From positions 1-58,578 of the IMG/VR virus record IMGVR_UViG_3300005528_000066: 58,578 nucleotides of DNA; one strand, written 5' to 3'. This DNA is from a virus. A program made the position numbers and the translations under genes. Every line of letters begins with the position of its first letter. Within the stretch, counting starts at the first letter, position 1. Positions 1-58,578 of the stretch are shown piece after piece. The notes beneath the pieces are model-generated. The model was not told the origin of the DNA, did not search any database, and was given only the letters and a program-made list of their open reading frames with translations.

Positions 1-1
1 T

Positions 2-70
2 TTAAAAGTAAGTTATCACTCTGTAAAAGATATCCACAGAGGAAAAACTTGGAAACATATTAAAATTTAA
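2..70 (+). CDS. C-terminal end of a probable HNH homing endonuclease (partial at left edge)
   Basis: Only the last 22 codons are in the window, in the frame starting at base 2 and ending in TAA. The readable tail (VSYHSVKDIHRGKTWKHI) looks like the helix-turn-helix that closes many phage HNH homing endonucleases, where a short HTH ends in 'G+TWKHI'. The catalytic part would lie to the left. The stop is 11 bases before the next ATG. Identification rests on about 18 residues, so it is tentative. Confidence 0.45.
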   Translation, partial: LKVSYHSVKDIHRGKTWKHIKI

Positions 71-81
71 AACCAACAAAC

Positions 82-423
82 ATGAGACATGTAGTAAAAG
101 CATGGGAAAAGTTACCTTTAAACCATGCAGAAAAAGAAAGGAAGTTTTTTATTGAAATTGACAATGCAGAAGATGTAAAAGGTGTTGCTCCAGTAGTTAA
201 ATTTACTATTCAGAGTGACCCTATTAGTGAAGTGGGAGTAAATGGATGTCAAGCTGTAGACATGTTAGAATATGTAAAATGTCTATTTGAAAGTCTTAAC
301 GAAGCTTTTCCTTGTAGAGAGAATGCTCTTACAATTACTAAGATTGAAGAAGCAATTCATTGGCAGGAAGCTAGGACTAAAAATAGAATTCTTCGTAATG
401 TTGAAGGTAAAAATGAGGCATAA
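82..423 (+). CDS. Tad1/Acb2-like cyclic-nucleotide sponge (anti-defence protein)
   Basis: A 113-residue protein. The C-terminal half carries the pattern of the Acb2/Tad1 hairpin family: a GVNG motif (about residues 52-55), then FPCRENALTITKIEEAIHW (about 75-93) followed by QEARTKNR and a VEG near the end. Family members are small phage proteins that sequester immune signalling nucleotides: Tad1 binds the Thoeris signal (gcADPR) and Acb2 binds CBASS cyclic di- and trinucleotides. The N-terminal 40 residues look beta-rich, more like Tad1 than the shorter Acb2. It is the first complete gene of the + strand cluster, preceded by an A-rich leader with AAACCAACAAACATG. Which ligand it binds cannot be told from sequence. 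Confidence 0.7.
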   Translation: MRHVVKAWEKLPLNHAEKERKFFIEIDNAEDVKGVAPVVKFTIQSDPISEVGVNGCQAVDMLEYVKCLFESLNEAFPCRENALTITKIEEAIHWQEARTKNRILRNVEGKNEA

Positions 424-516
424 ATGAAACGTGCTAACAAAGGCTCAGGTAAGAAACCTACAGCTCAAATGCTCAAGCAAGAGCGTAAAATTAAGGCTGC
501 TTCCAAGAAGAAATGA
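424..516 (+). CDS. 30-residue Lys-rich peptide
   Basis: ATG follows the previous TAA directly. The peptide begins MKRANKGSGKKPTAQ and ends KKK; more than a third of it is basic. No known domain. It is the first of a run of small basic proteins coupled by overlapping stop/start codons; here the TGA overlaps the next ATG (ATGA). Coding status is inferred from this coupling and from composition shared with its neighbours. Confidence 0.55.
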   Translation: MKRANKGSGKKPTAQMLKQERKIKAASKKK

Positions 517-593
517 AATTCTGTGGCATCCATATAATAGAATTAGATAAAGACGGATTATGTTCAATTTGTTTGATAGAATCACAGAAGTAA
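513..593 (+). CDS. 26-residue Cys-containing peptide
   Basis: Starts at an ATGA overlap with the preceding gene and ends in a TAATG overlap with the next. It has C4, H7, C17 and C20 (CGIH...CSIC), a spacing that could hold one zinc ion. Unlike its neighbours it is not strongly basic. No family recognised; it could also be a translational coupler. Confidence 0.4.
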   Translation: MKFCGIHIIELDKDGLCSICLIESQK

Positions 594-949
594 TGGCAAC
601 AATCAAGAAATACTTGACAACTGCTCCCAGGATGCGTAATGTTACACCTGTTCCTAATGGTCCATTGGTTAAGAAATCAGGTCCTGAGAAAGGATCTACA
701 CTTAAATCTGGTGGTAAGGTAAAGGTGAAAGCTGGTGGTGAAGACCACGTAGTTTATAAAGCTTCCAAAAAGAGTAGTAAAGCTAACAAAGGAGACATAG
801 TTGTAAACCATCCTACCAAAGACAAGGGTAAATGGGACACCATCAACCTTACAAAGAAGGCTAAATCTAAAACCGTAAAAGAGGGTGTAGCTGCTACAAA
901 GAAATGGCACAAAGACAATCCTGATTATAAATACAAAAAGTCTAAATAA
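593..949 (+). CDS. Small basic Lys/Gly-rich protein with KSGGK motif
   Basis: 118 residues, starting at the TAATG overlap at 593; an upstream in-frame ATG at 560 would run through the previous gene and is less likely. Very rich in Lys, with LKSGGKVKVKAGGE at about residues 36-49 and a KYKKSK end. The K-x-GGK motif recurs in other genes of this cluster. It probably binds nucleic acid or is packaged in the virion, but this is inference from charge and position at the end of the late transcript. Confidence 0.7.
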   Translation: MATIKKYLTTAPRMRNVTPVPNGPLVKKSGPEKGSTLKSGGKVKVKAGGEDHVVYKASKKSSKANKGDIVVNHPTKDKGKWDTINLTKKAKSKTVKEGVAATKKWHKDNPDYKYKKSK

Positions 950-1086
950 TGGCAAAAGCAAGCAAAGCTAAAAACATCTCAGCAGGTGTTGGTGGCAAAG
1001 GAAAGAAAGCTCCTATGGTAGATCCTAAAGGTGCTTGGACTAAGGTTCAGCAAAGAACTATTGGTAGCAAGAGTAAAAAGAAATAA
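949..1086 (+). CDS. 45-residue basic protein
   Basis: Starts in a TAATG overlap with the preceding gene. Lys/Gly/Ser-rich (MAKASKAKNISAG at the start, SKSKKK at the end), with no Cys and no hydrophobic segment. Same composition and coupling as its neighbours. No domain recognised. Confidence 0.6.
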   Translation: MAKASKAKNISAGVGGKGKKAPMVDPKGAWTKVQQRTIGSKSKKK

Positions 1087-1088
1087 CC

Positions 1089-1244
1089 ATGGCAGAGAAG
1101 TGGATACAGAAGGCTACAGCCTCTATTAAGCGTAGAGGAACAGAAGGTAAATGCACTCCTATCACCAAACCTGGATGCACTGGTAGAGCTAAAGCTCTTG
1201 CCAAAACCTTCAAGAAAATGGCTAAAGCTCGTAAGGGTAAATGA
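1089..1244 (+). CDS. 51-residue Arg/Lys-rich protein, phage conserved type
   Basis: Starts two bases after the previous stop. It contains WIQKATASIKRRGTEG, then a CTPITKPGC segment, then ALAKTFKKMAKARKGK. Short basic proteins with this W-x-x-KA...KR-x-G...LAKTLKK layout are common in Bacteroidota phages; their role is not known, and DNA condensation or virion packaging has been guessed for such proteins. The two Cys could form a disulphide. The TGA overlaps the ATG of the next gene. Confidence 0.65.
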   Translation: MAEKWIQKATASIKRRGTEGKCTPITKPGCTGRAKALAKTFKKMAKARKGK

Positions 1245-1444
1245 TAATATTTGAACCATCAAACCGTGTGGAAGTTAGTACACCAAAAGGTGATGGTATT
1301 ATCTGGCTAGTTACAGATTATGGTCATGAAACTAACACAATATATACAGTGATTATAAATGACACTGGTGAAATGTGGCAGCTTAGACATAAAGATATCA
1401 TTGTAAAGAACAATATAACATTTGGTAGAAATGGCAACGGTTAA
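1241..1444 (+). CDS. Small phage protein, paralogue of the 43284-43484 gene
   Basis: 67 residues starting in an ATGA overlap. It follows the pattern F-x-P...V-V...G-D/Y-G...N-x-x-W/Y-x-V-x-x-x-D-x-G, a DI/QI segment and a final N-x-TF. The same pattern is in the 66-residue gene between portal and the SPFH protein. Beta-rich, not basic, so different in kind from the surrounding Lys-rich proteins. Function unknown. Confidence 0.65.
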   Translation: MIIFEPSNRVEVSTPKGDGIIWLVTDYGHETNTIYTVIINDTGEMWQLRHKDIIVKNNITFGRNGNG

Positions 1445-1742
1445 AAAGGTAATGAAATCTGGTGGTAAAACACCAGCTTGGCAAAGATCAGAAGGCAAGA
1501 ACCCTGAAGGGGGCTTGAATGCTAAAGGTGTAGCAAGCTATAGAGCTGCTAATCCAGGATCTAAACTTAAAACTGCTGTCACCACCAAACCTTCTAAGTT
1601 AAAGAAAGGTAGCAAAGCTGCTAAAAGGCGTAAATCATTTTGTGCTAGGATGTCTGGAATGAAGAAAAGATTAACATCTGCCAAAACTGCCAACGATCCA
1701 AATAGCAGGATTAATAAAAGTTTGAGGAAGTGGAACTGTTGA
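1431..1742 (+). CDS. DUF6321-like small phage protein
   Basis: 103 residues from ATG 1431, overlapping the previous gene by 14 bases. The N-terminus is MATVKKVMKSGGKTPAWQR, sharing the KSGGK motif with its neighbours. The rest matches the DUF6321 layout: EGGLNAKGVASYRA, a basic segment, KSFCARMSGMKKRLTS (about residues 67-82), and a terminal ANDPNSRINKSLRKWNC. The function of this family is unknown. The last residues (L-R-K-W-N-C) are echoed at the end of the endonuclease gene that follows. Confidence 0.75.
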   Translation: MATVKKVMKSGGKTPAWQRSEGKNPEGGLNAKGVASYRAANPGSKLKTAVTTKPSKLKKGSKAAKRRKSFCARMSGMKKRLTSAKTANDPNSRINKSLRKWNC

Positions 1743-2176
1743 GTGTAAAAAGAGACTGGGGTAGAGTTCCAAAAGCTCCTGATGAAGCAGGTAGATATAA
1801 ATGTAGCAAGTGTAAAGAATGGAAAGATCCTTCTGAGTTTAATAAGAATACTAAGCAGAAGACTGGATTAAGTTATGCTTGTAGAGAATGTATGAGAGTG
1901 GCTACCAGAAAATGGAATCTACCTGCAAAATATAACATCACATCAGAGAGATTTGACGAGATGTTAAAAGAACAAGATTACAAATGTGCATGTTGTGGGG
2001 TAAAACTTGATGAAACAGGCAAACAACATAATAGAGCACATATAGATCACAATCACATTACTGGAGAGGTTAGGGAAATTCTCTGTGGAAATTGTAACCT
2101 AGCTGCTGGTAAGGTAAAAGATAGTTCAGAAATAGCTAGAAAACTAGCTGATTATTTAAAAAAATGGAATTGTTGA
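1730..2176 (+). CDS. Endonuclease VII-like HNH endonuclease (probable homing gene)
   Basis: 148 residues. The N-terminal part has a zinc-ribbon-like CSKC...CREC (about residues 25-57). The C-terminal part is the recombination endonuclease VII fold: CACCGVKL, then AHIDHNHITGEVREILCGNC. The His-Asp-His core and four zinc Cys are present, so it is probably active as a nicking or double-strand nuclease. The start is not an ATG: GTG 1730 lies inside the end of the previous gene, and TTG 1739 is an alternative. Typical proteins of this fold end near 'DYL'; this one continues with KKWNC, repeating the C-terminus of the upstream DUF6321 protein. Confidence 0.8.
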   Translation: MELLSVKRDWGRVPKAPDEAGRYKCSKCKEWKDPSEFNKNTKQKTGLSYACRECMRVATRKWNLPAKYNITSERFDEMLKEQDYKCACCGVKLDETGKQHNRAHIDHNHITGEVREILCGNCNLAAGKVKDSSEIARKLADYLKKWNC

Positions 2177-2177
2177 T

Positions 2178-2564
2178 ATGAAAAAGACTATTAAGAAAGT
2201 AAGAAAGTATGGTGAAGGTGGTGATGTTCCCTGCCCTCCAGGTGGTGGTGGAAAATGCAGACCCATGGGTGGCATACGTTTAGGGGGTTATAAGAGTGAA
2301 TCTTATAAACCAGGTAAGGTTCCTAGAATGAGTAAAAAGGAAGAAGCTGAAGCAGAGAAAACCTATAGGGTGGAACAGAGACTCAAAACTTCTGGTAAAA
2401 GAACAGAACCACATTCAACAGCTCCTGGTGTAAGAGATATGAAAAAAGGCACTCAAGACTTCTTTGGTCGTGATAGGCGTGAAACTGAGGCCAAACATGG
2501 CAAGAAGGTGATGAAGAAAGCTAAGATGGGTAAGAAGGTGGTTAAAAAATCTAAAAAGAAATAA
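2178..2564 (+). CDS. Basic Lys/Gly-rich protein
   Basis: 128 residues, ATG one base after the preceding TGA. It begins MKKTIKKVRKYGEGGD, then a Pro/Gly-rich CPPGGGGKC, a mixed-charge middle and a poly-Lys end (KKAKMGKKVVKKSKKK). The TIKKVRKYGEGG start resembles the TVKKVMKSGGK and TVKKIKKAQDG starts of two neighbours, so these appear to share an N-terminal signature. No known domain; a DNA-binding or virion cargo role is inference. Confidence 0.65.
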   Translation: MKKTIKKVRKYGEGGDVPCPPGGGGKCRPMGGIRLGGYKSESYKPGKVPRMSKKEEAEAEKTYRVEQRLKTSGKRTEPHSTAPGVRDMKKGTQDFFGRDRRETEAKHGKKVMKKAKMGKKVVKKSKKK

Positions 2565-2566
2565 TC

Positions 2567-3079
2567 ATGCCAACTGTTAAAAAAATTAAGAAAGCTCAAG
2601 ACGGTACAGTTAAACCCACTTATAAGAATCTAAGAATGGGCGTAGCTAATAAAAGAATAGCTGAAGGAAACTATCCTAAAGATGGTTATGGTGCTTCTAA
2701 AGAGGATAGTGCAGCATATAGATTTGGATTTAGCAGAGGTTTGAAAGGAGAAAAAGAATATCCTGGTGAAGGACCTCTTCAAAAAATGGGAAGATGGGAA
2801 GGACAAAATGTTAATAAAAAGAAAAAAACTATGAAAAGTGGTGGTAAATTAAAAGCTGTAAATTCTTCTAAGAACCCTGGACTTGCTAAACTTCCTAAGC
2901 CTGTTAGAAACAAGATGGGTTATCAGAAAGATGGTGGTAAATCATTCCCTGATTTGACAGGTGATGGTAAAGTGACTAAAGCTGACATTCTTAAAGGACG
3001 TGGTGTTATTAAGAATGGTGGCAAAATGAAAGCCAAGGGTGGAATGAAAATAGGTAAATGTAAATACGGTTGTAAATAA
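2567..3079 (+). CDS. Lys/Gly-rich protein with EF-hand/dockerin-like loop
   Basis: 170 residues. N-terminal signature MPTVKKIKKAQDG; MKSGGK near residue 89; NGGKMKAKGGMKIG near the end. At about residues 125-144 lies DLTGDGKVTKADILKGRGVI, which fits an EF-hand or dockerin calcium loop (D-x-T-x-D-G-x-V-x-x-x-D). Such loops followed by 'GRGVI' recur in small phage proteins. It may bind calcium or serve as a docking element. The TAA overlaps the ATG of the next gene. Confidence 0.7.
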   Translation: MPTVKKIKKAQDGTVKPTYKNLRMGVANKRIAEGNYPKDGYGASKEDSAAYRFGFSRGLKGEKEYPGEGPLQKMGRWEGQNVNKKKKTMKSGGKLKAVNSSKNPGLAKLPKPVRNKMGYQKDGGKSFPDLTGDGKVTKADILKGRGVIKNGGKMKAKGGMKIGKCKYGCK

Positions 3080-3216
3080 TGAAATCAGGTAAACCTAAGA
3101 AGGCTCCTAAGGTGCACAACCCTAGGCCCAAAGACAATTATATGAAAGAAGCTGATACAAAGCTTAGGCTAAAGAGTCCTCAATGGCCCATGAAACAGAA
3201 GCGTCTTTCCAAATAA
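3079..3216 (+). CDS. 45-residue basic protein, last gene of the + strand cluster
   Basis: Starts in a TAATG overlap. MKSGKPKKAPKVHNPRP at the start, QKRLSK at the end; strongly basic. It is the last gene before the convergent hairpin at 3224-3240. No domain recognised. Confidence 0.6.
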   Translation: MKSGKPKKAPKVHNPRPKDNYMKEADTKLRLKSPQWPMKQKRLSK

Positions 3217-3247
3217 AAAAGAAGCCCTCAATTAGAGGGCTTTTTTA
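3217..3247. terminator. Bidirectional intrinsic terminator between converging transcripts
   Basis: Stem GCCCTC (3224-3229), loop AATTA, GAGGGC (3235-3240), with A6 before and T6 after, so it can work on both strands. It ends the + strand small-protein cluster and, on the - strand, lies over the last codons of the methyltransferase gene. Confidence 0.85.
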
Positions 3248-3773
3248 TTCCCCAGAAATATAGATCTTTTGAGGATGTGTTCACTTTAAATTCGTATTCT
3301 GAAAATATATCATCTACATTAATAGCATCTCTTACATCCTTCTCTGTTAGATTCTTATAATAATCTGCCCAATCATCTTTTAAAAGAGGAGCACTCCCTC
3401 TGTCATGGGTTCTTGTTCCATGTTCTGGTCTACCTGTTGTAGCACATGTAAACAGAAACATTCCTCCAGGGCGTAACATTCTCACTATATTCATTAATGT
3501 TTTTCCATAGAACATGTCATGTTCAAAACACTCTGTTGATATAATTGTATCAAAAGATTGATCAGGAGCATCAAACTCATGACCTTTAGAAACCACATTT
3601 ACATTTGGTCCCTCATCTATATCTATTCCAGTGTAGGATGATTCAGAGAATAACCACTTGTTATTACCGTTTACATCGAGCGATCCTACATCCAGCACCT
3701 TTACATTGTTGAAACTAGAGGGATGTTTTTCTGATACGTATTTACAAAAATCTTTTTGTTCTTGATGTGCCAT
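3228..3773 (-). CDS. SAM-dependent class I methyltransferase
   Basis: 181 residues, the length of a bare Rossmann methyltransferase. Motif I is VKVLDVGSLDVNG (about residues 24-36), the acidic strand-2 end is YTGIDID, motif IV is FDTIISTECFEH and then RMLRPGG, the pattern of Methyltransf_11 proteins. The substrate cannot be read; there is no target-recognition region, so a sugar, lipid or small molecule is more likely than DNA. It is the last gene of the leftward transcript, next to two glycosyltransferases, and may modify a glycan. Its stop lies within the convergent terminator. Confidence 0.8.
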   Translation of the reverse strand: MAHQEQKDFCKYVSEKHPSSFNNVKVLDVGSLDVNGNNKWLFSESSYTGIDIDEGPNVNVVSKGHEFDAPDQSFDTIISTECFEHDMFYGKTLMNIVRMLRPGGMFLFTCATTGRPEHGTRTHDRGSAPLLKDDWADYYKNLTEKDVRDAINVDDIFSEYEFKVNTSSKDLYFWGIKKPSN

Positions 3774-3778
3774 GGTAG

Positions 3779-4348
3779 TTAATTATGAACGAATAACACT
3801 TTATTTATTTTTACTATTCGTTGTTCTGGAAACTTTTGTTTAAAATGCTCTACAAACCAACCGTCAGCAGCAAAATCTGTTCCCAGTTTGATTTGTTGAG
3901 CTAGATCTCTGTGTGTAGCAAATGCACCCATATCAATCTGTCCTCCTGCTGGTACACATTTAAAATATGTATATCCATAATGAGAATGCACCATATCCCA
4001 ATACACCATTCCCACCTTCACCTCACATAGAGGTCTGATTTCTGCTACAAAATTAGGAGTGTAATAGTTGTCATCACCAGTCATGATGATGTATTCAGCT
4101 GTGCTCATTTGCTTACCGATCTCCCTGGGTGTATGTCCCCAATCATTATATCTCTTATCTGTAACTGTATGTCTTATTCTGGGATCGTTAAATCTATTGA
4201 TAATTCCCAATATTTCATCTAGATGGTCTGTACCATCAATAATAACATTAGCTCCCCAGTGCCCATCGGTTTGGGCAACTAGGGATGCTAACATGCATGC
4301 AAGAGGAGCAGGTCTATGATAAGTTGGAATTATAAACTCTACTAACAT
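3779..4348 (-). CDS. Family 2-type glycosyltransferase (short)
   Basis: 189 residues. It starts with the GT-A signature VEFIIPTYHRPAPL, has VIIDGTDH after strand 2, and YIIMTGDDNYYTPNF (about residues 89-103), where the metal-binding DxD is DDN. It lacks the C-terminal extension of longer GT2 enzymes. It overlaps the upstream glycosyltransferase by 35 bases and was probably co-translated with it. Sugar donor and acceptor are unknown; candidates are virion proteins, host surface glycans or DNA bases. Confidence 0.75.
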   Translation of the reverse strand: MLVEFIIPTYHRPAPLACMLASLVAQTDGHWGANVIIDGTDHLDEILGIINRFNDPRIRHTVTDKRYNDWGHTPREIGKQMSTAEYIIMTGDDNYYTPNFVAEIRPLCEVKVGMVYWDMVHSHYGYTYFKCVPAGGQIDMGAFATHRDLAQQIKLGTDFAADGWFVEHFKQKFPEQRIVKINKVLFVHN

Positions 4349-5081
4349 ATTCTTTGAATAGTTTTACGTAATCTTGTTGCCACCTTGGTTTTAATTGCAC
4401 TTCTCCTGTAGGAATCTTTCCTTTAGATCTGAGAAGTTCTACATGAGCAGAGTGTCTTTGTATAACATTTGGTCTTGTTTCATTATCTGTACCCATACCA
4501 CTCATATGGTAACCACGTCCTCCCCACATATAAAACCAGCTAGCCTCATCATTAGGTGGACTAGCAAACAGTCTTCCACCATTATTGTACATTCTTTCTA
4601 CAAAGGTCATATCATATCCAGCATTCTCAATTGGATGACCACCAATAGCTTCCCAAGCAGATTTTCTGAACACTATCCCTGAGTTACCTATCCATGTAAT
4701 ACCTGTAATATTAGGATGGTTATAGAACACACCAGGATTCCAATGTAGTATATTTACATCATCTGTAAAATACTTGGCTACATTCTTTAAATGCCAAGGC
4801 ATAGCTACATCATCATCATCCCACTGACATATAATTTCTCCTTTACACTGAACTGTGGCAAAGTTTTCCTTATCTCCAATAGTAGGAAAGGTTTCATCTA
4901 GGTTGAATATTCTCACCTGAGGATGATCAAATATGAGCTTTTGCATGGGGTAGTCATTGACTATCACCAGCTCACACTTATCAGCTGGATAGTCCTGTAA
5001 CAGGAAAGAGTTCAAGGATTCCTCCAAGAACTCCACCCTGCCATAGGTAATCATTTTACATGATATAAATGGATATTCCAT
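4314..5081 (-). CDS. Family 2-type glycosyltransferase
   Basis: 255 residues. ISCKMITYGRVEFLEESL at the N-terminus, a VIVNDYP strand, and the metal site QWDDDDVAMP (about residues 86-95). A later WIGNSGIVFRKSAWEAIGG segment is typical of the acceptor side of GT2 enzymes. A true GT-A fold is likely. It overlaps the next gene downstream by 35 bases and touches the upstream gene at one base. No signal peptide or membrane segment, so it should act in the cytoplasm. Confidence 0.8.
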   Translation of the reverse strand: MEYPFISCKMITYGRVEFLEESLNSFLLQDYPADKCELVIVNDYPMQKLIFDHPQVRIFNLDETFPTIGDKENFATVQCKGEIICQWDDDDVAMPWHLKNVAKYFTDDVNILHWNPGVFYNHPNITGITWIGNSGIVFRKSAWEAIGGHPIENAGYDMTFVERMYNNGGRLFASPPNDEASWFYMWGGRGYHMSGMGTDNETRPNVIQRHSAHVELLRSKGKIPTGEVQLKPRWQQDYVKLFKEYVSRVYNSNLS

Positions 5082-5383
5082 TATCCAATGCTTGTAAGTT
5101 CGAAGAAACGTTGTGCATCTTCTGGTTCCAGATAAATCTCAGATTGAAATGTGTTCTTCTGACGCTTCATTCCTTTCACCTTGTTGGTTCTAGGATCTAC
5201 ATCTGGAACTTCTTGAGCTCTCTCATGTAAATCATCTAGAAGGATAAGCACTCTACCATCTTCAATAGTGAGAGATCTAACAACCTTCTCCATATTAAAG
5301 CTGTCCCTGAACTCATTGTACACAGGATTCTCTGGTGTGCCCGATTTTAATTCTTTTCTTGTGTAGAAAAACTGATTCTTCAT
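5081..5383 (-). CDS. Hypothetical protein
   Basis: 100 residues, no recognised family. It has a beta-rich centre (SLTIEDGRVLILLDDLHE) and a C-terminal acidic segment YLEPEDAQRFFEL. The stop and start overlap neighbours on both sides, so it is part of the operon between the HNH-like gene and the glycosyltransferases. Confidence 0.6.
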   Translation of the reverse strand: MKNQFFYTRKELKSGTPENPVYNEFRDSFNMEKVVRSLTIEDGRVLILLDDLHERAQEVPDVDPRTNKVKGMKRQKNTFQSEIYLEPEDAQRFFELTSIG

Positions 5384-5784
5384 TGTATTTCGTATTTGAT
5401 TTTTAATTTATCACGCCTTCTGTTAATTTCTGGATATTTGTACATATCTCTTTCAACATTATCGTGCTCTTCCAATGTCAAAAGTATGATATTTTCTTCA
5501 TCCAGAGCTGCCTGAGGATATTTTTCTTTTGGAAGAATATGATGAAAGAACACTGTCAGAGGCTCTTTACCCAAATAATCCATGCTCACCTGTGAATAAT
5601 GTAGCCTTTTTCTCCAAATTTGTAAGAAAAACTCCTGCATTTCGGAAATTTGTCGAATTACCTCTTCAGATTTGTCAAGTTTTTTGCTCAATAAACTTGA
5701 CTTTTTAGCCATTTGTTTTCTAGGTTTGTGCTTAAAACAATAATCTCCCTCACAATTGTGACTACAAGTTTTACATTTATTCAT
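5380..5784 (-). CDS. HNH-like nuclease (NinG/Rap-type layout)
   Basis: 134 residues. The N-terminus carries CKTC...C...C...H (residues 4-18), a small zinc knuckle; then a Lys-rich helix; then LTVFFHHILPKEKYP (about residues 77-91) and ENIILLTLEEHDNVE, which align with the HH...N...H core of recombination-type HNH nucleases. The Cys pairs usual around the core are absent. It may process recombination intermediates; it could also be inactive. Confidence 0.6.
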   Translation of the reverse strand: MNKCKTCSHNCEGDYCFKHKPRKQMAKKSSLLSKKLDKSEEVIRQISEMQEFFLQIWRKRLHYSQVSMDYLGKEPLTVFFHHILPKEKYPQAALDEENIILLTLEEHDNVERDMYKYPEINRRRDKLKIKYEIQ

Positions 5785-6011
5785 TTCACCTTGTTGTAAG
5801 TTTTGAATTTAGATTTAGTGTTGTACATGTCAATTAAGAAGTTAATCTTCTCCTTCCACTCACTCACTTGTTTCTTCTTTCTCTTGTCCAGTTTCTCTCC
5901 CTGCTCAAATAAACTCTCTATTTCTTCATGTAGTTCAGGTAGGCTGAGATATTGTTTATTGAATAAATTGAGTTCATCTTCCTCAATGTCAAGGATAATT
6001 TTACTCTTCAT
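5781..6011 (-). CDS. Small helical hypothetical protein
   Basis: 76 residues, charged and helical throughout with probable coiled coil (EEIESLFEQGEKLDKRKKKQ). ATGA overlap with the downstream HNH-like gene; 11-base overlap with the upstream gene. No family recognised. Confidence 0.6.
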   Translation of the reverse strand: MKSKIILDIEEDELNLFNKQYLSLPELHEEIESLFEQGEKLDKRKKKQVSEWKEKINFLIDMYNTKSKFKTYNKVK

Positions 6012-6396
6012 CGTTTAATCTATATTGTTTTTCCATTAAGAATAATAATAGATATTCATCCTGCATATGCCCTGTCTGATAGTCAGATGGTATGTAATAC
6101 CACAAAATGGCTTCTAGCCAATCATCAGGAATATCTTTAAGTAGGACATATTCCTGGATGACATTATTCCATCTGTAATAATACTGCCTAATCAGAGAGA
6201 ACGGATGGTCCTCCATGAACATGTAGAAATGTGTAATGGTGTCTGGTTCTCCTCTATATCCATAATGGACATAATCTAGACCACCATCTATCATAGCATT
6301 ACCACACTTGCAATATTTGAAATCATGCCTGTAATAGCTCTGTATATTGTCTCCACAGAGATTGCAATGAATTGAGTTGTAGAACAGATGTTTCAT
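6001..6396 (-). CDS. Zinc-ribbon protein, DUF7695-like N-terminus
   Basis: 131 residues. IHCNLCGDNIQSYYRHDFKY at residues 9-28 then CKCGNAMIDGGLDYVHYG: two CxxC/CxC pairs followed by a DGG-x-DY motif, typical of a small phage zinc-ribbon family. The remainder is rich in aromatic residues and has no known domain. ATGA overlap with the dUTPase gene. Confidence 0.6.
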   Translation of the reverse strand: MKHLFYNSIHCNLCGDNIQSYYRHDFKYCKCGNAMIDGGLDYVHYGYRGEPDTITHFYMFMEDHPFSLIRQYYYRWNNVIQEYVLLKDIPDDWLEAILWYYIPSDYQTGHMQDEYLLLFLMEKQYRLNDEE

Positions 6397-6839
6397 TTTA
6401 ATCCAGTTGAGCCAAACCCACCTTCTCCTCTTTCTGAGTCAGAGAGCTCGTCCACTTCTTCAAATTGCACATTCAGGTTCTTCTCAAAATAGATTTGAGC
6501 AACCCTCTCTCCCACCTCATAAGGAAATGGATAGGTCCAGGCGTTATCAGTGATGTTAGTAAATACAGCCATCCATTCACCCCTATAGTCACTATCGATT
6601 ATACCTATAGAATTGCCAAGCATCCAATACTGCTTTGACAAATTACTTCTGGGTACAATTATTCCATGATAGCCCTTAGGGATTTCTGTGGCAAACCCAA
6701 GCTTAACTGTACGCTTGCGTGGATTCTTTTCATCATATACAATCTCACTAGCGTATACATCATAGCACGCAGCATGCAAGCTACCCTTTACAGGTAGCTT
6801 TGCATTGGTGCGCATCTTTTTAAATTTCACTTTCAACAT
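6393..6839 (-). CDS. dut: dUTP diphosphatase (trimeric dUTPase)
   Basis: 148 residues, the usual length of the trimeric family. Motif 1 is AACYDVYA (about residues 23-30), motif 2 PRSNLSK (63-69), motif 3 GNSIGIIDSDYRGE (75-88), motif 4 VGERVAQIYF (107-116), motif 5 RGEGGFGSTG (136-145). It hydrolyses dUTP to dUMP and diphosphate, keeping uracil out of phage DNA. It is co-transcribed with and overlaps recA by 20 bases; a UDG homologue is encoded in the same block. Confidence 0.95.
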   Translation of the reverse strand: MLKVKFKKMRTNAKLPVKGSLHAACYDVYASEIVYDEKNPRKRTVKLGFATEIPKGYHGIIVPRSNLSKQYWMLGNSIGIIDSDYRGEWMAVFTNITDNAWTYPFPYEVGERVAQIYFEKNLNVQFEEVDELSDSERGEGGFGSTGLK

Positions 6840-7851
6840 GTTCTTCTACGGGGATTTCAGTGTTCTTAATCTTGTTAACTATCTCAGTTTTGATGGTATT
6901 GAAGAATTCAGGATTGTCCATCAACATACTCTTGAACTGCTCAATGTCATACTTCTCTTCATTGAATGTAATGGTCTTGCCCCACTTCTTAATAAGGGCA
7001 TACTCATTACCCATTTCCATAATCTCAGCTAGCTTATCAATACCCTGACCAAACACAATCTCAAATGATGACATCTTGTAGGGAGGGCTCATCTTGTTCT
7101 TAGTAGCCTTCACCTTGGTGATGTTACCATAGTTGATATCACCATCCTTAGCCAGACTCTTGCTCACCTCTATACGAACATCAGAATAAAACTTCAGTGC
7201 ATGTCCTCCCTGCGTAGTGGTAGGATTACCGAACATAACACCAATCTTCTCACGATACTGACTGATAATTATAACACAAGTGTTGTTAGCAGCAGCTGCA
7301 GATTTCATCTTTGGATAGGCACCTGAATTCAATCTAGCCTTCTTACCAATAGCACTATCTCCAACTTCACCATCCAACACAGCTTTAGGAATCAAACTAG
7401 AGTCTGAATCGATAATCACCAGATCAACATCACCAGTGTTAATCATATCCATAGCAATATTAAAACCTTCCTCACCACAGCTTGGCTGAGCAATTAACAT
7501 CTTTGCTGTATCTACGCCTAGAGCTTGAAAATATTTCTTATCAACAGCATGTTCGCCATCTATGTATAATACAACACCACCCTTCTTCTGACACTCTGCT
7601 ACAGCATGACCACAAATTGTGGACTTACCTGAGCCTTCCCAGCCCATGAGCTCATACATTTTCCCTTTTACAAATCCACCTGTACCTAATGTTTTCCAAT
7701 CAAAACCAATAGATCCTGTGCTGATGACATCATATTCACCACCTGTTTTACTGTCAAGTGTAAGCACTGTACCTACACCATAAGCTTTGTTTAATTTGTC
7801 TAATGCTTCCTGAAACTTGTTGTTTGTTGCCTCCTTACTTGCTTTTGCCAT
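6820..7851 (-). CDS. recA: RecA-family recombinase
   Basis: 343 residues, close to bacterial RecA in length. Walker A is GWEGSGKST (about residues 69-77), followed by VLYIDGEHA, Walker B VDLVIIDSDS, and an L2-like region with GNPTTTQGGHALKFYSDVRI, so it resembles bacterial RecA rather than UvsX. It should form ATP-dependent filaments on single-stranded DNA for strand exchange. The C-terminus is acidic (EEHVESEI). A -7 promoter box lies at 7867-7874 and a terminator for the upstream gene at 7891-7923, so recA-dut and the genes behind may be a separate transcription unit. Confidence 0.93.
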   Translation of the reverse strand: MAKASKEATNNKFQEALDKLNKAYGVGTVLTLDSKTGGEYDVISTGSIGFDWKTLGTGGFVKGKMYELMGWEGSGKSTICGHAVAECQKKGGVVLYIDGEHAVDKKYFQALGVDTAKMLIAQPSCGEEGFNIAMDMINTGDVDLVIIDSDSSLIPKAVLDGEVGDSAIGKKARLNSGAYPKMKSAAAANNTCVIIISQYREKIGVMFGNPTTTQGGHALKFYSDVRIEVSKSLAKDGDINYGNITKVKATKNKMSPPYKMSSFEIVFGQGIDKLAEIMEMGNEYALIKKWGKTITFNEEKYDIEQFKSMLMDNPEFFNTIKTEIVNKIKNTEIPVEEHVESEI

Positions 7852-7866
7852 AATTTATTGTTTTAC

Positions 7867-7874
7867 CAAATATA
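7867..7874 (-). promoter_or_regulatory. Possible host-type -7 box for recA
   Basis: Reads TATATTTG on the - strand, matching the Bacteroidota TAnnTTTG, and lies 15 bases before the recA ATG. No clear TTTG is found 19-21 bases further upstream, only a T-rich stretch. Confidence 0.4.
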
Positions 7875-7890
7875 CAAAAATTAATTGAAA

Positions 7891-7923
7891 TAAAAAAGAG
7901 CCCCAGGATGGAAATCCTAGGGC
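7891..7923 (-). terminator. Intrinsic terminator behind the HNH gene
   Basis: Stem GCCCCAGGAT (7900-7909) with ATCCTAGGGC (7914-7923), one mismatch, loop of four. On the - strand the stem is followed by CTTTTTTATTT. It closes the HNH/RNR transcript before recA. Confidence 0.75.
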
Positions 7924-7942
7924 GTAAATCGAAAAACTAAAG

Positions 7943-8503
7943 CTATGCTATCTCGCAAGCACCACCTGCAACTTTTTTACACATCTGTATAAAGTACTGA
8001 TTGTCAAATTTGTTTTTCATAATATTTACATCTTTATGAACCCACTGAATATTATCAAGAATATATCCCTTAGATGAATCTATTCTATCCAGAGAAGCTG
8101 TATAAGATTTATCTTTACTTGCTCTTGGAAAAGTCAATTCTATACCAGATAGTGCACATTTTCTATTTTGTTTAAGAAATAAATTCCAAACATCTTCAAT
8201 AGTTAAATTTAATTCTACAGAAGTTCTTCGTCCTTTATCTCCATTAGCACTTCTAACTATATGATTGTACCAAAAGTCTCCAGATATTTCCCCTACACCT
8301 TTCCATTGATGATGTGTTTTACCAATGGGTTTGTCACATCCACAAGATTTAGTATTGCCTTGTATTAAGTGTGTTCCTAAAACGTTAGTTTCTTTACCAC
8401 AGTCACATAAACATGTATATCTAATATGACCGTTTCTTGATTTAGAATGTACACTTAATACAAGGAGTTTACCAAATTTTTGAGTTCTTAAGTCTTTTTT
8501 CAT
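7943..8503 (-). CDS. HNH homing endonuclease inserted behind the RNR gene
   Basis: 186 residues from ATG 8503; an ATG at 8524 is possible, but the promoter just upstream puts the transcript start between the two. The N-terminus has KFGKLLVLS and a YTCLCDCGKE...SCGC zinc-type segment, as in many phage homing endonucleases. The nuclease part has CALSGIEL then ASLDRIDSSKGYILDNIQWV (about 142-161) with the D-R-I-D-S and N-I-Q-W-V marks of HNH enzymes. After the normal end (MCKKV) the protein continues AGGACEIA, an echo of the RNR C-terminus AGGSCSIE. It has its own promoter and terminator. Confidence 0.85.
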   Translation of the reverse strand: MKKDLRTQKFGKLLVLSVHSKSRNGHIRYTCLCDCGKETNVLGTHLIQGNTKSCGCDKPIGKTHHQWKGVGEISGDFWYNHIVRSANGDKGRRTSVELNLTIEDVWNLFLKQNRKCALSGIELTFPRASKDKSYTASLDRIDSSKGYILDNIQWVHKDVNIMKNKFDNQYFIQMCKKVAGGACEIA

Positions 8504-8521
8504 ATCTCGCAATTTATTCCG

Positions 8522-8553
8522 CAAAGATATGGTAAAATTGTGAAACTACCAAA
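8522..8553 (-). promoter_or_regulatory. Host-type promoter of the HNH endonuclease gene
   Basis: On the - strand: TTTG (8553-8550), 20 bases, TATCTTTG (8529-8522). This is a full match to the Bacteroidota primary sigma consensus TTTG-N19-21-TAnnTTTG. The expected transcript start near 8518 leaves a leader of about 15 bases before ATG 8503. Confidence 0.75.
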
Positions 8554-8560
8554 TTTATTT

Positions 8561-10411
8561 TTATTCAATACTGCAACTTCCGCCTGCACAAGCAGCAACT
8601 TGGCCAAAATCTACTGTATCATCTAGCTCCATCACCTTAGTGAGATCGATAGATTTAAGTGTAGCTATTCTGGATTCATATTGTTCTTTTGTAATGTCCT
8701 CAAAGGGAGCTTGTTGATAAGTTCCTCCCCAATAGGGCAATACAGATAGGCCATTATAATGTTCTCTATTATCCCACATCCAAGTTCCTACATTCTGCCA
8801 TTCATCTTCTTTGATGTTGATTGTAGCACTTACGTTGTGTGTATTATCTCCAGATATATGTCCTGGTTTAACCCATTCTGTAGAAAACTTCTTAACACGC
8901 TCAAGCGTATCAATAGCTGTCTCTGTTCTGAATATAGATCCTTCAGGAGCTTTTACTGGAATACGTACACACACGGTATCTGTTGGACGAAGAACATCAT
9001 CTTCACACAGCTCTGGGTGATTAACCATCAGATAGCTAGCGATGTCTTCATTCTTATTAAACCTCATTGTACGCAGATAATAGTCATTATGCCATGCATG
9101 TATACCTGAAGCTGTTCCTAACACCAGACTAGTAGTACCTGAAGGTTTAATGCAGGTGATACGAGCTGCCTCATTGGTTCCCAGCACATTACTAATCATG
9201 CTGTTCATCACCTTGGCTACATGTGCTGCTACATCCAGATCATATTTAAGAATCTCACCACTTCCTATACCTGTCATACCTATTCCCAACAGGGCATCCT
9301 TTTGTGTGGTTTTCTGCCAAATAGGTCTCAGATAATGGAAATCTGTAAATCCAGCCTGAAGTGTACCAAAGAATGCTGCTGTAGCCACACGCTCATTCAG
9401 GTCTTCTTGACTAACTACATCACTTACATTCACCTCACACAGGTTACAGAATTGATAGGGCCTAAGACCTATTTCACAACATGGATTAGTTCCCCAATCT
9501 TTATTGTTGGTCCAATAGATACCAGGCTCACCAGAACCAGATGCCTCTATACGCTTCCATAGATTAAAGAATTCTTCCTCTCCAACCTTTCCTCTTTCAA
9601 GTACAGCAGAGTTATTAGCCCTACCACGCTGCTCATTAAGCAGATACCATTCACCATACTTACATGTAATCATCTCCTCATCATCATGGCTAAACAGGGC
9701 AATCATGGCAGATCTACGGATACCACCAGCCAATACACTGTTTGCAATGTGACAAAGAATATCATGACACTCTAATGGTGAAAGTTTCTCACCCTCTTGC
9801 TTTCTGTCCAATATAGCCTGTACATGTGTCAAACAAAGCTTAAGAGGTTCAGGACCAGGAGCTTTACCACCTGCTGTAACCAACCTAGCACCCTTGTGTC
9901 TGATAGCTCTAAAGTCAAAATTAGGAGTGAATCCACCCTCTAGATAAGCTTTCATGAGCACCTTTACAGCATCAGCCCAACCCATAATACTGTCCTCTAT
10001 GAGGTAGGTACGTTTCTTACCTGGTTTGGTAATAGCAGGGAGCTGCTCAATGTGGTGTCTTTGAACACTATATCCTACACCTGTACCACCCAAAAGCAAG
10101 AACATAGTCTCAGAGAAACTGTGTATGCTGTCAATAGGCAGAAAACAGCAGTTGTAAATCCTTGAGTTGTTCACCTCAGCAGCTGGACCAGCGAACTGAA
10201 GAGCTCTCATGGATGGTAACACCTTTTTCTGCCTGATGAGCTGTGAACTGCTCAGGATAGCATCCTCAAGTTTAGGATATTTCTTTATCATCATTTTCTC
10301 ATACCTGGTAACAATTTCATCCCAGGTTTCCCTACGATTGAGTTCGGGAATGTACTTAGCATACTTGCTAAATACGGTGATTTTGCTCAACGCATCAAGT
10401 CCTAAATCCAT
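8561..10411 (-). CDS. nrdJ: Class II (adenosylcobalamin-dependent) ribonucleotide reductase, monomeric RTPR type
   Basis: 616 residues, somewhat shorter than the Lactobacillus-type monomeric enzyme. Key sites: YNCC (about 86-89) for the redox Cys, NPCCEIGL (309-316) and FCNLCEVN (321-328) for the thiyl Cys and active-site Glu, and KPSGTTS for phosphate binding. The C-terminal pair C608-AGGS-C613 matches the CxxxxC that re-reduces the active site. The enzyme makes deoxyribonucleotides from ribonucleotides using B12 and does not need oxygen. No second subunit is needed. The 3' end adjoins the homing endonuclease cassette; the terminal AGGSCSIE may be a tail supplied by that cassette. Confidence 0.93.
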   Translation of the reverse strand: MDLGLDALSKITVFSKYAKYIPELNRRETWDEIVTRYEKMMIKKYPKLEDAILSSSQLIRQKKVLPSMRALQFAGPAAEVNNSRIYNCCFLPIDSIHSFSETMFLLLGGTGVGYSVQRHHIEQLPAITKPGKKRTYLIEDSIMGWADAVKVLMKAYLEGGFTPNFDFRAIRHKGARLVTAGGKAPGPEPLKLCLTHVQAILDRKQEGEKLSPLECHDILCHIANSVLAGGIRRSAMIALFSHDDEEMITCKYGEWYLLNEQRGRANNSAVLERGKVGEEEFFNLWKRIEASGSGEPGIYWTNNKDWGTNPCCEIGLRPYQFCNLCEVNVSDVVSQEDLNERVATAAFFGTLQAGFTDFHYLRPIWQKTTQKDALLGIGMTGIGSGEILKYDLDVAAHVAKVMNSMISNVLGTNEAARITCIKPSGTTSLVLGTASGIHAWHNDYYLRTMRFNKNEDIASYLMVNHPELCEDDVLRPTDTVCVRIPVKAPEGSIFRTETAIDTLERVKKFSTEWVKPGHISGDNTHNVSATINIKEDEWQNVGTWMWDNREHYNGLSVLPYWGGTYQQAPFEDITKEQYESRIATLKSIDLTKVMELDDTVDFGQVAACAGGSCSIE

Positions 10412-10435
10412 AAAGTTTTTTGTATTATTTGATTA

Positions 10436-10470
10436 AAAAAAGAGGACTGCAAATATACAGTCCTCTCTTT
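10436..10470 (-). terminator. Intrinsic terminator before nrdJ
   Basis: Stem AGAGGACTG (10441-10449) with CAGTCCTCT (10458-10466), 9 bp perfect. On the - strand it is followed by TTTTTTTAATC. It closes the transcript of the 10496-10753 gene. The loop contains TATATTTG on the - strand, a possible -7 box. Confidence 0.8.
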
Positions 10471-10495
10471 TACAAACCAAGACATTTAGAAAATT

Positions 10496-10753
10496 CTAGT
10501 TAACCAATCTTCTTATTTTTTGTCCAAGTTCCATATCATTTGGAGTGGTTTTAACCAAATTGATTATCTCAGCATTTTGTGTTAAAAGCTTCTCGATGTA
10601 CAATGTAGCATCCTGAAGTTCTTCCTGCAAATGCAACAGATAATTGTCATGATTATTCTCATAGAGAGTGGTACCATATTTCTTGATACCAACATCACTC
10701 CTTTGCTGGAACTTAGCAATCACTTGGTCTACGATTCTGTCAGTGTGGGACAT
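10496..10753 (-). CDS. Small helical protein, MazG-like EELxDA motif
   Basis: 85 residues. It contains GIKKYGTTL and LLHLQEELQDATLYIEKLL (about residues 39-57), the layout of small phage proteins related to all-alpha nucleotide pyrophosphohydrolases. Too short for a full catalytic domain, so the relation is uncertain. It overlaps the upstream gene by 25 bases. Confidence 0.6.
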   Translation of the reverse strand: MSHTDRIVDQVIAKFQQRSDVGIKKYGTTLYENNHDNYLLHLQEELQDATLYIEKLLTQNAEIINLVKTTPNDMELGQKIRRLVN

Positions 10754-11115
10754 AGCTTATCATTTAAAAGTTTAAACGCTTCTTCTATAACAGCCCTATC
10801 ACATTCTTTCCTTGTCTTGTACGGTTGAGGATTTGATAAAATAACATTCTCTCCATTATTAATTGTATAATGAAATGCTCCTTCCATATACATTGTTTCA
10901 ATAAAAAGACTGTTTTCATCGAAAACATCAAATAGATTTCTAGGAGAACCATCAATGATTTTTGCTATCTTATCATTGTCAATTCCCTGTTGCCTTACAA
11001 AATCTTTGAAGTTATCTGGAAGACTGTCATCATTTAAACTTGCCAACATTACATCCAGATAATAAGACTTTACAACCTCTGTTGCTTGTGGATTCTTTTC
11101 TAATAGTTCTAGCAT
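10729..11115 (-). CDS. Hypothetical protein
   Basis: 128 residues; mixed alpha/beta, no family recognised. The centre has DGSPRNLFDVFDENSLF and the end QPYKTRKECDRAVIEEAFKL, which resembles the small repeated-strand and helix ends common in phage accessory proteins. It overlaps neighbours at both ends within the leftward operon. Confidence 0.6.
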   Translation of the reverse strand: MLELLEKNPQATEVVKSYYLDVMLASLNDDSLPDNFKDFVRQQGIDNDKIAKIIDGSPRNLFDVFDENSLFIETMYMEGAFHYTINNGENVILSNPQPYKTRKECDRAVIEEAFKLLNDKLCPTLTES

Positions 11116-11315
11116 TTTTCATCATTTTTAAGTCGTTTAGCTCTTTCAGCCCACCAATTTCTTTCGTATTCCAATTCCAATTTATCGATTGGATCTGTGA
11201 AGATTCTAGCAGCGATTGTCTTTTCATACTTCTCGCTTTCAATTTCACAATACATTGTAGCGTAGTTTACACCATACTTATGTATGATGTGCTGGAGAAA
11301 TTCATCGTTATACAT
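11109..11315 (-). CDS. Hypothetical protein
   Basis: 68 residues, ending ERAKRLKNDEKC. Helical and charged, with no recognised domain. It overlaps genes on both sides by 7-8 bases. Confidence 0.55.
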   Translation of the reverse strand: MYNDEFLQHIIHKYGVNYATMYCEIESEKYEKTIAARIFTDPIDKLELEYERNWWAERAKRLKNDEKC

Positions 11316-11862
11316 ATTCTTCTTTTAATTTGTCAATGAATAATGTTTCTCTGTCGTCTATAAAACCTTGCCAAACTTCCATAGAATCGTCAAATTCTAC
11401 ACCAATTTTCTCTTCCCAATATTTCTTCAGGTCTTCAGTTTTATTGAATACACGATATTGCAGACTAACCTCGTCTTTATGCAATCCGTTCTTCTTAATC
11501 TTAATAACCCTGGGAAACTGTGATTGGAATTCCTTAGAGGTTTTGGAATATTTGCCAGCTTTTACAAAATCGAAGTCTTTCTTAAATTTAGGATTGAGTG
11601 TGTAGACAAGTACAACAAATCCATTCTCATAATCATAATCATCAATAATGGACTTGGTTCGTTCATATTCATCGTCTAGAAACTCTTTGAATTTATCTAA
11701 GTCTTTAGGATGGAACAGGAGATATGCAGCATTTTCATACTGCACATCTTTCCTACCATCTTTCATGTACGCATTTATGAACCCATTGTCTCTCAATCGA
11801 TCTCTGTCAATCTTGAGCGTGGGCACCATAAATATACTAGTTATTGTTTTCTTTAGCTCCAT
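11308..11862 (-). CDS. Hypothetical protein
   Basis: 184 residues, alpha/beta, no family recognised. Segments FLDDEYERTKSIIDDYDY and GFVVLVYTLNPKFKKDFDFV are readable, and a basic FPRVIKIKKNGLHK region follows. It lies directly downstream of, and overlaps by 26 bases, the PD-(D/E)XK nuclease gene, so a role with that nuclease is possible but unproven. Confidence 0.6.
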   Translation of the reverse strand: MELKKTITSIFMVPTLKIDRDRLRDNGFINAYMKDGRKDVQYENAAYLLFHPKDLDKFKEFLDDEYERTKSIIDDYDYENGFVVLVYTLNPKFKKDFDFVKAGKYSKTSKEFQSQFPRVIKIKKNGLHKDEVSLQYRVFNKTEDLKKYWEEKIGVEFDDSMEVWQGFIDDRETLFIDKLKEEYV

Positions 11863-12907
11863 CTTGTATTTTTAATCTCACTACACCATTTTGTTTATGA
11901 TTCTCTCTGCTAATGTTCCAAACATTATTCTCTAGGGCCCATTTAAGGTCTTCTATGAGATATTTGACGCCTGTATATTCCCTGTTTTTGTGATGGAAAC
12001 CGCTGTAAGCTTCTTCTATATTACCATAATCCAGAGTGTAAATCAATGGATTATAATAATTAGTGCTGTCACATACAATGAATCTAGGAGGAAGTACATC
12101 ATATCCTGTCAACTCTCCATCTCTAAGTGTGTGTGCTGCTCTGTAATACAGATAGGCTTGAATGTAGGCCCTCCTATAAAGATAGTATTCTTCCAGGAAG
12201 TTTTCTACACTCCAGGTACACTTCAGATCATAAACTTGGATGGTTTTCTTCTGATGGTCTACAATCACCTTGTCCATCATACTCTTGAACATCAATCCAT
12301 CTACCTCATAGTTCTCTATCTGGAGCTGATTGTGCACTGTATACCTAGCACTACTTACAAGATTTACCACCTCAGCAGTGACATTGTTTGTCCTGAGCTC
12401 TTCTACAATCTTCTCAGCATTGGTAACATCTTCTGTTGTCACCACTGTGAGTCCTTTCTCTTTTACTGTACGCATCTCGTTATAGAAGATTTCAGCATCG
12501 CTTCCTACAAACTTATTGATTACAGCGTCAAACTTAATCTTGAATCCTGATTCAGCATATGCATCCTTTGCAATTTCCTCAAAGGACCTAGTAATATTCC
12601 CTTGCTCATCTGTAGCTTCCTTGGTGAATTTATACAATGCTTCTACAAATGCAAGCATTAGACCAGTGGGAGCAGACAGACAAACAGACATATAGAACCT
12701 ATTGTCAAACTCATTTGGTTCCAATAGCATAGTTTCTACGATTCTACCTGTGGTTGCAGCCACTGTATCCTTGTCATCTACAGACTCTCCAAGGATATAT
12801 TTCCTATAATACTTCTTTCTGTCCGTAGAGAACTCCTTCAAACTTGAGGAGCTGTCTAGGTTAATTGCTCTGTAATTTGCTTCTGTTTTAGTTTGTCCTT
12901 GTATCAT
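11837..12907 (-). CDS. PD-(D/E)XK family exonuclease
   Basis: 356 residues, similar in layout to the RecE/Cas4-type nuclease found in crAss-like phages. The N-terminal SSSSLKEFSTDRKKYYRKYI resembles the helix that precedes the fold. The catalytic region is VDGLMFKSMMDKVIVDHQKK (about residues 219-238) followed by IQVYDLKCTW, giving the D...D-x-K pair. A Q-A-Y-L-Y helix follows, as in related exonucleases. It probably resects DNA ends for recombination together with RecA. Confidence 0.8.
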   Translation of the reverse strand: MIQGQTKTEANYRAINLDSSSSLKEFSTDRKKYYRKYILGESVDDKDTVAATTGRIVETMLLEPNEFDNRFYMSVCLSAPTGLMLAFVEALYKFTKEATDEQGNITRSFEEIAKDAYAESGFKIKFDAVINKFVGSDAEIFYNEMRTVKEKGLTVVTTEDVTNAEKIVEELRTNNVTAEVVNLVSSARYTVHNQLQIENYEVDGLMFKSMMDKVIVDHQKKTIQVYDLKCTWSVENFLEEYYLYRRAYIQAYLYYRAAHTLRDGELTGYDVLPPRFIVCDSTNYYNPLIYTLDYGNIEEAYSGFHHKNREYTGVKYLIEDLKWALENNVWNISRENHKQNGVVRLKIQDGAKENNN

Positions 12908-12909
12908 AT

Positions 12910-13200
12910 TTAATGTTTAGATCTACCTCTACGGTATTTTAATAAATCATCATGAGAACTAGATTCCTTTTGTTTAAATGCATCAATAATATAGGGTTGC
13001 ATAGCCCTAATTTCTCTAGGCACTCTCTGAAAGAACCATCTAACATCCAATTCATATTCATTACCATGAGGATCTACTCCTTTTGGATGAATAAGCCAGA
13101 ATTGGTGTGTTTCTCCATTATACTCTACAGATCCTTCATACCAGATTTCTGTAAATGAAGGCTCTTTGTTAATGGAGATTTGTACATGTTCATTTTCCAT
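12910..13200 (-). CDS. Hypothetical protein
   Basis: 96 residues from ATG 13200, which overlaps the end of the HNH gene by 11 bases; longer starts run deep into that gene. The segment NGETHQFWLIHPKGVDP and then DVRWFFQRVPREIRAM suggests a conserved small phage protein with a beta sheet and terminal helix. Function unknown. Confidence 0.6.
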   Translation of the reverse strand: MENEHVQISINKEPSFTEIWYEGSVEYNGETHQFWLIHPKGVDPHGNEYELDVRWFFQRVPREIRAMQPYIIDAFKQKESSSHDDLLKYRRGRSKH

Positions 13201-13579
13201 TTTTCTCTGATTTTGTTTTAGCATCATGACATTTCTCGCAAAGCACTTGTAGATTATCCACTTCACAGAACAGTCTTTCTACAAATCCTGGTAGGTCTTG
13301 TGCAGAATTAAGACTTCCTGCTGGGCAAATATGATCCACATTAATCTTCTTCTCTGGAAACCATTTGTTACAATGTGCGCACTCGTATTCAAATTTCTGC
13401 CTCTTATTAGGACCTTTATATGGTCTACGGGCACTCATCTTTGCTTGCAGTATTGGTTTCCACCATCTAGATTTCTGTCTCAGGGCACTCCTGATAAAAC
13501 TCCAGAATGCAGATTCTGTCATTGTACCTGCATTGCGAGTTTTAGCCACTCTAGGCTTAGTTGTTCGTTTCTTCCTCAT
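13190..13579 (-). CDS. HNH endonuclease (zinc-type, non-homing layout)
   Basis: 129 residues from ATG 13579. A longer start at 13639 would run through the hairpin at 13598-13637 and is rejected. After a very basic N-terminus come CAHCNKWFP, INVDHICPAGS and LQVLCEKCHDAKTKSE: the two zinc CxxC pairs and the D-H...N/Q...H nuclease core are intact. Similar proteins sit in replication modules of many Bacteroidota phages; they may act in recombination or packaging. Confidence 0.85.
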   Translation of the reverse strand: MRKKRTTKPRVAKTRNAGTMTESAFWSFIRSALRQKSRWWKPILQAKMSARRPYKGPNKRQKFEYECAHCNKWFPEKKINVDHICPAGSLNSAQDLPGFVERLFCEVDNLQVLCEKCHDAKTKSEKNGK

Positions 13580-13597
13580 AATCAATGATTTATAAAA

Positions 13598-13637
13598 GGG
13601 GAATGTCACTAAATTACGAATAATTGTGACATTCCCC
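13598..13637 (-). terminator. Hairpin terminator behind rIIB
   Basis: Perfect 12-bp stem GGGGAATGTCAC (13598-13609) with GTGACATTCCCC (13626-13637), loop of 16. On the - strand it is followed by TTTTATAAATC. It lies 8 bases past the rIIB stop and marks the end of that transcript. Confidence 0.8.
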
Positions 13638-13644
13638 AAATATA

Positions 13645-15159
13645 TTAATCTAGATTCACCACCCTCTTAGAAATGCTACTCTTCATTTCTTCCAGAGATT
13701 CAACAATATTATCAATGTTGATGTGGGTCATGGCTGGAATATTGAACTGATGCTTAGATGCTTCTACAACAAATCCCACCTTGGCTTTAATTGCCAAATC
13801 TTCCAATTCACGAATTGCATAATCCTCATCTAGTGCAAGAGTGTCAAAATCCAAATCATGCAGGATTTCTGTGGCTTCTTCACGAGCTACAGTCATGATT
13901 GGCAGATATTCATAGCACCTACCCTTAGAATAACCAATGCCCACCACCTTCATAGGATTGATGAGAACAAGAACAGACTGGTCACCACAGCCTACATAAT
14001 GGATTTCATCAGCTGTGAAATGCAAACCTGCATGTCCACAATCTGCTGTATTCCAATTACATTCCTCAGGAGGCATGTTAACCACCTTACCTACACGAAT
14101 GTCAAATGTACGTGTGTGAGCATCTGTGAACCTATTCTCTGCTCTATTAGGCAAATCAAGATAGAGCTCTGTCAGATTACCAATGTGTTCTCCTAGATCA
14201 TCTCTTTCATCAGTGATGTCATATTCTCCCTCACCATTACACACCTCACATACTTCTTCACTCTCATCACAATATTCACAGGTTTCGGTTTTAGTTACAT
14301 TGATATCATCTGCGTGAACCATTTTATATTCACCGTCTTTCAGATACACTTCATACTTATCTGGAGATTTCTTCCATACAGCCTTCACCTTATTGTAAGC
14401 ATTGCTGATGAATTGTACTAGTTCTGTAGATCCATGGAGTGTTACAACATTCCTAAGAGCAACAAAGAAGCCCTGTTTTGTAATCCTGAAGCTATTTTTA
14501 GTCAGGAAATCATACAAATCATTAGCAACCTCTGCTCTAGGATTCAAGCAACACCACATAAAGAACCTCTTAAGAGCTTGATATTCTTCATCTTCTACCA
14601 CTGCATCAACCAACGGTTGGTCATCTCTATATGCATCAATTTCTGTCACCACCTCAATAAACTTCTCAACCAGAAGCTGAGGCATAGTTCTACCTGTACC
14701 AGCTAGCTTTACAAAACTACCCTCTATTTCAAAATCAGGGAGTCCTCTAAGGACATCAATTCCTCTTTTGATAGCATTCATACGGGCTATTTCTGCTTCA
14801 ACTTTTCTTCTGTCATTAACCACCTCTGGCGCACCTATAAGATTGACTATTTCTGATTCTGTCCTTGCTACACGAACATCATTAAAATCATCGTTTGTAG
14901 CACCAGGTTTACTAACAATAGATCCATCATTAAGAACTACAGTGAGCACATCATTTACCAGTTTTACACTCTTGTAAGGCTTATCTGGAACTACAGAACC
15001 ATCAAACTTGATAGTGATGTTATCTGGAATCTTAGTTCCTTCGTTCGCATAGAGTTGTTTACGCAAAAGCTCATTCTTGATTCTCTGTTCTTCAACTTGC
15101 AATTCTTCCAATTCTTCTTTCTTTCTGGATTTAAACCAATTTAGGCTGAAAATTCCCAT
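13645..15159 (-). CDS. rIIB: rIIB-like protein
   Basis: 504 residues, longer than T4 rIIB. The N-terminus has a charged coiled coil (KKEELEELQVEEQRIKNEL) and then a small beta domain with TIKFDGSVVPDK. A zinc-like cluster CEYCDESEEVCEVC lies at about residues 295-308. The C-terminal half is acidic. Assignment is mainly from position directly behind an rIIA-type GHKL ATPase and from the N-terminal region; rIIA/rIIB pairs are known in crAss-like phages. In T4 they protect against exclusion by a resident prophage. Confidence 0.7.
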   Translation of the reverse strand: MGIFSLNWFKSRKKEELEELQVEEQRIKNELLRKQLYANEGTKIPDNITIKFDGSVVPDKPYKSVKLVNDVLTVVLNDGSIVSKPGATNDDFNDVRVARTESEIVNLIGAPEVVNDRRKVEAEIARMNAIKRGIDVLRGLPDFEIEGSFVKLAGTGRTMPQLLVEKFIEVVTEIDAYRDDQPLVDAVVEDEEYQALKRFFMWCCLNPRAEVANDLYDFLTKNSFRITKQGFFVALRNVVTLHGSTELVQFISNAYNKVKAVWKKSPDKYEVYLKDGEYKMVHADDINVTKTETCEYCDESEEVCEVCNGEGEYDITDERDDLGEHIGNLTELYLDLPNRAENRFTDAHTRTFDIRVGKVVNMPPEECNWNTADCGHAGLHFTADEIHYVGCGDQSVLVLINPMKVVGIGYSKGRCYEYLPIMTVAREEATEILHDLDFDTLALDEDYAIRELEDLAIKAKVGFVVEASKHQFNIPAMTHINIDNIVESLEEMKSSISKRVVNLD

Positions 15160-15185
15160 AGTTTTTGTTTTAAAATTTTAAAAAT

Positions 15186-15206
15186 GGGCTCCCATTACAG
15201 GAGCCC
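15186..15206 (-). terminator. Hairpin between rIIA and rIIB
   Basis: Stem GGGCTCC (15186-15192) with GGAGCCC (15200-15206), loop of 7. On the - strand it is followed by ATTTTTAAAATTTT. It probably causes partial termination between rIIA and rIIB. Confidence 0.7.
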
Positions 15207-15212
15207 TTGTAA

Positions 15213-17504
15213 TTAAGCTGTGATTTCTTCTACGTTTTCAATAGGAGCTAAATTGTCTTCATTTAGCTTTATGTTATAATTTTTCCAATCTATGCGCTGT
15301 TTGTAATATTTAAACAAATCTTTAGTGGCATCTAGCATTTTGTCTCTGCCATAACTCATACTGCTAAACATGGTTTCTAGAAATGGAAGTTTGTCAAAGA
15401 CAGCTTTCAGGCTTTTGAATGTAGAATAAATAGGCTCATCAAACAGCTCTTTACTTACAGCCACATCAACCATTGCTTCATATAAACTTTCCCCTGCATG
15501 ATGATAGTTCTTAGATTTATACTGTTGAACCTCATACATCTTTTCATATAAATCCACAGAGATGTTCTTCATGTTTTCTATTCTATAGAACACATGATGA
15601 TATTCTTCTATAAATTTACTTATTACAGCTGCAGTTACCATTCTGCGAAAAGCCTTATGTTCTCCTTTTACAAATTCTTCCATCTTAATCCAGTTATGTA
15701 GTTGAATGTCCTTTAGATTGTTAAGTTCTCTTTCTGAGAACACCATAAATCTCACCTTATTACCAAGTGGTTTGAACAGGGCATCCATTTTATTCATGTC
15801 CTCCTGTTTACCATAAACCATCAGATGGGGGAGTTTATGTGCATCTGCCATTTGTATCACCGTAGGTACCCACTTACAGTTTTTGCCATCCACCCATCTT
15901 TCGAGATTGTTGGCCATTTTACCTGTAACTTCTCCCTGTAGTTTAATACGCCTAGCTTTAGGACCACCTTTACCGTTGTTTGTCACCTTAACAGAGTTAC
16001 TCTTCTTAGTCTGGATGAATGCATCAGGAATCACCACATCATCAAGATTGATGAGTCTGGAAGTGATCATTTCCATGAACTTCTGAAAGTCTTGTATTTT
16101 CTTTCTCCACTCACTTTTTGGATGATTCTTCAGTTTAAGAAGGTTATAATAGTTGTCATAAGCACCACTACTTCCTTTTCTGAATAAAGGAATAAACTTT
16201 TCCTTTTTGACAAAATATACGCTCTTTCCATTATATAAACTGCGCATATAGTCTTTCATAAGAGTGCTAATCTTATCAGAATAGCAGTAGATTGGATCAT
16301 CAGAATTAATTCTGTGGATGTTCAGGTCATTCCATCTTGTACCATAGTTGTTAAACCTCTTATTGTACAAATGAAACTTAATCTTCCACTCCTGGAAAAT
16401 ATATTCCTTGAGAGACCACAGTTCACGCAGATTGAGGTTTTCCAAGTCCTTAATCTTTGGATCGATAAACTTAACAGTGGCGTATTTCTCCAGAGATTTA
16501 ACATTGGTTTTCTCCCTAAATATCTGAATATACCTTTCAGAATTACCATAATGATTGAAAATGGCCAAAGCATCTTCACCGTTTGTAACTGATTCATTGT
16601 ATTTCTCAATAAAATAGTTAGCAGCCAGCTTTAGCTTTTCCATAATCACTTGCTTAGCCTCTTCTGTATAACGCAGAGCTTCCCTGTTTGGTGTAGGAAA
16701 CAACCCATCTGTCAAACTAAACCTGAGAGCTACTGGCAGATAAATGGTGTCAATTCCCAGTTTGTTGAAATCAAGGGGATAGTAGACATTATCCAAACAG
16801 ATATGCATGTGGCTGTTTTCACAGAGGGGTGACCATTGGAAGTGGTCATGTCTAATGATGTTAAAATCACTAAATATGTCTGCACTTGGAACATCAAAGT
16901 ACACGCTCTCAAAATAGGCCAACTGTTCCTTTATTTTGCTGACAAAATTGTATTTATCACGCCAGGAAACAGGAATAATCACCTTTACACCATTGCGTTC
17001 TGTTGTAGGAGCTTCATAGAGAAGATCAATAGTGTTTGTGTCTTCTCCTTCATACATCATATACTTGCGCTCCATTCCATCTTTACGAGCAACAAAATAG
17101 AAACTGGATGAATAAGCAAGAGGAGCTTTGAAGCCCAAACCCATCATACCCAGCTCATTAGCTGAATTACGCTTTGTGCTCTTACCATATTTACTGATGA
17201 TGTTTCTAACATCGTCTGCATCCAAACCAATACCAAAATCTTCTACACAGAACTCATAATTGTCCTGCTTATTTGGTTTGAAACTAACAATGATTGGATC
17301 TGTGGTCCCAGCTCTTCTGTGACTATCCAGTGCATTAGATGCACACTCACGGATAGTGGAGCCTATAGCATCTGAATACAGATTCTTACTTAACATCTGC
17401 ATCAATATCTGAGCAGAATCTAAGTCAAGGGACATTCCAATTGAGTCTTGTGATGATTCTCCTTCCTGGAGAATGTTTGCTTCTTTTTGTTTTTCGAGTA
17501 TCAT
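15213..17504 (-). CDS. rIIA: rIIA-like GHKL ATPase
   Basis: 763 residues. The GHKL ATP fold is clear at the N-terminus: N box RECASNALDSHR (about 52-63), G1 box VEDFGIGLD (87-95), G2 box GMMGLGFKAPLAYS (119-132). The long remainder is helical and poorly conserved, as in T4 rIIA. It should be a cytoplasmic or membrane-associated protein acting with rIIB against exclusion systems. The leader AAAAACTAGAAAACATG is shared with the SSB-like gene at 20484-21353. Confidence 0.82.
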   Translation of the reverse strand: MILEKQKEANILQEGESSQDSIGMSLDLDSAQILMQMLSKNLYSDAIGSTIRECASNALDSHRRAGTTDPIIVSFKPNKQDNYEFCVEDFGIGLDADDVRNIISKYGKSTKRNSANELGMMGLGFKAPLAYSSSFYFVARKDGMERKYMMYEGEDTNTIDLLYEAPTTERNGVKVIIPVSWRDKYNFVSKIKEQLAYFESVYFDVPSADIFSDFNIIRHDHFQWSPLCENSHMHICLDNVYYPLDFNKLGIDTIYLPVALRFSLTDGLFPTPNREALRYTEEAKQVIMEKLKLAANYFIEKYNESVTNGEDALAIFNHYGNSERYIQIFREKTNVKSLEKYATVKFIDPKIKDLENLNLRELWSLKEYIFQEWKIKFHLYNKRFNNYGTRWNDLNIHRINSDDPIYCYSDKISTLMKDYMRSLYNGKSVYFVKKEKFIPLFRKGSSGAYDNYYNLLKLKNHPKSEWRKKIQDFQKFMEMITSRLINLDDVVIPDAFIQTKKSNSVKVTNNGKGGPKARRIKLQGEVTGKMANNLERWVDGKNCKWVPTVIQMADAHKLPHLMVYGKQEDMNKMDALFKPLGNKVRFMVFSERELNNLKDIQLHNWIKMEEFVKGEHKAFRRMVTAAVISKFIEEYHHVFYRIENMKNISVDLYEKMYEVQQYKSKNYHHAGESLYEAMVDVAVSKELFDEPIYSTFKSLKAVFDKLPFLETMFSSMSYGRDKMLDATKDLFKYYKQRIDWKNYNIKLNEDNLAPIENVEEITA

Positions 17505-17509
17505 GTTTT

Positions 17510-17833
17510 CTAGTTTTTAATCATTCCTCTGTTAATCAATATGTGTTTTGCTTTTTCATATGTTTCTTTTTCTTCTATATCAGAAAACACAGGCTCTTGT
17601 ATTTTTGCCACTCTGAACCTATGTGTTTGCTGAACATATGATTTCCATATTTTTATAGGTTTTCTAGGGTCTTTATTTTGACATTCGTCATTATAAACGA
17701 CAGCTCTGGGTGTAATAAACTGGACAGTGTTTCTTCCATATCCTACAAACCATCCAAAATTTAGAAAACTACCAGATTCAGCTACAAGAATAGGGTCTCC
17801 TATTTCTAATTTGTCTACGTAAGTGAATTGCAT
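17510..17833 (-). CDS. Hypothetical protein
   Basis: 107 residues. It starts with a probable small beta barrel: DKLEIGDPILVAESGSF, FVGYGRNTVQFITPRAVVYN. The C-terminal part is charged and helical. It lies between UDG and rIIA. No family recognised. Confidence 0.6.
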   Translation of the reverse strand: MQFTYVDKLEIGDPILVAESGSFLNFGWFVGYGRNTVQFITPRAVVYNDECQNKDPRKPIKIWKSYVQQTHRFRVAKIQEPVFSDIEEKETYEKAKHILINRGMIKN

Positions 17834-17842
17834 AATAATTGT

Positions 17843-18559
17843 TTAAAATGGCACATCATAGAGCCACATGATTTCTTGATTATTGTTGTCTTTGATTATC
17901 TTATTAACCTTACCAAACACGCCTTCTGTATCCCAATCTGTATTCTTATAACTAGCTGATGCTGGATGTGTAACAGCAAATGTCCATGTGAATGGATTTA
18001 CATATTTCTTATACCTAGCAGCATCCTTACCCAAGAATATAACTGGTACACCTGTAGTGTCTAGCACTTCTTCTAACAGATATTTGGTGAATGGTTCCCA
18101 AATATCAATATGTGAGCCTGCTTTATTTGCTTCTGTTGTAAGAGCAGCGTTTACCATCAATACACCCTGTTTTGCCAGATAACTGACATCTGGAGTTTTC
18201 TCATATTTGAGATTGAGCCCATTGTGGAGCTCTGTCTCAATACCTTGATAAAACTTCTCCAGAGAAGGTTGTAATCTACCTGTAGATGTACAGCCCATCA
18301 ATAAACCGTCTGCTACAGGCTGTCCGTTATAAAATGTGTGATAGGGACACATACCCATCAATACCACCTTTAAATCATCAAAAGAGGTTTCCTTGAAACA
18401 TCTATATGTAACAGAAGAAGAGGGGGCTATCTTCTTCCCCCTCTTACTTTCTGCTTTGAGAAATTTATAGATGTTATCACATTCCTCGCTCTCAATGAAA
18501 GGTTTCATCTTTGCATGCCAGCTCTCGTGAAACTGATCTTTAAAGTTCTCCCAAATCAT
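17843..18559 (-). CDS. ung: Uracil-DNA glycosylase family protein with altered catalytic motif
   Basis: 238 residues, the normal family 1 length. Motif A reads LMGMCPYHTF (67-76): the Pro-Tyr-His is kept but the water-activating Asp of the usual GQDPYH is Cys71. The pocket Asn is in LMVNAALT (N137), and the closing loop is THPASAS (H198-P199) in place of HPSPLS. It may be a uracil-binding protein with low activity, or a replication accessory factor like poxvirus D4. UDG homologues are a standard part of crAss-like replication modules. The stop is one base from the next upstream gene. Confidence 0.85.
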   Translation of the reverse strand: MIWENFKDQFHESWHAKMKPFIESEECDNIYKFLKAESKRGKKIAPSSSVTYRCFKETSFDDLKVVLMGMCPYHTFYNGQPVADGLLMGCTSTGRLQPSLEKFYQGIETELHNGLNLKYEKTPDVSYLAKQGVLMVNAALTTEANKAGSHIDIWEPFTKYLLEEVLDTTGVPVIFLGKDAARYKKYVNPFTWTFAVTHPASASYKNTDWDTEGVFGKVNKIIKDNNNQEIMWLYDVPF

Positions 18560-18560
18560 A

Positions 18561-19400
18561 TTAAAATTCCATTGATAGTTGTCTAAATGCTTCTATTTCT
18601 TCTGCTGTATCTCCTCCAGCTGCCATAATTCGCATAGTTCGAAACATAGAAGAATCTTCAATCACCTCTGCTTCCACTGTAGGAACAAACAATCCAGCTT
18701 CATTCACAAAGAAATTGTGAGCTTTCATGTGATCACTAATCCAGAATCTAGGATGAGTTTCCCTCATGGTTTGTGTAGTGAACTGATAAAGTTCCCACAA
18801 GCTACCTGGAGCTCCGTAATCATATGTTGGATCAGTGAGTTCTTTAGCAATTTGATTCACCTGCATAGAGCTAATTAGGCTTTCCTCAAGCATCAATCTA
18901 CCCACCAATTCAGCCTGAGCACGTTTGTTGAGCCCAATTTGTTTCATTGACTCACGCTCTGTTTGCATTTTCTGGAATGTGTCACCAGCTTGCTTGATAT
19001 ATTCTGTAATGGCAGTTGGTGTAAATTCTTGCACCTCACCCATATGTTTCCTCTTGAATGAGCCCATGTCACCATGTACAGCACCATTCTGACAAATGAA
19101 TATACGTGCACCAATGGCAAACTTCAAGCTCAATGTTTTATTGTAGCTATTCTGCCAGCCAATCTGTAGCTGCATTTCTTTATCTGCTACATTGCTAATT
19201 GTGAAATTACCATTTGCTACCAATCCCTCAGGAGAAGCTGAATAGAGTTCTTTGTCCAATGTAAATCCTGCTCCATGTATAGACTCAAGGGTGAGATCTA
19301 TAAGTTGCTGATGGCTAATTGGTTTGTATGTACGAGTTTCTGCTGGAATCTCAGCATTCAACAACACTTGTTTGGTTGTTGTGTAAGTTGCTACCTTCAT
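18561..19400 (-). CDS. DUF932-like conserved phage protein
   Basis: 279 residues. FICQNGAVHGDMGSFKRKHM (about residues 101-120) is the C-x-NG mark of DUF932-type 'phage/plasmid-like' proteins, and the later PGSLWELYQFTTQTMRE fits the same family. The biochemical role of this family is unknown; it is often linked to replication or recombination genes. Here it lies between primase and UDG. Confidence 0.65.
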   Translation of the reverse strand: MKVATYTTTKQVLLNAEIPAETRTYKPISHQQLIDLTLESIHGAGFTLDKELYSASPEGLVANGNFTISNVADKEMQLQIGWQNSYNKTLSLKFAIGARIFICQNGAVHGDMGSFKRKHMGEVQEFTPTAITEYIKQAGDTFQKMQTERESMKQIGLNKRAQAELVGRLMLEESLISSMQVNQIAKELTDPTYDYGAPGSLWELYQFTTQTMRETHPRFWISDHMKAHNFFVNEAGLFVPTVEAEVIEDSSMFRTMRIMAAGGDTAEEIEAFRQLSMEF

Positions 19401-19410
19401 AAATTTGGTT

Positions 19411-20415
19411 TTAATTTTCTATTATACCTTTCTGTTTCAAATAAGACTCAATTGTCTCTAGTCCGTGGGCTTTCGCTAAATCAGCCCAATCCTTAATTCC
19501 TTCCTTCAGATACTTACGTGGGACGTTAGCATATTCAAAATCAAACAGTTTTGTAATCTGTTGACTATTCTGAACGCCTGTAACATCTGAATCAAAACTC
19601 AGGATTTGTATGTCAGAATTATCTTTTAGATATTGTACATTTTCTTGTGAAAAACATCCAATACCCTCATTTTGTACAGCACAACTGCATGGGAATATCT
19701 TTTTCATCACCATGTAGTCTTTCTTACTCTTGTTAATGAATGCCATTCTGCAATGCTGTATGTCTTCTTTACCATCCATTGCTGTAATAGGTACATTGTT
19801 TGGAACCCATTTGCTCTTCTTATCTGCAAACGGTCTGTAGATTTTCCAATGTCCATCATACAGGTAACCAAACACAAGCTCGTCATCATTTATATAGAAT
19901 AGATTCTTGTTTAGGTACACCTTCTTTACAGCATAAACATTATTGGCTCTTAGATCATCTGAGCTTTGGTGATAACCATTCCAATATTCAAGTTCTCTAT
20001 TTGTGAACTTTCTTGTTACCACCTGAATCAGGGAGTTGCGTTTGGTTATTTCAGGCTGCTTATAGGTAGATGTTATCTTCTTGTATTCCTCTGTAGGTTT
20101 ACCAGAAGCTAGTCCCAAACCAAAATCCCTATCAATGAGCTTCAGCGCATCATAATGTGGTATATTGAATAGGTCTTCAACGAATTGAAAACAATCACCA
20201 CGCTTATTTGTATCAGCAAAGTCTATATAACTTATATATCCTTTGCGATTACCAATAACAAAAGATGGATTTCTTTCCTGTCTAAATGGAGATAATGTAA
20301 CCTGATTCAGCTTCCACGATCTGTCTGGCATATAAAACCTAAAGATGTCATAATCACTGATTTTATCCAGGATGGACTCTTTAGTTAGCTGTACTTTCTT
20401 TGCACCCTTTATCAT
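19411..20415 (-). CDS. DnaG-type primase with degenerate zinc finger
   Basis: 334 residues from ATG 20415; the longer in-frame start at 20478 runs through the terminator at 20431-20458. The N-terminal CHC2-like region is recognisable (TLSPFRQERNPSF, then DFADTNKRGDCFQFVEDL) but nearly all zinc Cys are lost. The Toprim part includes NEGIGCF and ILSFDSDVTGVQNSQQ, giving the D-x-D metal site. It should make RNA primers for the phage polymerase. A -7 box TATATTTG lies 5 bases before the ATG, so the message may be nearly leaderless. Confidence 0.82.
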   Translation of the reverse strand: MIKGAKKVQLTKESILDKISDYDIFRFYMPDRSWKLNQVTLSPFRQERNPSFVIGNRKGYISYIDFADTNKRGDCFQFVEDLFNIPHYDALKLIDRDFGLGLASGKPTEEYKKITSTYKQPEITKRNSLIQVVTRKFTNRELEYWNGYHQSSDDLRANNVYAVKKVYLNKNLFYINDDELVFGYLYDGHWKIYRPFADKKSKWVPNNVPITAMDGKEDIQHCRMAFINKSKKDYMVMKKIFPCSCAVQNEGIGCFSQENVQYLKDNSDIQILSFDSDVTGVQNSQQITKLFDFEYANVPRKYLKEGIKDWADLAKAHGLETIESYLKQKGIIEN

Positions 20416-20420
20416 AGTTA

Positions 20421-20428
20421 CAAATATA
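20421..20428 (-). promoter_or_regulatory. Possible -7 box for the primase gene
   Basis: TATATTTG on the - strand matches TAnnTTTG. No TTTG is seen 19-21 bases upstream because the terminator hairpin lies there. Without the -33 element it may be weak or fortuitous. Confidence 0.35.
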
Positions 20429-20430
20429 AA

Positions 20431-20458
20431 ACACCCCAACCATTTCTGGAAGGGGTGT
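20431..20458 (-). terminator. Intrinsic terminator behind the SSB-like gene
   Basis: Stem ACACCCC (20431-20437) with GGGGTGT (20452-20458), loop of 14. On the - strand it is followed by TTTATATTTG. It separates the SSB-like gene from primase. Confidence 0.75.
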
Positions 20459-20483
20459 CTATTTTTTCTACTAATCAAATTGA

Positions 20484-21353
20484 TTAATAATCAGCACCAT
20501 CTTCAGAGATGACAGCATCAGATGCTACCAAATCATCTCCTTCGTTATAGTCTTTCAGGTCCTTAAGAACATAGAAGTCTTTACATCCATATTCTCCAGT
20601 GACATTGAGCACAAACCTTTCGTGAGGCTTGAGATCAGTGCTTTTCTTAGCACGAAGACCATTAATGGTTGTAGGATTGCTGAAGTCAATCAATCTAAAT
20701 TGCTTCAAATTGTATGCAGGGAGGAATGCTTTATTGTATACACCCTGATATTGCTTGGTTTCTTCATCCCTGATTACAGTTTTCACTGTAGCAAGGGCTA
20801 CTACAGATGTAGAGAATTCACCACCAACTTGTTCTTTGATAGCTTTTACATTTCCTTTCATCAGAGATTTCCACTCAAGCTGGAGAGTGGTTTCTGCTTC
20901 ACGGTAGTCAAGATTACCCAACCATGTGCGCATGAAGTTGTAGAGTTCTTCCTCACCAACAAATGCTACACGATAGTCACGCTTAGTGAACCATTGAGGA
21001 AGATTGTTTGGATCATCACTCCAGGAACAAACACCAACATTGTTGATATATTGTTTCTTTGTACCATCCTTATTAACCTTTTCTTTGTTCTCAAGGAAGA
21101 ATGTCACCTTGAATTTGTCCTTGTTCTTCACCTCTTCAAGCCAGAAATCTACACGAAGTGTGGTTTTGTCATCTTGACTAGTACCAAGATACTCTGTAGC
21201 TCTGCTGTCTTCTTTGAGATCCATACCAAGGGTCTCTTTGTACTCTTCAATAGAAGGATTTACAGCGATTACATTTGCCTCAAATAATCCCACTTTTTTG
21301 GAATACTCTGTCTGTTGTACTTGTTCTCTCTTTTTTCCGCCAATGTTTGACAT
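20484..21353 (-). CDS. Conserved phage protein, candidate single-stranded DNA-binding protein
   Basis: 289 residues. The N-terminus is MSNIGGKKREQVQQ; the middle is beta-rich (TTLRVDFWLEEV, FKVTFFLENKEK), followed by QWFTKRDYRVAFVGEEEL. The C-terminus is strongly acidic with an aromatic end (EGDDLVASDAVISEDGADY), as in phage SSBs that contact replication partners. It lies between primase and a recombination-type ATPase, has its own terminator, and uses the same leader as rIIA. The SSB role is inferred from tail, length and context. Confidence 0.6.
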   Translation of the reverse strand: MSNIGGKKREQVQQTEYSKKVGLFEANVIAVNPSIEEYKETLGMDLKEDSRATEYLGTSQDDKTTLRVDFWLEEVKNKDKFKVTFFLENKEKVNKDGTKKQYINNVGVCSWSDDPNNLPQWFTKRDYRVAFVGEEELYNFMRTWLGNLDYREAETTLQLEWKSLMKGNVKAIKEQVGGEFSTSVVALATVKTVIRDEETKQYQGVYNKAFLPAYNLKQFRLIDFSNPTTINGLRAKKSTDLKPHERFVLNVTGEYGCKDFYVLKDLKDYNEGDDLVASDAVISEDGADY

Positions 21354-21374
21354 GTTTTCTAGTTTTTATTGTTA

Positions 21375-22046
21375 TTAATTATAATACTCATCGATTTTCT
21401 TGCATACATAATCCAAGTTGTTTGGTATTTTGATTTCATCAAACATACCATCTGGACTCTTTGCAGGAAGTTTCTTAAATCTGTTGGTAACGAAATAATA
21501 ATTAGTAGAGCCATCTTTGTTCTCTTCTACATGTGTATATAAACACACAGTGAGCAAACCTTCAAGCAGCACCTGATTATCAATCAGCTTACCTGCTGTC
21601 TTAATCTTATATCCTACAATATCACCACCATCTTCAATAGTTTCAGGATGTGAGAAGTAGAACACTTTGATGTCATCACGAAGCTTACGAGCTTCTCTCA
21701 TAAGTTCCACCATATCTTTAGCCATCAAGCTGAACTTGGTATAGCCCACCTCTGTAGCTTTAGATACAATGTTAAATCCCATGATGTAATTGCTGTCCTC
21801 GATAACAATGTTCTTGATGTGAGGAGCTTTGTCAGAAATAGTCCTAAGAAGTCTGGTGATTTCATTAGCATCATCCACCTCCTTGTAATTACGCTTTTCA
21901 GCGTTATAGAGCTTTTCTGATCCCTTGAACGGAAGTTCTTTCTTTGCTACATTGATAATGTACGTTTCTTCTGGGTTCAAATGTTTGATTGATGTGGATT
22001 TGCCAGTACCTGTAGCACCAACAATCCCGATTAATTTGCTTGCCAT
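21375..22046 (-). CDS. P-loop ATPase (AAA_24/Sak4-like)
   Basis: 223 residues. Walker A is GIVGATGTGKST (about residues 7-18), Walker B lies in IKNIVIEDSNYIM (about 77-89), and FYFSHPE is a sensor-like strand. This size and layout match RecA-like phage ATPases such as Sak4, which help single-strand annealing. It is next to the SSB candidate, a common pairing for such ATPases. Confidence 0.72.
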   Translation of the reverse strand: MASKLIGIVGATGTGKSTSIKHLNPEETYIINVAKKELPFKGSEKLYNAEKRNYKEVDDANEITRLLRTISDKAPHIKNIVIEDSNYIMGFNIVSKATEVGYTKFSLMAKDMVELMREARKLRDDIKVFYFSHPETIEDGGDIVGYKIKTAGKLIDNQVLLEGLLTVCLYTHVEENKDGSTNYYFVTNRFKKLPAKSPDGMFDEIKIPNNLDYVCKKIDEYYN

Positions 22047-22060
22047 GTTTAAATTAGTAT

Positions 22061-22264
22061 TTAGTTAGTTTGTGAAGATACACCAAGTTCTTCAGATTTC
22101 AAAATAATTTTAGTATTCATATTACCATAATTATTCTTTGCATCTATGTAATATCTTTCAGCTTTTTCCCTATCAAAACTTCCGATGATATACCTACCAT
22201 CTACATAAACAGAATACCATGGACCTTCTGCAATTCTGTATTCCTGAACAAGTTCTATTTTCAT
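22061..22264 (-). CDS. Hypothetical protein
   Basis: 67 residues. PWYSVYVDGRYIIGSFDREKAE looks like a short beta hairpin followed by a helix, a common accessory fold. It overlaps the upstream helicase gene by 4 bases. No family recognised. Confidence 0.6.
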   Translation of the reverse strand: MKIELVQEYRIAEGPWYSVYVDGRYIIGSFDREKAERYYIDAKNNYGNMNTKIILKSEELGVSSQTN

Positions 22265-23337
22265 ACATATTTAATTTTAGATTTGTCAAAGAATTCTAAT
22301 GCCTTCTTAAGCCATTTAAGCTCTACAGGCTCATCTGTGCTGATGATGTATATCTGGGCTTTCTTATCTGGATTATTATATTCCATAGCCATACATCTGT
22401 TTATCTTCTGTGCCAGGTTTTCAGCATTGCTATCAAAGTAGTTGATAATCACCTTGTTAAGTGGTTTGTATGTCACACCTGTATTACCAATCTTTACAAC
22501 AGCCATGTGTTTACCTTCTCCTTCAGAGAAACCAATGAATGTTTCATCACTCTTAGACTTACTATGATGTGATGGGATGCCCAGAGAGTCAGCTATTTTG
22601 GTTGTGCCACAGAATACAAGAATTCTCTCATTACGGTTGTTCTTGAGAATATTCTTTGTAGCATTGAGCTTAGCCAAACTATTCTGTATGATTCTCATTC
22701 TGGCAAGTCTTAAGAACATTGTGTTTTTGCTCTGTCTTTCCATTTGATCTATCACCCAACCATAGCTGTCAAATTGCTTTTTCTCTGTCCTTTTCTTTCC
22801 CTTGTAATCCTGTACAACAACATTATCCAGAGGAACTCTTTTTACAATTATCTCATAATCAACAATTACGCCCTCTTCAATAGCTTGTTCTATTGGATAG
22901 TAGGCTACAACCATTAAATCTAGTTCTTGTGCCAAAGTTTCCTCTGTCCATTTAGATAGTGTACCTGTAAGACCTAATACATTATCATTAGCAGCTATTA
23001 AATCTTTACACACTTCTATTTGAGCTTCTGATAACAGATGTATCTCATCTATCACTACTAAATCATACTTATTGTCTTTGTACTTATGTAATGATAGATG
23101 TGTGGTGTATGTAATGAAACTATTGGTATAATTACGTTCTCTAAAATCATCTTGCCAAGACTCCTTAATCTTGTTATCTGGATAGGCAATTAGCACCTCT
23201 TTGGGTTTTAATTGCTCCATGATATTGATTGTTGTACGTATTTTACCAAACCTGGGACAGAGATTAAGAATACCAAACTTGCCATTCTTAATCCATTTGT
23301 CAGCAAATTCAGCTTGCCTTTGGTCTCTTAGTGTCAT
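22261..23337 (-). CDS. SF2 helicase (DEAD/SNF2-like)
   Basis: 358 residues, compact. Motif I is LCPRFGKIRTTI (about 26-37), with Ile where Thr/Ser normally follows GK; motif II is VVIDEIHLL (about 93-101); motif III is GLTGTLSKW; the second RecA domain has ILVFCGTTKIA and QKINRCMAM as motif VI. It resembles UvsW-type branch-migrating helicases of phages. The atypical motif I may lower ATPase activity, although the Lys is kept and Thr residues follow. ATGA overlap with the DnaA-like gene. Confidence 0.85.
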   Translation of the reverse strand: MTLRDQRQAEFADKWIKNGKFGILNLCPRFGKIRTTINIMEQLKPKEVLIAYPDNKIKESWQDDFRERNYTNSFITYTTHLSLHKYKDNKYDLVVIDEIHLLSEAQIEVCKDLIAANDNVLGLTGTLSKWTEETLAQELDLMVVAYYPIEQAIEEGVIVDYEIIVKRVPLDNVVVQDYKGKKRTEKKQFDSYGWVIDQMERQSKNTMFLRLARMRIIQNSLAKLNATKNILKNNRNERILVFCGTTKIADSLGIPSHHSKSKSDETFIGFSEGEGKHMAVVKIGNTGVTYKPLNKVIINYFDSNAENLAQKINRCMAMEYNNPDKKAQIYIISTDEPVELKWLKKALEFFDKSKIKYV

Positions 23338-23642
23338 ACTTTCTCGTTTAGAATGTAGATTTTATAGGCTGCATCAGCCACTCTATCAACTCTTGCTTTG
23401 AAATATTCCTCTTGACACAATCCATCCACTGTTTTCAGATTGTATATGATTGTGCTGTGATCATATCCAAGTAGTTTACCCACATCACTGAGTGTCAGTT
23501 CTTCCTTGTAATATAGGAAATAAGAGAACACCTGCTTAGGTGCTGTTACACGCTTAGCCCTACCCTTAATTTCCATGAAGTTCTCTGGAACATCAAACTC
23601 TCTAGCAATCACCTTTGCCAGCATCTGTTGCTTTTCAGTCAT
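23334..23642 (-). CDS. Stand-alone DnaA domain IV-like DNA-binding protein
   Basis: 102 residues. It matches the C-terminal DNA-binding domain of DnaA: a basic RAKRVTAPKQVFSYFLYY helix, then LTLSDVGKLLGYDHSTIIYN (about residues 50-69), where the DHST signature contacts the DnaA box. There is no ATPase domain. It may mark the phage origin or regulate transcription through DnaA-box-like sites. It lies between two helicase genes. Confidence 0.82.
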   Translation of the reverse strand: MTEKQQMLAKVIAREFDVPENFMEIKGRAKRVTAPKQVFSYFLYYKEELTLSDVGKLLGYDHSTIIYNLKTVDGLCQEEYFKARVDRVADAAYKIYILNEKV

Positions 23643-23881
23643 AAATATTTGATTAAATTACCTTTTTGATCCAATAGAGCCACAATATTAAACTTCTTAT
23701 CATATTCTTCAAACACACGAGCTATTATATCATTCATGTTATATCCGTTTGTTTGCAGATATATGAACAGCTCATTGGGATTCAGTGGCTTATGATTTAA
23801 TTTCTCGTGTGTTGTGTAATAATGATAGACAACATTGAGAGGCTCATATGTTTTCGATCTGATATACTGGTCTTTTGTCAT
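23639..23881 (-). CDS. Hypothetical protein
   Basis: 80 residues, ATGA overlap with the DnaA-like gene. Helical, with LNPNELFIYLQTNGYNMNDI in the centre. It overlaps the upstream gene by 38 bases. No family recognised. Confidence 0.55.
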   Translation of the reverse strand: MTKDQYIRSKTYEPLNVVYHYYTTHEKLNHKPLNPNELFIYLQTNGYNMNDIIARVFEEYDKKFNIVALLDQKGNLIKYL

Positions 23882-24050
23882 TGGTATAGATTAATATAGT
23901 TGTGCTCCAGAAAAGCCATTCTAGATTAATAGCCATATGTTTCTCATCATCATACGAATGATATACAGCAATTGTAGGAATTAAAACACATTGCCAAAAT
24001 AGTCTGTCTTTTCTAGGGAACGTTGATAGTGTCAATAGTTTAATTTTCAT
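23844..24050 (-). CDS. Small hydrophobic hypothetical protein
   Basis: 68 residues with two apolar stretches (FWQCVLIPTIAVYH and LEWLFWSTTILIYT) separated by DDEKHMAIN. It may associate with the membrane or be a compact beta protein. It ends inside the next gene. Coding status is supported by the 1-base gap to the helicase gene upstream. Confidence 0.5.
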   Translation of the reverse strand: MKIKLLTLSTFPRKDRLFWQCVLIPTIAVYHSYDDEKHMAINLEWLFWSTTILIYTNDKRPVYQIENI

Positions 24051-24051
24051 G

Positions 24052-25149
24052 TTATTTGTTTAAGAAAAAAGATTTGTTAAGTACGGAACTATAGTCATCA
24101 TCAGTGATTTCTTTACGCTTGGGTAGCTCTTTGAACATACCAATTTGGCCCATAAAGCCCAAACCAATTCTTACATCATCTTCACCATAGCTGTTTTTAA
24201 TAAGTCGCAATGATCTGAAATACTTTGCACCTGTGGTCTTGTCTAGTAGTTTATCTAAATCATATCCAGAAGAATCAGCCACCTTATACCTCATAGGATC
24301 AAACAATGCTAATACAACATCAGCATCGTTCTGTGTGGAGCTTGATTCTGCAAAATCCTCCAGTTGTGGTTCTACATCACCATTCTTGAGTCGTTGCATA
24401 TTGGAAATAGATCTATTGAACTGACTAACTGCCACTGGTGTATAACCATAAAAATCTCTGGCATATCTCAGCTCATCACTCATCTTGTCAATAGCCTCCT
24501 TTTTAGTAGGCTGGTCCTTTGTGGTTTTAATCAAACCTACGTGGTCTAATATAACAATTGTTATCTCATTCTCATTATTAGGGAAATAACGTTTGTTGAA
24601 TTCATCCACTTGTTCAATCCTACCGTGCTGTAGAGCATGTGCTTTTAGTTCTTTAGCAATACCTACAGCATTCTCTGGACCATCAATAATTGTAATTACA
24701 TCTTCCATTTGTCCCAGATAGTCCTCATACATCAGGAACAAATCATGCTCATCGTGGGACATTTTATCATTCCAGCCCAATAGCTTAGCTACAGGAATAA
24801 TAATCCCGTGATCTAGAAATATCTTTCTACTCACCCATTTAGCAAACTTATATGTTCTAGACCTCTCCATTGAACGATATATAATGCGTAATTTGATCTT
24901 AGAGGGCACAGTGTCCGTTATTTCAGACATTTTAGGGGTATTTTGTCCGATATACCAATCAAATGGGTTTAGAACAAATGCATCATCAATAAAACTTGTC
25001 TTACCTGAACCAGTGAGACCACCTACAAGGAAATACATAGACTTCCTAATACCAATGTATTTATTGAGCCTATTAAACCCCATAGGTATACCATTGTTCC
25101 TACCCTCTAAACCAGCATTTACTTCCGCTTTTAATAGCTCAAAACTCAT
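24052..25149 (-). CDS. DnaB-like replicative helicase
   Basis: 365 residues: the RecA-like motor of DnaB without the N-terminal primase-binding domain. Walker A is GGLTGSGKTSF (about 43-53), Walker B is TIVILDHVGLI (about 195-205), and the DnaB-type PVAVSQFNRSI (about 236-246) and later DFAESSSTQNDADVVLAL follow. It should unwind the fork ahead of the family B polymerase. One-base overlap with the small gene upstream. Confidence 0.88.
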   Translation of the reverse strand: MSFELLKAEVNAGLEGRNNGIPMGFNRLNKYIGIRKSMYFLVGGLTGSGKTSFIDDAFVLNPFDWYIGQNTPKMSEITDTVPSKIKLRIIYRSMERSRTYKFAKWVSRKIFLDHGIIIPVAKLLGWNDKMSHDEHDLFLMYEDYLGQMEDVITIIDGPENAVGIAKELKAHALQHGRIEQVDEFNKRYFPNNENEITIVILDHVGLIKTTKDQPTKKEAIDKMSDELRYARDFYGYTPVAVSQFNRSISNMQRLKNGDVEPQLEDFAESSSTQNDADVVLALFDPMRYKVADSSGYDLDKLLDKTTGAKYFRSLRLIKNSYGEDDVRIGLGFMGQIGMFKELPKRKEITDDDYSSVLNKSFFLNK

Positions 25150-25349
25150 TATTTGAATGTTTTATCGTAATAATTGTTTACAAACTTGATTTTCCAGTCT
25201 CCTGTATGTCCATCTTCATCTAAAGCATGTAACATAGCATTGATTATATGTTCTTTCTCTATTTGTTTAGCTTGTGCATATTCCAACTCAGGTAACAACA
25301 CATTGTAATCTTCAAAGTATTTTTTAACTAACCATTCTACTGCTGTCAT
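25149..25349 (-). CDS. Small phage protein, tandem paralogue 1
   Basis: 66 residues: TAVEWLVKKYF at the start, QAKQIEKEHIINAM in the middle and NNYYDKTFK at the end. Its upstream neighbour has the same frame of motifs, so the two arose by tandem duplication. This TAVEWL family is common in Bacteroidota phages and has no known function. Start and stop overlap neighbours. Confidence 0.75.
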   Translation of the reverse strand: MTAVEWLVKKYFEDYNVLLPELEYAQAKQIEKEHIINAMLHALDEDGHTGDWKIKFVNNYYDKTFK

Positions 25350-25561
25350 TTGTTATATGTTTCGTTGTAGTAATTTTCAGAAGTTTCTTGATTCGGACAT
25401 TCTGCATTAAAATAATCTGCTGAATTATATTCTCCACTTTTAAAAGCATTAATTACTTGCATTTTTTCTATTGCTTTGGCTTGTTCATAAATTCCTTGTT
25501 TGAATAATCCATCCTTAACATACTGTTCAATTAACCATTCAACTGCCGTTTGTTGTGCCAT
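25346..25561 (-). CDS. Small phage protein, tandem paralogue 2
   Basis: 71 residues: QQTAVEWLIEQYV, EQAKAIEKMQVINAF and ENYYNETYNK. Paralogue of the downstream gene, with a 4-base overlap. Function unknown. Confidence 0.75.
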   Translation of the reverse strand: MAQQTAVEWLIEQYVKDGLFKQGIYEQAKAIEKMQVINAFKSGEYNSADYFNAECPNQETSENYYNETYNK

Positions 25562-25567
25562 AGTTTA

Positions 25568-26188
25568 TTAAATGTCAACACCCCCAATAGGAGTATTGGA
25601 TTCTTTAATTTTAACGCCTTCTCTAACTAGTTCAATGAATGGCTCAAAAGTTCGTTGATTCAGGTAAGTGAGAGAGTTTTGCATAAAGCTCATTTTATTG
25701 GTTGCTGTCTTTATGGAATTCTCTTTCTTCTGTAAGATTTCCATTTCTAATGCAGCAATCAAATCATCTGATGTATATTCTCCCTCTCCTATAATCTTGT
25801 TAAACTTAAGCTTACACTCATCTTTCTTAACTCGTAAACCTCTGGTGCCATTGAAAGTTTTACCATTATATGCAAATGTATCTGTACCTGGATAGGCTTT
25901 CCACCAGGCTTCAAATCCATCATGATCAGGCTTTCTCTTCACCAATGTCTCTGCTGTCTCACTAGCAAGGAAAGCAAGGATGTCCTTGCCTTCCGTTGTT
26001 AGTTTGTAGTCCTCGGTTATTAGCCCTTTACGTATAACAGTTTGACAGAGTAGGTTAAGTTTTGATGAGTTTTCACATTCACATTGCACATCATAATCCT
26101 GGCTGATCAGCTTCAACAGGAATATCATATCCAGTGTATACCCTTTCGTTATTATAGTCTCGAACTTTTGGAAGCTGTTTATTACCAT
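25568..26188 (-). CDS. Conserved replication-module protein, candidate helicase loader
   Basis: 206 residues. The N-terminal 70 residues look like a winged helix (YTLDMIFLLKLISQDYDV, then KGLITEDYKLTTEGKDIL). The C-terminal part has GFEAWWKAYPGTDTF, a GTRGLRVKK segment and MSFMQNSLTYLNQRTFEPFI, a layout seen in phage replication initiators or loaders related to DnaD/gpO C-termini. It lies just upstream of the DnaB-like helicase genes. The role is inferred from these patterns and position. Its start overlaps the next gene by 98 bases; ATG 26128 would reduce this. Confidence 0.6.
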   Translation of the reverse strand: MVINSFQKFETIITKGYTLDMIFLLKLISQDYDVQCECENSSKLNLLCQTVIRKGLITEDYKLTTEGKDILAFLASETAETLVKRKPDHDGFEAWWKAYPGTDTFAYNGKTFNGTRGLRVKKDECKLKFNKIIGEGEYTSDDLIAALEMEILQKKENSIKTATNKMSFMQNSLTYLNQRTFEPFIELVREGVKIKESNTPIGGVDI

Positions 26189-26321
26189 CGTTAATCACTT
26201 TAATTATTGCTTCATTTCTATTAATCTCTTCCATTATTTGAGCTTTGAGCTCTTCTACCTGTTCCTGCAAATATATTGCATCTGTCAGGAAATCCCTTTC
26301 AAAATCTTCTTGGATCATCAT
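26091..26321 (-). CDS. Small coiled-coil protein
   Basis: 76 residues from ATG 26321 (26318 also possible); the longer start at 26456 runs inside the lipoprotein gene in another frame. A helix QEQVEELKAQIMEEINRN is a likely coiled coil. It overlaps the lipoprotein by 23 bases and the downstream gene by 98 bases, which is unusually long here. Confidence 0.5.
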   Translation of the reverse strand: MMIQEDFERDFLTDAIYLQEQVEELKAQIMEEINRNEAIIKVINDGNKQLPKVRDYNNERVYTGYDIPVEADQPGL

Positions 26322-26571
26322 CTGTTGGTATTTTAGCTTGAAGTGAATGTAATGAATCTGATTCCTCTTCTGTTTCAAATGTAAAAGGAATATAGATGGG
26401 TGCGTTACTAGCACCAAAATACTGCTTAAGATATTGATTACCAAACTCATCAGCAACCATCTCTATATGATTGCCATCAACTATAATGTATGTCTTTTCC
26501 TCATCAGAGGAAACTTCCTTTTGTGCCTTGCAAGATACGAAAACTAGAGCTAAAAGCAAAATGTTCTTCAT
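26299..26571 (-). CDS. Small lipoprotein
   Basis: 90 residues. The N-terminus MKNILLLALVFVSCKAQKE is a lipoprotein signal with Cys14 as the lipid-bearing residue. The mature part is acidic and small, with YIIVDGNHIEMVADEFG. It should be exported and anchored in the host envelope. Phage-encoded lipoproteins often block superinfection or mask receptors, but there is no direct sign of that here. Confidence 0.75.
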   Translation of the reverse strand: MKNILLLALVFVSCKAQKEVSSDEEKTYIIVDGNHIEMVADEFGNQYLKQYFGASNAPIYIPFTFETEEESDSLHSLQAKIPTDDDPRRF

Positions 26572-26580
26572 ATATTATTT

Positions 26581-27135
26581 TTAATATGCTGCCCATCCAA
26601 AGAATAACCATTTACCCTCTCTTTCATCAGAAGCTCTTTTATATGTCACCTTAGCAACAAGAGCATGATCTTTCTTCTCAAGCACTCTTTCCATTCTGAT
26701 CATAGTGGTACATTGATGCTTCTCTGAATACTCACGAGCAAGTTTAACAGCTTCTCCTTTTGTAGGAGCAGACATAACTCTGTCTTCACTACAATAAACA
26801 ACATACATCAACACCCATTTCTTTGTTCCAGGTGTGACAATATGTTCCACTTGGGTCTTTATCTTATTTGTATTACTCTTAGGCTCCTGAATACAAATAG
26901 CCTGAGCACCCTGATGTTTTGTGAGCTTATCCTGTTGTCCATCTATGTACTCATTCAAGCTCTTACCACTAGCTTTAAACTCTCTGGTTACATCTCTGAA
27001 ACCAGCAGAGCTATTAATCTCACCACTGTATCCCTCTTGATGACCATGCTCATAATTAGCATCTTCTACAGCACTATTGTATGCATCTCTAACGCTATTG
27101 CCCATACCATAGGTTCTAAACCAATTTGCTCCCAT
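26581..27135 (-). CDS. Conserved phage hypothetical protein
   Basis: 184 residues. It starts MGANWFRTYGMGNSVRDAY and has a hydrophilic, Gly/His/Asn-rich first third, then a beta-rich end (WVLMYVVYCSEDRV, VAKVTYKRAS, KWLFFGWAAY). No domain recognised. It overlaps the upstream gene by 20 bases. Confidence 0.65.
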   Translation of the reverse strand: MGANWFRTYGMGNSVRDAYNSAVEDANYEHGHQEGYSGEINSSAGFRDVTREFKASGKSLNEYIDGQQDKLTKHQGAQAICIQEPKSNTNKIKTQVEHIVTPGTKKWVLMYVVYCSEDRVMSAPTKGEAVKLAREYSEKHQCTTMIRMERVLEKKDHALVAKVTYKRASDEREGKWLFFGWAAY

Positions 27136-27436
27136 CTTGTTCTTCTTTTAATTTGTTAAGAATATCCTTGTGCTCGTCTATTGTAGGAACTATTCTCAGT
27201 CCATAATACAAATTAAACTCAGCAAGGATCTGTTTAGCTTTGTTGGTGTTGCACTTAAACACTTTCTTGATTAATGGAAAAGCGTAAACATCAAAGTCTC
27301 TCAGCTCTTCCAATGTCAATGTGTTATTATGATACCATTCTGGATCATCTTTAACATCATCTATTGTTTTACCAATCATCTTTAATTGGAAACCAATAAG
27401 ATGCATTACGAGGTTTTCGCGTGTTATCTTTTCCAT
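27116..27436 (-). CDS. Hypothetical protein
   Basis: 106 residues from ATG 27436; the start at 27469 is also open. Helical, with FPLIKKVFKCNTNKAKQILA resembling a small helix-turn-helix or winged segment. It lies 34 bases behind the GIY-YIG gene. No family recognised. Confidence 0.6.
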   Translation of the reverse strand: MEKITRENLVMHLIGFQLKMIGKTIDDVKDDPEWYHNNTLTLEELRDFDVYAFPLIKKVFKCNTNKAKQILAEFNLYYGLRIVPTIDEHKDILNKLKEEQDGSKLV

Positions 27437-27470
27437 AATTTGGCGTGTTTTTACTTCCGAGTTTGGCAAA

Positions 27471-28052
27471 TTAATGATTCATCACTTTAAGTCTAGGAAC
27501 AAGTGTAAATCCTAATACATCTAAAATCTTCATAATAGTAGAATACGAAGGATTTCCTTCTCCTTTTTCTATTTGAAATATTGTTTTAGTTGACACTTGA
27601 ACTAGTTCTGCCAAATCTTCTTGAGTTATTTTTAAGTTTTTCCTTCTATTTCTTATAAACGTATGGATTTCAGAGAGCTCAGCCACTTCAGATTTTAAAT
27701 CTTGTAACATTTCATTAAGTTTTTCTTGTTCTTCAGAAATGTCTTGTTGTAGTTTTTCAATAGCAGAACCTTTGTATATTATAGAATTCATCAATCTACA
27801 ACCCTTGCTTTCATAAAACTGTATCCAAAACTTCTCTTTTACAAGCAAATTATCTTCACAGCATTCCTCAAGAACGTCTATCAATGGACATAGTCCTTGT
27901 TCTCTTAGTTCCATAACCCAATGATTAACTGATTCATTATGTGAAAAAGTCAAATGGGCTTTAGCTCTTTTCAATCCAGAACTACTCTTACCTATATATC
28001 TGTATTCATCTGTTTTAGGACATCTAAGTCCATATATTAAATATTCACTCAT
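27471..28052 (-). CDS. GIY-YIG endonuclease fused to an XRE-type HTH domain
   Basis: 193 residues from ATG 28052, chosen because a host-type promoter ends 5 bases upstream; a start at 28079 would lie inside that promoter. Residues 4-23 carry the GIY-YIG core (IYGLRCPKTDEYRYIGKSSS), followed by GLKRAKAHL, the catalytic Glu in VKEKFWIQFYES and a closing N. A helical linker leads to an HTH of the HipB/XRE class (ITQEDLAELVQVSTKTIFQI, then NPSYSTIMKILDVLG). It may be a homing enzyme that represses its own promoter. Confidence 0.85.
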   Translation of the reverse strand: MSEYLIYGLRCPKTDEYRYIGKSSSGLKRAKAHLTFSHNESVNHWVMELREQGLCPLIDVLEECCEDNLLVKEKFWIQFYESKGCRLMNSIIYKGSAIEKLQQDISEEQEKLNEMLQDLKSEVAELSEIHTFIRNRRKNLKITQEDLAELVQVSTKTIFQIEKGEGNPSYSTIMKILDVLGFTLVPRLKVMNH

Positions 28053-28056
28053 GATA

Positions 28057-28088
28057 CAAATATACGTAAAATAATTCACATTTCCAAA
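28057..28088 (-). promoter_or_regulatory. Host-type promoter of the GIY-YIG/HTH gene
   Basis: On the - strand: TTTG (28088-28085), 20 bases, TATATTTG (28064-28057). The expected transcript start lies at or next to the ATG at 28052, so the mRNA should be leaderless. Confidence 0.7.
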
Positions 28089-28125
28089 TTTTACGTAATA
28101 TATTTCTGATTAGTAATAACATGTC

Positions 28126-28163
28126 ATTAAAAGGGACAAAAAGGTTGTTTCGTCCCCTTTAAT
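28126..28163 (-). terminator. Hairpin terminator behind the DNA polymerase gene
   Basis: ATTAAAAGGGACAAA (28126-28140) pairs imperfectly with TTTCGTCCCCTTTAAT (28148-28163). On the - strand it ends in TTTTAATG. It ends the polymerase transcript; the GIY-YIG gene then uses its own promoter. Confidence 0.65.
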
Positions 28164-28172
28164 AACACGTTA

Positions 28173-30131
28173 TCAGAAAAGGCTAAGCTGGTTGGGATTT
28201 ACCACCACCTTACGTTTCTTACCATTATAGGCTATCTTATGTATAATTCTCTCAGCCTTCTCTATGTAATATTGATAATTAATGCCTGCTGTAGCTACAT
28301 CTGTGTTCTTTGGTAGATGGTTACACACTGTGCACACCCATTCACCAGCCTCCACTTGTGATACATCAGCAGCATTTGATTGACATTCTGGGTTCTTCAC
28401 CTTAAGGAGCTTTTCTCCTGTATTTGAGACATAATACCTTATGAGCTTATCGTAGACAGTTTTCTCACCACGCGCTCTATTCCATCCTTCATAATGAAAA
28501 TCTTTGCTAGACTTTTGTCTAAGACAAAAATCATAGATGTTATTATGAGCCATAATAGTAGTAGCGATAGGTATGTTGTGTACATAATAAGCTTCAAGGG
28601 CAATAGGAACAACACGAGCAGACTTGTTTTTATGAAGCTCGAAATCCGTGAGGAAATCCCCCTTCTTTTTAATCTCTCCATCTGTTTTAATTGCTATATA
28701 ATCATTAACGGTTGAGAATATAATCTTTTGATAGTCAGCTCTTTCTAGCTCATATCTGGTCAAATCCATCCACCATTTGTTAATCTTATGCATCTTGTCA
28801 ACATGGCTTTTCTTCACCATAATTGTAACACCATCTGTGTTTGCAGATATTACATGTATACCAGCTAGTTCATATGCTTCAATTAACATCATGAGACTCA
28901 ATTCACCTGTAATAGTGGTGAACATAGTGAGCTGTCTATCATAGATCCAGTTCTGCATGTCTGAAGATTTACCATAAACAGAGTTTACAGCAAGCTTTAG
29001 TGCTCCAACTATACCCTTGATACGCTTATCCTTCTTAGCCAATGGTTTTAGTTCTAGCCTACGTTCAAACATGCGTTTGTAACCAGCCAGGAACTCTTTA
29101 CCCAAATGTCTTGGATAACGTCCATTATTAATAATGATGGCAGGATAATAGGAACTTACGTCCCAATCAATTATCAAATGCTCATCATCAGCTTCAAATA
29201 CCTCAGGTTTATTCTCTGTATGCAAGCCGCCCTTCATGAAAGAATATACATTATCATAGAAATGTATCTCTTCTTTAAAATCATCCTGTATGCCAAGCTT
29301 CAGCTTCTTGATATTATTTAAGAATTGTTGAAGTTCTAAAGTTTGAAATTGAACATAATTAGCAATGCAGTTCTTCACATATACATTGCTGAATGTTCCT
29401 TTCTTGGGCAAATCCTTGTATTGTATGCCCTTTTCCTCACAGTAATACTTCTTAATCATTTCATCCCCTATCTTACTATCTGAATAGTTCAAGCAGGGAA
29501 TGCCAAATTCTTGTTCAATATCCAGTCTGAGCTCTATTTTATTATCTCCTTTGTACAATGGATGATCTGTATCACCAATTGTCACCTTGTAAAACTGATA
29601 TGTAGCCCACACATCATTCAAACAATATTCTGTAATGATATTAATATCATCATCAGATAGGTCTGATTTTGCATGGTGAATAGGCATTTCTTCTATATTC
29701 TCCAGATCCATCTCAAATTCCAATCTCTTCAAACTAACACGCCTATTCTTATTGTCGAAGTGATGCACCCTAAACAAATCTATTTGCTTGTAGGACAAAT
29801 CTTGCTCTCTGTATTCAGGGAAGACATCATAATTAGCATCATGTATGACATCAGCAGCCTTCTGAGCTATCTTACCTGTAATTTCTAATGCACTTAGTTC
29901 ATGCCACTGGTCATGATTACGCACAACCCATTCAATCACTTGACTATCGAAGCGTAGATTGTTATATCCCACCCAATAATAGTCTTTGTGTTGATTGGCA
30001 AAGTTTATAAATGCATCAAGATTATTCTGATTCTTGTTCACCCTGAATGTCCTATATGGTTCTCCAGGTATAAGACATACAATCAGAAAATACTCTTTGA
30101 GCGTTTCTATGTCATAAATGATTACATTCAC
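28173..30131 (-). CDS. Family B DNA polymerase with proofreading exonuclease
   Basis: 652 residues, a compact polB of the crAss type. Exo I is YDIET (6-10), Exo II YNNLRFD (56-62), Exo III YCLNDV (169-174). Motif A is DWDVSSYYP (322-330), motif B KLAVNSVYGK (379-388), motif C NTDG (431-434), where YxDTDS is usual; the second Asp is kept. Four Cys near the end (ECQSNA... VCTVC) may bind zinc. The last residues, NPNQLSLF, form a sliding-clamp binding peptide. The start is GTG 30131, overlapping the stop of the small gene upstream (GTGA), so its translation is probably coupled. Confidence 0.92.
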   Translation of the reverse strand: MNVIIYDIETLKEYFLIVCLIPGEPYRTFRVNKNQNNLDAFINFANQHKDYYWVGYNNLRFDSQVIEWVVRNHDQWHELSALEITGKIAQKAADVIHDANYDVFPEYREQDLSYKQIDLFRVHHFDNKNRRVSLKRLEFEMDLENIEEMPIHHAKSDLSDDDINIITEYCLNDVWATYQFYKVTIGDTDHPLYKGDNKIELRLDIEQEFGIPCLNYSDSKIGDEMIKKYYCEEKGIQYKDLPKKGTFSNVYVKNCIANYVQFQTLELQQFLNNIKKLKLGIQDDFKEEIHFYDNVYSFMKGGLHTENKPEVFEADDEHLIIDWDVSSYYPAIIINNGRYPRHLGKEFLAGYKRMFERRLELKPLAKKDKRIKGIVGALKLAVNSVYGKSSDMQNWIYDRQLTMFTTITGELSLMMLIEAYELAGIHVISANTDGVTIMVKKSHVDKMHKINKWWMDLTRYELERADYQKIIFSTVNDYIAIKTDGEIKKKGDFLTDFELHKNKSARVVPIALEAYYVHNIPIATTIMAHNNIYDFCLRQKSSKDFHYEGWNRARGEKTVYDKLIRYYVSNTGEKLLKVKNPECQSNAADVSQVEAGEWVCTVCNHLPKNTDVATAGINYQYYIEKAERIIHKIAYNGKKRKVVVNPNQLSLF

Positions 30132-30280
30132 GATATTTCGTTTTTATCTTGCTTGTCAAGAAAATTATGACGATCACATTCATCATCATCATCTTGCATA
30201 AGTGGTGCATTTACTATTTCATATGCTATCCATGCCCATATAATGGTCAATATAATAGCTCCTATAATAATGTATTTCAT
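30128..30280 (-). CDS. 50-residue single-pass membrane protein
   Basis: N-terminal membrane helix KYIIIGAIILTIIWAWIAYE followed by an acidic tail (QDDDDECD). Stop overlaps the GTG start of the polymerase; its ATG overlaps the stop of the next gene upstream. Function unknown. Confidence 0.6.
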   Translation of the reverse strand: MKYIIIGAIILTIIWAWIAYEIVNAPLMQDDDDECDRHNFLDKQDKNEIS

Positions 30281-30453
30281 TATATTTTAATGTCTTTTGT
30301 AATGATTTCAATTAGCGTGGATATATTCTTTGATTTAAGAATACCATCTAGTTCATCATTGTCCCAGTATTTGACGTACAATTCTCTTGGAATAGCGTTC
30401 CATAATTCTGTGTAATGATTGTAATGAAATACATAGTTGTATAATCTGCTCAT
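30280..30453 (-). CDS. Small conserved phage protein
   Basis: 57 residues from ATG 30453. LYNYVFHYNHYTELWNAIPR then KSKNISTLIEIITK, a pattern known from small proteins of Bacteroidota phages. Starts in an ATGA overlap with the membrane peptide upstream. Function unknown. Confidence 0.7.
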   Translation of the reverse strand: MSRLYNYVFHYNHYTELWNAIPRELYVKYWDNDELDGILKSKNISTLIEIITKDIKI

Positions 30454-30557
30454 TGTAAATAGTTTAAGGCCCAAATAATAAATGCAATTGCTGAAGATAT
30501 CACTCCCAATATAAAACCATGTTGGAAGTATTTCTGCTCATTTTCGTTCAAGTTCAT
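30450..30557 (-). CDS. 35-residue single-pass membrane peptide
   Basis: Reads MNLNENEQKYFQHG followed by one apolar helix (FILGVISSAIAFIIWAL). It overlaps the genes on both sides by a few bases, as expected in this operon. Function unknown. Confidence 0.5.
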   Translation of the reverse strand: MNLNENEQKYFQHGFILGVISSAIAFIIWALNYLQ

Positions 30558-30678
30558 ATAAAAAATAATCTTTTTCCTGCTTACATCTGGTACATTTGCA
30601 TCTCACCTTTAAATTGTAATAGGAATATAAGATGCTCCATCTATGTCCAAATAGACGACAGGTTAATTTCTTTAACAT
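30538..30678 (-). CDS. Small zinc-finger-like protein
   Basis: 46 residues from ATG 30678; the upstream in-frame ATG at 30738 lies at the hairpin. It has C7, a GHRW segment and CKCTRC (28-33), which could coordinate zinc. Overlaps the downstream membrane peptide by 20 bases. Confidence 0.55.
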   Translation of the reverse strand: MLKKLTCRLFGHRWSILYSYYNLKVRCKCTRCKQEKDYFLYELERK

Positions 30679-30723
30679 GAGTTTGTGTTTAATGGGAGAA
30701 CAACCAAAAATAGTGAATAATTT

Positions 30724-30755
30724 GCGAAAAGTATCCAATTAAGGATACTTTCCGC
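30724..30755 (-). terminator. Long hairpin, possible terminator
   Basis: GCGAAAAGTATCC (30724-30736) pairs with GGATACTTTCCGC (30743-30755), 13 bp with one mismatch and a loop of 6. On the - strand there is no strong T run after it, so it may be a processing or stability element. Confidence 0.5.
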
Positions 30756-30766
30756 AAAAATATTCT

Positions 30767-30988
30767 TTAATGAGGCTTTAGTCTAATGACCATCTTCCTT
30801 GTTCCATCTGAAGGAACATAGGTGAATCTGCCTCTTTCCACCACAATCTTACTCTTCTGTTTAGCTGCAAGGATGATAGCATCAATAAGCCTACTGGCTA
30901 GAATGTAATCACGTGTAACGCCATAATAGACATTAGTGATACGTTCTGATTTGTGCTCCCTGGATGAATAAACGAGTGTAGCTGGCAT
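30767..30988 (-). CDS. Hypothetical protein
   Basis: 73 residues. Basic, with ASRLIDAIILAAKQKSK and a C-terminal beta pair (RGRFTYVPSDGTRKMVIRL). No family recognised; the fold may be a small DNA-binding alpha/beta protein. Confidence 0.6.
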   Translation of the reverse strand: MPATLVYSSREHKSERITNVYYGVTRDYILASRLIDAIILAAKQKSKIVVERGRFTYVPSDGTRKMVIRLKPH

Positions 30989-31008
30989 ATATTGGGTTTT
31001 TGGTGACG

Positions 31009-31173
31009 CTATGTATTTACATCTTCTAACTGATTTCTATAGAAGTATGCTATGTGTATGATGTCTTCAACTAATTGATTATCAGACTTTTTTGCCAAAT
31101 CTATCAGGTCATATTTAGTTTCATATTCATCTCCAGCTAGATTGATAATTACGTCTATTAGTTGTTCTCTCAT
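31009..31173 (-). CDS. 54-residue hypothetical protein
   Basis: Reads MREQLIDVIINLAGDEYET then helical sequence to EDVNT, ending in TAG. The ATG overlaps the TGA of the upstream gene (ATGA), which supports translation. No family recognised. Confidence 0.55.
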   Translation of the reverse strand: MREQLIDVIINLAGDEYETKYDLIDLAKKSDNQLVEDIIHIAYFYRNQLEDVNT

Positions 31174-31484
31174 AGTACAGTGATTATGATTTTATCTCCC
31201 TCAATAGCAATGCTTTTAACTTTTCTCACCACTGTTTTTGCATCAACAGTGGTAGAAACTGTATTATTCTTCATTGCTCTTCTCTCTATGTTTTTCTTTC
31301 TGAGTGAAGGATGTTTTTTAGCCAGAGAACAGAGTCTCACCTGAATAGATGAAAGCGATCTATCCAATTGTGTGCTGAGAATTGTAGCAGCCCTCTTTTG
31401 GTTGCCATAAGTGAGCTTGAGAGTTTCCTTGGCTAAATTGATTTCCTTGTTTGTCCATCTGTTTCTTGTAATTCCTGTGGTCAT
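31170..31484 (-). CDS. Myb/SANT-like DNA-binding protein
   Basis: 104 residues. RNRWTNKEINLAKETL (about residues 7-22) starts a three-helix unit with conserved Trp, then RAATILSTQLDRSLSSIQVR as the recognition helix region. This is the layout of SANT/Myb-type phage regulators. A basic linker and a short beta end follow. It may regulate early transcription. Confidence 0.65.
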   Translation of the reverse strand: MTTGITRNRWTNKEINLAKETLKLTYGNQKRAATILSTQLDRSLSSIQVRLCSLAKKHPSLRKKNIERRAMKNNTVSTTVDAKTVVRKVKSIAIEGDKIIITVL

Positions 31485-31495
31485 GATTATTGATT

Positions 31496-31714
31496 TTAGT
31501 TTTCGAGAAATTCAATTGATTCTGGATTACCTGTGAGCTTTTTGTAAATAACCTGTGCTTTTGCAGCATTAATAGCTGTCTTATAGCCTGATAGAGCTAA
31601 TGCAGCCACCTTTAAATCTTTGTTCTTTTGGAACATGTTATTGAGCTGATCACCCATGTCCCTGGTTACATTAATAACATCTGTTACTCCAACTGTTTTA
31701 ATTGTCTTTGCCAT
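31496..31714 (-). CDS. Hypothetical helical protein
   Basis: 72 residues. VALALSGYKTAINAAKAQVI in the centre, acidic end. No family recognised. Overlaps the upstream gene by 17 bases. Confidence 0.55.
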   Translation of the reverse strand: MAKTIKTVGVTDVINVTRDMGDQLNNMFQKNKDLKVAALALSGYKTAINAAKAQVIYKKLTGNPESIEFLEN

Positions 31715-32123
31715 TGTTTTTGATTTGTCTGGTTAATAATAATTGTTTACGTTTGATTTCTATAACTTCTTTTGGCATGTCTGAGCGACTAATGTCTTTT
31801 AGATCAGGAGATGCAAAAATTGTTTTATATATGTAATTATCACACAATTCAGCAGCCTCTCTCACTGATCTCAATCTACTGCGCTCTCTTTCCTTAGGAG
31901 TTTTGTAATATCCATTCTGTCTACGCTTTCTACAACTTGTTATGTTATGTTCTCTCACATTTTCGGGATTATTACGCTTCCATTTATTGCTCCTCTCTAT
32001 GGCACTCACTGCACATCTATATATTAGCACTCTGTTACCTTTTGCTAATTTTTTATATTCAGTTCTCCATCTAGTGCCACCACAATGTGAGCATACTTTG
32101 TCTGGTATTTCTATTGTAGCCAT
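31698..32123 (-). CDS. Zinc-finger phage protein with basic helix
   Basis: 141 residues. N-terminal VCSHCGGTRW (about 10-19) and a second Cys at about 37 suggest part of a zinc site. A strongly basic middle (SNKWKRNNPENVREHN, CRKRRQNG) is followed by LCDNYIYKTIFASPDLKDIS and a PKEVIEIKRKQLLLTRQI helix. This arrangement is known from uncharacterised phage proteins; nucleic-acid binding is likely. Confidence 0.65.
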   Translation of the reverse strand: MATIEIPDKVCSHCGGTRWRTEYKKLAKGNRVLIYRCAVSAIERSNKWKRNNPENVREHNITSCRKRRQNGYYKTPKERERSRLRSVREAAELCDNYIYKTIFASPDLKDISRSDMPKEVIEIKRKQLLLTRQIKNNGKDN

Positions 32124-32147
32124 GCTTTCTATGTTTAAAATAAAAAT

Positions 32148-32177
32148 GGCCCCTTAGGATTTTACTCCCAAGAGGCC
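32148..32177 (-). terminator. Hairpin terminator
   Basis: GGCCCCTTAGGA (32148-32159) pairs with TCCCAAGAGGCC (32166-32177), with two mismatches. On the - strand it is followed by ATTTTTATTTT. It ends the upstream lipoprotein/zinc-finger group. Confidence 0.65.
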
Positions 32178-32203
32178 TGTTATTCACCACCATTAAACCA
32201 TAA

Positions 32204-32374
32204 CTAGTTCATATAAATAGCACGCCTATCATATAGCATGCCAAATCTAAACTCTTTGCACCAATCATGCAGCGGTGGCTGATTGTCTGGATAGGTGCTA
32301 ATAAATCTTGTTTGTTCTATTGTTTTAGGAGGCTGTTCATCAGCTAGTCCTAATAGAATAAGTAGTTTCTTCAT
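32204..32374 (-). CDS. Small hypothetical protein
   Basis: 56 residues from ATG 32374. A short apolar start (MKKLLILLGLADEQ) is followed by a hydrophilic segment with WCKEFRFGMLYDRRA. The apolar part is too short for a clear signal peptide. It lies one base behind the next gene upstream. Confidence 0.5.
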   Translation of the reverse strand: MKKLLILLGLADEQPPKTIEQTRFISTYPDNQPPLHDWCKEFRFGMLYDRRAIYMN

Positions 32375-32375
32375 T

Positions 32376-32915
32376 TTAATCGTTTTCGTTAAAATAATCA
32401 TTGTTATATTTTCTCACACCATCCCCTCCACATGAATTACAAATAGATCCGTCATACATTCCTTCACCACTCCCATTACAACTAGTGCACATTTCAGGCT
32501 CTTCAAAATCATCCTCTTCTTGAACCATCCTGATGGTGATTTTACCCTGATAGAACAATGGAATATATTCTCCATCCTCATCCTGTGTCATTTCCACATC
32601 TACATATCCACCATCATACTGAATAATATCATTTATATTCTTTACAGATATATCAGATAGCTCATCAGAATGGTCACCCTCATCAAACCAGCCTATTTGC
32701 TCTGGTGTTGCAATAATTGTGCCATTGAATATGTTTGGATTACCTGGATCAATAACAAACATTTCAACAGGATACCCATTTACACTAATAAACTCTTCCT
32801 GATTGGCAGGAATCTCTGTTAATTCTCTCACTGTATCACCAGTGTAGAATAACATTCCCTTTTCTAGCTTAAGAGGCTTATAGCTCTTAAACACCAGCAG
32901 ACATTCTAAATACAT
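32376..32915 (-). CDS. Protein with DnaJ-type zinc-finger repeats
   Basis: 179 residues. The first 130 residues are beta-rich and acidic (LFYTGDTVREL, VDVEMTQDEDGEYIP). Near the end are CTSCNGSGEG and CNSCGGDG (about 143-165), two CxxCxGxG units as in the DnaJ central domain, enough for one zinc. Such units appear in phage proteins without a J domain. A protein-binding role is possible. Confidence 0.65.
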   Translation of the reverse strand: MYLECLLVFKSYKPLKLEKGMLFYTGDTVRELTEIPANQEEFISVNGYPVEMFVIDPGNPNIFNGTIIATPEQIGWFDEGDHSDELSDISVKNINDIIQYDGGYVDVEMTQDEDGEYIPLFYQGKITIRMVQEEDDFEEPEMCTSCNGSGEGMYDGSICNSCGGDGVRKYNNDYFNEND

Positions 32916-33169
32916 GTTAGACTGATTTCGTCATTAATAGGTTTATTTGTCTCAGAGCTGTATATTTTCCATATATACCCTCTCCTTGTGAGCTTATATT
33001 TAACCAATTCAAGCTCTTTATCTGTGTGATGTATGGCTTCAGAAGATTTCATTGTGCTCATAACAATAGAATCTGATTTCTCTGGACTTATTAGTCCAGT
33101 GAATTTCCATATATCCACATATCCTGCTGTACCTCTTTTTAACTTATGCTTTGTTTTGAAATAATACAT
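32906..33169 (-). CDS. Hypothetical protein
   Basis: 87 residues from ATG 33169; longer starts add a hydrophobic extension without coupling. Segments KHKLKRGTAGYVDIWKFTG and YKLTRRGYIWKIYSSE suggest a beta protein. Overlaps the next gene by 10 bases. No family recognised. Confidence 0.5.
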   Translation of the reverse strand: MYYFKTKHKLKRGTAGYVDIWKFTGLISPEKSDSIVMSTMKSSEAIHHTDKELELVKYKLTRRGYIWKIYSSETNKPINDEISLTCI

Positions 33170-33252
33170 TTTAATGGTTTTATTGGTGAATGAATTAAAA
33201 AAGCTCCAGATATAGACATAACAGAGCGTAAAATGTACAAACATGTAAAAAA

Positions 33253-33390
33253 TCAATATCCTAATGCCTCCAAATGGTCAGCATTAGCTGTGACATGTAT
33301 GAAGCCTTGATTAACATACAAGTCAAAGAAGAATGTAGCTAATTGTTTAAAGCTAACAAATTCTGTTGGTGTCATGGTGACCGTTCTCAT
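33253..33390 (-). CDS. 45-residue hypothetical protein
   Basis: Reads MRTVTMTPTEFVSFKQLA then TFFFDLYVNQGFIHVTANAD, ending EALGY. Compact and globular-looking. The spacing fits the run of small genes here. No family recognised. Confidence 0.45.
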   Translation of the reverse strand: MRTVTMTPTEFVSFKQLATFFFDLYVNQGFIHVTANADHLEALGY

Positions 33391-33438
33391 GATTTTGGTA
33401 TTTAATGGTGTGTAAAGATAATGAATGCTATATTAATG

Positions 33439-33579
33439 TCAAAAGCCAATAGGCTTGTGAACTTTATAATAGCTGCTCTTAAATTTAGGCGTGTAATATT
33501 TGCAGTTTCCCACCTGACTAACTGTGTAGCAACCACTCAATAGAATGGCTGCTACAATGAATAGAATGATCTTTCTCAT
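33439..33579 (-). CDS. 46-residue lipoprotein
   Basis: MRKIILFIVAAILLSGCYTV is a lipoprotein signal with Cys17 as lipid acceptor. The mature part is about 30 residues, basic and Tyr-rich. Its ATG overlaps the stop of the next gene (TAATG), supporting translation. A host-envelope role such as superinfection exclusion is possible. Confidence 0.65.
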   Translation of the reverse strand: MRKIILFIVAAILLSGCYTVSQVGNCKYYTPKFKSSYYKVHKPIGF

Positions 33580-33800
33580 TATTTCTTTGATTTAAAATTA
33601 CTATCAAAAGACTTTTCAAATATAAGACCAAGTGTTATGTGAACAAGAAGATTGCCCACAATAACATAAACAGGACTCTGTGCAACATATGTAAATGGTC
33701 CACCAAATATCCACACTATACCTGGAATAATAGAATAACAAATGATGAACATTATTACATATAACACAACAAGAATACTAAAACGTGCAAGCTTTTCCAT
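33579..33800 (-). CDS. Small two-pass membrane protein
   Basis: 73 residues with two membrane helices (FSILVVLYVIMFIICYSI and VYVIVGNLLVHITLGLIF) and a basic C-terminal tail. It lies between two small lipoprotein genes, so the three may act together at the envelope. No family recognised. Confidence 0.6.
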   Translation of the reverse strand: MEKLARFSILVVLYVIMFIICYSIIPGIVWIFGGPFTYVAQSPVYVIVGNLLVHITLGLIFEKSFDSNFKSKK

Positions 33801-33821
33801 AAATAATTGATTTTAGATGGT

Positions 33822-33974
33822 TTAATACAATTTGTTTGCTTTCCTAACAACATCATTCCAACTAGCTCTGCCCTTACAGCCATATCCTGTGGTTCTGCAG
33901 GAAGAGAGAAAAATAGCGAACAATAAAACAAATCCAATCTTAATTGCGGCTAATGCCAATGCTGTCTTTTTCAT
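33822..33974 (-). CDS. 50-residue lipoprotein
   Basis: MKKTALALAAIKIGFVLLFA continues into IFLSSCRTTGYGCKGRASWN: a signal with lipobox Cys27 (FLSSC), then a short mature part with GYGCKGR. Small lipoproteins with 'YGCKGR...W' are known from other Bacteroidota phages. Probably exported and membrane-anchored; an anti-superinfection role is a guess. Confidence 0.65.
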   Translation of the reverse strand: MKKTALALAAIKIGFVLLFAIFLSSCRTTGYGCKGRASWNDVVRKANKLY

Positions 33975-34025
33975 TTTAATTAATTTATAAGTGAATAAAT
34001 AAAAAGAATAGAGCTCTAATGAGCC

Positions 34026-34346
34026 CTATTTATTATCATCATATTCATAATCATCTTCTTCACAAGGAACATCAACTGTTCCTTCTTTAAGTGTCAGATA
34101 ATCAGGTAATAATGATATAAACGATCTAGCCATTTCCATTCTCCAATTAGGAAATGTTTCACTCTCATAAGGTTTATAATCCTCAAGAGTGATACCATAG
34201 AAACCATTATCATCAGCATTTGAAGCTAAATGAATGGCTTGTGCATCATTTTCAACATGATATATCTGCCATATCATGCCTCCTTTGGTATTACGAATAA
34301 CTAATGTTTTAGGCCAATTGCGATTTGTTGAAATGTTCTCAAACAT
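34026..34346 (-). CDS. Hypothetical acidic protein
   Basis: 106 residues. VIRNTKGGMIWQIYHVEND is a beta pair, followed by ARSFISLLPDYLTLKEG and a very acidic end (PCEEDDYEYDDNK). No family recognised. It is the last gene before a 280-base stretch holding only a gene remnant and a terminator. Confidence 0.6.
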   Translation of the reverse strand: MFENISTNRNWPKTLVIRNTKGGMIWQIYHVENDAQAIHLASNADDNGFYGITLEDYKPYESETFPNWRMEMARSFISLLPDYLTLKEGTVDVPCEEDDYEYDDNK

Positions 34347-34381
34347 AAATGATTGGTTTATAATGGTTTAATAATTGGTGA

Positions 34382-34558
34382 CTAAAGAAATGTAATAGCT
34401 GGTTCTGCGTTAAATCCCCTATTTACCCTGTAATCAGGACTATTACAATTGTAATAATATAATTTCCCCTCTGCACGCAGTTGCAACACTATCAGCTGGC
34501 TATATATACCATGCACTTCTTTGTTACTTTTCAGATCTCGATAAACAAGTCCTGCTAG
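34382..34558 (-). pseudogene. Remnant of a small phage gene
   Basis: On the - strand an open stretch encodes LAGLVYRDLKSNKEVHGIYS, then QLIVLQLRAEGKLYYYNCNS and a hydrophilic end, closed by TAG at 34384-34382. It has no ATG; the only usable in-frame start is GTG 34516 (44 residues). The same frame continues upstream of a TAA at 34561-34559 with protein-like sequence (LPKAPVVTPC), which suggests a decayed reading frame. It may still express a short product from GTG. Confidence 0.4.
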
Positions 34559-34613
34559 TTAACAAGGCGTTACAACTGGTGCTTTGGGAAGTGAGTTGTG
34601 GTGGATTAAAACA

Positions 34614-34639
34614 AAAAGAGCCCTTTTACAGGCTCTTTT
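34614..34639 (-). terminator. Intrinsic terminator
   Basis: AAAAGAGCC (34614-34622) pairs perfectly with GGCTCTTTT (34631-34639), loop of 8. On the - strand T5-G-T4 follows. The stop codon of the upstream gene lies in the loop. Confidence 0.8.
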
Positions 34640-34982
34640 GGCTCTTTTTAGTAAGTTCTCTTCCTGCATATCCTCTCACATGATCAAGTTTACCCACTTT
34701 GCAATAGGAATCCTTAAACTGTATGCAGAAATCCTCTGTTCCAAAATTGGTCTCATCCTCAAATACAAAAACTGTCTTATTGTCCATATATATGGTGCGA
34801 GACAGTACAACCTCGACTTCTGTAAAAACACTACGAGGAACAGCAGCACACTCATTGTAATCAAGTTGTGCTTTTTCGTAAGGGAAATAGCCAATTGCTT
34901 TAAATCCTTTGAATTGAATAGGCTCTTTGAGTGTTATAAAATCACTATAAGCCTGAAGATCTGAAATTCTAGTCCATTTCAT
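34626..34982 (-). CDS. Hypothetical protein
   Basis: 118 residues from ATG 34982. It starts MKWTRISDLQAYSDFITL; the rest alternates beta strands (EVEVVLSRTIYMDNKTVFVF) and ends in basic residues. No family recognised. The gene ends within the terminator hairpin. Confidence 0.6.
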   Translation of the reverse strand: MKWTRISDLQAYSDFITLKEPIQFKGFKAIGYFPYEKAQLDYNECAAVPRSVFTEVEVVLSRTIYMDNKTVFVFEDETNFGTEDFCIQFKDSYCKVGKLDHVRGYAGRELTKKSQKSL

Positions 34983-35063
34983 GGTATTTATGGTTTTGGT
35001 GAATATTTCTGTTTCGACCCTCAATTAGGTCATCATCAGGCCAGACAATAGTCTGACGACAGA

Positions 35064-35085
35064 AAGAGCCCTGTTACAGGCTCTT
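35064..35085 (-). terminator. Hairpin, weak terminator
   Basis: AAGAGCC (35064-35070) pairs with GGCTCTT (35079-35085), with extra pairing CTG/CAG inside and one bulge. On the - strand TCTGTC follows, so the T run is poor. It lies over the end of the 35084-35230 gene. Confidence 0.5.
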
Positions 35086-35230
35086 AATTAAATATACTAT
35101 TAGAAGCAAATTCTAATTCATAATGACCATTATATTCAATAGTCATAAGTTTAGCATCTTCTAATGTATCTGTAAATCCTACATATCTACCTTGTTCATC
35201 ATAGATAGAATAAAAACAATCGTAAGTCAT
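35084..35230 (-). CDS. 48-residue hypothetical protein
   Basis: Reads MTYDCFYSIYDEQGRYVGFT, then DTLEDAKLMTIEYNG, a compact beta-alpha-beta pattern often found as a small regulatory or accessory phage protein. Ends in TAA at the hairpin. No family recognised. Confidence 0.55.
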   Translation of the reverse strand: MTYDCFYSIYDEQGRYVGFTDTLEDAKLMTIEYNGHYELEFASNSIFN

Positions 35231-35353
35231 AACTATTGGTTTAATTGGTTAATAATGCTATATGTATTGTCTATATTTTCCATTGTTTCAACTGTCTAGT
35301 CAAATGACTAACAGGCATGAAGAGGTGTTACACCCTCTATTTTATTTAAAAAA

Positions 35354-35391
35354 ACAAGGGTGAGTGAATAGTTTTTTACCACCCACCCTGT
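35354..35391 (-). terminator. Second terminator behind the first early gene
   Basis: ACAAGGGTGAGTG (35354-35366) pairs with CCACCCACCCTGT (35379-35391), with mismatches. On the - strand T7 follows. It stands behind the terminator at 35417-35435, so the two act in series. Confidence 0.75.
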
Positions 35392-35416
35392 TTTATTTCC
35401 CACCCTATATATAAAA

Positions 35417-35435
35417 AAGGGGGCAAAGCCCCCTT
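35417..35435 (-). terminator. Strong intrinsic terminator
   Basis: AAGGGGGC (35417-35424) pairs with GCCCCCTT (35428-35435), loop AAA; on the - strand TTTTATATA follows. It begins 2 bases past the stop of the 35438-35842 gene. Confidence 0.8.
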
Positions 35436-35437
35436 AA

Positions 35438-35842
35438 TTAGAACGCAACATCTTCGTAGTTGCTGATAACTTCATTAGTTACCACCAATCCTTCGAGTTG
35501 AGTTCCTTCACCTTGGAAGATGAAATACTTGCTGTTGTCTTCAGCATCCACCTTTACATCGCAGTTAAGCAACGCACCCAAAACTTCCAATTGAGGTTTG
35601 GTCTCCAAGGCCTTTCTTACAATCTCACTCAATGGTTTGGTGCAAGAGAAGGTGATTGGTTCGCCCTTTTTGGGAGTAGCAATAATTGTTACACGCTTCG
35701 TTCCTGCCAAATTGTTCTTGGTGAACTTAATGGACATTCCTTTCACGTGTTCTTTCAATTGTCCAACACTTTCGTAGGTCCACTCACCATTGTTGGAAAA
35801 CACTGCCTTGTTGTAGCTGATTTGCATTGTTGTTGTGCTCAT
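35438..35842 (-). CDS. Hypothetical protein, isolated first gene of the leftward block
   Basis: 134 residues, mixed alpha/beta: MSIKFTKNNLAGTKRVTIIA, KPLSEIVRKALETKPQLEVL, LLNCDVKVDAEDNSKYFIF. No family recognised. It is the first leftward gene from the divergent region and is closed by two terminators in series, so it is a monocistronic unit and may be made at high level early in infection. No host-type -7 box is visible in front of it. Confidence 0.7.
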   Translation of the reverse strand: MSTTTMQISYNKAVFSNNGEWTYESVGQLKEHVKGMSIKFTKNNLAGTKRVTIIATPKKGEPITFSCTKPLSEIVRKALETKPQLEVLGALLNCDVKVDAEDNSKYFIFQGEGTQLEGLVVTNEVISNYEDVAF

Positions 35843-35978
35843 CGTTTTTCGATTTTAATTGTTAATAATGTGGGAGGTCATCGTGACTTCCTCATTTACA
35901 GGAGGGGTTGTTATTGGCAGTAGCCTCTCCTCCCATGGATATAATGGGGGTGGGGGGTATAAAAAATTTTAAAATTTT
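35843..35978. other. Divergent intergenic region, no gene seen
   Basis: Holds inverted repeats: GGAGGTCA-TCG-TGACTTCC at about 35874-35892, and GGAGGGG...CCTCTCC at about 35900-35930, then G-rich and A/T-rich tracts (TGGGGGTGGGGGG at about 35944-35957). These could be regulator sites or a structured leader. No reading frame or RNA gene was recognised. Confidence 0.5.
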
Positions 35979-36011
35979 TTTGGAGCGTATTACTAAATAG
36001 GATTATCTTTG
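35979..36011 (+). promoter_or_regulatory. Host-type rightward promoter
   Basis: TTTG (35979-35982), 21 bases, TATCTTTG (36004-36011), a full match to the Bacteroidota consensus. Transcription should start near 36016 and lead into the 36054 gene and the late block. Confidence 0.75.
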
Positions 36012-36053
36012 ACGGGCGGGGGGAGGGAATGAACTGAAAAAAACTCACTATAT

Positions 36054-36290
36054 ATGAATATAATTATTATTGCTCTTGTTGTTCTTATTGTTATATCTCT
36101 TCTATCTGGATTTATTGGTTCCAGGGAGATGTCTCTGGGTATAGAGATAAATAAGTGGTCTACGCCCTTCTTTAAATTAGGTTTGACATCTGAGAGGTTC
36201 TCCCTGGATGATGGAAGTGTGGAGGATGAAATAGGTGTTCACCTACTGTTTATTAGTTTTGTTGTTATTTTCTGGAAGCCATTAGATTAA
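36054..36290 (+). CDS. Small membrane protein
   Basis: 78 residues. N-terminal helix IIIIALVVLIVISLLSGFI and a C-terminal apolar stretch LLFISFVVIFW; the middle is hydrophilic. It could be a holin-like or envelope protein, but there is no lysin next to it. First gene rightward of the divergent region. Confidence 0.6.
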   Translation: MNIIIIALVVLIVISLLSGFIGSREMSLGIEINKWSTPFFKLGLTSERFSLDDGSVEDEIGVHLLFISFVVIFWKPLD

Positions 36291-36337
36291 TTTGAGCATA
36301 ATATAGCATTACATCAAGTAAATAATCTAATTGGTTA

Positions 36338-36368
36338 TTTGTCAATGATTTATTTCGTCCTATCTTTG
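36338..36368 (+). promoter_or_regulatory. Host-type promoter before the winged-helix gene
   Basis: TTTG (36338-36341), exactly 19 bases, TATCTTTG (36361-36368). The ATG at 36382 lies 13 bases after the box, giving a leader of roughly 8-10 bases. Confidence 0.75.
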
Positions 36369-36381
36369 CTTTAATTATAAC

Positions 36382-36741
36382 ATGGAACCAACAGCTAAAA
36401 AGACAATAGTACAAAAACTGAGGAAGTATGAGACAGATGTCTATGCTTCAGCCCAGAGGTATTACGCTGTTCTCTCTGCTATAAATGATTTGTTTCTTAC
36501 AGAGAGGGAAATACAATTGATTGCCTTTACAGCTGTTAAGGGAAACATTTCATATAAGAACATCAGGGAGGAATTCTGTGAGAAATACAAGAGTTCTGCT
36601 CCTACGATTAATAATATGATTAGTAAGCTGAAGAAGATGGGGGTTTTGGTGAAGGATGGTTCGAAGGTGAAGGTGAATTCTATGATTACGCTGGCATTTG
36701 AGAACGATATTGTTCTGGAGGTAAAGATTACGAATGGATAA
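36382..36741 (+). CDS. Winged-helix DNA-binding protein, probable regulator
   Basis: 119 residues. FLTEREIQLIAFTAVKGNIS (about 37-56) and then SSAPTINNMISKLKKMGVLV (about 70-89) form an HTH with a wing (KDGSKVKVNSMI). This matches MarR-like or replication-initiator winged helices. Its own promoter and its position before the packaging genes suggest a late regulator, though a structural DNA-binding role is possible. Confidence 0.7.
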   Translation: MEPTAKKTIVQKLRKYETDVYASAQRYYAVLSAINDLFLTEREIQLIAFTAVKGNISYKNIREEFCEKYKSSAPTINNMISKLKKMGVLVKDGSKVKVNSMITLAFENDIVLEVKITNG

Positions 36742-37150
36742 GCCAATATCAATGTCTGTCAAGGATTTCCTGATTAGGAAATTGGCTGTTCAGCTGATGA
36801 CCAGTGAGAAGACAATTGAGACTGTGGTAAATCACCAGTTCCAGTCTGCCAATATTGCTCTACAGGATAATGAGACAATAGAGATTAGTGGGTTTGGGAA
36901 GTTCTATTTTAATAAGAAGAAGGCTCAGAAGAAAATGGATAAGATGCTGAGTAAGGCTGCCTTGTTCGAGAAACAGACAAACAACCCAGAGCTGTCAGAG
37001 CAAAAGAGGAAGTCTGCTGCCAATAAGCTGGCTAATACATTAGTGGGAATAGAAACGTTAAAACCAAAATTACATGCTGAATTTTGCACAGATTTACGAG
37101 GGGTGGAGGAACAAGTTGATTCCACCAGCTCATTTGAAGGAGCAGATTGA
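36734..37150 (+). CDS. HU/IHF-family DNA-binding protein
   Basis: 138 residues. The HU/IHF fold is visible: N-terminal helices (KDFLIRKLAVQLMTSEKTIE), then IEISGFGKFYFNKKKAQKK (about 50-68), the beta arm start with the GFGKF mark. A C-terminal extension of about 60 residues is helical and acidic at the end. IHF-like genes near the structural block are typical of crAss-like phages. It may bend DNA in packaging or transcription. It overlaps the upstream gene by 8 bases. Confidence 0.8.
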   Translation: MDKPISMSVKDFLIRKLAVQLMTSEKTIETVVNHQFQSANIALQDNETIEISGFGKFYFNKKKAQKKMDKMLSKAALFEKQTNNPELSEQKRKSAANKLANTLVGIETLKPKLHAEFCTDLRGVEEQVDSTSSFEGAD

Positions 37151-37403
37151 AGCTGTGGGTGGAGAAAGGATGAAGATATGCGAGAAGTGTAGCTATCATT
37201 CTGAGAATAGAAAGAAGACAGGGAAATTCCATACATCAAGGCCAGATGTACATTGCACAGCTTGTGGATGTACGCTTTCTGCCAAAACGGTGTGCCTCTC
37301 GTGTTCCTGTCCCCTGGAGAAATGGGGACCAGTGGTTTCAGAGAGCGAGGAAGAAGAAATAACAAAAGAATTTGAAGAAAATGAACAACCAAGTCAGGAT
37401 TAG
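37074..37403 (+). CDS. Cys-rich zinc-binding phage protein
   Basis: 109 residues. FAQIYEGWRNKLIPPAHLKE at the start, then KICEKCSYHSENRKK, HCTACGCTLSAKTVCLSCSCP: at least four CxxC-type pairs. This layout (helix, C-C-x-H, C-x-x-C-G-C) is a common small protein of phage structural blocks. It overlaps the HU/IHF gene by 77 bases, but the N-terminal part fits the family, so the overlap seems real. Confidence 0.72.
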   Translation: MLNFAQIYEGWRNKLIPPAHLKEQIEAVGGERMKICEKCSYHSENRKKTGKFHTSRPDVHCTACGCTLSAKTVCLSCSCPLEKWGPVVSESEEEEITKEFEENEQPSQD

Positions 37404-37629
37404 AAAGGTGCATCTGCAGACACTTCTGGATATTCTGTCAGATTTGTTTGACAAGGGCGTGGATTTTGTGGATATTATAGGTACGCTTGATGATGAACAG
37501 GACTCCCTGGGTATTTCATTTTCCAAGGAGTATATGGCTGAGGAATATATGGGTAATTTTGATAATATAGATATTCCCAACCAATTGAAAACCAATCTAT
37601 CTGATGACGATTTAAACCAACTTATATGA
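37381..37629 (+). CDS. Small phage protein
   Basis: 82 residues from ATG 37381. RIRKVHLQTLLDILSDLFDK then GVDFVDIIGTLDDEQDSLGI, a pattern recurring in Bacteroidota phages. Helical N-terminus, acidic end. Overlaps neighbours by 4 to 23 bases. Function unknown. Confidence 0.65.
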   Translation: MNNQVRIRKVHLQTLLDILSDLFDKGVDFVDIIGTLDDEQDSLGISFSKEYMAEEYMGNFDNIDIPNQLKTNLSDDDLNQLI

Positions 37630-37808
37630 ATCCTGTAGTGGAAGCATGGATAGTTATTGAAAAGCTTGGAGCTCTTGTGGCTACCCCTGGAGTGTCTGAA
37701 GCTGTAAAAGAATCAGCAAACGAACAAATCAGAAAGCTGCTTGACGATGTTGTAGCTCCCAGCTTGACAGAGCTCGCTGCTAAAAGAGCTGGTTTGTTAA
37801 TTAAATAG
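37626..37808 (+). CDS. Small helical protein
   Basis: 60 residues, all helical: VEAWIVIEKLGALVATPGVS and VAPSLTELAAKRAGLLIK. ATGA overlap with the upstream gene. No family recognised. Confidence 0.6.
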   Translation: MNPVVEAWIVIEKLGALVATPGVSEAVKESANEQIRKLLDDVVAPSLTELAAKRAGLLIK

Positions 37809-37811
37809 AGG

Positions 37812-38096
37812 ATGAAAAGGAAACCAAATTACCACAAACAAATCATTTCTCTATTGGAGGAACTGATGAAAACCTACCCAGACTACAATCTGGGAAAGCA
37901 TTTGTCAACAGCGTTGGATGGATATGGGGATATATGGGGATTGACAGACAAAGAGTTTGTGTTTCTCCTTGGAAAGTATAAGACTAGAATGGAATTAGAC
38001 ATTCCCCATATAGCAGACAATGATGAGCTTGATCAAATAGTGAGAGAAGGAATGGATTTAGATAATTTATTTAAAGAAGAAGAAGATGACTATTGA
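37812..38096 (+). CDS. Hypothetical protein
   Basis: 94 residues. YHKQIISLLEELMKTYPDYN, then LGKHLSTALDGYG and LTDKEFVFLLGKY; acidic C-terminus (FKEEEDDY). Helical. It overlaps the next gene by 11 bases. It lies in the run leading to the terminase genes. Confidence 0.6.
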   Translation: MKRKPNYHKQIISLLEELMKTYPDYNLGKHLSTALDGYGDIWGLTDKEFVFLLGKYKTRMELDIPHIADNDELDQIVREGMDLDNLFKEEEDDY

Positions 38097-38337
38097 AACC
38101 AAATTTGATGCTAAATATGCATCTGAACCAACTCAATCATTACAAGACTTTTTTGCTACATCTGATGGAACAATTGAAGAGGAAATAGCAATGCTCTCTC
38201 AATTGAGAGAACATTATATACAAAAAAGAAGGGAAGCTTACATTAAGATGTATGCTCTAAAAGATGAGATAAGGGTGTTGGAAAGAAAACTAGAAGAATT
38301 TGGAGTGGAATTTCCTAGTAAAATTGATGACAAATAA
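38086..38337 (+). CDS. Coiled-coil protein
   Basis: 83 residues. After a flexible start, a long helix (EEEIAMLSQLREHYIQKRRE, then MYALKDEIRVLERKLEEFG) is probably a coiled coil. The TAA overlaps the ATG of the next gene. Possibly a packaging accessory protein by position. Confidence 0.6.
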   Translation: MTIETKFDAKYASEPTQSLQDFFATSDGTIEEEIAMLSQLREHYIQKRREAYIKMYALKDEIRVLERKLEEFGVEFPSKIDDK

Positions 38338-38675
38338 TGGCAACAACTATTAAGAAAACTACATATATTAATGCTGAACTGGATTGGGCTGAGGCACAAC
38401 TTCAAAGTTGGAAGTCTTATGTAGATGCCAATCCCCTACATGAATTGAAGGATAGGATTGAGTGGAAACCTACAGCTAAGGGTGGGATGCTTCCCATGGT
38501 GATTGCTTCTATTGAGGCTCAGGGTAAGTTTATTCAGGAAACCATGAAGAACTATCTGGCCCTTCTTGAGGTGGTGGATAAGTTGAGAAAGATTGAAGAG
38601 GCTAAGGTGGAGGTGAGAGGGAATGGTGAGTTGAGCTCCATGGCTGAAGATTTCCTTAAGAGCAGACGACAATGA
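38337..38675 (+). CDS. Candidate small terminase subunit
   Basis: 112 residues directly before the large terminase, with ATGA overlap. Helical: INAELDWAEAQLQSWKSYVD, IEAQGKFIQETMKNYLALLE. Length, helical content and position fit a terminase small subunit that recognises phage DNA. No HTH can be made out, so this rests on position. Confidence 0.5.
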   Translation: MATTIKKTTYINAELDWAEAQLQSWKSYVDANPLHELKDRIEWKPTAKGGMLPMVIASIEAQGKFIQETMKNYLALLEVVDKLRKIEEAKVEVRGNGELSSMAEDFLKSRRQ

Positions 38676-40696
38676 GTGAAATCCTATCTATAGATTACAA
38701 GGATTGGTTCATTAATCAAAAGCGCATCCCAGATAAAGAATCCTCAGAGTATAAACAATTCTTTAATTTCCACAGGGAGCTTTGCTTAAATGGAGCCATG
38801 ATGAACGGGGTTTATATCAACCCCTTTTTGTATTGGCACCTGAACATCTGGCATACAGAGGTGGATGTTATAGATGAAAGGGGTAGAATTTCCCAGCAAT
38901 ATGCCAATCCTCTCTTACGTGATAATGAATGGATTGTAACAAATGAGATTGATAGGGCTCAACAGGAGAAGAAGGGACTGGTGATATTGGGAATCAGACG
39001 TTTTGCCAAGTCTGTTTTGGAGGCAAGTTATATAGCATGGGGAGCCACATTTGACGAAAACTCACAGAACATTATTGCTGGACTGAATGCTCCAGATATT
39101 AAGCTGATTACAGATAAGATAGATAAAGGTCTCAACTTCCTCCCTGAAGCGTGGAGGTGGCAAAGAATAGAGGACAACTGGAAAAACCAGGTGACACTCG
39201 GTATCAAAACCAAAGGAGGAGAAAGAATACCATTCTCTCAAATCCTGATACGTAACCTTGATGAAGGTAATAACGAAGAGGCTATTGCAGGTACAAAACC
39301 ACGTAAACTAATTATTGATGAGATTGGTAAAGGAAATTTCCTTCGAGGTTTCCAGGCAGCTGTGCCTGGTTTCACCACACCTTATGGATGGGGTTGTAGC
39401 CCTATTCTTACAGGTACAGGCGGTGATATGAAGAGGTTTATGGATGCCAAGAGTCTCATGTTTGATGTAGATAATTTCAACTTTCTTACATATAATAATG
39501 AGAAGGATGATAAACGAGTGCACGGACTTTTCATCTCCTACAAGTATAGAATGGAGGCAAAAGAAGAAAGTACACTCGGTAAGTTTTTGAATGAGCCTGA
39601 GTCCAGTGACTTACACAACATTAAAATGTTGGTGAGTAACGAGGAAAAAGCAATGCAGATAACTACATCTAACCTTGAGCGTTTAAAGAAAGCTGGAGAT
39701 AGAGTGGCCTATCTCAAGGAAAAGATGTACTATCCCATAGAGGTAGATGATATATTCCTTAACGAGGACACTAATATATTTGATATTGAAGCTGCCAAGA
39801 GGCAAAAGATTAGAGTTCTTCAAAACGAGCGTGTTGGTACTCCTGTGGTTCTCTTCTCTGATGGAGAGAAGATAGCCCACGAGTTCACGGATAAACAACC
39901 GATTACCAACTTCCCTCTGAAGAACAGTGATCTGAAAGATGCACCTGTTGTCATCTATGAGTTTCCTATTTCCAATCCTCCGTATGGATTATATGTAGCT
40001 GGAGTGGACCCATACAGACAAGGTCAATCTGCATATAGCTCTTCCCTGGGTGCTGTGTATATTTACAAAAGAATGCATGACATTACAGGTGAGAAATATC
40101 AAGATATGTTCGTAGCTTCGTATGTCGCTAGACCAGATAAGAAGGAAACCTGGGAAGAACAGGCAAGACTTCTCATCAAATATTATAACGCTAGGACACT
40201 TTGTGAGAATGATGACATATCATTTATAGAGTATATGAAGGCAAAAGGTGATGCTCATTATCTGGAAAAACAACCCCAATGGTTGATGGAAATTGTTCCA
40301 GGTAGCACAGTGAAGCGTGAATATGGTATTCATAGGAGCTCACAAAAAGTGATAGATTATCTCCACAACTGCTTGAAGAAGTATACAGAGGAGATTATTT
40401 ATTCAGAGAAGGACGATGCTGGGAATGTGATAAAGGAAGCAACAGGAATAACAAAGGTGTTTGACCCTGTGCTTTTGGAGGAAATTATACAATACAATGA
40501 TCAGGGAAACTTTGACCGTATTGTAGCAGCAGAATTGGCAATAGCCCAGGCTCTCAAAATGGACCCCATTCTTGGGAAGGTAGGGGGATCAGGAGATGAA
40601 AGAATAAAAGCTTTCTTCTCATCTAAACCTAAAAGTACACTGTTCTCTGAATCAAGAGGACTATTTAATACAAGAAAAAGTAAACTCTTTACATAA
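38672..40696 (+). CDS. terL: Terminase large subunit
   Basis: 674 residues, ATPase plus nuclease. The Walker A region is ILGIRRFAKS (105-114), a deviant P-loop like those of other large terminases; Walker B is KLIIDEIGK (212-220), then a coupling motif region around LTGTGGD. The nuclease domain starts at VAGVDPYRQG, with CENDDIS and a late FDRIVAAELAIAQA providing further acidic residues. It cuts and pumps phage DNA into the prohead through the portal. Confidence 0.9.
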   Translation: MSEILSIDYKDWFINQKRIPDKESSEYKQFFNFHRELCLNGAMMNGVYINPFLYWHLNIWHTEVDVIDERGRISQQYANPLLRDNEWIVTNEIDRAQQEKKGLVILGIRRFAKSVLEASYIAWGATFDENSQNIIAGLNAPDIKLITDKIDKGLNFLPEAWRWQRIEDNWKNQVTLGIKTKGGERIPFSQILIRNLDEGNNEEAIAGTKPRKLIIDEIGKGNFLRGFQAAVPGFTTPYGWGCSPILTGTGGDMKRFMDAKSLMFDVDNFNFLTYNNEKDDKRVHGLFISYKYRMEAKEESTLGKFLNEPESSDLHNIKMLVSNEEKAMQITTSNLERLKKAGDRVAYLKEKMYYPIEVDDIFLNEDTNIFDIEAAKRQKIRVLQNERVGTPVVLFSDGEKIAHEFTDKQPITNFPLKNSDLKDAPVVIYEFPISNPPYGLYVAGVDPYRQGQSAYSSSLGAVYIYKRMHDITGEKYQDMFVASYVARPDKKETWEEQARLLIKYYNARTLCENDDISFIEYMKAKGDAHYLEKQPQWLMEIVPGSTVKREYGIHRSSQKVIDYLHNCLKKYTEEIIYSEKDDAGNVIKEATGITKVFDPVLLEEIIQYNDQGNFDRIVAAELAIAQALKMDPILGKVGGSGDERIKAFFSSKPKSTLFSESRGLFNTRKSKLFT

Positions 40697-43287
40697 TGGC
40701 AATTATTAGATATACGAAGGACGCAACGATTAGGTATGCCTATCTTAATATTTTCCCTGACCAGTTTAAAACTGACAAGGAGAAACAGGATGAGAGTTGG
40801 ATTAAAAATACAATGGACTACTTTGCAAACAAGGCTTATGCTGAGTATGTGAAGAATAGAGATACGTTTGTAAAGAACTATGACTTGGTGAAGGGTATTC
40901 TCAGAATGGAAGACTTCTACCAAGAACCGCAAGTGAAGAGTTTTACAGAAATGCTCACAGCAGATCTTCAGCTCCCTGCGTATGTGAAGCACTATTCCAT
41001 CATCACTACACCAATTAATGAGTTGGTTGGTGAAATATCTAAACGTCCTGATGCATTCAGGGTGAAAGCGTTTGATGATGATAGCCAGTCTGAAGAACTG
41101 GAATTCAAAACAGAACTGCTCCAAAACTATGTTATTTCTCAGGCAAAACAACAGCTTGCTGAGAAATTGGCCATGTCTGGAGAGGAGATTGATGAAGAAC
41201 AGCTCAATCAAATGACCCTTGATGATGTCAAGGATGAACTTGATTCATACACATCTGTAGCAGAGAAATGGGCAAATCACGTACTCACATGCCAGAAAGC
41301 TGATTTCAACTTAAAAGAGAAGTCAGAAGATGCATTCAGGGATATGCTTATATCTGCTCGTGAATACTACCACATCTATGAAGATAACTCAAAGATGGGG
41401 TATAATGTTGAGGTGGCCAATCCTAAAAACACTTGGTTCCTCACCACTCCTGACAGAAAATACATCTCTGACCCTACAGGTAGGGCACAGGGGGCATATG
41501 CTGCAGGCACCGTACAAGTGATGGAACTCTCTGAAATAATTGAGAGTATTCCCGATCTTACAAAAGAAGAAATAGACCACCTCAGAAGTTCTCTCCAAGA
41601 CTATGGACTGATTAATGTCCGTGAATCTAATCTAGGTAATCCTAATGTCAGTCCTGGTATTGACTCAGTTACCTATGATACATATGATCCACTAGTCCTT
41701 CAGACCCGTATGATTATCGAGAGTGAAATGAAGGAGAATAATGATGGTCTAAAAGATTTCCTTGGTCTTACCTCAAATGTTTCTTCTTTCGGTTACAAGT
41801 ATGTGGTTGTGAGAGCATATTGGCTGAGCAAGAAGAAAATAGGTAAGCTCATCTACCTAGATGAATTGGGTAATGAACAGTCCACCTTGGTAGATGAAAA
41901 TTACAAATCAGGCACTATTCCTACAGAACAATCTCTAGAATGGGGCTGGATTAATCAATGGTATCAGGGCATCAAGATTGGTCCTGATATCTATCACATA
42001 AAACCATTTAAGCTCCTGAACTACTGTCCAATCATAGGTATCACCTATGAGGTGAAGAACACAGAAGCTAAATCATTGGTTGACTTGATGAAACCTTTCC
42101 AGGTGCTGTACAATGTTTGTATGAACCAGTTGTACAAGTTGCTTGAGAAAGAAGTGGGTAAGGTGTATCTGACATCCATCAGGCACGTTCCTATTCCTAA
42201 AGATGGAGATGCACAAGACGCTCTCGATATCTGGGAAATGGAAGCTAGGAACAGGGGTGTAGTATTTATTGATGACTCCCCTGAAAACTTGAAGAGCCCA
42301 AGTTCATTTAACCAATTTAGGGATATTGATCTCACGCGTACGCAGGAGATACAATCTAGGTATCAACTGGCTATGCAACTTAAGAATGAGTGCTGGGAAC
42401 TGATTGGTATGTCCAAGCAAAGACTTGGTTCTATACAAGCTAGTGAGTCCGCTACAGGTACAAATGCTGCTATCACTCAATCGTATGCTCAAACAGAACC
42501 TCTGTTTGTGGCACATGAGTATGTACTGGGTCAGTTATACCAAGCAATCATTGACGCTTCCCTGTATATAGAATCTAAAAAACCACAATCCACCCTTTCA
42601 TACATCACATCTGAGGGAGAATCTGCATTTGTACAGGTTAATGGTACAGATTTGAAATTCCGTGATTTGAAGGTGTTCCTGACCAACAGACCTGAAGATA
42701 GGGAAATGTTTAGGGAAATCAGAGGATTGTCTCAGGCAGTTCTTCAGAATGGTGGTTCTCTCCATGACATCATTGAACTCTACTCCACTAACTCACTGAG
42801 ACAGATGAAGAAGGTGTTCAAGGATCTGAAGGAAAGACAAGAGCAATTGCAAGATCAGCAAATGCAAATGCAACAACAGCAGATGGAGCAACAACAACAA
42901 ATTGCTCAGGCTCAGTTGGAGCAACAGCAATTGGCTAACGAACAGAAGATTGCTAACGATAATTACCAAAAAGAACTAGATAGGATCAATAAAAAAGAGA
43001 TTGCGGTTATTCAGGCTACAGGATTTGGTAGAGTGGAAAGTGAGGATATTAATCAGAATGCTGTACCTGATGTTCTCGAAGTGAGTAAGTTTGCAAGTGA
43101 GGAAGCTAAAGCTGCCAAGGATTATCAAATGAAAATGAGTGAGTTACAACTAAAACAGAAAGCTGAATCAGAGAAACTCAATCTTGAAAGAGAAAAACTT
43201 CAGGTGGCTAGAGAAAACCAAAAGAATGATTTGGAGATAGCAAAACTGAATGCAAAGAATAGAGCACAGAAACCTAAATCTAAATGA
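40696..43287 (+). CDS. Portal protein
   Basis: 863 residues, the length expected of the crAss-like portal. The first two thirds are the conserved portal body (YSIITTPINELVGEISKRPD, EVANPKNTWFLTTPDRKY, NVCMNQLYKLLEKEVGKVYL). The C-terminal 160 residues are a Gln-rich coiled coil (residues about 710-760, with QQQMEQQQQ) and charged helix, matching the barrel. TAATG coupling to terminase. It forms the dodecameric DNA channel at one capsid vertex. Confidence 0.88.
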   Translation: MAIIRYTKDATIRYAYLNIFPDQFKTDKEKQDESWIKNTMDYFANKAYAEYVKNRDTFVKNYDLVKGILRMEDFYQEPQVKSFTEMLTADLQLPAYVKHYSIITTPINELVGEISKRPDAFRVKAFDDDSQSEELEFKTELLQNYVISQAKQQLAEKLAMSGEEIDEEQLNQMTLDDVKDELDSYTSVAEKWANHVLTCQKADFNLKEKSEDAFRDMLISAREYYHIYEDNSKMGYNVEVANPKNTWFLTTPDRKYISDPTGRAQGAYAAGTVQVMELSEIIESIPDLTKEEIDHLRSSLQDYGLINVRESNLGNPNVSPGIDSVTYDTYDPLVLQTRMIIESEMKENNDGLKDFLGLTSNVSSFGYKYVVVRAYWLSKKKIGKLIYLDELGNEQSTLVDENYKSGTIPTEQSLEWGWINQWYQGIKIGPDIYHIKPFKLLNYCPIIGITYEVKNTEAKSLVDLMKPFQVLYNVCMNQLYKLLEKEVGKVYLTSIRHVPIPKDGDAQDALDIWEMEARNRGVVFIDDSPENLKSPSSFNQFRDIDLTRTQEIQSRYQLAMQLKNECWELIGMSKQRLGSIQASESATGTNAAITQSYAQTEPLFVAHEYVLGQLYQAIIDASLYIESKKPQSTLSYITSEGESAFVQVNGTDLKFRDLKVFLTNRPEDREMFREIRGLSQAVLQNGGSLHDIIELYSTNSLRQMKKVFKDLKERQEQLQDQQMQMQQQQMEQQQQIAQAQLEQQQLANEQKIANDNYQKELDRINKKEIAVIQATGFGRVESEDINQNAVPDVLEVSKFASEEAKAAKDYQMKMSELQLKQKAESEKLNLEREKLQVARENQKNDLEIAKLNAKNRAQKPKSK

Positions 43288-43484
43288 TGCTAGAATTTAG
43301 AAATCCCATACCTGTCGTTGTTGAAGAATATAAAGATGGGTATGCGATTTATGTAACTAACTCTAGGGCATTTGAAAATGATGTGTGGTGTGTTGTTTTG
43401 TGTGATGGTGGGATTGTAAGACATTATACGTCAGATCAGATAAAAATATATGCAAACTCTACGTTTGACATAAGAAAAACTTAA
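43284..43484 (+). CDS. Small phage protein, paralogue of the 1241-1444 gene
   Basis: 66 residues: FRNPIPVVVEEYKDGYAIYV, FENDVWCVVLCDGGIVRHYT, then QIKIYANSTFDI. The same layout occurs in the gene at 1241-1444. Proteins of this type are common in phage structural regions; the function is unknown. ATGA overlap with the portal gene. Confidence 0.72.
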   Translation: MMLEFRNPIPVVVEEYKDGYAIYVTNSRAFENDVWCVVLCDGGIVRHYTSDQIKIYANSTFDIRKT

Positions 43485-43487
43485 ATA

Positions 43488-44018
43488 ATGTTTGATAAAC
43501 TCATAGATGTAATAACAAACTGGTGGTCTCAGATTGTCCCTGCAGTGATTGTTCCCAATTACGAACAGGGAGTTTTATTACGTAATGGCAAGTTTATCAA
43601 GGTGTTACAACCAGGGTTCCACGTGAAACTCCCTATATTTGATGAGGTGATTACACAACATGTGGTGGTTACAACGCTCAGTTTGGCACCTCAATCTCTT
43701 TATACAAAAGATAAACAGAACATTGTTGTAAAGGGAGTGATTAAATATAGAATATCAGATGTGCAAACATTCCTGTTAGAAGTGTACGATGCTCAGGATG
43801 CACTTGCTGATATGACCCAATCAATCATCAAGAACATAATAATCACCACTTCCCTGGAACAATGTCTAGATCCTGAAATAGACAACATTCTTTCCAAGAA
43901 GGTGAGAGTGGAAGCAAAGAAATGGGGAGTGGATGTTCAACAGGTAACACTGACAGATATTGCTCCAATCAGAAGTTTTAGGATAATAAATGACTCGATT
44001 GTAAATAAACTTGATTAG
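43488..44018 (+). CDS. SPFH/prohibitin (band 7)-like protein
   Basis: 176 residues. The N-terminal segment VIVPNYEQGVLLRNGKFIKV then LQPGFHVKLP (about 23-52) is the SPFH signature, followed by VVTTLSLAPQSLYTKDKQNI and VKGVIKYRISDV. The long C-terminal helix of full stomatins is missing and the N-terminal apolar segment is short (WWSQIVPAVIV). SPFH proteins form membrane-associated oligomer rings. Its place between portal and scaffold genes is unexpected and suggests a role in assembly at the membrane or in inhibiting host FtsH-type control. Confidence 0.82.
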   Translation: MFDKLIDVITNWWSQIVPAVIVPNYEQGVLLRNGKFIKVLQPGFHVKLPIFDEVITQHVVVTTLSLAPQSLYTKDKQNIVVKGVIKYRISDVQTFLLEVYDAQDALADMTQSIIKNIIITTSLEQCLDPEIDNILSKKVRVEAKKWGVDVQQVTLTDIAPIRSFRIINDSIVNKLD

Positions 44019-44076
44019 AGTAAAAACTATTAATGCTATATTATCCCGAATATTGGGCGTTATGTATAGTTAACTC

Positions 44077-44107
44077 TTTGTGATTTACCAAGTCTATCAT
44101 ACTTTTA
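44077..44107 (+). promoter_or_regulatory. Promoter before the scaffold gene (TTTA variant)
   Basis: TTTG (44077-44080), 19 bases, TACTTTTA (44100-44107). The last base of the -7 box is A instead of G. The leader from about 44112 to 44136 carries AAACCAAG and AACTACAT, shared with the leader at 47097-47118. Confidence 0.6.
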
Positions 44108-44136
44108 CATTGAAAACCAAGTAAATAGAACTACAT

Positions 44137-45393
44137 ATGGCCGAAAATTTTGATAATCCCCAGTTTGGGAATTTCAGTATTGAGAACACAATGGAGATGG
44201 GAATGGGTAATGCAGATCTATTAAACGATCTGATGGCACCTGAAACCGCCACAGGTTCTCCTGATGATATTAAGAATATCGCTGATGAACCAGCACCTGC
44301 TGCTCCAGCTAAGAAAGCTGCTGCTCCTGCTGCTGAAAAAGCTTCAGAAACTGAAGAGAAAAAAGATCCTACAGCGGACATTCAAAGCTTCTTATATGGA
44401 GCTGATGAAGAGGAAGAGGAAGAAGAAACCACTCCTCAACCAGCAAAAAAAGAAGCACCCAAAGCTGAAGAAACTCCTTCTGATACAGAGGAAGAATCTG
44501 AAGAAGAACAAGTGAGTCAATTCACTGCTCTTTCCAGAGACCTATTTAAACTAGGTGTTTTCTCAAAGGATGAGGATGAGGAAGATGTAAGCATCTCCAC
44601 TCCTGAAGAATTCCTTGAGAGATTCAACATGGAGAAGAAGAAAGGAGCAATTGAGGTGGTAAATAACTTCATTGGTCAATTTGGTGAAGATTATCAAAAG
44701 GCTTTTGATGCCATCTTTGTAAAAGGTGTTGATCCAAAAGACTATTTCGGTACATATAATCAAATACAAAGTTTTTCAGAAATAGACCTGTCACAAGAAA
44801 CAAATCAAGTGGCAGTGATAAAACAAGCTCTCGCTGATCAGGGATTTGAACCTGAAGATATAGAAACAGAGGTGGAGCGTCTGAAAAATTACGGTGATCT
44901 CGAAACTGTAGCAACCAAACATCATAAGGTGTTGGTTAAAAAAGAGACAGCCAAGCTGGCTCAAATGGAACAGGAAAGAGAGAAACAATTACAACAACAA
45001 GCTGCTGTTAAGCAACAATATTATAATAACGTTCAGACAATTTTGCAAGATAAGCTCAAAACAAAAGAGTTTGACGGTATTCCAATTAATCCTAAGCTTG
45101 CTGGTGAACTACAAGATTTCCTTCTAGTTGATAAGTATAAAACAACTTCTGGTGAGACACTCACTGATTTTGACCGTACCATCCTAGAACTGAAGCGTCC
45201 TGAGAATCATGAAATGAAGGTGAAGGTTGCGCTCTTGCTCAAGATTCTTGAGAAAGATCCTACACTCTCCACGATTCAAAAGACTGGCATCACCAAAAAG
45301 TCAAATGATTTATTTGGAGAGGTTGCTAGACAGGCATCAAAATCTTCAGTGAAATCAAGTAAGCCAGCTAAGCCAACATCTTGGTTCATTTAA
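44137..45393 (+). CDS. Capsid scaffolding protein (probable)
   Basis: 418 residues just before the major capsid gene. The N-terminal 125 residues are disordered, Ala/Pro/Glu-rich (EEEEEETTPQPAKKE), the middle is helical and acidic, and residues 270-310 form a Gln-rich coiled coil (LAQMEQEREKQLQQQAA). A basic C-terminus (SKSSVKSSKPAKPTSWFI) could bind the capsid protein. This matches the general character of scaffolds and the crAss-like gene order. It could be a head protein that stays in the virion. Confidence 0.7.
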   Translation: MAENFDNPQFGNFSIENTMEMGMGNADLLNDLMAPETATGSPDDIKNIADEPAPAAPAKKAAAPAAEKASETEEKKDPTADIQSFLYGADEEEEEEETTPQPAKKEAPKAEETPSDTEEESEEEQVSQFTALSRDLFKLGVFSKDEDEEDVSISTPEEFLERFNMEKKKGAIEVVNNFIGQFGEDYQKAFDAIFVKGVDPKDYFGTYNQIQSFSEIDLSQETNQVAVIKQALADQGFEPEDIETEVERLKNYGDLETVATKHHKVLVKKETAKLAQMEQEREKQLQQQAAVKQQYYNNVQTILQDKLKTKEFDGIPINPKLAGELQDFLLVDKYKTTSGETLTDFDRTILELKRPENHEMKVKVALLLKILEKDPTLSTIQKTGITKKSNDLFGEVARQASKSSVKSSKPAKPTSWFI

Positions 45394-45426
45394 TTTCTTA
45401 CAATAACTTAAAAAAAGGTAAAACAA

Positions 45427-46980
45427 ATGGCAATTCAAACAATCCCAGGTCTAACTGGTTTCACGTACGCTCGTGTAGCTTCTATGGACAAACGTGCCGT
45501 AGGTAAGCTCACTGATGCTAACCACCTGGAGAGCTTCCACTCAACTGAGCCTGCTGATTACGATAAGAAGATCATCAGCCTCTACACTCAAAGCTCTCTT
45601 TACAGCAACGACTTTTTGGACATGATTAACAAGTCCACTCCTTATTACATCGACAATAACAGCGATGCATGGAAGTGGCAAGTTGCAGTTCCTTACAAGT
45701 TCCCCAAAATCATTGACATCCCTACAAGCACTGCTGAACTCAGCAAGCCTGGTATCGATGGTCAAGAGTTTCAACTTGTATTGGACACCAATGAGTTCTC
45801 TAAGAACGCTATCGTATCTGTAGGTTCTCGTCAGTATGGTCCTCGTTTTTATGTAATCAAAGATCCAGTTCCTTGGAACATGGGCTATCTTTATTCTTTC
45901 ACTCTCGTTAGTGACAACCCAACAGTTGACTACGTGAGCTCTACCTTCCTGCAATACGGAATTGAGCTTGAGTTGGTTGATGCTGCTATCGGTGAATTCG
46001 ATCAAGATCTTTTGGGTCTTCCTCGTTTGGGTGAGCAAATCACTATGTTCGAATCTCTTGGTTCTGCATATGGTTTTGAGCACAAAATCACTGAGTGGGC
46101 TGATGACAAAATGATGCGTGATGCTTCAGGTAAGCCTTTGGATATTCTGGTTTACGCTCCTCAGCGTAGGAACCAACTTCCTCTCACTCGCAACGATGTT
46201 AAATGGGAACCATTTATTGAGTTCTGGATGCGTAAGTCTATGCTTGAACTGAAAGTTAAGCGTATGATTTGGAGCAAGCCTGGTACCGTTAAGACCAATG
46301 GTAGCAAGCAAGAACTGAAGCGTACTTCTGCTGGTGTTTATCACAGGATGCGTAACAATGGTAACCTGGTTCAATACAACCGTGGTGAATTCTCTGCTAA
46401 CTTGATCCGTTCTGTATTTGGTGATCTGTTCTACAGAAGGGTTGATGTTAAAGACCGTAGGGTTAAAATGTACACTAACGAAGCTGGTTTCGATGTATTC
46501 CAACAAGCTTTGAAGAATGACGCTCTTAACTCTGGTTTGACTTTCATGGCTGATTCTGGTAACAGGTATCTGCAAGGCGAAGGACAACACATCACTTACA
46601 ACTTTGCATTCGATGCAATGGTTACTCGTGAGACTGGTCGTGTTGAGCTGATTCACCTGAAGGAACTTGACCTGCCTCAATCTAATCTTGAATTTGGTCA
46701 GAACAAGAAGTCCACTCCTGTATTCATGGTGTTTGACGTATCTCCAATGAGCGATGGTTCAATGGTGAACAACATCCGTGAGGTTAGGATGAAAGGTGCT
46801 CCTTCTATGACTTGGGGATATATTGATGGAACTCGCCACCACTTGGGCTTTGCTAAGTCTCAGGGTATGAGCTCTGCTAATAAGTTCCCTGGATATGAAA
46901 TCTGGATGAAAGATCGTTGTGATGTGTTCATTGAAGATTTGTCTCGCACAGTTCTGATCGAAGAGATTCCTCAGTTCTAA
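45427..46980 (+). CDS. Major capsid protein (HK97-type, crAss-like)
   Basis: 517 residues, no cleavable scaffold domain. Recognised by position after the scaffold, length, and crAss-like segments such as GFTYARVASMDKRAVGKL and VFMVFDVSPMSDGSMVNNIR. Codon choice differs from the neighbours: CGT for Arg, AAC for Asn and CTG/CTT for Leu are favoured over AGA and AAT, as expected for a very highly expressed gene. The message is followed by an 11-bp hairpin and a three-way-junction RNA. It builds the icosahedral shell. Confidence 0.85.
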   Translation: MAIQTIPGLTGFTYARVASMDKRAVGKLTDANHLESFHSTEPADYDKKIISLYTQSSLYSNDFLDMINKSTPYYIDNNSDAWKWQVAVPYKFPKIIDIPTSTAELSKPGIDGQEFQLVLDTNEFSKNAIVSVGSRQYGPRFYVIKDPVPWNMGYLYSFTLVSDNPTVDYVSSTFLQYGIELELVDAAIGEFDQDLLGLPRLGEQITMFESLGSAYGFEHKITEWADDKMMRDASGKPLDILVYAPQRRNQLPLTRNDVKWEPFIEFWMRKSMLELKVKRMIWSKPGTVKTNGSKQELKRTSAGVYHRMRNNGNLVQYNRGEFSANLIRSVFGDLFYRRVDVKDRRVKMYTNEAGFDVFQQALKNDALNSGLTFMADSGNRYLQGEGQHITYNFAFDAMVTRETGRVELIHLKELDLPQSNLEFGQNKKSTPVFMVFDVSPMSDGSMVNNIREVRMKGAPSMTWGYIDGTRHHLGFAKSQGMSSANKFPGYEIWMKDRCDVFIEDLSRTVLIEEIPQF

Positions 46981-46992
46981 TAAACTAAGAGA

Positions 46993-47026
46993 AGAGCCCT
47001 CCTCCCCTCCTAATAAGGAGGGCTCT
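46993..47026 (+). terminator. Hairpin behind the major capsid gene, partial terminator or stabiliser
   Basis: Perfect 11-bp stem AGAGCCCTCCT (46993-47003) with AGGAGGGCTCT (47016-47026), loop of 12. CTCAAACTA follows instead of a T run, so read-through and mRNA stabilisation are more likely than full termination. Confidence 0.6.
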
Positions 47027-47035
47027 CTCAAACTA

Positions 47036-47091
47036 CAGATGGATGATTTACGCAAGTGCGTAAATGCATTCCCTTCGATGGGAACCATCTG
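47036..47091 (+). ncRNA. Structured RNA element with three-way junction
   Basis: Closing stem CAGATGG (47036-47042) with CCATCTG (47085-47091), 7 bp perfect. First arm ATTTACGC (47046-47053), loop AAGT, GCGTAAAT (47058-47065), 8 bp perfect. Second arm TTCCC (47069-47073), loop TTCGAT, GGGAA (47080-47084), 5 bp. Junction linkers ATG and GCA, with no base between the second arm and the closing stem. It ends 27 bases before the next ATG. It could be a cis-regulator, a processing site or a ribozyme; no known class was recognised. Confidence 0.6.
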
Positions 47092-47118
47092 CAAACAAAC
47101 CAAGAAAATAAACTACAT

Positions 47119-48087
47119 ATGGGTAAAGTTGGAAAAATCTCCACTATTAAAAAGGAGTATAACAGCTCACAGCTGCAGACAATGCAAAGCGGACTTGCAA
47201 CAAGAGGATTGACCAGGATACCTGGAACAGGTGTATTTAAGTATCCTTACAAGGAACTTGATGGTCAGTATAGAACAGGACTTGATCCAAATGCTGCTTA
47301 CATTCGTAGAATTTCAGATCCCACAGAAAGGGAGATTGAGGTTGAGCGTGTAACTGAGCTTCGTGAAAAACTTCAGAACGCTCTTGGAGGAATTGATCTT
47401 GGTCCACGTTCTAAATTCTGGAACTATGGACTAGCCACATCAACAGATGATACATTACATGTACAGCCTGTTAAATTGATTGACGGTGATAATTTCTTCG
47501 ACTTAGCTGTTCCTCTTCAAGAACTTGCTTTTGCATGGTTGCGTGTTCATCCTACAATTGCTAGCTCTTATCAAGCTTGGGAGCGTGGTGAATATCCTGC
47601 TGATACACAGTTCTATGTAGCTGATGAAGATATCGAAAATGCAGTGGTGTTCAAGAAGAAACAACTTATCAATAAGGCTATTGTTAAGTTTGATGCAATG
47701 ACTCCAGAGAAGAAGAGAAAGGTTGCGCGTCTGTTAGGACTCCCTGTTACAGAAGATACAAAAGAAGAAGCTGTATACAACCAAGTGGATAATCTTCTAA
47801 AGCAAACAGAATTCAAGAATGGTAAATACCAAGGCTTGAATCCAGTTGAAATCTTCAACAGATTTGCTGACATGAAGGAAAACTTACTCCATATTAAAGA
47901 TTTGGTCAAACAAGCACTTACACATTCCGTATATAGACTTAAGCCAAACGGAAGAATTTACGAAGGTGAATTTGAAGTGGCTACAGATGAGGAAGAGCTT
48001 GTTAAATACCTTGCTGATGATGATCATCAAGATGATCTCATTACATTAGAACAAAAACTAAAAAGTAAAAAATTAGCAGCTGTATGA
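47119..48087 (+). CDS. Virion or head-completion protein behind the capsid gene
   Basis: 322 residues from ATG 47119; the longer start at 47056 lies in the RNA structure. Readable marks: GPRSKFWNYGLATSTDD, DGDNFFDLAVPLQELAFAWL, TPEKKRKVARLLGLPVTED. It is helical in the second half, with an acidic end. Crass-like phages keep a gene of about this size after the capsid gene. It probably has a structural role; no fold was recognised. Its leader resembles that of the scaffold gene. Confidence 0.6.
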   Translation: MGKVGKISTIKKEYNSSQLQTMQSGLATRGLTRIPGTGVFKYPYKELDGQYRTGLDPNAAYIRRISDPTEREIEVERVTELREKLQNALGGIDLGPRSKFWNYGLATSTDDTLHVQPVKLIDGDNFFDLAVPLQELAFAWLRVHPTIASSYQAWERGEYPADTQFYVADEDIENAVVFKKKQLINKAIVKFDAMTPEKKRKVARLLGLPVTEDTKEEAVYNQVDNLLKQTEFKNGKYQGLNPVEIFNRFADMKENLLHIKDLVKQALTHSVYRLKPNGRIYEGEFEVATDEEELVKYLADDDHQDDLITLEQKLKSKKLAAV

Positions 48088-48815
48088 TACCTGTAGATAG
48101 TTTATTATATAAGGTAGATCAGAGACTAAATAAACTATCGACTAATGATCACCAGCAGATCCAACTGGAAGATAAGATTTTAGCTTTAAACGAAGCTCAA
48201 ATCAAACTCATAAAGCAAAAGGTTGATGGTTTTAGTACCGTCTCTGGTTTAGGATTGGACTCCTTTAAGAAAAGGTACGAAGATCTCCAAAGTTTGGTTA
48301 TAACCTATAACCATCAACCTCTTGAATTGTACGTAAAAAATCCAGAACTAAATCAGTGGGCAGCAGGATTACATCAACTAAATCCTAAGTATATGTTCTA
48401 TATTGATAGTTATATACTTGCTGATAAAGGTAGGTGTAAGAATAGAAAAATATGGATTAACAGGGATTTGGCAAAACATGGTGACATTCAGTTTATTCTG
48501 AATAACGATCATTACAAACCATCCTTTGAATATCAAGAAACATTTAATTTCCTGTCATCTGATGAGATGTCTGTATTTACAGACGGGACCTTTACCCCAA
48601 CTAAAGTTTATATCTCTTACATGAGATATCCAGTGTACATCGATAAGGAAGGATACATCAAGTTTGATGGAACTCCTTCGGTAGATTCAAACTGTGAACT
48701 CGAAGCTTATCTGGAAGATGAACTTCTTGACTTGACAGTTCAAAATCTTGCAATGTACACAGAAAATCAGTCTGCTGTCCAAAGTAGCATATACAGGATA
48801 CAGACAAACGAATAA
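48084..48815 (+). CDS. Structural protein, candidate head-tail adaptor/ring protein
   Basis: 243 residues, ATGA overlap. VDSLLYKVDQRLNKLST at the start, then IQLEDKILALNEAQIKLI (helical), and later beta strands with WINRDLAKHGDIQFILNN and YISYMRYPVYIDKEGYI. An end segment ELLDLTVQNLAMYTEN is helical, as in connector proteins. This pattern recurs in ring proteins of crAss-like tails. The exact place in the tail is unknown. Confidence 0.6.
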   Translation: MIPVDSLLYKVDQRLNKLSTNDHQQIQLEDKILALNEAQIKLIKQKVDGFSTVSGLGLDSFKKRYEDLQSLVITYNHQPLELYVKNPELNQWAAGLHQLNPKYMFYIDSYILADKGRCKNRKIWINRDLAKHGDIQFILNNDHYKPSFEYQETFNFLSSDEMSVFTDGTFTPTKVYISYMRYPVYIDKEGYIKFDGTPSVDSNCELEAYLEDELLDLTVQNLAMYTENQSAVQSSIYRIQTNE

Positions 48816-48843
48816 GTTTTTTAATCATTAAAATAGCATAAAA

Positions 48844-50004
48844 ATGGCTGATTTCTCATTAACTACGCTTTTCGTAGTTCCAGTAGGAAACGTTCTACCT
48901 AGCTCTGGTTCTACGCAAAACCTGTCCGCAGGACAGTTCGGTATCTTTAGGAGTGACTACAGTGTTGCTAACGCTGGTAACATCACTGCTAAACCATACT
49001 TCTATTTGGCTCAAGGTAGAACAAACACATATCTCCAAGGCTCTAAGCGTTCTGATAAGATCGCAGGTTGCCCTACAGGATCTTCTTGTAAGTCTAATGT
49101 TACCGAATGGTACAAAGTAAGTGGTTGTGCTACTCCTGCCACCCAAGTTACCGATGTATCTGGTTGGACTGTAAAGTGTGGTGATGTTGTCACTCTGACA
49201 CTCCGTGCACACTCTAGCTACATTGACACTCTGTACTTCAATGGTTTCACTCGTTCCGTAACTGTACAAGCTCCTTGTTGCGATTGCGGTGGTGATCCTT
49301 GTACTGATGTTGATGTTCCTGCTTTGATTGATCAGTTCATTCTGAAACTCAACCAAAAGGCTCCTGGTAACAACCCAGACAACATTAGCTTTAGCACATT
49401 CTATCAATTCCAAAGAATTGGTAATGATGCAAACGCTATCCTCCGTATCTCTGGTAAGCCTCTTACCAAGTATGGTCAGCCTTGTGATGTTATGGCGTTC
49501 CCTTGGGAATATGACAGGATGTGGTTCCGTACATTCGTGTACAGCGGTCCTGCAACCACTGCTGACTTTATTGTAGCAGACAATTGCAACATCGTTGCTG
49601 ACGCTGAGGTAACTCAACGTGCATCTTATCCTTCAGGTACTTCTGATGAGGTGAAGCAATTGGAGAAGAACTACTACAGCTACCAAGCTGGATATTTGAA
49701 GCATCTGTATAGGATGGTTGGTTACAATGAGAACTTCGAGTCTTGGGTAACTGATGGTACTATCTATGATACCTTCTATATCAGGTTCAACGAATACGAT
49801 AAGGCTGCTTACTCTTGGGGTGACTACATTAAGGAAGACTCTATGGTTATCGTTGCAGTTCCTCAATCTTTGACTGCTGGTATCCAAGCTGTTCTTGAAG
49901 CTGGTCTTGGTGAAGTTGCTGATGATAATGCTTGTATCACTACAACATCTACCACCACAACTGTATGGCCAACCACTTCTACAACTACTACTTTGATTCC
50001 TTAA
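48844..50004 (+). CDS. Auxiliary capsid/decoration protein with Thr-rich tail
   Basis: 386 residues. Beta-rich, with several Cys (CPTGSSCKSN, CCDCGGDPCTDVD at about 147-159) and MVGYNENFESWVTDGTIYD later. The last residues are TTTSTTTTVWPTTSTTTTLIP, an extended Thr-rich tail. Codon choice is like the capsid gene (CGT, AAC, GTT), so it is probably very abundant. A role as a capsid decoration or auxiliary protein is inferred from order and expression; the Thr tail could be glycosylated. Confidence 0.6.
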   Translation: MADFSLTTLFVVPVGNVLPSSGSTQNLSAGQFGIFRSDYSVANAGNITAKPYFYLAQGRTNTYLQGSKRSDKIAGCPTGSSCKSNVTEWYKVSGCATPATQVTDVSGWTVKCGDVVTLTLRAHSSYIDTLYFNGFTRSVTVQAPCCDCGGDPCTDVDVPALIDQFILKLNQKAPGNNPDNISFSTFYQFQRIGNDANAILRISGKPLTKYGQPCDVMAFPWEYDRMWFRTFVYSGPATTADFIVADNCNIVADAEVTQRASYPSGTSDEVKQLEKNYYSYQAGYLKHLYRMVGYNENFESWVTDGTIYDTFYIRFNEYDKAAYSWGDYIKEDSMVIVAVPQSLTAGIQAVLEAGLGEVADDNACITTTSTTTTVWPTTSTTTTLIP

Positions 50005-50035
50005 TAGTAGGCGAAGAAACAATTATCATATAACC

Positions 50036-50079
50036 TAAGCCAGAGGGTGAGAGGATTCAATCTCAAATCCTCTGGCTTA
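50036..50079 (+). terminator. Hairpin terminator behind the decoration gene
   Basis: TAAGCCAGAGG (50036-50046) pairs perfectly with CCTCTGGCTTA (50069-50079); TTTATTTAAAA follows. The loop can form a further short stem. It is 32 bases past the stop of the decoration gene. Confidence 0.7.
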
Positions 50080-50094
50080 TTTATTTAAAATAAC

Positions 50095-50652
50095 ATGGCA
50101 GATCTCAAACTAGACATACTGGTAATTCCCACGTACAATATACAAACAATGGGTATTGCTGATGCGTCAACCTATCCAGGTCCTGTTACAGCTCCAACCA
50201 TTGAAATAAATGTTCCTGGTTTTGGAGAAGTTAGCCTGCCGTTCAACATCAACGATTTTAATATATATACATCTCAGTCTTTAGGAATTACAGAAGTGGG
50301 TGATCCGCTCCTTCCTCTTCCTGATGGTGTGTATTATATCAAATACTCTGTTACTCCTGCTTATCAAAACTATGTAGAGAAAACTATAATTCGTGTTGAT
50401 CATCTTCAGGAGAAATTTGACAGTGCGTTTATGAAATTGGACATGATGGAATGTGATGCTCCAATTAAGAAACAGCAGAAAGTTGATTTGAATAGTATAT
50501 ATTATTTCATCCAAGGAGCAATTGCTGCTGCAAATAATTGCGCTGTTGATACAGCAAACAAGTTGTATGCTCAGGCAAGCAAAATGTTAAATAATTTTAA
50601 TAAAAGCAACTGTAATTGCTACGGTAATAATTACATAAATAATTTTAACTAA
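50095..50652 (+). CDS. Virion-associated protein (putative)
   Basis: 185 residues. The N-terminal half is beta-rich (LDILVIPTYNIQTMGIADA, then VNVPG-type Gly/Pro turns), the second half helical with a C-terminal Asn-rich end (NNFNKSNCNCYGNNYINNFN). It is the first of four Cys-containing genes before the head fibre. Possibly a fibre or decoration protein; no family recognised. Confidence 0.55.
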   Translation: MADLKLDILVIPTYNIQTMGIADASTYPGPVTAPTIEINVPGFGEVSLPFNINDFNIYTSQSLGITEVGDPLLPLPDGVYYIKYSVTPAYQNYVEKTIIRVDHLQEKFDSAFMKLDMMECDAPIKKQQKVDLNSIYYFIQGAIAAANNCAVDTANKLYAQASKMLNNFNKSNCNCYGNNYINNFN

Positions 50653-50653
50653 T

Positions 50654-50797
50654 ATGGCAAACTGTAGAAACTGCGGAATGAAAGTTGGTTGCGGATGTCA
50701 ATTAATTAACGGTCTGTGTTCAGCATGTAACAATGCTCTGAAAACAGCAACACAAAGAATAAAAGATGTTATCACCAAGGCTTACAAATTGTATTGA
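50654..50797 (+). CDS. Small Cys-rich protein
   Basis: 47 residues. NCRNCGMKVGCGCQLINGLC then SACNNALKTATQ and a basic helix. Seven Cys in the first 28 residues suggest a zinc knuckle. It overlaps the next gene by 32 bases in another frame. Function unknown; similar Cys-rich starts are seen in the two fibre-type proteins that follow. Confidence 0.55.
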   Translation: MANCRNCGMKVGCGCQLINGLCSACNNALKTATQRIKDVITKAYKLY

Positions 50798-51032
50798 GTG
50801 TAACACCATCACTGCACTTCTTGCAGAAATTGACTGCAAGGTGGCAGAGCTGGCAAAAAATGAATACAACAACGTTGTGTTCGCCCTCAACTATCCTCTC
50901 CCTGGAACTGTGCTAGATGATCTTCTTAATTACAAAAGAATTCTCAGATTCAAATATTGTAATGGAAGTTATGGAGCACCGTTTACATTGAATCAGATAG
51001 CTAGTAGAGTAAAAGTATTAATCCATAAATAA
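50766..51032 (+). CDS. Hypothetical protein
   Basis: 88 residues. NCIECNTITALLAEIDCKVA is a helical Cys-rich start, followed by YPLPGTVLDDLLNYKRILRF. It overlaps the small Cys-rich gene upstream by 32 bases. Conserved place before head-fibre genes suggests a virion or assembly role. Confidence 0.55.
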   Translation: MLSPRLTNCIECNTITALLAEIDCKVAELAKNEYNNVVFALNYPLPGTVLDDLLNYKRILRFKYCNGSYGAPFTLNQIASRVKVLIHK

Positions 51033-51041
51033 AATAAAAAA

Positions 51042-52163
51042 ATGGCTTGTTCAAATTGCTATAACGGATGCGCTGAGATTGTATCTGATAGGTGCGTCAA
51101 ATATACAGGACTAGATGTTCCTGCTTTAGGTATTCAAAACGGTGATTCTCTATCTTTGGTAGAAGCATCTTTGATAGAGTTTCTAACAAATGCTCTTTCT
51201 GGTGTAGCTATCATCCCTACCATTGATCAATCTATTCTCTGTAACATAGTTAGTAAGTATCTTCCAGAGTGCGGAGAACTCAATATCAATGCTTACATAT
51301 CTGCCCTGATTCAAGCAGCTTGTGACTTACAAGAGCAAGTTGATGTATTGGATGGTAGAGTGGATACAATTGAAGCAAACTACAATGTAGATTGCCTCAC
51401 TGGTGTAAGTGCTAGTTCAGGTACACATGCTATTCTCCAAGCTGTCATTACAAAACTTTGTGATGTAGATGTAGCTTTAGCAGCACTTGCTTTAGATGTA
51501 GATACAAATTATGTAAAACTTTCTGAGCTAAACAGTTTGATTGCTGCATATATTGCAAGCACAACAACATCTAGTTCTAAGTATTACACAAAGATGGTTC
51601 CTTACACTGTCGTGGAATACTATGGTCCTGTTGTAGGAAACTTTGATGTTTCTGGTGCAGGTGTAGGAGATTGGGAAAAAATCTATCTGTGTAATGGAAA
51701 TAATGGAACTCCAGATAAACGTGGTAGGGTGGCAGTTGGTGCAATTGCTGGTGTTGGTGGAGGTGCTATGAATCCTGCAGTAGACCCATCTAATCCAGAT
51801 AATCCTAATTATGCTTTATATTCTACTGGTGGTGCAAATGTTATTACTCTTGCACCTACACAAATTCCATCTCATAGTCACACTATTTCTATAACTGACG
51901 CTGGACATTCACATTTTATTGCTGGTCTGGAAACAACCGCATCTTCTGCACCACCAAATAACACTACACCTATTGCTTCTGCTGGTACAGATGGTACCAA
52001 CCCAGCATATGCACTACATCCTAGTACACTAGCTGCAACAGTTGGTAAAACAAGCACCTCTACAACAGGAATCACTGCAAGTATTGGATCTACTGGTGGA
52101 GGATTGGCACATAGCAACATCCAGCCTGTTCTTGCTTGTTATTATATTATGTACATCCCTTAA
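51042..52163 (+). CDS. Head fibre-type protein with tail-collar domain
   Basis: 373 residues. The Cys-rich N-terminus (MACSNCYNGCAEIV) leads to YTGLDVPALGIQNGDSLSLV, a probable docking segment also present in the next gene. A long helical/coiled shaft follows. From about residue 215 there is a phage tail-collar domain: WEKIYLCNGNNGTPDKRGRV, later PTQIPSHSHTISI and a final ILACYYIMYIP-type end (SNIQPVLACYYIMYIP). It probably forms trimeric fibres on the head or tail that contact host glycans. Confidence 0.78.
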   Translation: MACSNCYNGCAEIVSDRCVKYTGLDVPALGIQNGDSLSLVEASLIEFLTNALSGVAIIPTIDQSILCNIVSKYLPECGELNINAYISALIQAACDLQEQVDVLDGRVDTIEANYNVDCLTGVSASSGTHAILQAVITKLCDVDVALAALALDVDTNYVKLSELNSLIAAYIASTTTSSSKYYTKMVPYTVVEYYGPVVGNFDVSGAGVGDWEKIYLCNGNNGTPDKRGRVAVGAIAGVGGGAMNPAVDPSNPDNPNYALYSTGGANVITLAPTQIPSHSHTISITDAGHSHFIAGLETTASSAPPNNTTPIASAGTDGTNPAYALHPSTLAATVGKTSTSTTGITASIGSTGGGLAHSNIQPVLACYYIMYIP

Positions 52164-52173
52164 ATTTAAATAA

Positions 52174-52812
52174 ATGGCTTGCTATCCAGGTACTCCCTGC
52201 AATCCTTGTGCGCCTGTGAAGTTTACATTTCCAAAGAAATGTGACAACGGTTGGTTGAATTCAATGATATTGAATACTGCAAATATAACCTACACTGGTG
52301 CCAATCTACCAAACACGGGTGTGGACACAGGTGATAATTTAAACACTGTTTTACAAAAAATAGATGAAGAACTTGATCCAGTAACACTGGTACAAACCCT
52401 ACTTTACACAATTCAAACCAATCCTTCACTACTAGTTGCTTTTTGTAGTTTAGTTAGTGAATGTAATCCAACTACCACAACAACCAGCACTTCTACAACC
52501 ACAACTACTACAACAGCTACTCCGTTTATGATAGCAGGTGCTTTGGGTGGAGATGTAGGTAATGCTCCTTTTGCTACAAGTGTAGATGCATGTACCACTG
52601 CTTTTGGAGGAGATGTATATAATAGTAATTTTTATACACCTAATGGAGTTTTGATAGCTAATGGTGTCCAACTTTCTCAATATGATACATATTATCCATT
52701 TGCTTCTGGTTGGTACATTTATACATATTATGATGGAAATCCTATTTTTCCTTTTCAAGTGTTCTATCTAGACTCAAATAGTACAGTGACTACACTTATT
52801 ACATGTCCTTAA
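52174..52812 (+). CDS. Fibre-type protein with Thr-rich linker and C-terminal domain
   Basis: 212 residues. Cys-rich start (MACYPGTPCNPCAPVKF), docking-like ITYTGANLPNTGVDTGDNLN (about 34-53) as in the head fibre gene, then a Thr/Ser tract at about 99-115 (TTTTTSTSTTTTTTT), and a compact domain of about 90 residues rich in Tyr, Gly and Asn. It appears to be a short fibre: dock, flexible linker, tip. The linker resembles the tail of the 48844 protein. The tip may bind a receptor. Confidence 0.65.
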   Translation: MACYPGTPCNPCAPVKFTFPKKCDNGWLNSMILNTANITYTGANLPNTGVDTGDNLNTVLQKIDEELDPVTLVQTLLYTIQTNPSLLVAFCSLVSECNPTTTTTSTSTTTTTTTATPFMIAGALGGDVGNAPFATSVDACTTAFGGDVYNSNFYTPNGVLIANGVQLSQYDTYYPFASGWYIYTYYDGNPIFPFQVFYLDSNSTVTTLITCP

Positions 52813-52873
52813 AATCCTGTTTTGTTGGTTTTACAGGATTCATCCCCTAGTGTTTCTACACTGGGGGTTTTTT
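52813..52873 (+). terminator. Tandem hairpin terminator behind the fibre genes
   Basis: First stem AATCCTGT (52813-52820) with ACAGGATT (52833-52840); second stem CCCCTAGTGT (52844-52853) with ACACTGGGG (52858-52866), one bulge, followed by GTTTTTTCG. A strong stop between the fibre genes and the metallophosphatase operon. Confidence 0.85.
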
Positions 52874-52927
52874 CGTTTAAATTCTAATCAAGTTAATTAT
52901 AATAGATAACCGTGTTAATTAAATAAA

Positions 52928-52959
52928 TTTGGAGAATTTGAAAAACAATCCTATCTTTA
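52928..52959 (+). promoter_or_regulatory. Promoter before the metallophosphatase gene (TTTA variant)
   Basis: TTTG (52928-52931), 20 bases, TATCTTTA (52952-52959). Like the scaffold promoter it ends in TTTA instead of TTTG. The leader has AACCAAACTACA. Confidence 0.6.
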
Positions 52960-52987
52960 CTGCAATTTTAACCAAACTACACCCCTA

Positions 52988-54238
52988 ATGGTAGGTAATC
53001 AACATCTTCTGGAAAAGCTCCAACAGATGCTTAACTGGAAAAAAAGTAAAAAGTTTTACGCAGATAAATTAGGAATTACAGAGAGAGAAGTAGATAGTCT
53101 ACTTAGAGAAATCAGAGAATCTGAGGTTATTAGAAATGAGGCAGAAACTGCTAGTTACATAGGAGAGCTTGAAGATGCGGTGATAAGGTTTGAAGAGGAC
53201 TTAGTCAGGGGAACTGGAGAAATTGTAATAAACTCCCCAGAAGAGATTCGCTCCCTGGAGGAACTGATTGAAAAGTGTAAGATTGACACATCTAAGTGGG
53301 AGATAACTAAATACGTACAGAACTATTGGGGAAATGCTGAACAACCTCACTGGCAGGTGAAAGCTTGGCTTGGAAAGAAATCAAACGAACAAGCGTTTCA
53401 AGATTCATTTATTGAGTTCTTAGATTCATATTCTCCTGTTTCTCAGGACATTATGTCTCCAAAACTGCATTCAGGTAAGTCTGATGGTGCTCTTGTAATT
53501 AATAAACAAGATGCCCATTATAACAAACATGATGTAAATGGAGACAATAACATGGATGAAAGATTTGCTAGAACAGCATATAGAGTGGAAACCATTCTCA
53601 ATCAGGCATCCTTGTCAAACAATCTGAGCAAGGTGATATACATCATAGGATCAGATGAGTTTAATAGTGAGTTCACTGGAACTACAACCAAGGGTACACC
53701 ACAGCAAAACATTGATGGTTATCATGAATCATTTCAAGCAATTTGTAATCATGAGATATTAATGATTACATTGCTTCTCAATTATGCTGATGAGGTAGAT
53801 GTTATTTATGTGGCAGGGAATCATGATGAATATGTAGGGTGGCACATGATTAATTGGTTGAAAACCTATTTCAGAAATACAGATAGACTAACATTTGATT
53901 GTTCTCCCAGATATAGAAAGTACGTTAGTTATGGTGTATCTGCCATGATGTTCAATCATGGTGATGTAATTAAGCCAGCAAAACTTGCATCTCTATTCCC
54001 TATGGAATATAAAGATGGTTGGTCAAAGCATGAGGCTTTTTACATCTTCACTGGTGACAAACACCATGAAGTGAGTCAAGATTTTAACGGAATTAAATTT
54101 TACCAAATCCCTGCATTCTCTAATGCAAAAAGTGGATGGGATGAAAAGAATGGGTACACGTGCGCGCGTGGGGAGGTAACTGGATTCTTAATAGACCTTC
54201 ACGATGGGATGACAAATATATTCAAACAGTATTTATAA
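52988..54238 (+). CDS. Calcineurin-like metallophosphoesterase
   Basis: 416 residues. The N-terminal 55 residues include KKFYADKLGITEREVDSLLR, an HTH-like segment. The phosphoesterase part has VINKQDAHYNKHD (metal Asp/His), IIGSDEFNSEFTG, VAGNHDEY (Asn-His), MFNHGDVI and TGDKHHEV, all five motifs in order. It is likely a dinuclear metal enzyme acting on phosphodiester bonds. A metallophosphatase gene here is typical of crAss-like phages; its substrate is unknown. It starts a new transcript and is TAATG-coupled to the next gene. Confidence 0.88.
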   Translation: MVGNQHLLEKLQQMLNWKKSKKFYADKLGITEREVDSLLREIRESEVIRNEAETASYIGELEDAVIRFEEDLVRGTGEIVINSPEEIRSLEELIEKCKIDTSKWEITKYVQNYWGNAEQPHWQVKAWLGKKSNEQAFQDSFIEFLDSYSPVSQDIMSPKLHSGKSDGALVINKQDAHYNKHDVNGDNNMDERFARTAYRVETILNQASLSNNLSKVIYIIGSDEFNSEFTGTTTKGTPQQNIDGYHESFQAICNHEILMITLLLNYADEVDVIYVAGNHDEYVGWHMINWLKTYFRNTDRLTFDCSPRYRKYVSYGVSAMMFNHGDVIKPAKLASLFPMEYKDGWSKHEAFYIFTGDKHHEVSQDFNGIKFYQIPAFSNAKSGWDEKNGYTCARGEVTGFLIDLHDGMTNIFKQYL

Positions 54239-54966
54239 TGTCAACACTAAGAAAACTTGTTTCAGATGTACGCTCTATGCATAAGATTTTGTCTACGGAC
54301 AGTCTTATCACAGATAGAGCTATTGCGTCTGAGGTTAAGAATAATGCTCTTTTGTTAATCAAGAGAGAAACAAATCTCAGAAAGCTTTGGGCTACTGATA
54401 CTTTGTTTACAACTATTTCCTGTTTGGAAATGGTTGAGGTGCCTATTTCAGAATGTTGTGATTTTGTAGATCCCTGTACAGTTGCAAGAAGTAAATATAA
54501 ACTTCCTCGCATAGCTGAAGGTAATTATCAATATATTATTCAGGGTGTGTATTCTATAAACGCAATGAGTGGAAGAGGTACTAAGTTTAAGGAAATTACA
54601 GTTAATAGGTATGTCAATCTTATCAAGCTTCCAGTTATAAAAAGAGAAACATACTTTTGGATAATGAATGGTTATCTGTATGTAACAAACCCTCTTCTTC
54701 AATCTGTAAGAATATCTGCATTGTTTGAAGCAGATGTTCCTAATGAGATTATGTTTCCTGAATGTGATTGTGGAGGAATAGAATACACTGATGAAGAGTG
54801 GTGTAAAAATCCACTTGATAAACCTTATGCCTTACCTGGATACTTAGAAAAGCAGGTACTGGAACTTACTTCCCAAAAACTGTTGAACACGTATTTTAGA
54901 CTTAAAACTGATCAAACTGCAGAAGGAGTAGATGGACAAGCTCCTAACACAACAAATACTCAATAA
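54238..54966 (+). CDS. Tail ring/adaptor protein (putative)
   Basis: 242 residues from ATG 54238 (TAATG overlap). Helical start MSTLRKLVSDVRSMHKILST, a beta middle with a Cys pair (SECCDFVDPC), and ECDCGGIEYTDEEWC. The end is a helix YLEKQVLELTSQKLLNTYFR plus a disordered tail, as in connector ring proteins of short-tailed phages. Place in the tail not known. Confidence 0.62.
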   Translation: MSTLRKLVSDVRSMHKILSTDSLITDRAIASEVKNNALLLIKRETNLRKLWATDTLFTTISCLEMVEVPISECCDFVDPCTVARSKYKLPRIAEGNYQYIIQGVYSINAMSGRGTKFKEITVNRYVNLIKLPVIKRETYFWIMNGYLYVTNPLLQSVRISALFEADVPNEIMFPECDCGGIEYTDEEWCKNPLDKPYALPGYLEKQVLELTSQKLLNTYFRLKTDQTAEGVDGQAPNTTNTQ

Positions 54967-55442
54967 TGAGAGTGAAGATTGACTGGAGGAGTTCCAGTAA
55001 AGAAAATTATATAAGCTTTTGTAAAAAGAATCCTTCCATAAAAATATCGTTTGATGAATGGAAGAATATCATTTATTTGTTCAACGAATCGTTTAAGAAT
55101 TACATATTAGAGACAGGAGAAAGGGCTAAACTTCCTTTTGGTTTTGGAGAGTTTTCCATAAACAAAAAGAAAAGAAGGAAGATTAAAGGTGTAGATGGTA
55201 AAGAGTTTGTCAACCTTCCTATTGACTGGCAAAAGACCAAAGCAAAAGGAAAAGTGATTTACAACTTTAATTATCACACAGAAGGCTATTTCTTTGGATG
55301 GGTTTGGTTTAAAGAAACCACCAGACTTAAAAATGTAGACTTGTGGTACTTTAAGCCTACAAGAACAACTTCTAGATTACTGTCTCACTACATAAAAACC
55401 AACGAGAAATATCAGCATATTTATCGTGAATGGAAAAAATAA
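54966..55442 (+). CDS. IHF-like structural-module protein
   Basis: 158 residues. LPFGFGEFSINKKKRRKIKG (about 58-77) resembles the HU/IHF beta arm start, followed by NLPIDWQKTKAKGKVIYNFN and HTEGYFFGWVWFKE, the mark of the IHF-like protein encoded next to the tail ring genes in crAss-like phages. It may be part of the tail ring rather than a free DNA-bending protein. TAATG overlap with the upstream gene. Confidence 0.75.
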   Translation: MRVKIDWRSSSKENYISFCKKNPSIKISFDEWKNIIYLFNESFKNYILETGERAKLPFGFGEFSINKKKRRKIKGVDGKEFVNLPIDWQKTKAKGKVIYNFNYHTEGYFFGWVWFKETTRLKNVDLWYFKPTRTTSRLLSHYIKTNEKYQHIYREWKK

Positions 55443-55447
55443 AATAA

Positions 55448-56416
55448 ATGTCATACTACTACAAGTATAATTTTACAACACCTGAAGTTGTCTATTCCAC
55501 AGTGAAGGAAGAGCTCAAAAGCTATTTCGACACAGGGGCTGTAGACGATCTATTGTTTCCTACTTACCTGGACAAATGTCTTAGGAAGTTAGGAAGAACC
55601 ACATACGTAATTAGTGAAGAAACTTTGTACGTAGAGGACTTTGAGGCAAGACTCCCAGATAACTTTTACGCTGTAAGAGAAGCTTGGATGTGCACAGAGA
55701 TTCCTCAAAATCCATATCAGACAGCTAATTCTTTCTATTCTCAAGCGGCAGATATTACAACTATTCAGGTGAGTCCTGTTGTTTCTAATGGTCAACCTTG
55801 TACAAATCTTGAATGTACAACAGGTTGTCCTGAGTGCATGCCTGAATTGATTCAGGCTGTGTACAAGACAAATAATCAGGTGGCTAGGTCTTACACCAAG
55901 TCATATCTGCTGAAACCAGGAAACATCTCAGCAAGAGGTAAGTGTGATGTTAACTATATGGATAACTGGGAGTTTTACAGTGCACCTCCAACAATTAACG
56001 AGTTTACACCAAATGCTGCTGGATATGATTCATTTGATATCAGGGGCAATAAGTTTGTTACGAACTTCAGAAGCGGTATAGTTCATCTGATTTTCTATGC
56101 AACGGAGTATGATGCAGGTGGAAATCAGATGATTCCAGATAACTTCCGTATCAGGGAATATATTGAAGCATTCATTAAATATAAAGTTTTTGAAACTCTG
56201 GCAAATCAAATTAATGATGAAACCTTTAATCAAATTCAACAAAAGTTAGGCTATTATAAAAATCTTGCAGATGAAGCATTTATCATGGCAGATATAGAAG
56301 TCAAAAAGCAAGATGTCTATGCTAAACAGCGTAGAATAAAACAGGATTTGAATAGGTTTAACATGTACGAACTTCCAAACAGAGTGAACAGATATGGCTG
56401 GAGAAGGAACAACTAA
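55448..56416 (+). CDS. Head-tail connector / tail tube-type protein
   Basis: 322 residues. YKYNFTTPEVVYSTVKEELK at the start, YLDKCLRKLGRTTYVISEET helical, then a beta domain and a long C-terminal helix (FIMADIEVKKQDVYAKQRRI). This helix-beta-helix design fits connector proteins of short-tailed phages. CTNLECTTGCPEC at about 118-130 could bind a metal. It overlaps the following long gene by 23 bases. Confidence 0.65.
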   Translation: MSYYYKYNFTTPEVVYSTVKEELKSYFDTGAVDDLLFPTYLDKCLRKLGRTTYVISEETLYVEDFEARLPDNFYAVREAWMCTEIPQNPYQTANSFYSQAADITTIQVSPVVSNGQPCTNLECTTGCPECMPELIQAVYKTNNQVARSYTKSYLLKPGNISARGKCDVNYMDNWEFYSAPPTINEFTPNAAGYDSFDIRGNKFVTNFRSGIVHLIFYATEYDAGGNQMIPDNFRIREYIEAFIKYKVFETLANQINDETFNQIQQKLGYYKNLADEAFIMADIEVKKQDVYAKQRRIKQDLNRFNMYELPNRVNRYGWRRNN

Positions 56417-58578
56417 TATCATCCAAGAGAATAACGCTGCTCGCACTGGACTGAACATGGACCAAACGGTCAATCAGATTCAGAAGGGACAGCTTACGTA
56501 TGCTCTGAACGCAGCATTGGAGAACTTCGATGCTAATTCTGTTAACTATCAGAATGAGCCAGGTAATGAATTGTGCTTGAATTTTCCTCAAGACTATCAT
56601 ATAATTGGTAATCATCATATAGTTGAACAAAACAAACACATATTCTTTTTAACAAATCCAACAACAGGTGCTTCTGAGATTGGATATATGGACAATAATG
56701 ATTGTGTTTACAAAACACTAATTAATGCTAATTGTCTCAACTTCAATATAAATTATCCCATCCATAAAGCTGTACACAAGATTACAAACTGTTCAACAGA
56801 AATATATTGGACAGATGGGTTGAATCCAAGAAGATTTATAAATCTCAATGATCTACCCTACCAAATCCAACCTGGCACAAGTGTTTGTGATGATATTGTA
56901 ACTCCTCAGGTAGACTGTAACAAGTTAAAGATTCAGCCAAATTTTGAAATTCCAAACCTTGAGGTGGTTGATGTAATTAATGGAGGTAATCTTTTAGCTG
57001 GTGCTTACCAATTTGCTATTCAATACTGTGATGTTGCAGGTGATGCCTACACATCATATTATTCTGTAACAAACCCTACACCAATTGCAAACCCTCAAAT
57101 AACCACCCCTGAATACAACTATCCTGTTGGTAAGTCTATAGTGGTAGACATAACAAACATTGACACCACTGGATACTTTCAATACTATAATGTTGCTGTC
57201 ATTAAAACAATAAATTCCATCACTTCTGTTGAGTTGATTGGTACATATTTTATTGACGGTTCTACAAACAGCATCACTTACACTGGTCAGAACCAAACTC
57301 AAATTAGGCTCACACTTGATGATATATTTGAGAAGTTTCCATATTATGATATTGCTCAAGACCTCACTGCTGTACAAGATGTGTTGGTTTGGGACAATCT
57401 TACATCAATTGATAGAGTTAACTATCAAAAGATTGCAAATAAGATAACCCTTAACTGGGAAAGTTGGCGTATACCTGCTAATGAAAATTATGCAGATGAA
57501 CTGAATGCAACAAACCTAAGGGGATATTTGCGTGATGAGGTGTATGCATTTGAGATAGTGTTTCTTTTAAGAAACGGTAACCAAACAGATGGATTTCATA
57601 TCCCTGGAAGAATTAAGAACATTAATGAGACAGCTCATCCAGATGTACCTAATACAAATGCAGATTTTGTAGGGGAGCCTGATTACTATGCTGGAGGCAT
57701 TGGATATAGCCCGTATTGGAAAATATATAACACAGCAAGTGTCACTGGAAATTCTCCACAGTATTCATCATCTTCTAGTTACAAAGGTCCTTACCAATAT
57801 GGAGAATTTGCATATTGGGAATCTGAAGAGGTGTATCCTTGTAATGAAGAAGTTTGGGGAGAACTTGCAAATCAACCAATAAGGCATCATAAATTTCCTG
57901 ATGTTAATGTAAGTCCAGTATTTGAGAGTGGTTCGTATTCAGTGAGTGGTCCATTTGATCCAGCAATGATTGATAATGCTGTATTTCCAATTGGCGTAAG
58001 AATAGATGTTAGCCAAGTGCAGCAACTTATTGTTCTTTCAGATCTTCCACAAGATCAGAAGGATAATATTATTGGATTTAAAATTGTCCGTGGTGATAGA
58101 TCTACAAATAAATCTATCGTAGCAAAGGGTATTTTAAGAAACGTAGGTAAGTATAAGAGAGAAGAAACAGATTTCTATTTTCCAAACTATCCATATAATG
58201 ATCTGAAACCAGATCCATTTTTACTGACAAAGAGTAACGCATTTCTTTCAGAGTGTAAAAGTTATCAAATTACAGTTACTGCTAGTGGAAGCTATGAATA
58301 CACAGATTGCTACACTGGAGAACTTGGTGAAAAAAATATGACTGCTGGTGATGTCATTGAAACATGTTCAATCACTTTACCAAAACTCATCACTGGTTCA
58401 GCTACAATCATTCCTACATCTTGGTACACATATGATATTACAACATTAACTGGTTCTTCTATTACATGGTTTTGGAGAGAACCAGGAACACTTGCTGTAA
58501 AAAGTTGGGTAGTTGCTGCTGGTCAAACTATTACAGTAAAATCTACAATACCACCAAATCCAGTTCCTGCAATTCCTG
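56394..58578 (+). CDS. Long tail ('muzzle'/stabilisation-type) protein, N-terminal part
   Basis: Open from ATG 56394 to the window end, at least 728 residues. It starts MAGEGTTNIIQENNAARTGL, then NQIQKGQLTYALNAALENFD, a layout known from the very long tail protein of crAss-like phages. The rest is beta-rich: DGLNPRRFINLNDLPYQIQ, NLLAGAYQFAIQYCDVAGDA, VRGDRSTNKSIVAKGILRN. In crAss-like virions this protein forms the outer part of the tail and is thought to open for DNA release. The C-terminal part is missing. Confidence 0.78.
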   Translation, partial: MAGEGTTNIIQENNAARTGLNMDQTVNQIQKGQLTYALNAALENFDANSVNYQNEPGNELCLNFPQDYHIIGNHHIVEQNKHIFFLTNPTTGASEIGYMDNNDCVYKTLINANCLNFNINYPIHKAVHKITNCSTEIYWTDGLNPRRFINLNDLPYQIQPGTSVCDDIVTPQVDCNKLKIQPNFEIPNLEVVDVINGGNLLAGAYQFAIQYCDVAGDAYTSYYSVTNPTPIANPQITTPEYNYPVGKSIVVDITNIDTTGYFQYYNVAVIKTINSITSVELIGTYFIDGSTNSITYTGQNQTQIRLTLDDIFEKFPYYDIAQDLTAVQDVLVWDNLTSIDRVNYQKIANKITLNWESWRIPANENYADELNATNLRGYLRDEVYAFEIVFLLRNGNQTDGFHIPGRIKNINETAHPDVPNTNADFVGEPDYYAGGIGYSPYWKIYNTASVTGNSPQYSSSSSYKGPYQYGEFAYWESEEVYPCNEEVWGELANQPIRHHKFPDVNVSPVFESGSYSVSGPFDPAMIDNAVFPIGVRIDVSQVQQLIVLSDLPQDQKDNIIGFKIVRGDRSTNKSIVAKGILRNVGKYKREETDFYFPNYPYNDLKPDPFLLTKSNAFLSECKSYQITVTASGSYEYTDCYTGELGEKNMTAGDVIETCSITLPKLITGSATIIPTSWYTYDITTLTGSSITWFWREPGTLAVKSWVVAAGQTITVKSTIPPNPVPAIP

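Follow-up and report, generated by a model that had tools for sequence, protein, structure and literature searches.

The nrdJ locus and its HNH gene

The window, by which we mean the whole stretch of 58 578 nucleotides analysed here (positions 1 to 58,578 of IMG/VR virus record IMGVR_UViG_3300005528_000066), carries nrdJ directly followed by an HNH gene. Reading the sequence, we find that nrdJ ends in VAAC608-AGGSC613-SIE-stop, where C608 and C613 form the C-terminal redox pair. The HNH ORF starts with the ATG at 8506, encodes 186 aa and ends in ...MCKKV-AGGACEIA-stop at 7943. Both genes end in an nrdJ-type tail, that of the HNH gene in frame, as the original prediction had noted. The proposed cassette consists of a replacement tail, a stop codon, a promoter-like site and an HNH gene that lacks its own stop (Table 1); the interval given in the original prediction (7943-8660) was right in substance, with the cassette proper at about 7970-8587.

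Table 1. Features at the 3' end of nrdJ in the window, with the tails and cassette as proposed from sequence comparison
Feature	Position	Strand	Description
nrdJ, whole gene	10411-8561	minus	616 aa; class II ribonucleotide reductase
nrdJ body up to and including Cys608	8588..10411	minus	PHROG 367 ribonucleotide reductase, E=1.2e-125; Pfam Ribonuc_red_lgC; unbroken in relatives
Putative replacement nrdJ tail, borne by the cassette	8561..8587	minus	GCAGGCGGAAGTTGCAGTATTGAATAA = AGGSCSIE-stop; second redox Cys (C613) restored
Promoter-like site, TTTG (8553-8550)-N20-TATCTTTG (8529-8522)	8522..8553	minus	between nrdJ stop and HNH start; sequence reading
HNH gene, own part (MKKDLRTQ...CKKV)	7970..8506	minus	Cys-rich N-terminal part and HNH core; PHROG 374, 3322, 1035 endonuclease
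Putative displaced native nrdJ tail	7943..7969	minus	GCAGGTGGTGCTTGCGAGATAGCATAG = AGGACEIA-stop; closes the HNH gene in frame
Whole inserted cassette (proposed)	7970..8587	minus	about 618 bp, with an uncertainty of 5 nt at the junction; delimited by analogy to the PhiCrAssBcn14 insert of 576 bp, which is base-exact
Intrinsic terminator 3' of the displaced tail	7900..7923	minus	10-bp stem; 1 found versus 0.3 expected

A promoter had been predicted between the two stop codons. We do see a promoter-like site there, and the stretch 5' of the HNH gene reads aaataaatttggtagtttcacaattttaccatatctttg; we take TTTG-N20-TATCTTTG to be a putative promoter of the Bacteroidota type. It is not specific to the element: a scan found AAATAAATTTGGTA after the nrdJ stop to be a common promoter context in viral contigs, and it was thus dropped as a mark of the HNH element.

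When aligning the relatives of the HNH protein, we observed that they usually end near 'CKxVA', followed by several variable residues, whereas the last eight residues of the window protein are extra. Because the family normally ends there, AGGACEIA is an added end, in agreement with the earlier reading of it as an extension past the normal end of the nuclease. In the AlphaFold model of the protein, residues 181-186 are the least confident segment (pLDDT about 33). The PHROG matches of the protein (Table 1) are to 'endonuclease VII' and HNH families, and the invariant family residues ASLDRxxS..GY..N..WV.K..N are all kept (alignment A1). A Pfam search of the protein gave no HNH call above the cut-off and a sequence search of solved structures with the HNH profile gave no match; a fold search returned the HNH enzyme PacI as a weak match (E=0.16). 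The HNH protein of the crAss-like phage PhiCrAssBcn14 (OQ221549, PhiCrAssBcn14_10) is homologous to that of the window (39% identity, E=1e-21). By sequence family, the window gene is an HNH homing endonuclease, which would cut or nick the cassette-free allele and thereby favour its own inheritance.

nrdJ ends in relatives without the HNH gene

If the cassette was inserted into nrdJ, relatives without the HNH gene were predicted to have an uninterrupted tail resembling AGGACEIA. For this comparison, 80 viral nrdJ loci were fetched. Nearly all relatives have an nrdJ ending in C-AGGACEI- or close variants, and one locus (L024) ends in exactly AGGACEIA. At the DNA level, scanning for TGY-GCAGGTGGTGCTTGCGARAT, i.e. 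a Cys codon followed by the displaced bases of the window, detected nine loci, all of which are uninterrupted nrdJ ends. The predicted tail was thus found in both protein and DNA. The uninterrupted relatives nearest to the window are about 75% identical to it, with none near-identical among the loci compared.

HNH-less relatives ending in AGGSCSIE had been named as evidence against the insertion. Two loci without an HNH gene come weakly close to this, with nrdJ ends AGGTCSIE (L040) and AGGQCAIE (L003). These CSIE- and CAIE-like tails look like a natural source of replacement tails and not like a contradiction.

Occupied and empty sites

Two pairs of phages allow a direct comparison of sites with and without the cassette. 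First, L030 carries a cassette and L025 does not, and their nrdJ genes are 94.6% identical. When the flanks of L030 were joined by script (upstream sequence up to the Cys codon, then the displaced tail and downstream sequence), the result was 87.8% identical over 426 nt to the contiguous L025. The 27-nt displaced tail of L030 is identical to the nrdJ tail of L025, whereas the tail attached to L030's own nrdJ differs. Second, removing a 576-bp insert from PhiCrAssBcn14 yields the uninterrupted nrdJ end of PhiCrAssBcn20 at 321 of 321 nt. That end reads GGG TAT AGT AAA TGT TTA TAA (GYSKCL), and the same bases, 21 of 21, close the HNH gene of PhiCrAssBcn14. The nrdJ of PhiCrAssBcn14 itself ends in a recoded version, GGC TAC TCA AGG TGC AAT TAA (GYSRCN). 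In cr126_1, the natural nrdJ end is GGC TAC TCA AAA TGC TTG TAA, so that a donor of a PhiCrAssBcn14-like tail exists nearby.

As alignments, these two pairs confirm insertion into the nrdJ end outright, and they agree with the original prediction that a cassette entered the last nrdJ codons, brought a new tail and left the old one fused to the HNH gene. The HNH gene is present in PhiCrAssBcn14, 15, 16 and 18; further isolates grown on Bacteroides intestinalis DSM 108646 match these phages but lack it. Across about 24 crAss-like isolates of a single Bacteroides strain, some have the HNH gene at nrdJ and others do not (L389, OQ221549, 773-2929; L392-L400).

The recoded end of PhiCrAssBcn14 also bears on a different origin of the paired tails, namely a tandem duplication of the nrdJ 3' end with the HNH gene arriving later between the copies, so that both tails would be diverged paralogues of the same phage. 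This would fit L226, where the two 28-nt tails are identical, and L238 and L285, whose copies are near-identical; recoding is thus not universal, and a tandem duplication is possible at these three loci. In PhiCrAssBcn14, however, the flanks are otherwise identical, yet the tail attached to nrdJ is recoded while the displaced tail is unchanged. Together with the transfers and codon differences described below, this makes duplication a very unlikely general origin.

An alternative for the insertion itself is a group I intron (or an intein) containing the HNH gene, where Cys608 would be spliced to AGGACEIA and AGGSCSIE would be incidental. The HNH family can sit in an apparent splicing setting, as a homologue lies between the halves of thyX in the crAss-like cr111_1. 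Against splicing, the inserts begin with coding sequence and encode a working CxnC tail and a stop, and the displaced tail either continues the reading frame of the endonuclease or has been trimmed. In the window and six relatives, no group I intron was matched by Rfam, whose sensitivity is limited given that the split thyX of cr111_1 also went undetected. For an intein, there is no continuous in-frame reading through the element, as the nrdJ stop at 8561-8563 precedes the HNH gene. We therefore consider splicing highly improbable.

Transfer of the cassette together with its tail

Insertion of a cassette that brings its own tail should be visible in related cassettes. Five loci (L002, L030, L203, L204 and L328) have an nrdJ tail CSLEM or CSLD, followed by a promoter and the HNH gene; this kind of tail occurs on related cassettes irrespective of the native tail of the host phage. 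L203 (RAGGACEINI) and L328 (NTGGACEIQ) have the displaced tail as an in-frame extension of the HNH gene, and in L204 (NGAGGACEIV) it is fused to a second short gene. The displaced tail of L030 (GAGGACEIQ) is attached to no gene; it lies 1.5 kb beyond the HNH gene, and the usual downstream gene comes right after it. The roughly 1.5 kb in between (7559-9064 of L030) contain small ORFs, and the cassette seems to collect cargo.

Comparing L030 to L328, nrdJ is 74.2% identical over 815 nt, and identity is 95.6% in the stretch that begins one codon ahead of the Cys and covers the new tail, the promoter and the 5' part of the HNH gene. Conversely, the cassettes of L203 and L204 are 94.4% identical and the sequence beyond the displaced tail 64.7%. 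These jumps show that the tail travels together with the endonuclease, as a single unit, into phages that have different tails of their own. Judged from nucleotide identity, they show a recent transfer of the cassette plus its tail between phages, and the same new tail brought to different phages by related cassettes (L030 and L328) is at odds with a duplication within each phage.

We also compared the codons of 27 tail pairs. Where the residues agree, 78 of 132 positions have different synonymous codons, compared to 72.6 (sd 5.4) expected if the tails were independent. The differences resemble independent draws, and we thus claim saturation rather than proven selection; selection for recoding was rejected as an explanation, as 78 is not clearly above the expectation. 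Saturated synonymous codons also argue against duplication. In L270 and L249, the shared tail residues are kept although every synonymous codon among them has changed.

Distribution of displaced tails

Searches by HNH family resulted in 185 HNH ORFs in 123 sequence clusters, 64 of which lie directly 3' of nrdJ. A strict tail pattern ([GASN]C[EP][ILV]x0-6-stop) was found in 12 of 62 complete nrdJ-adjacent HNH clusters compared to 1 of 51 clusters beside other genes. Among 4103 unrelated ORFs with a length of 100 aa or more, one matched. The same end on HNH homologues elsewhere had been named beforehand as speaking against the model; among the 51 non-nrdJ clusters the sole case is L271, which by reading also follows an nrdJ.

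In total, at least 15 distinct in-frame fusions of an HNH gene to an nrdJ tail were detected, and in several other cases the tail lies out of frame just downstream. The displaced tail resembles the tail class of the host's own nrdJ: CPIK occurs with CPIR in L270, SSKCG with SSKCG in L325 and L380 (the latter from a Bacteroidetes assembly), and an out-of-frame IDIDKKDLI lies beside the VDIDTKDLI of nrdJ in L321. On the HNH tree, at least 13 changes are required to account for the in-frame state, of which 7 are forced by supported branches. Among the 65 tree rows of nrdJ-adjacent HNH genes, 42 have no recognisable displaced tail, which points to frequent loss of the tail or to another form of insertion. 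The second Cys of the CxnC pair is kept by the nrdJ of nearly all carriers that we read, which fits the biology of class II RNR if NrdJ has to remain active.

The recurrence of in-frame fusions across many lineages could also mean that the CEI-type end has a function in the endonuclease, e.g. as a mimic of the NrdJ tail, and evolved independently of the insertion. Yet the type of tail tracks the neighbouring gene (the nrdJ types, and FGSTG of dUTPase), it is missing from HNH relatives elsewhere, it is predicted to be disordered and it equals the native DNA at empty sites. We regard a functional end as very improbable; the in-frame tail of the HNH gene looks passive.

Several searches concerned other tails. 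No additional displaced tail was found in the named isolates Microcystis phage Mel-JY01 and Vibrio phage VPs20, and no copy of a neighbour's tail was seen in records of huge uncultured phages with HNH homologues. At L243 and about 15 near-copies, the nrdJ-adjacent HNH gene has a conserved FKWGLNxKY end and no displaced nrdJ tail. This end, which many nrdJ-adjacent HNH genes share, might have been the tail of another gene; that reading was rejected, as the fetched loci contain no donor gene.

Proposed mechanism

The window element is very probably a homing-endonuclease cassette at the 3' end of nrdJ, which involves neither intron nor intein but a substitute tail and a displaced native tail. At the level of sequence, our comparisons show that a cassette with a substitute tail was inserted, that the native tail was displaced, and that cassette and tail were recently transferred together between phages. 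The cassette sits just 3' of the codon for the first of the two C-terminal redox cysteines. On its left it supplies a short substitute coding tail with a stop, by which NrdJ stays functional, and a promoter or ribosome-binding region and then the HNH gene follow. As the window HNH gene has no stop of its own, it reads into the displaced native tail and thereby gains AGGACEIA and a stop. The HNH protein may recognise the uninterrupted nrdJ end across the Cys-GGN junction and nick or cut there, whereupon repair templated by the carrier phage would copy the cassette in. The carrier itself would be protected, as its recognition site is split and its tail sequence differs.

Comparison to known systems

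The closest known parallel are the mORFs of fungal mitochondria, reported for Allomyces macrogynus atp6, Rhizopus oryzae atp9, Mortierella verticillata cox2 and Glomus sp. atp6, atp9, cox2 and nad3 (PMC3630166). In these, an endonuclease gene lies in the 3' part of a conserved gene, a foreign C-terminal part is supplied and the native one is displaced downstream, or sometimes wholly replaced; the inserted and native copies of Glomus atp6 share 63.5% of their DNA and 91% of their amino acids (PMC3630166). The elements described here share the endonuclease ORF in the 3' part of a conserved gene (window 7943-8587 and both empty-site pairs), the in-phase, diverged and foreign tail (AGGSCSIE versus AGGACEIA; GYSRCN versus GYSKCL in PhiCrAssBcn14) and a native C-terminal part that has ended up 3' of the endonuclease ORF. 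However, mORFs are mitochondrial, encode LAGLIDADG or GIY-YIG enzymes and have tails of about 50 to 280 bp, whereas here we find phages, HNH enzymes and tails of about 7 to 13 codons. Unlike mORFs, the phage cassettes often have an endonuclease finished in frame by the displaced tail and a promoter-like site of their own. Given the HNH family and the phage genomes, the phage element works like an mORF but is not a member by descent.

In phages, homing endonuclease genes are known to adjoin essential genes (PMC10448857), such as the mob and seg genes of T4 with mobE between nrdA and nrdB (PMC2988022). The likeness lies in a phage HNH gene beside a nucleotide-metabolism gene without intron or intein. 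Those free-standing genes lie between genes or split a gene, whereas the available parts of both sources describe no replacement of the 3' coding end of the target (PMC2988022, PMC10448857). The mobE insertion in nrdA of phage Aeh1 is similar in that an HNH gene lies inside an RNR gene without an intron and function is kept (PMC2988022, PMC3653736). Aeh1 nrdA is, however, split into two polypeptides, whereas NrdJ remains one because the cassette brings the missing end. Going by its matches to PHROG 1035 and HNH families, the window HNH protein may have a catalytic motif similar to the Endo VII motif of F-CphI-type homing endonucleases (PMC6083498).

In the open-access literature searched we found no report of tail replacement by a phage endonuclease. 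The logic of such cassettes is already known from fungal mitochondria (PMC3630166). Besides self-splicing introns and inteins, a new gene ending would be a third way for phage homing endonuclease genes to occupy essential coding sequence harmlessly, which extends a strategy of fungal mitochondria to bacterial viruses. It would explain the odd RNR-like ends on endonucleases as well as abrupt changes at the NrdJ C-terminus of phages, including the spacing and residues around the redox cysteine. Furthermore, homing, target recognition and self-protection can be tested directly, as near-identical cultivated crAss-like phages that plate on one Bacteroides strain differ in whether they carry the cassette.

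Other target genes

HNH genes of the window's family also end in a dUTPase tail in L009 (FGSTG) and L290. In crAss001, PhiCrAssBcn20 and relatives, a NUMOD4-type HNH gene lies 3' of dut, which ends in GIGSSGF. PhiCrAssBcn22 lacks this gene, and its dut ends in GIGSTGK with abruptly different codons. The native dut end appears to have been lost and not displaced in crAss001-type phages, where an A-run blurs the boundary.

With the HNH family of the window and the NUMOD4-HNH genes at dut of crAss-like phages, we lean towards the view that phage homing endonucleases quite generally live by replacing tails, such that several nuclease families would supply substitute recoded ends at several gene ends (nrdJ clades, dut, perhaps others). 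If so, the termini of essential genes can be targeted with no need for an intron or intein, and phage enzymes undergo fast C-terminal change as a result.

Four additional observations concern other genes and gene ends. In crAss001-type phages, the NUMOD4-HNH gene after dut goes along with a replaced dut tail (L395, 2356-3383; L399, 2356-2823). In L281 (3997-4648), the 3' half and the FGSTGLN end of an HNH gene that follows nrdJ resemble the dut-associated HNH gene of L009; its next gene is the one located past dut in the window, which looks like an HNH-HNH recombination that deleted recA and dut. The homologous HNH gene between the two thyX halves of cr111_1 (L390, 1671-3568) is possibly within an intron missed by Rfam. 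Lastly, the HNH end VIFEIKEILNNVGI in L301 (3895-4555) resembles ILTQFKKILEENGI, the end of an unrelated upstream gene of 306 aa, which is a possible further target.
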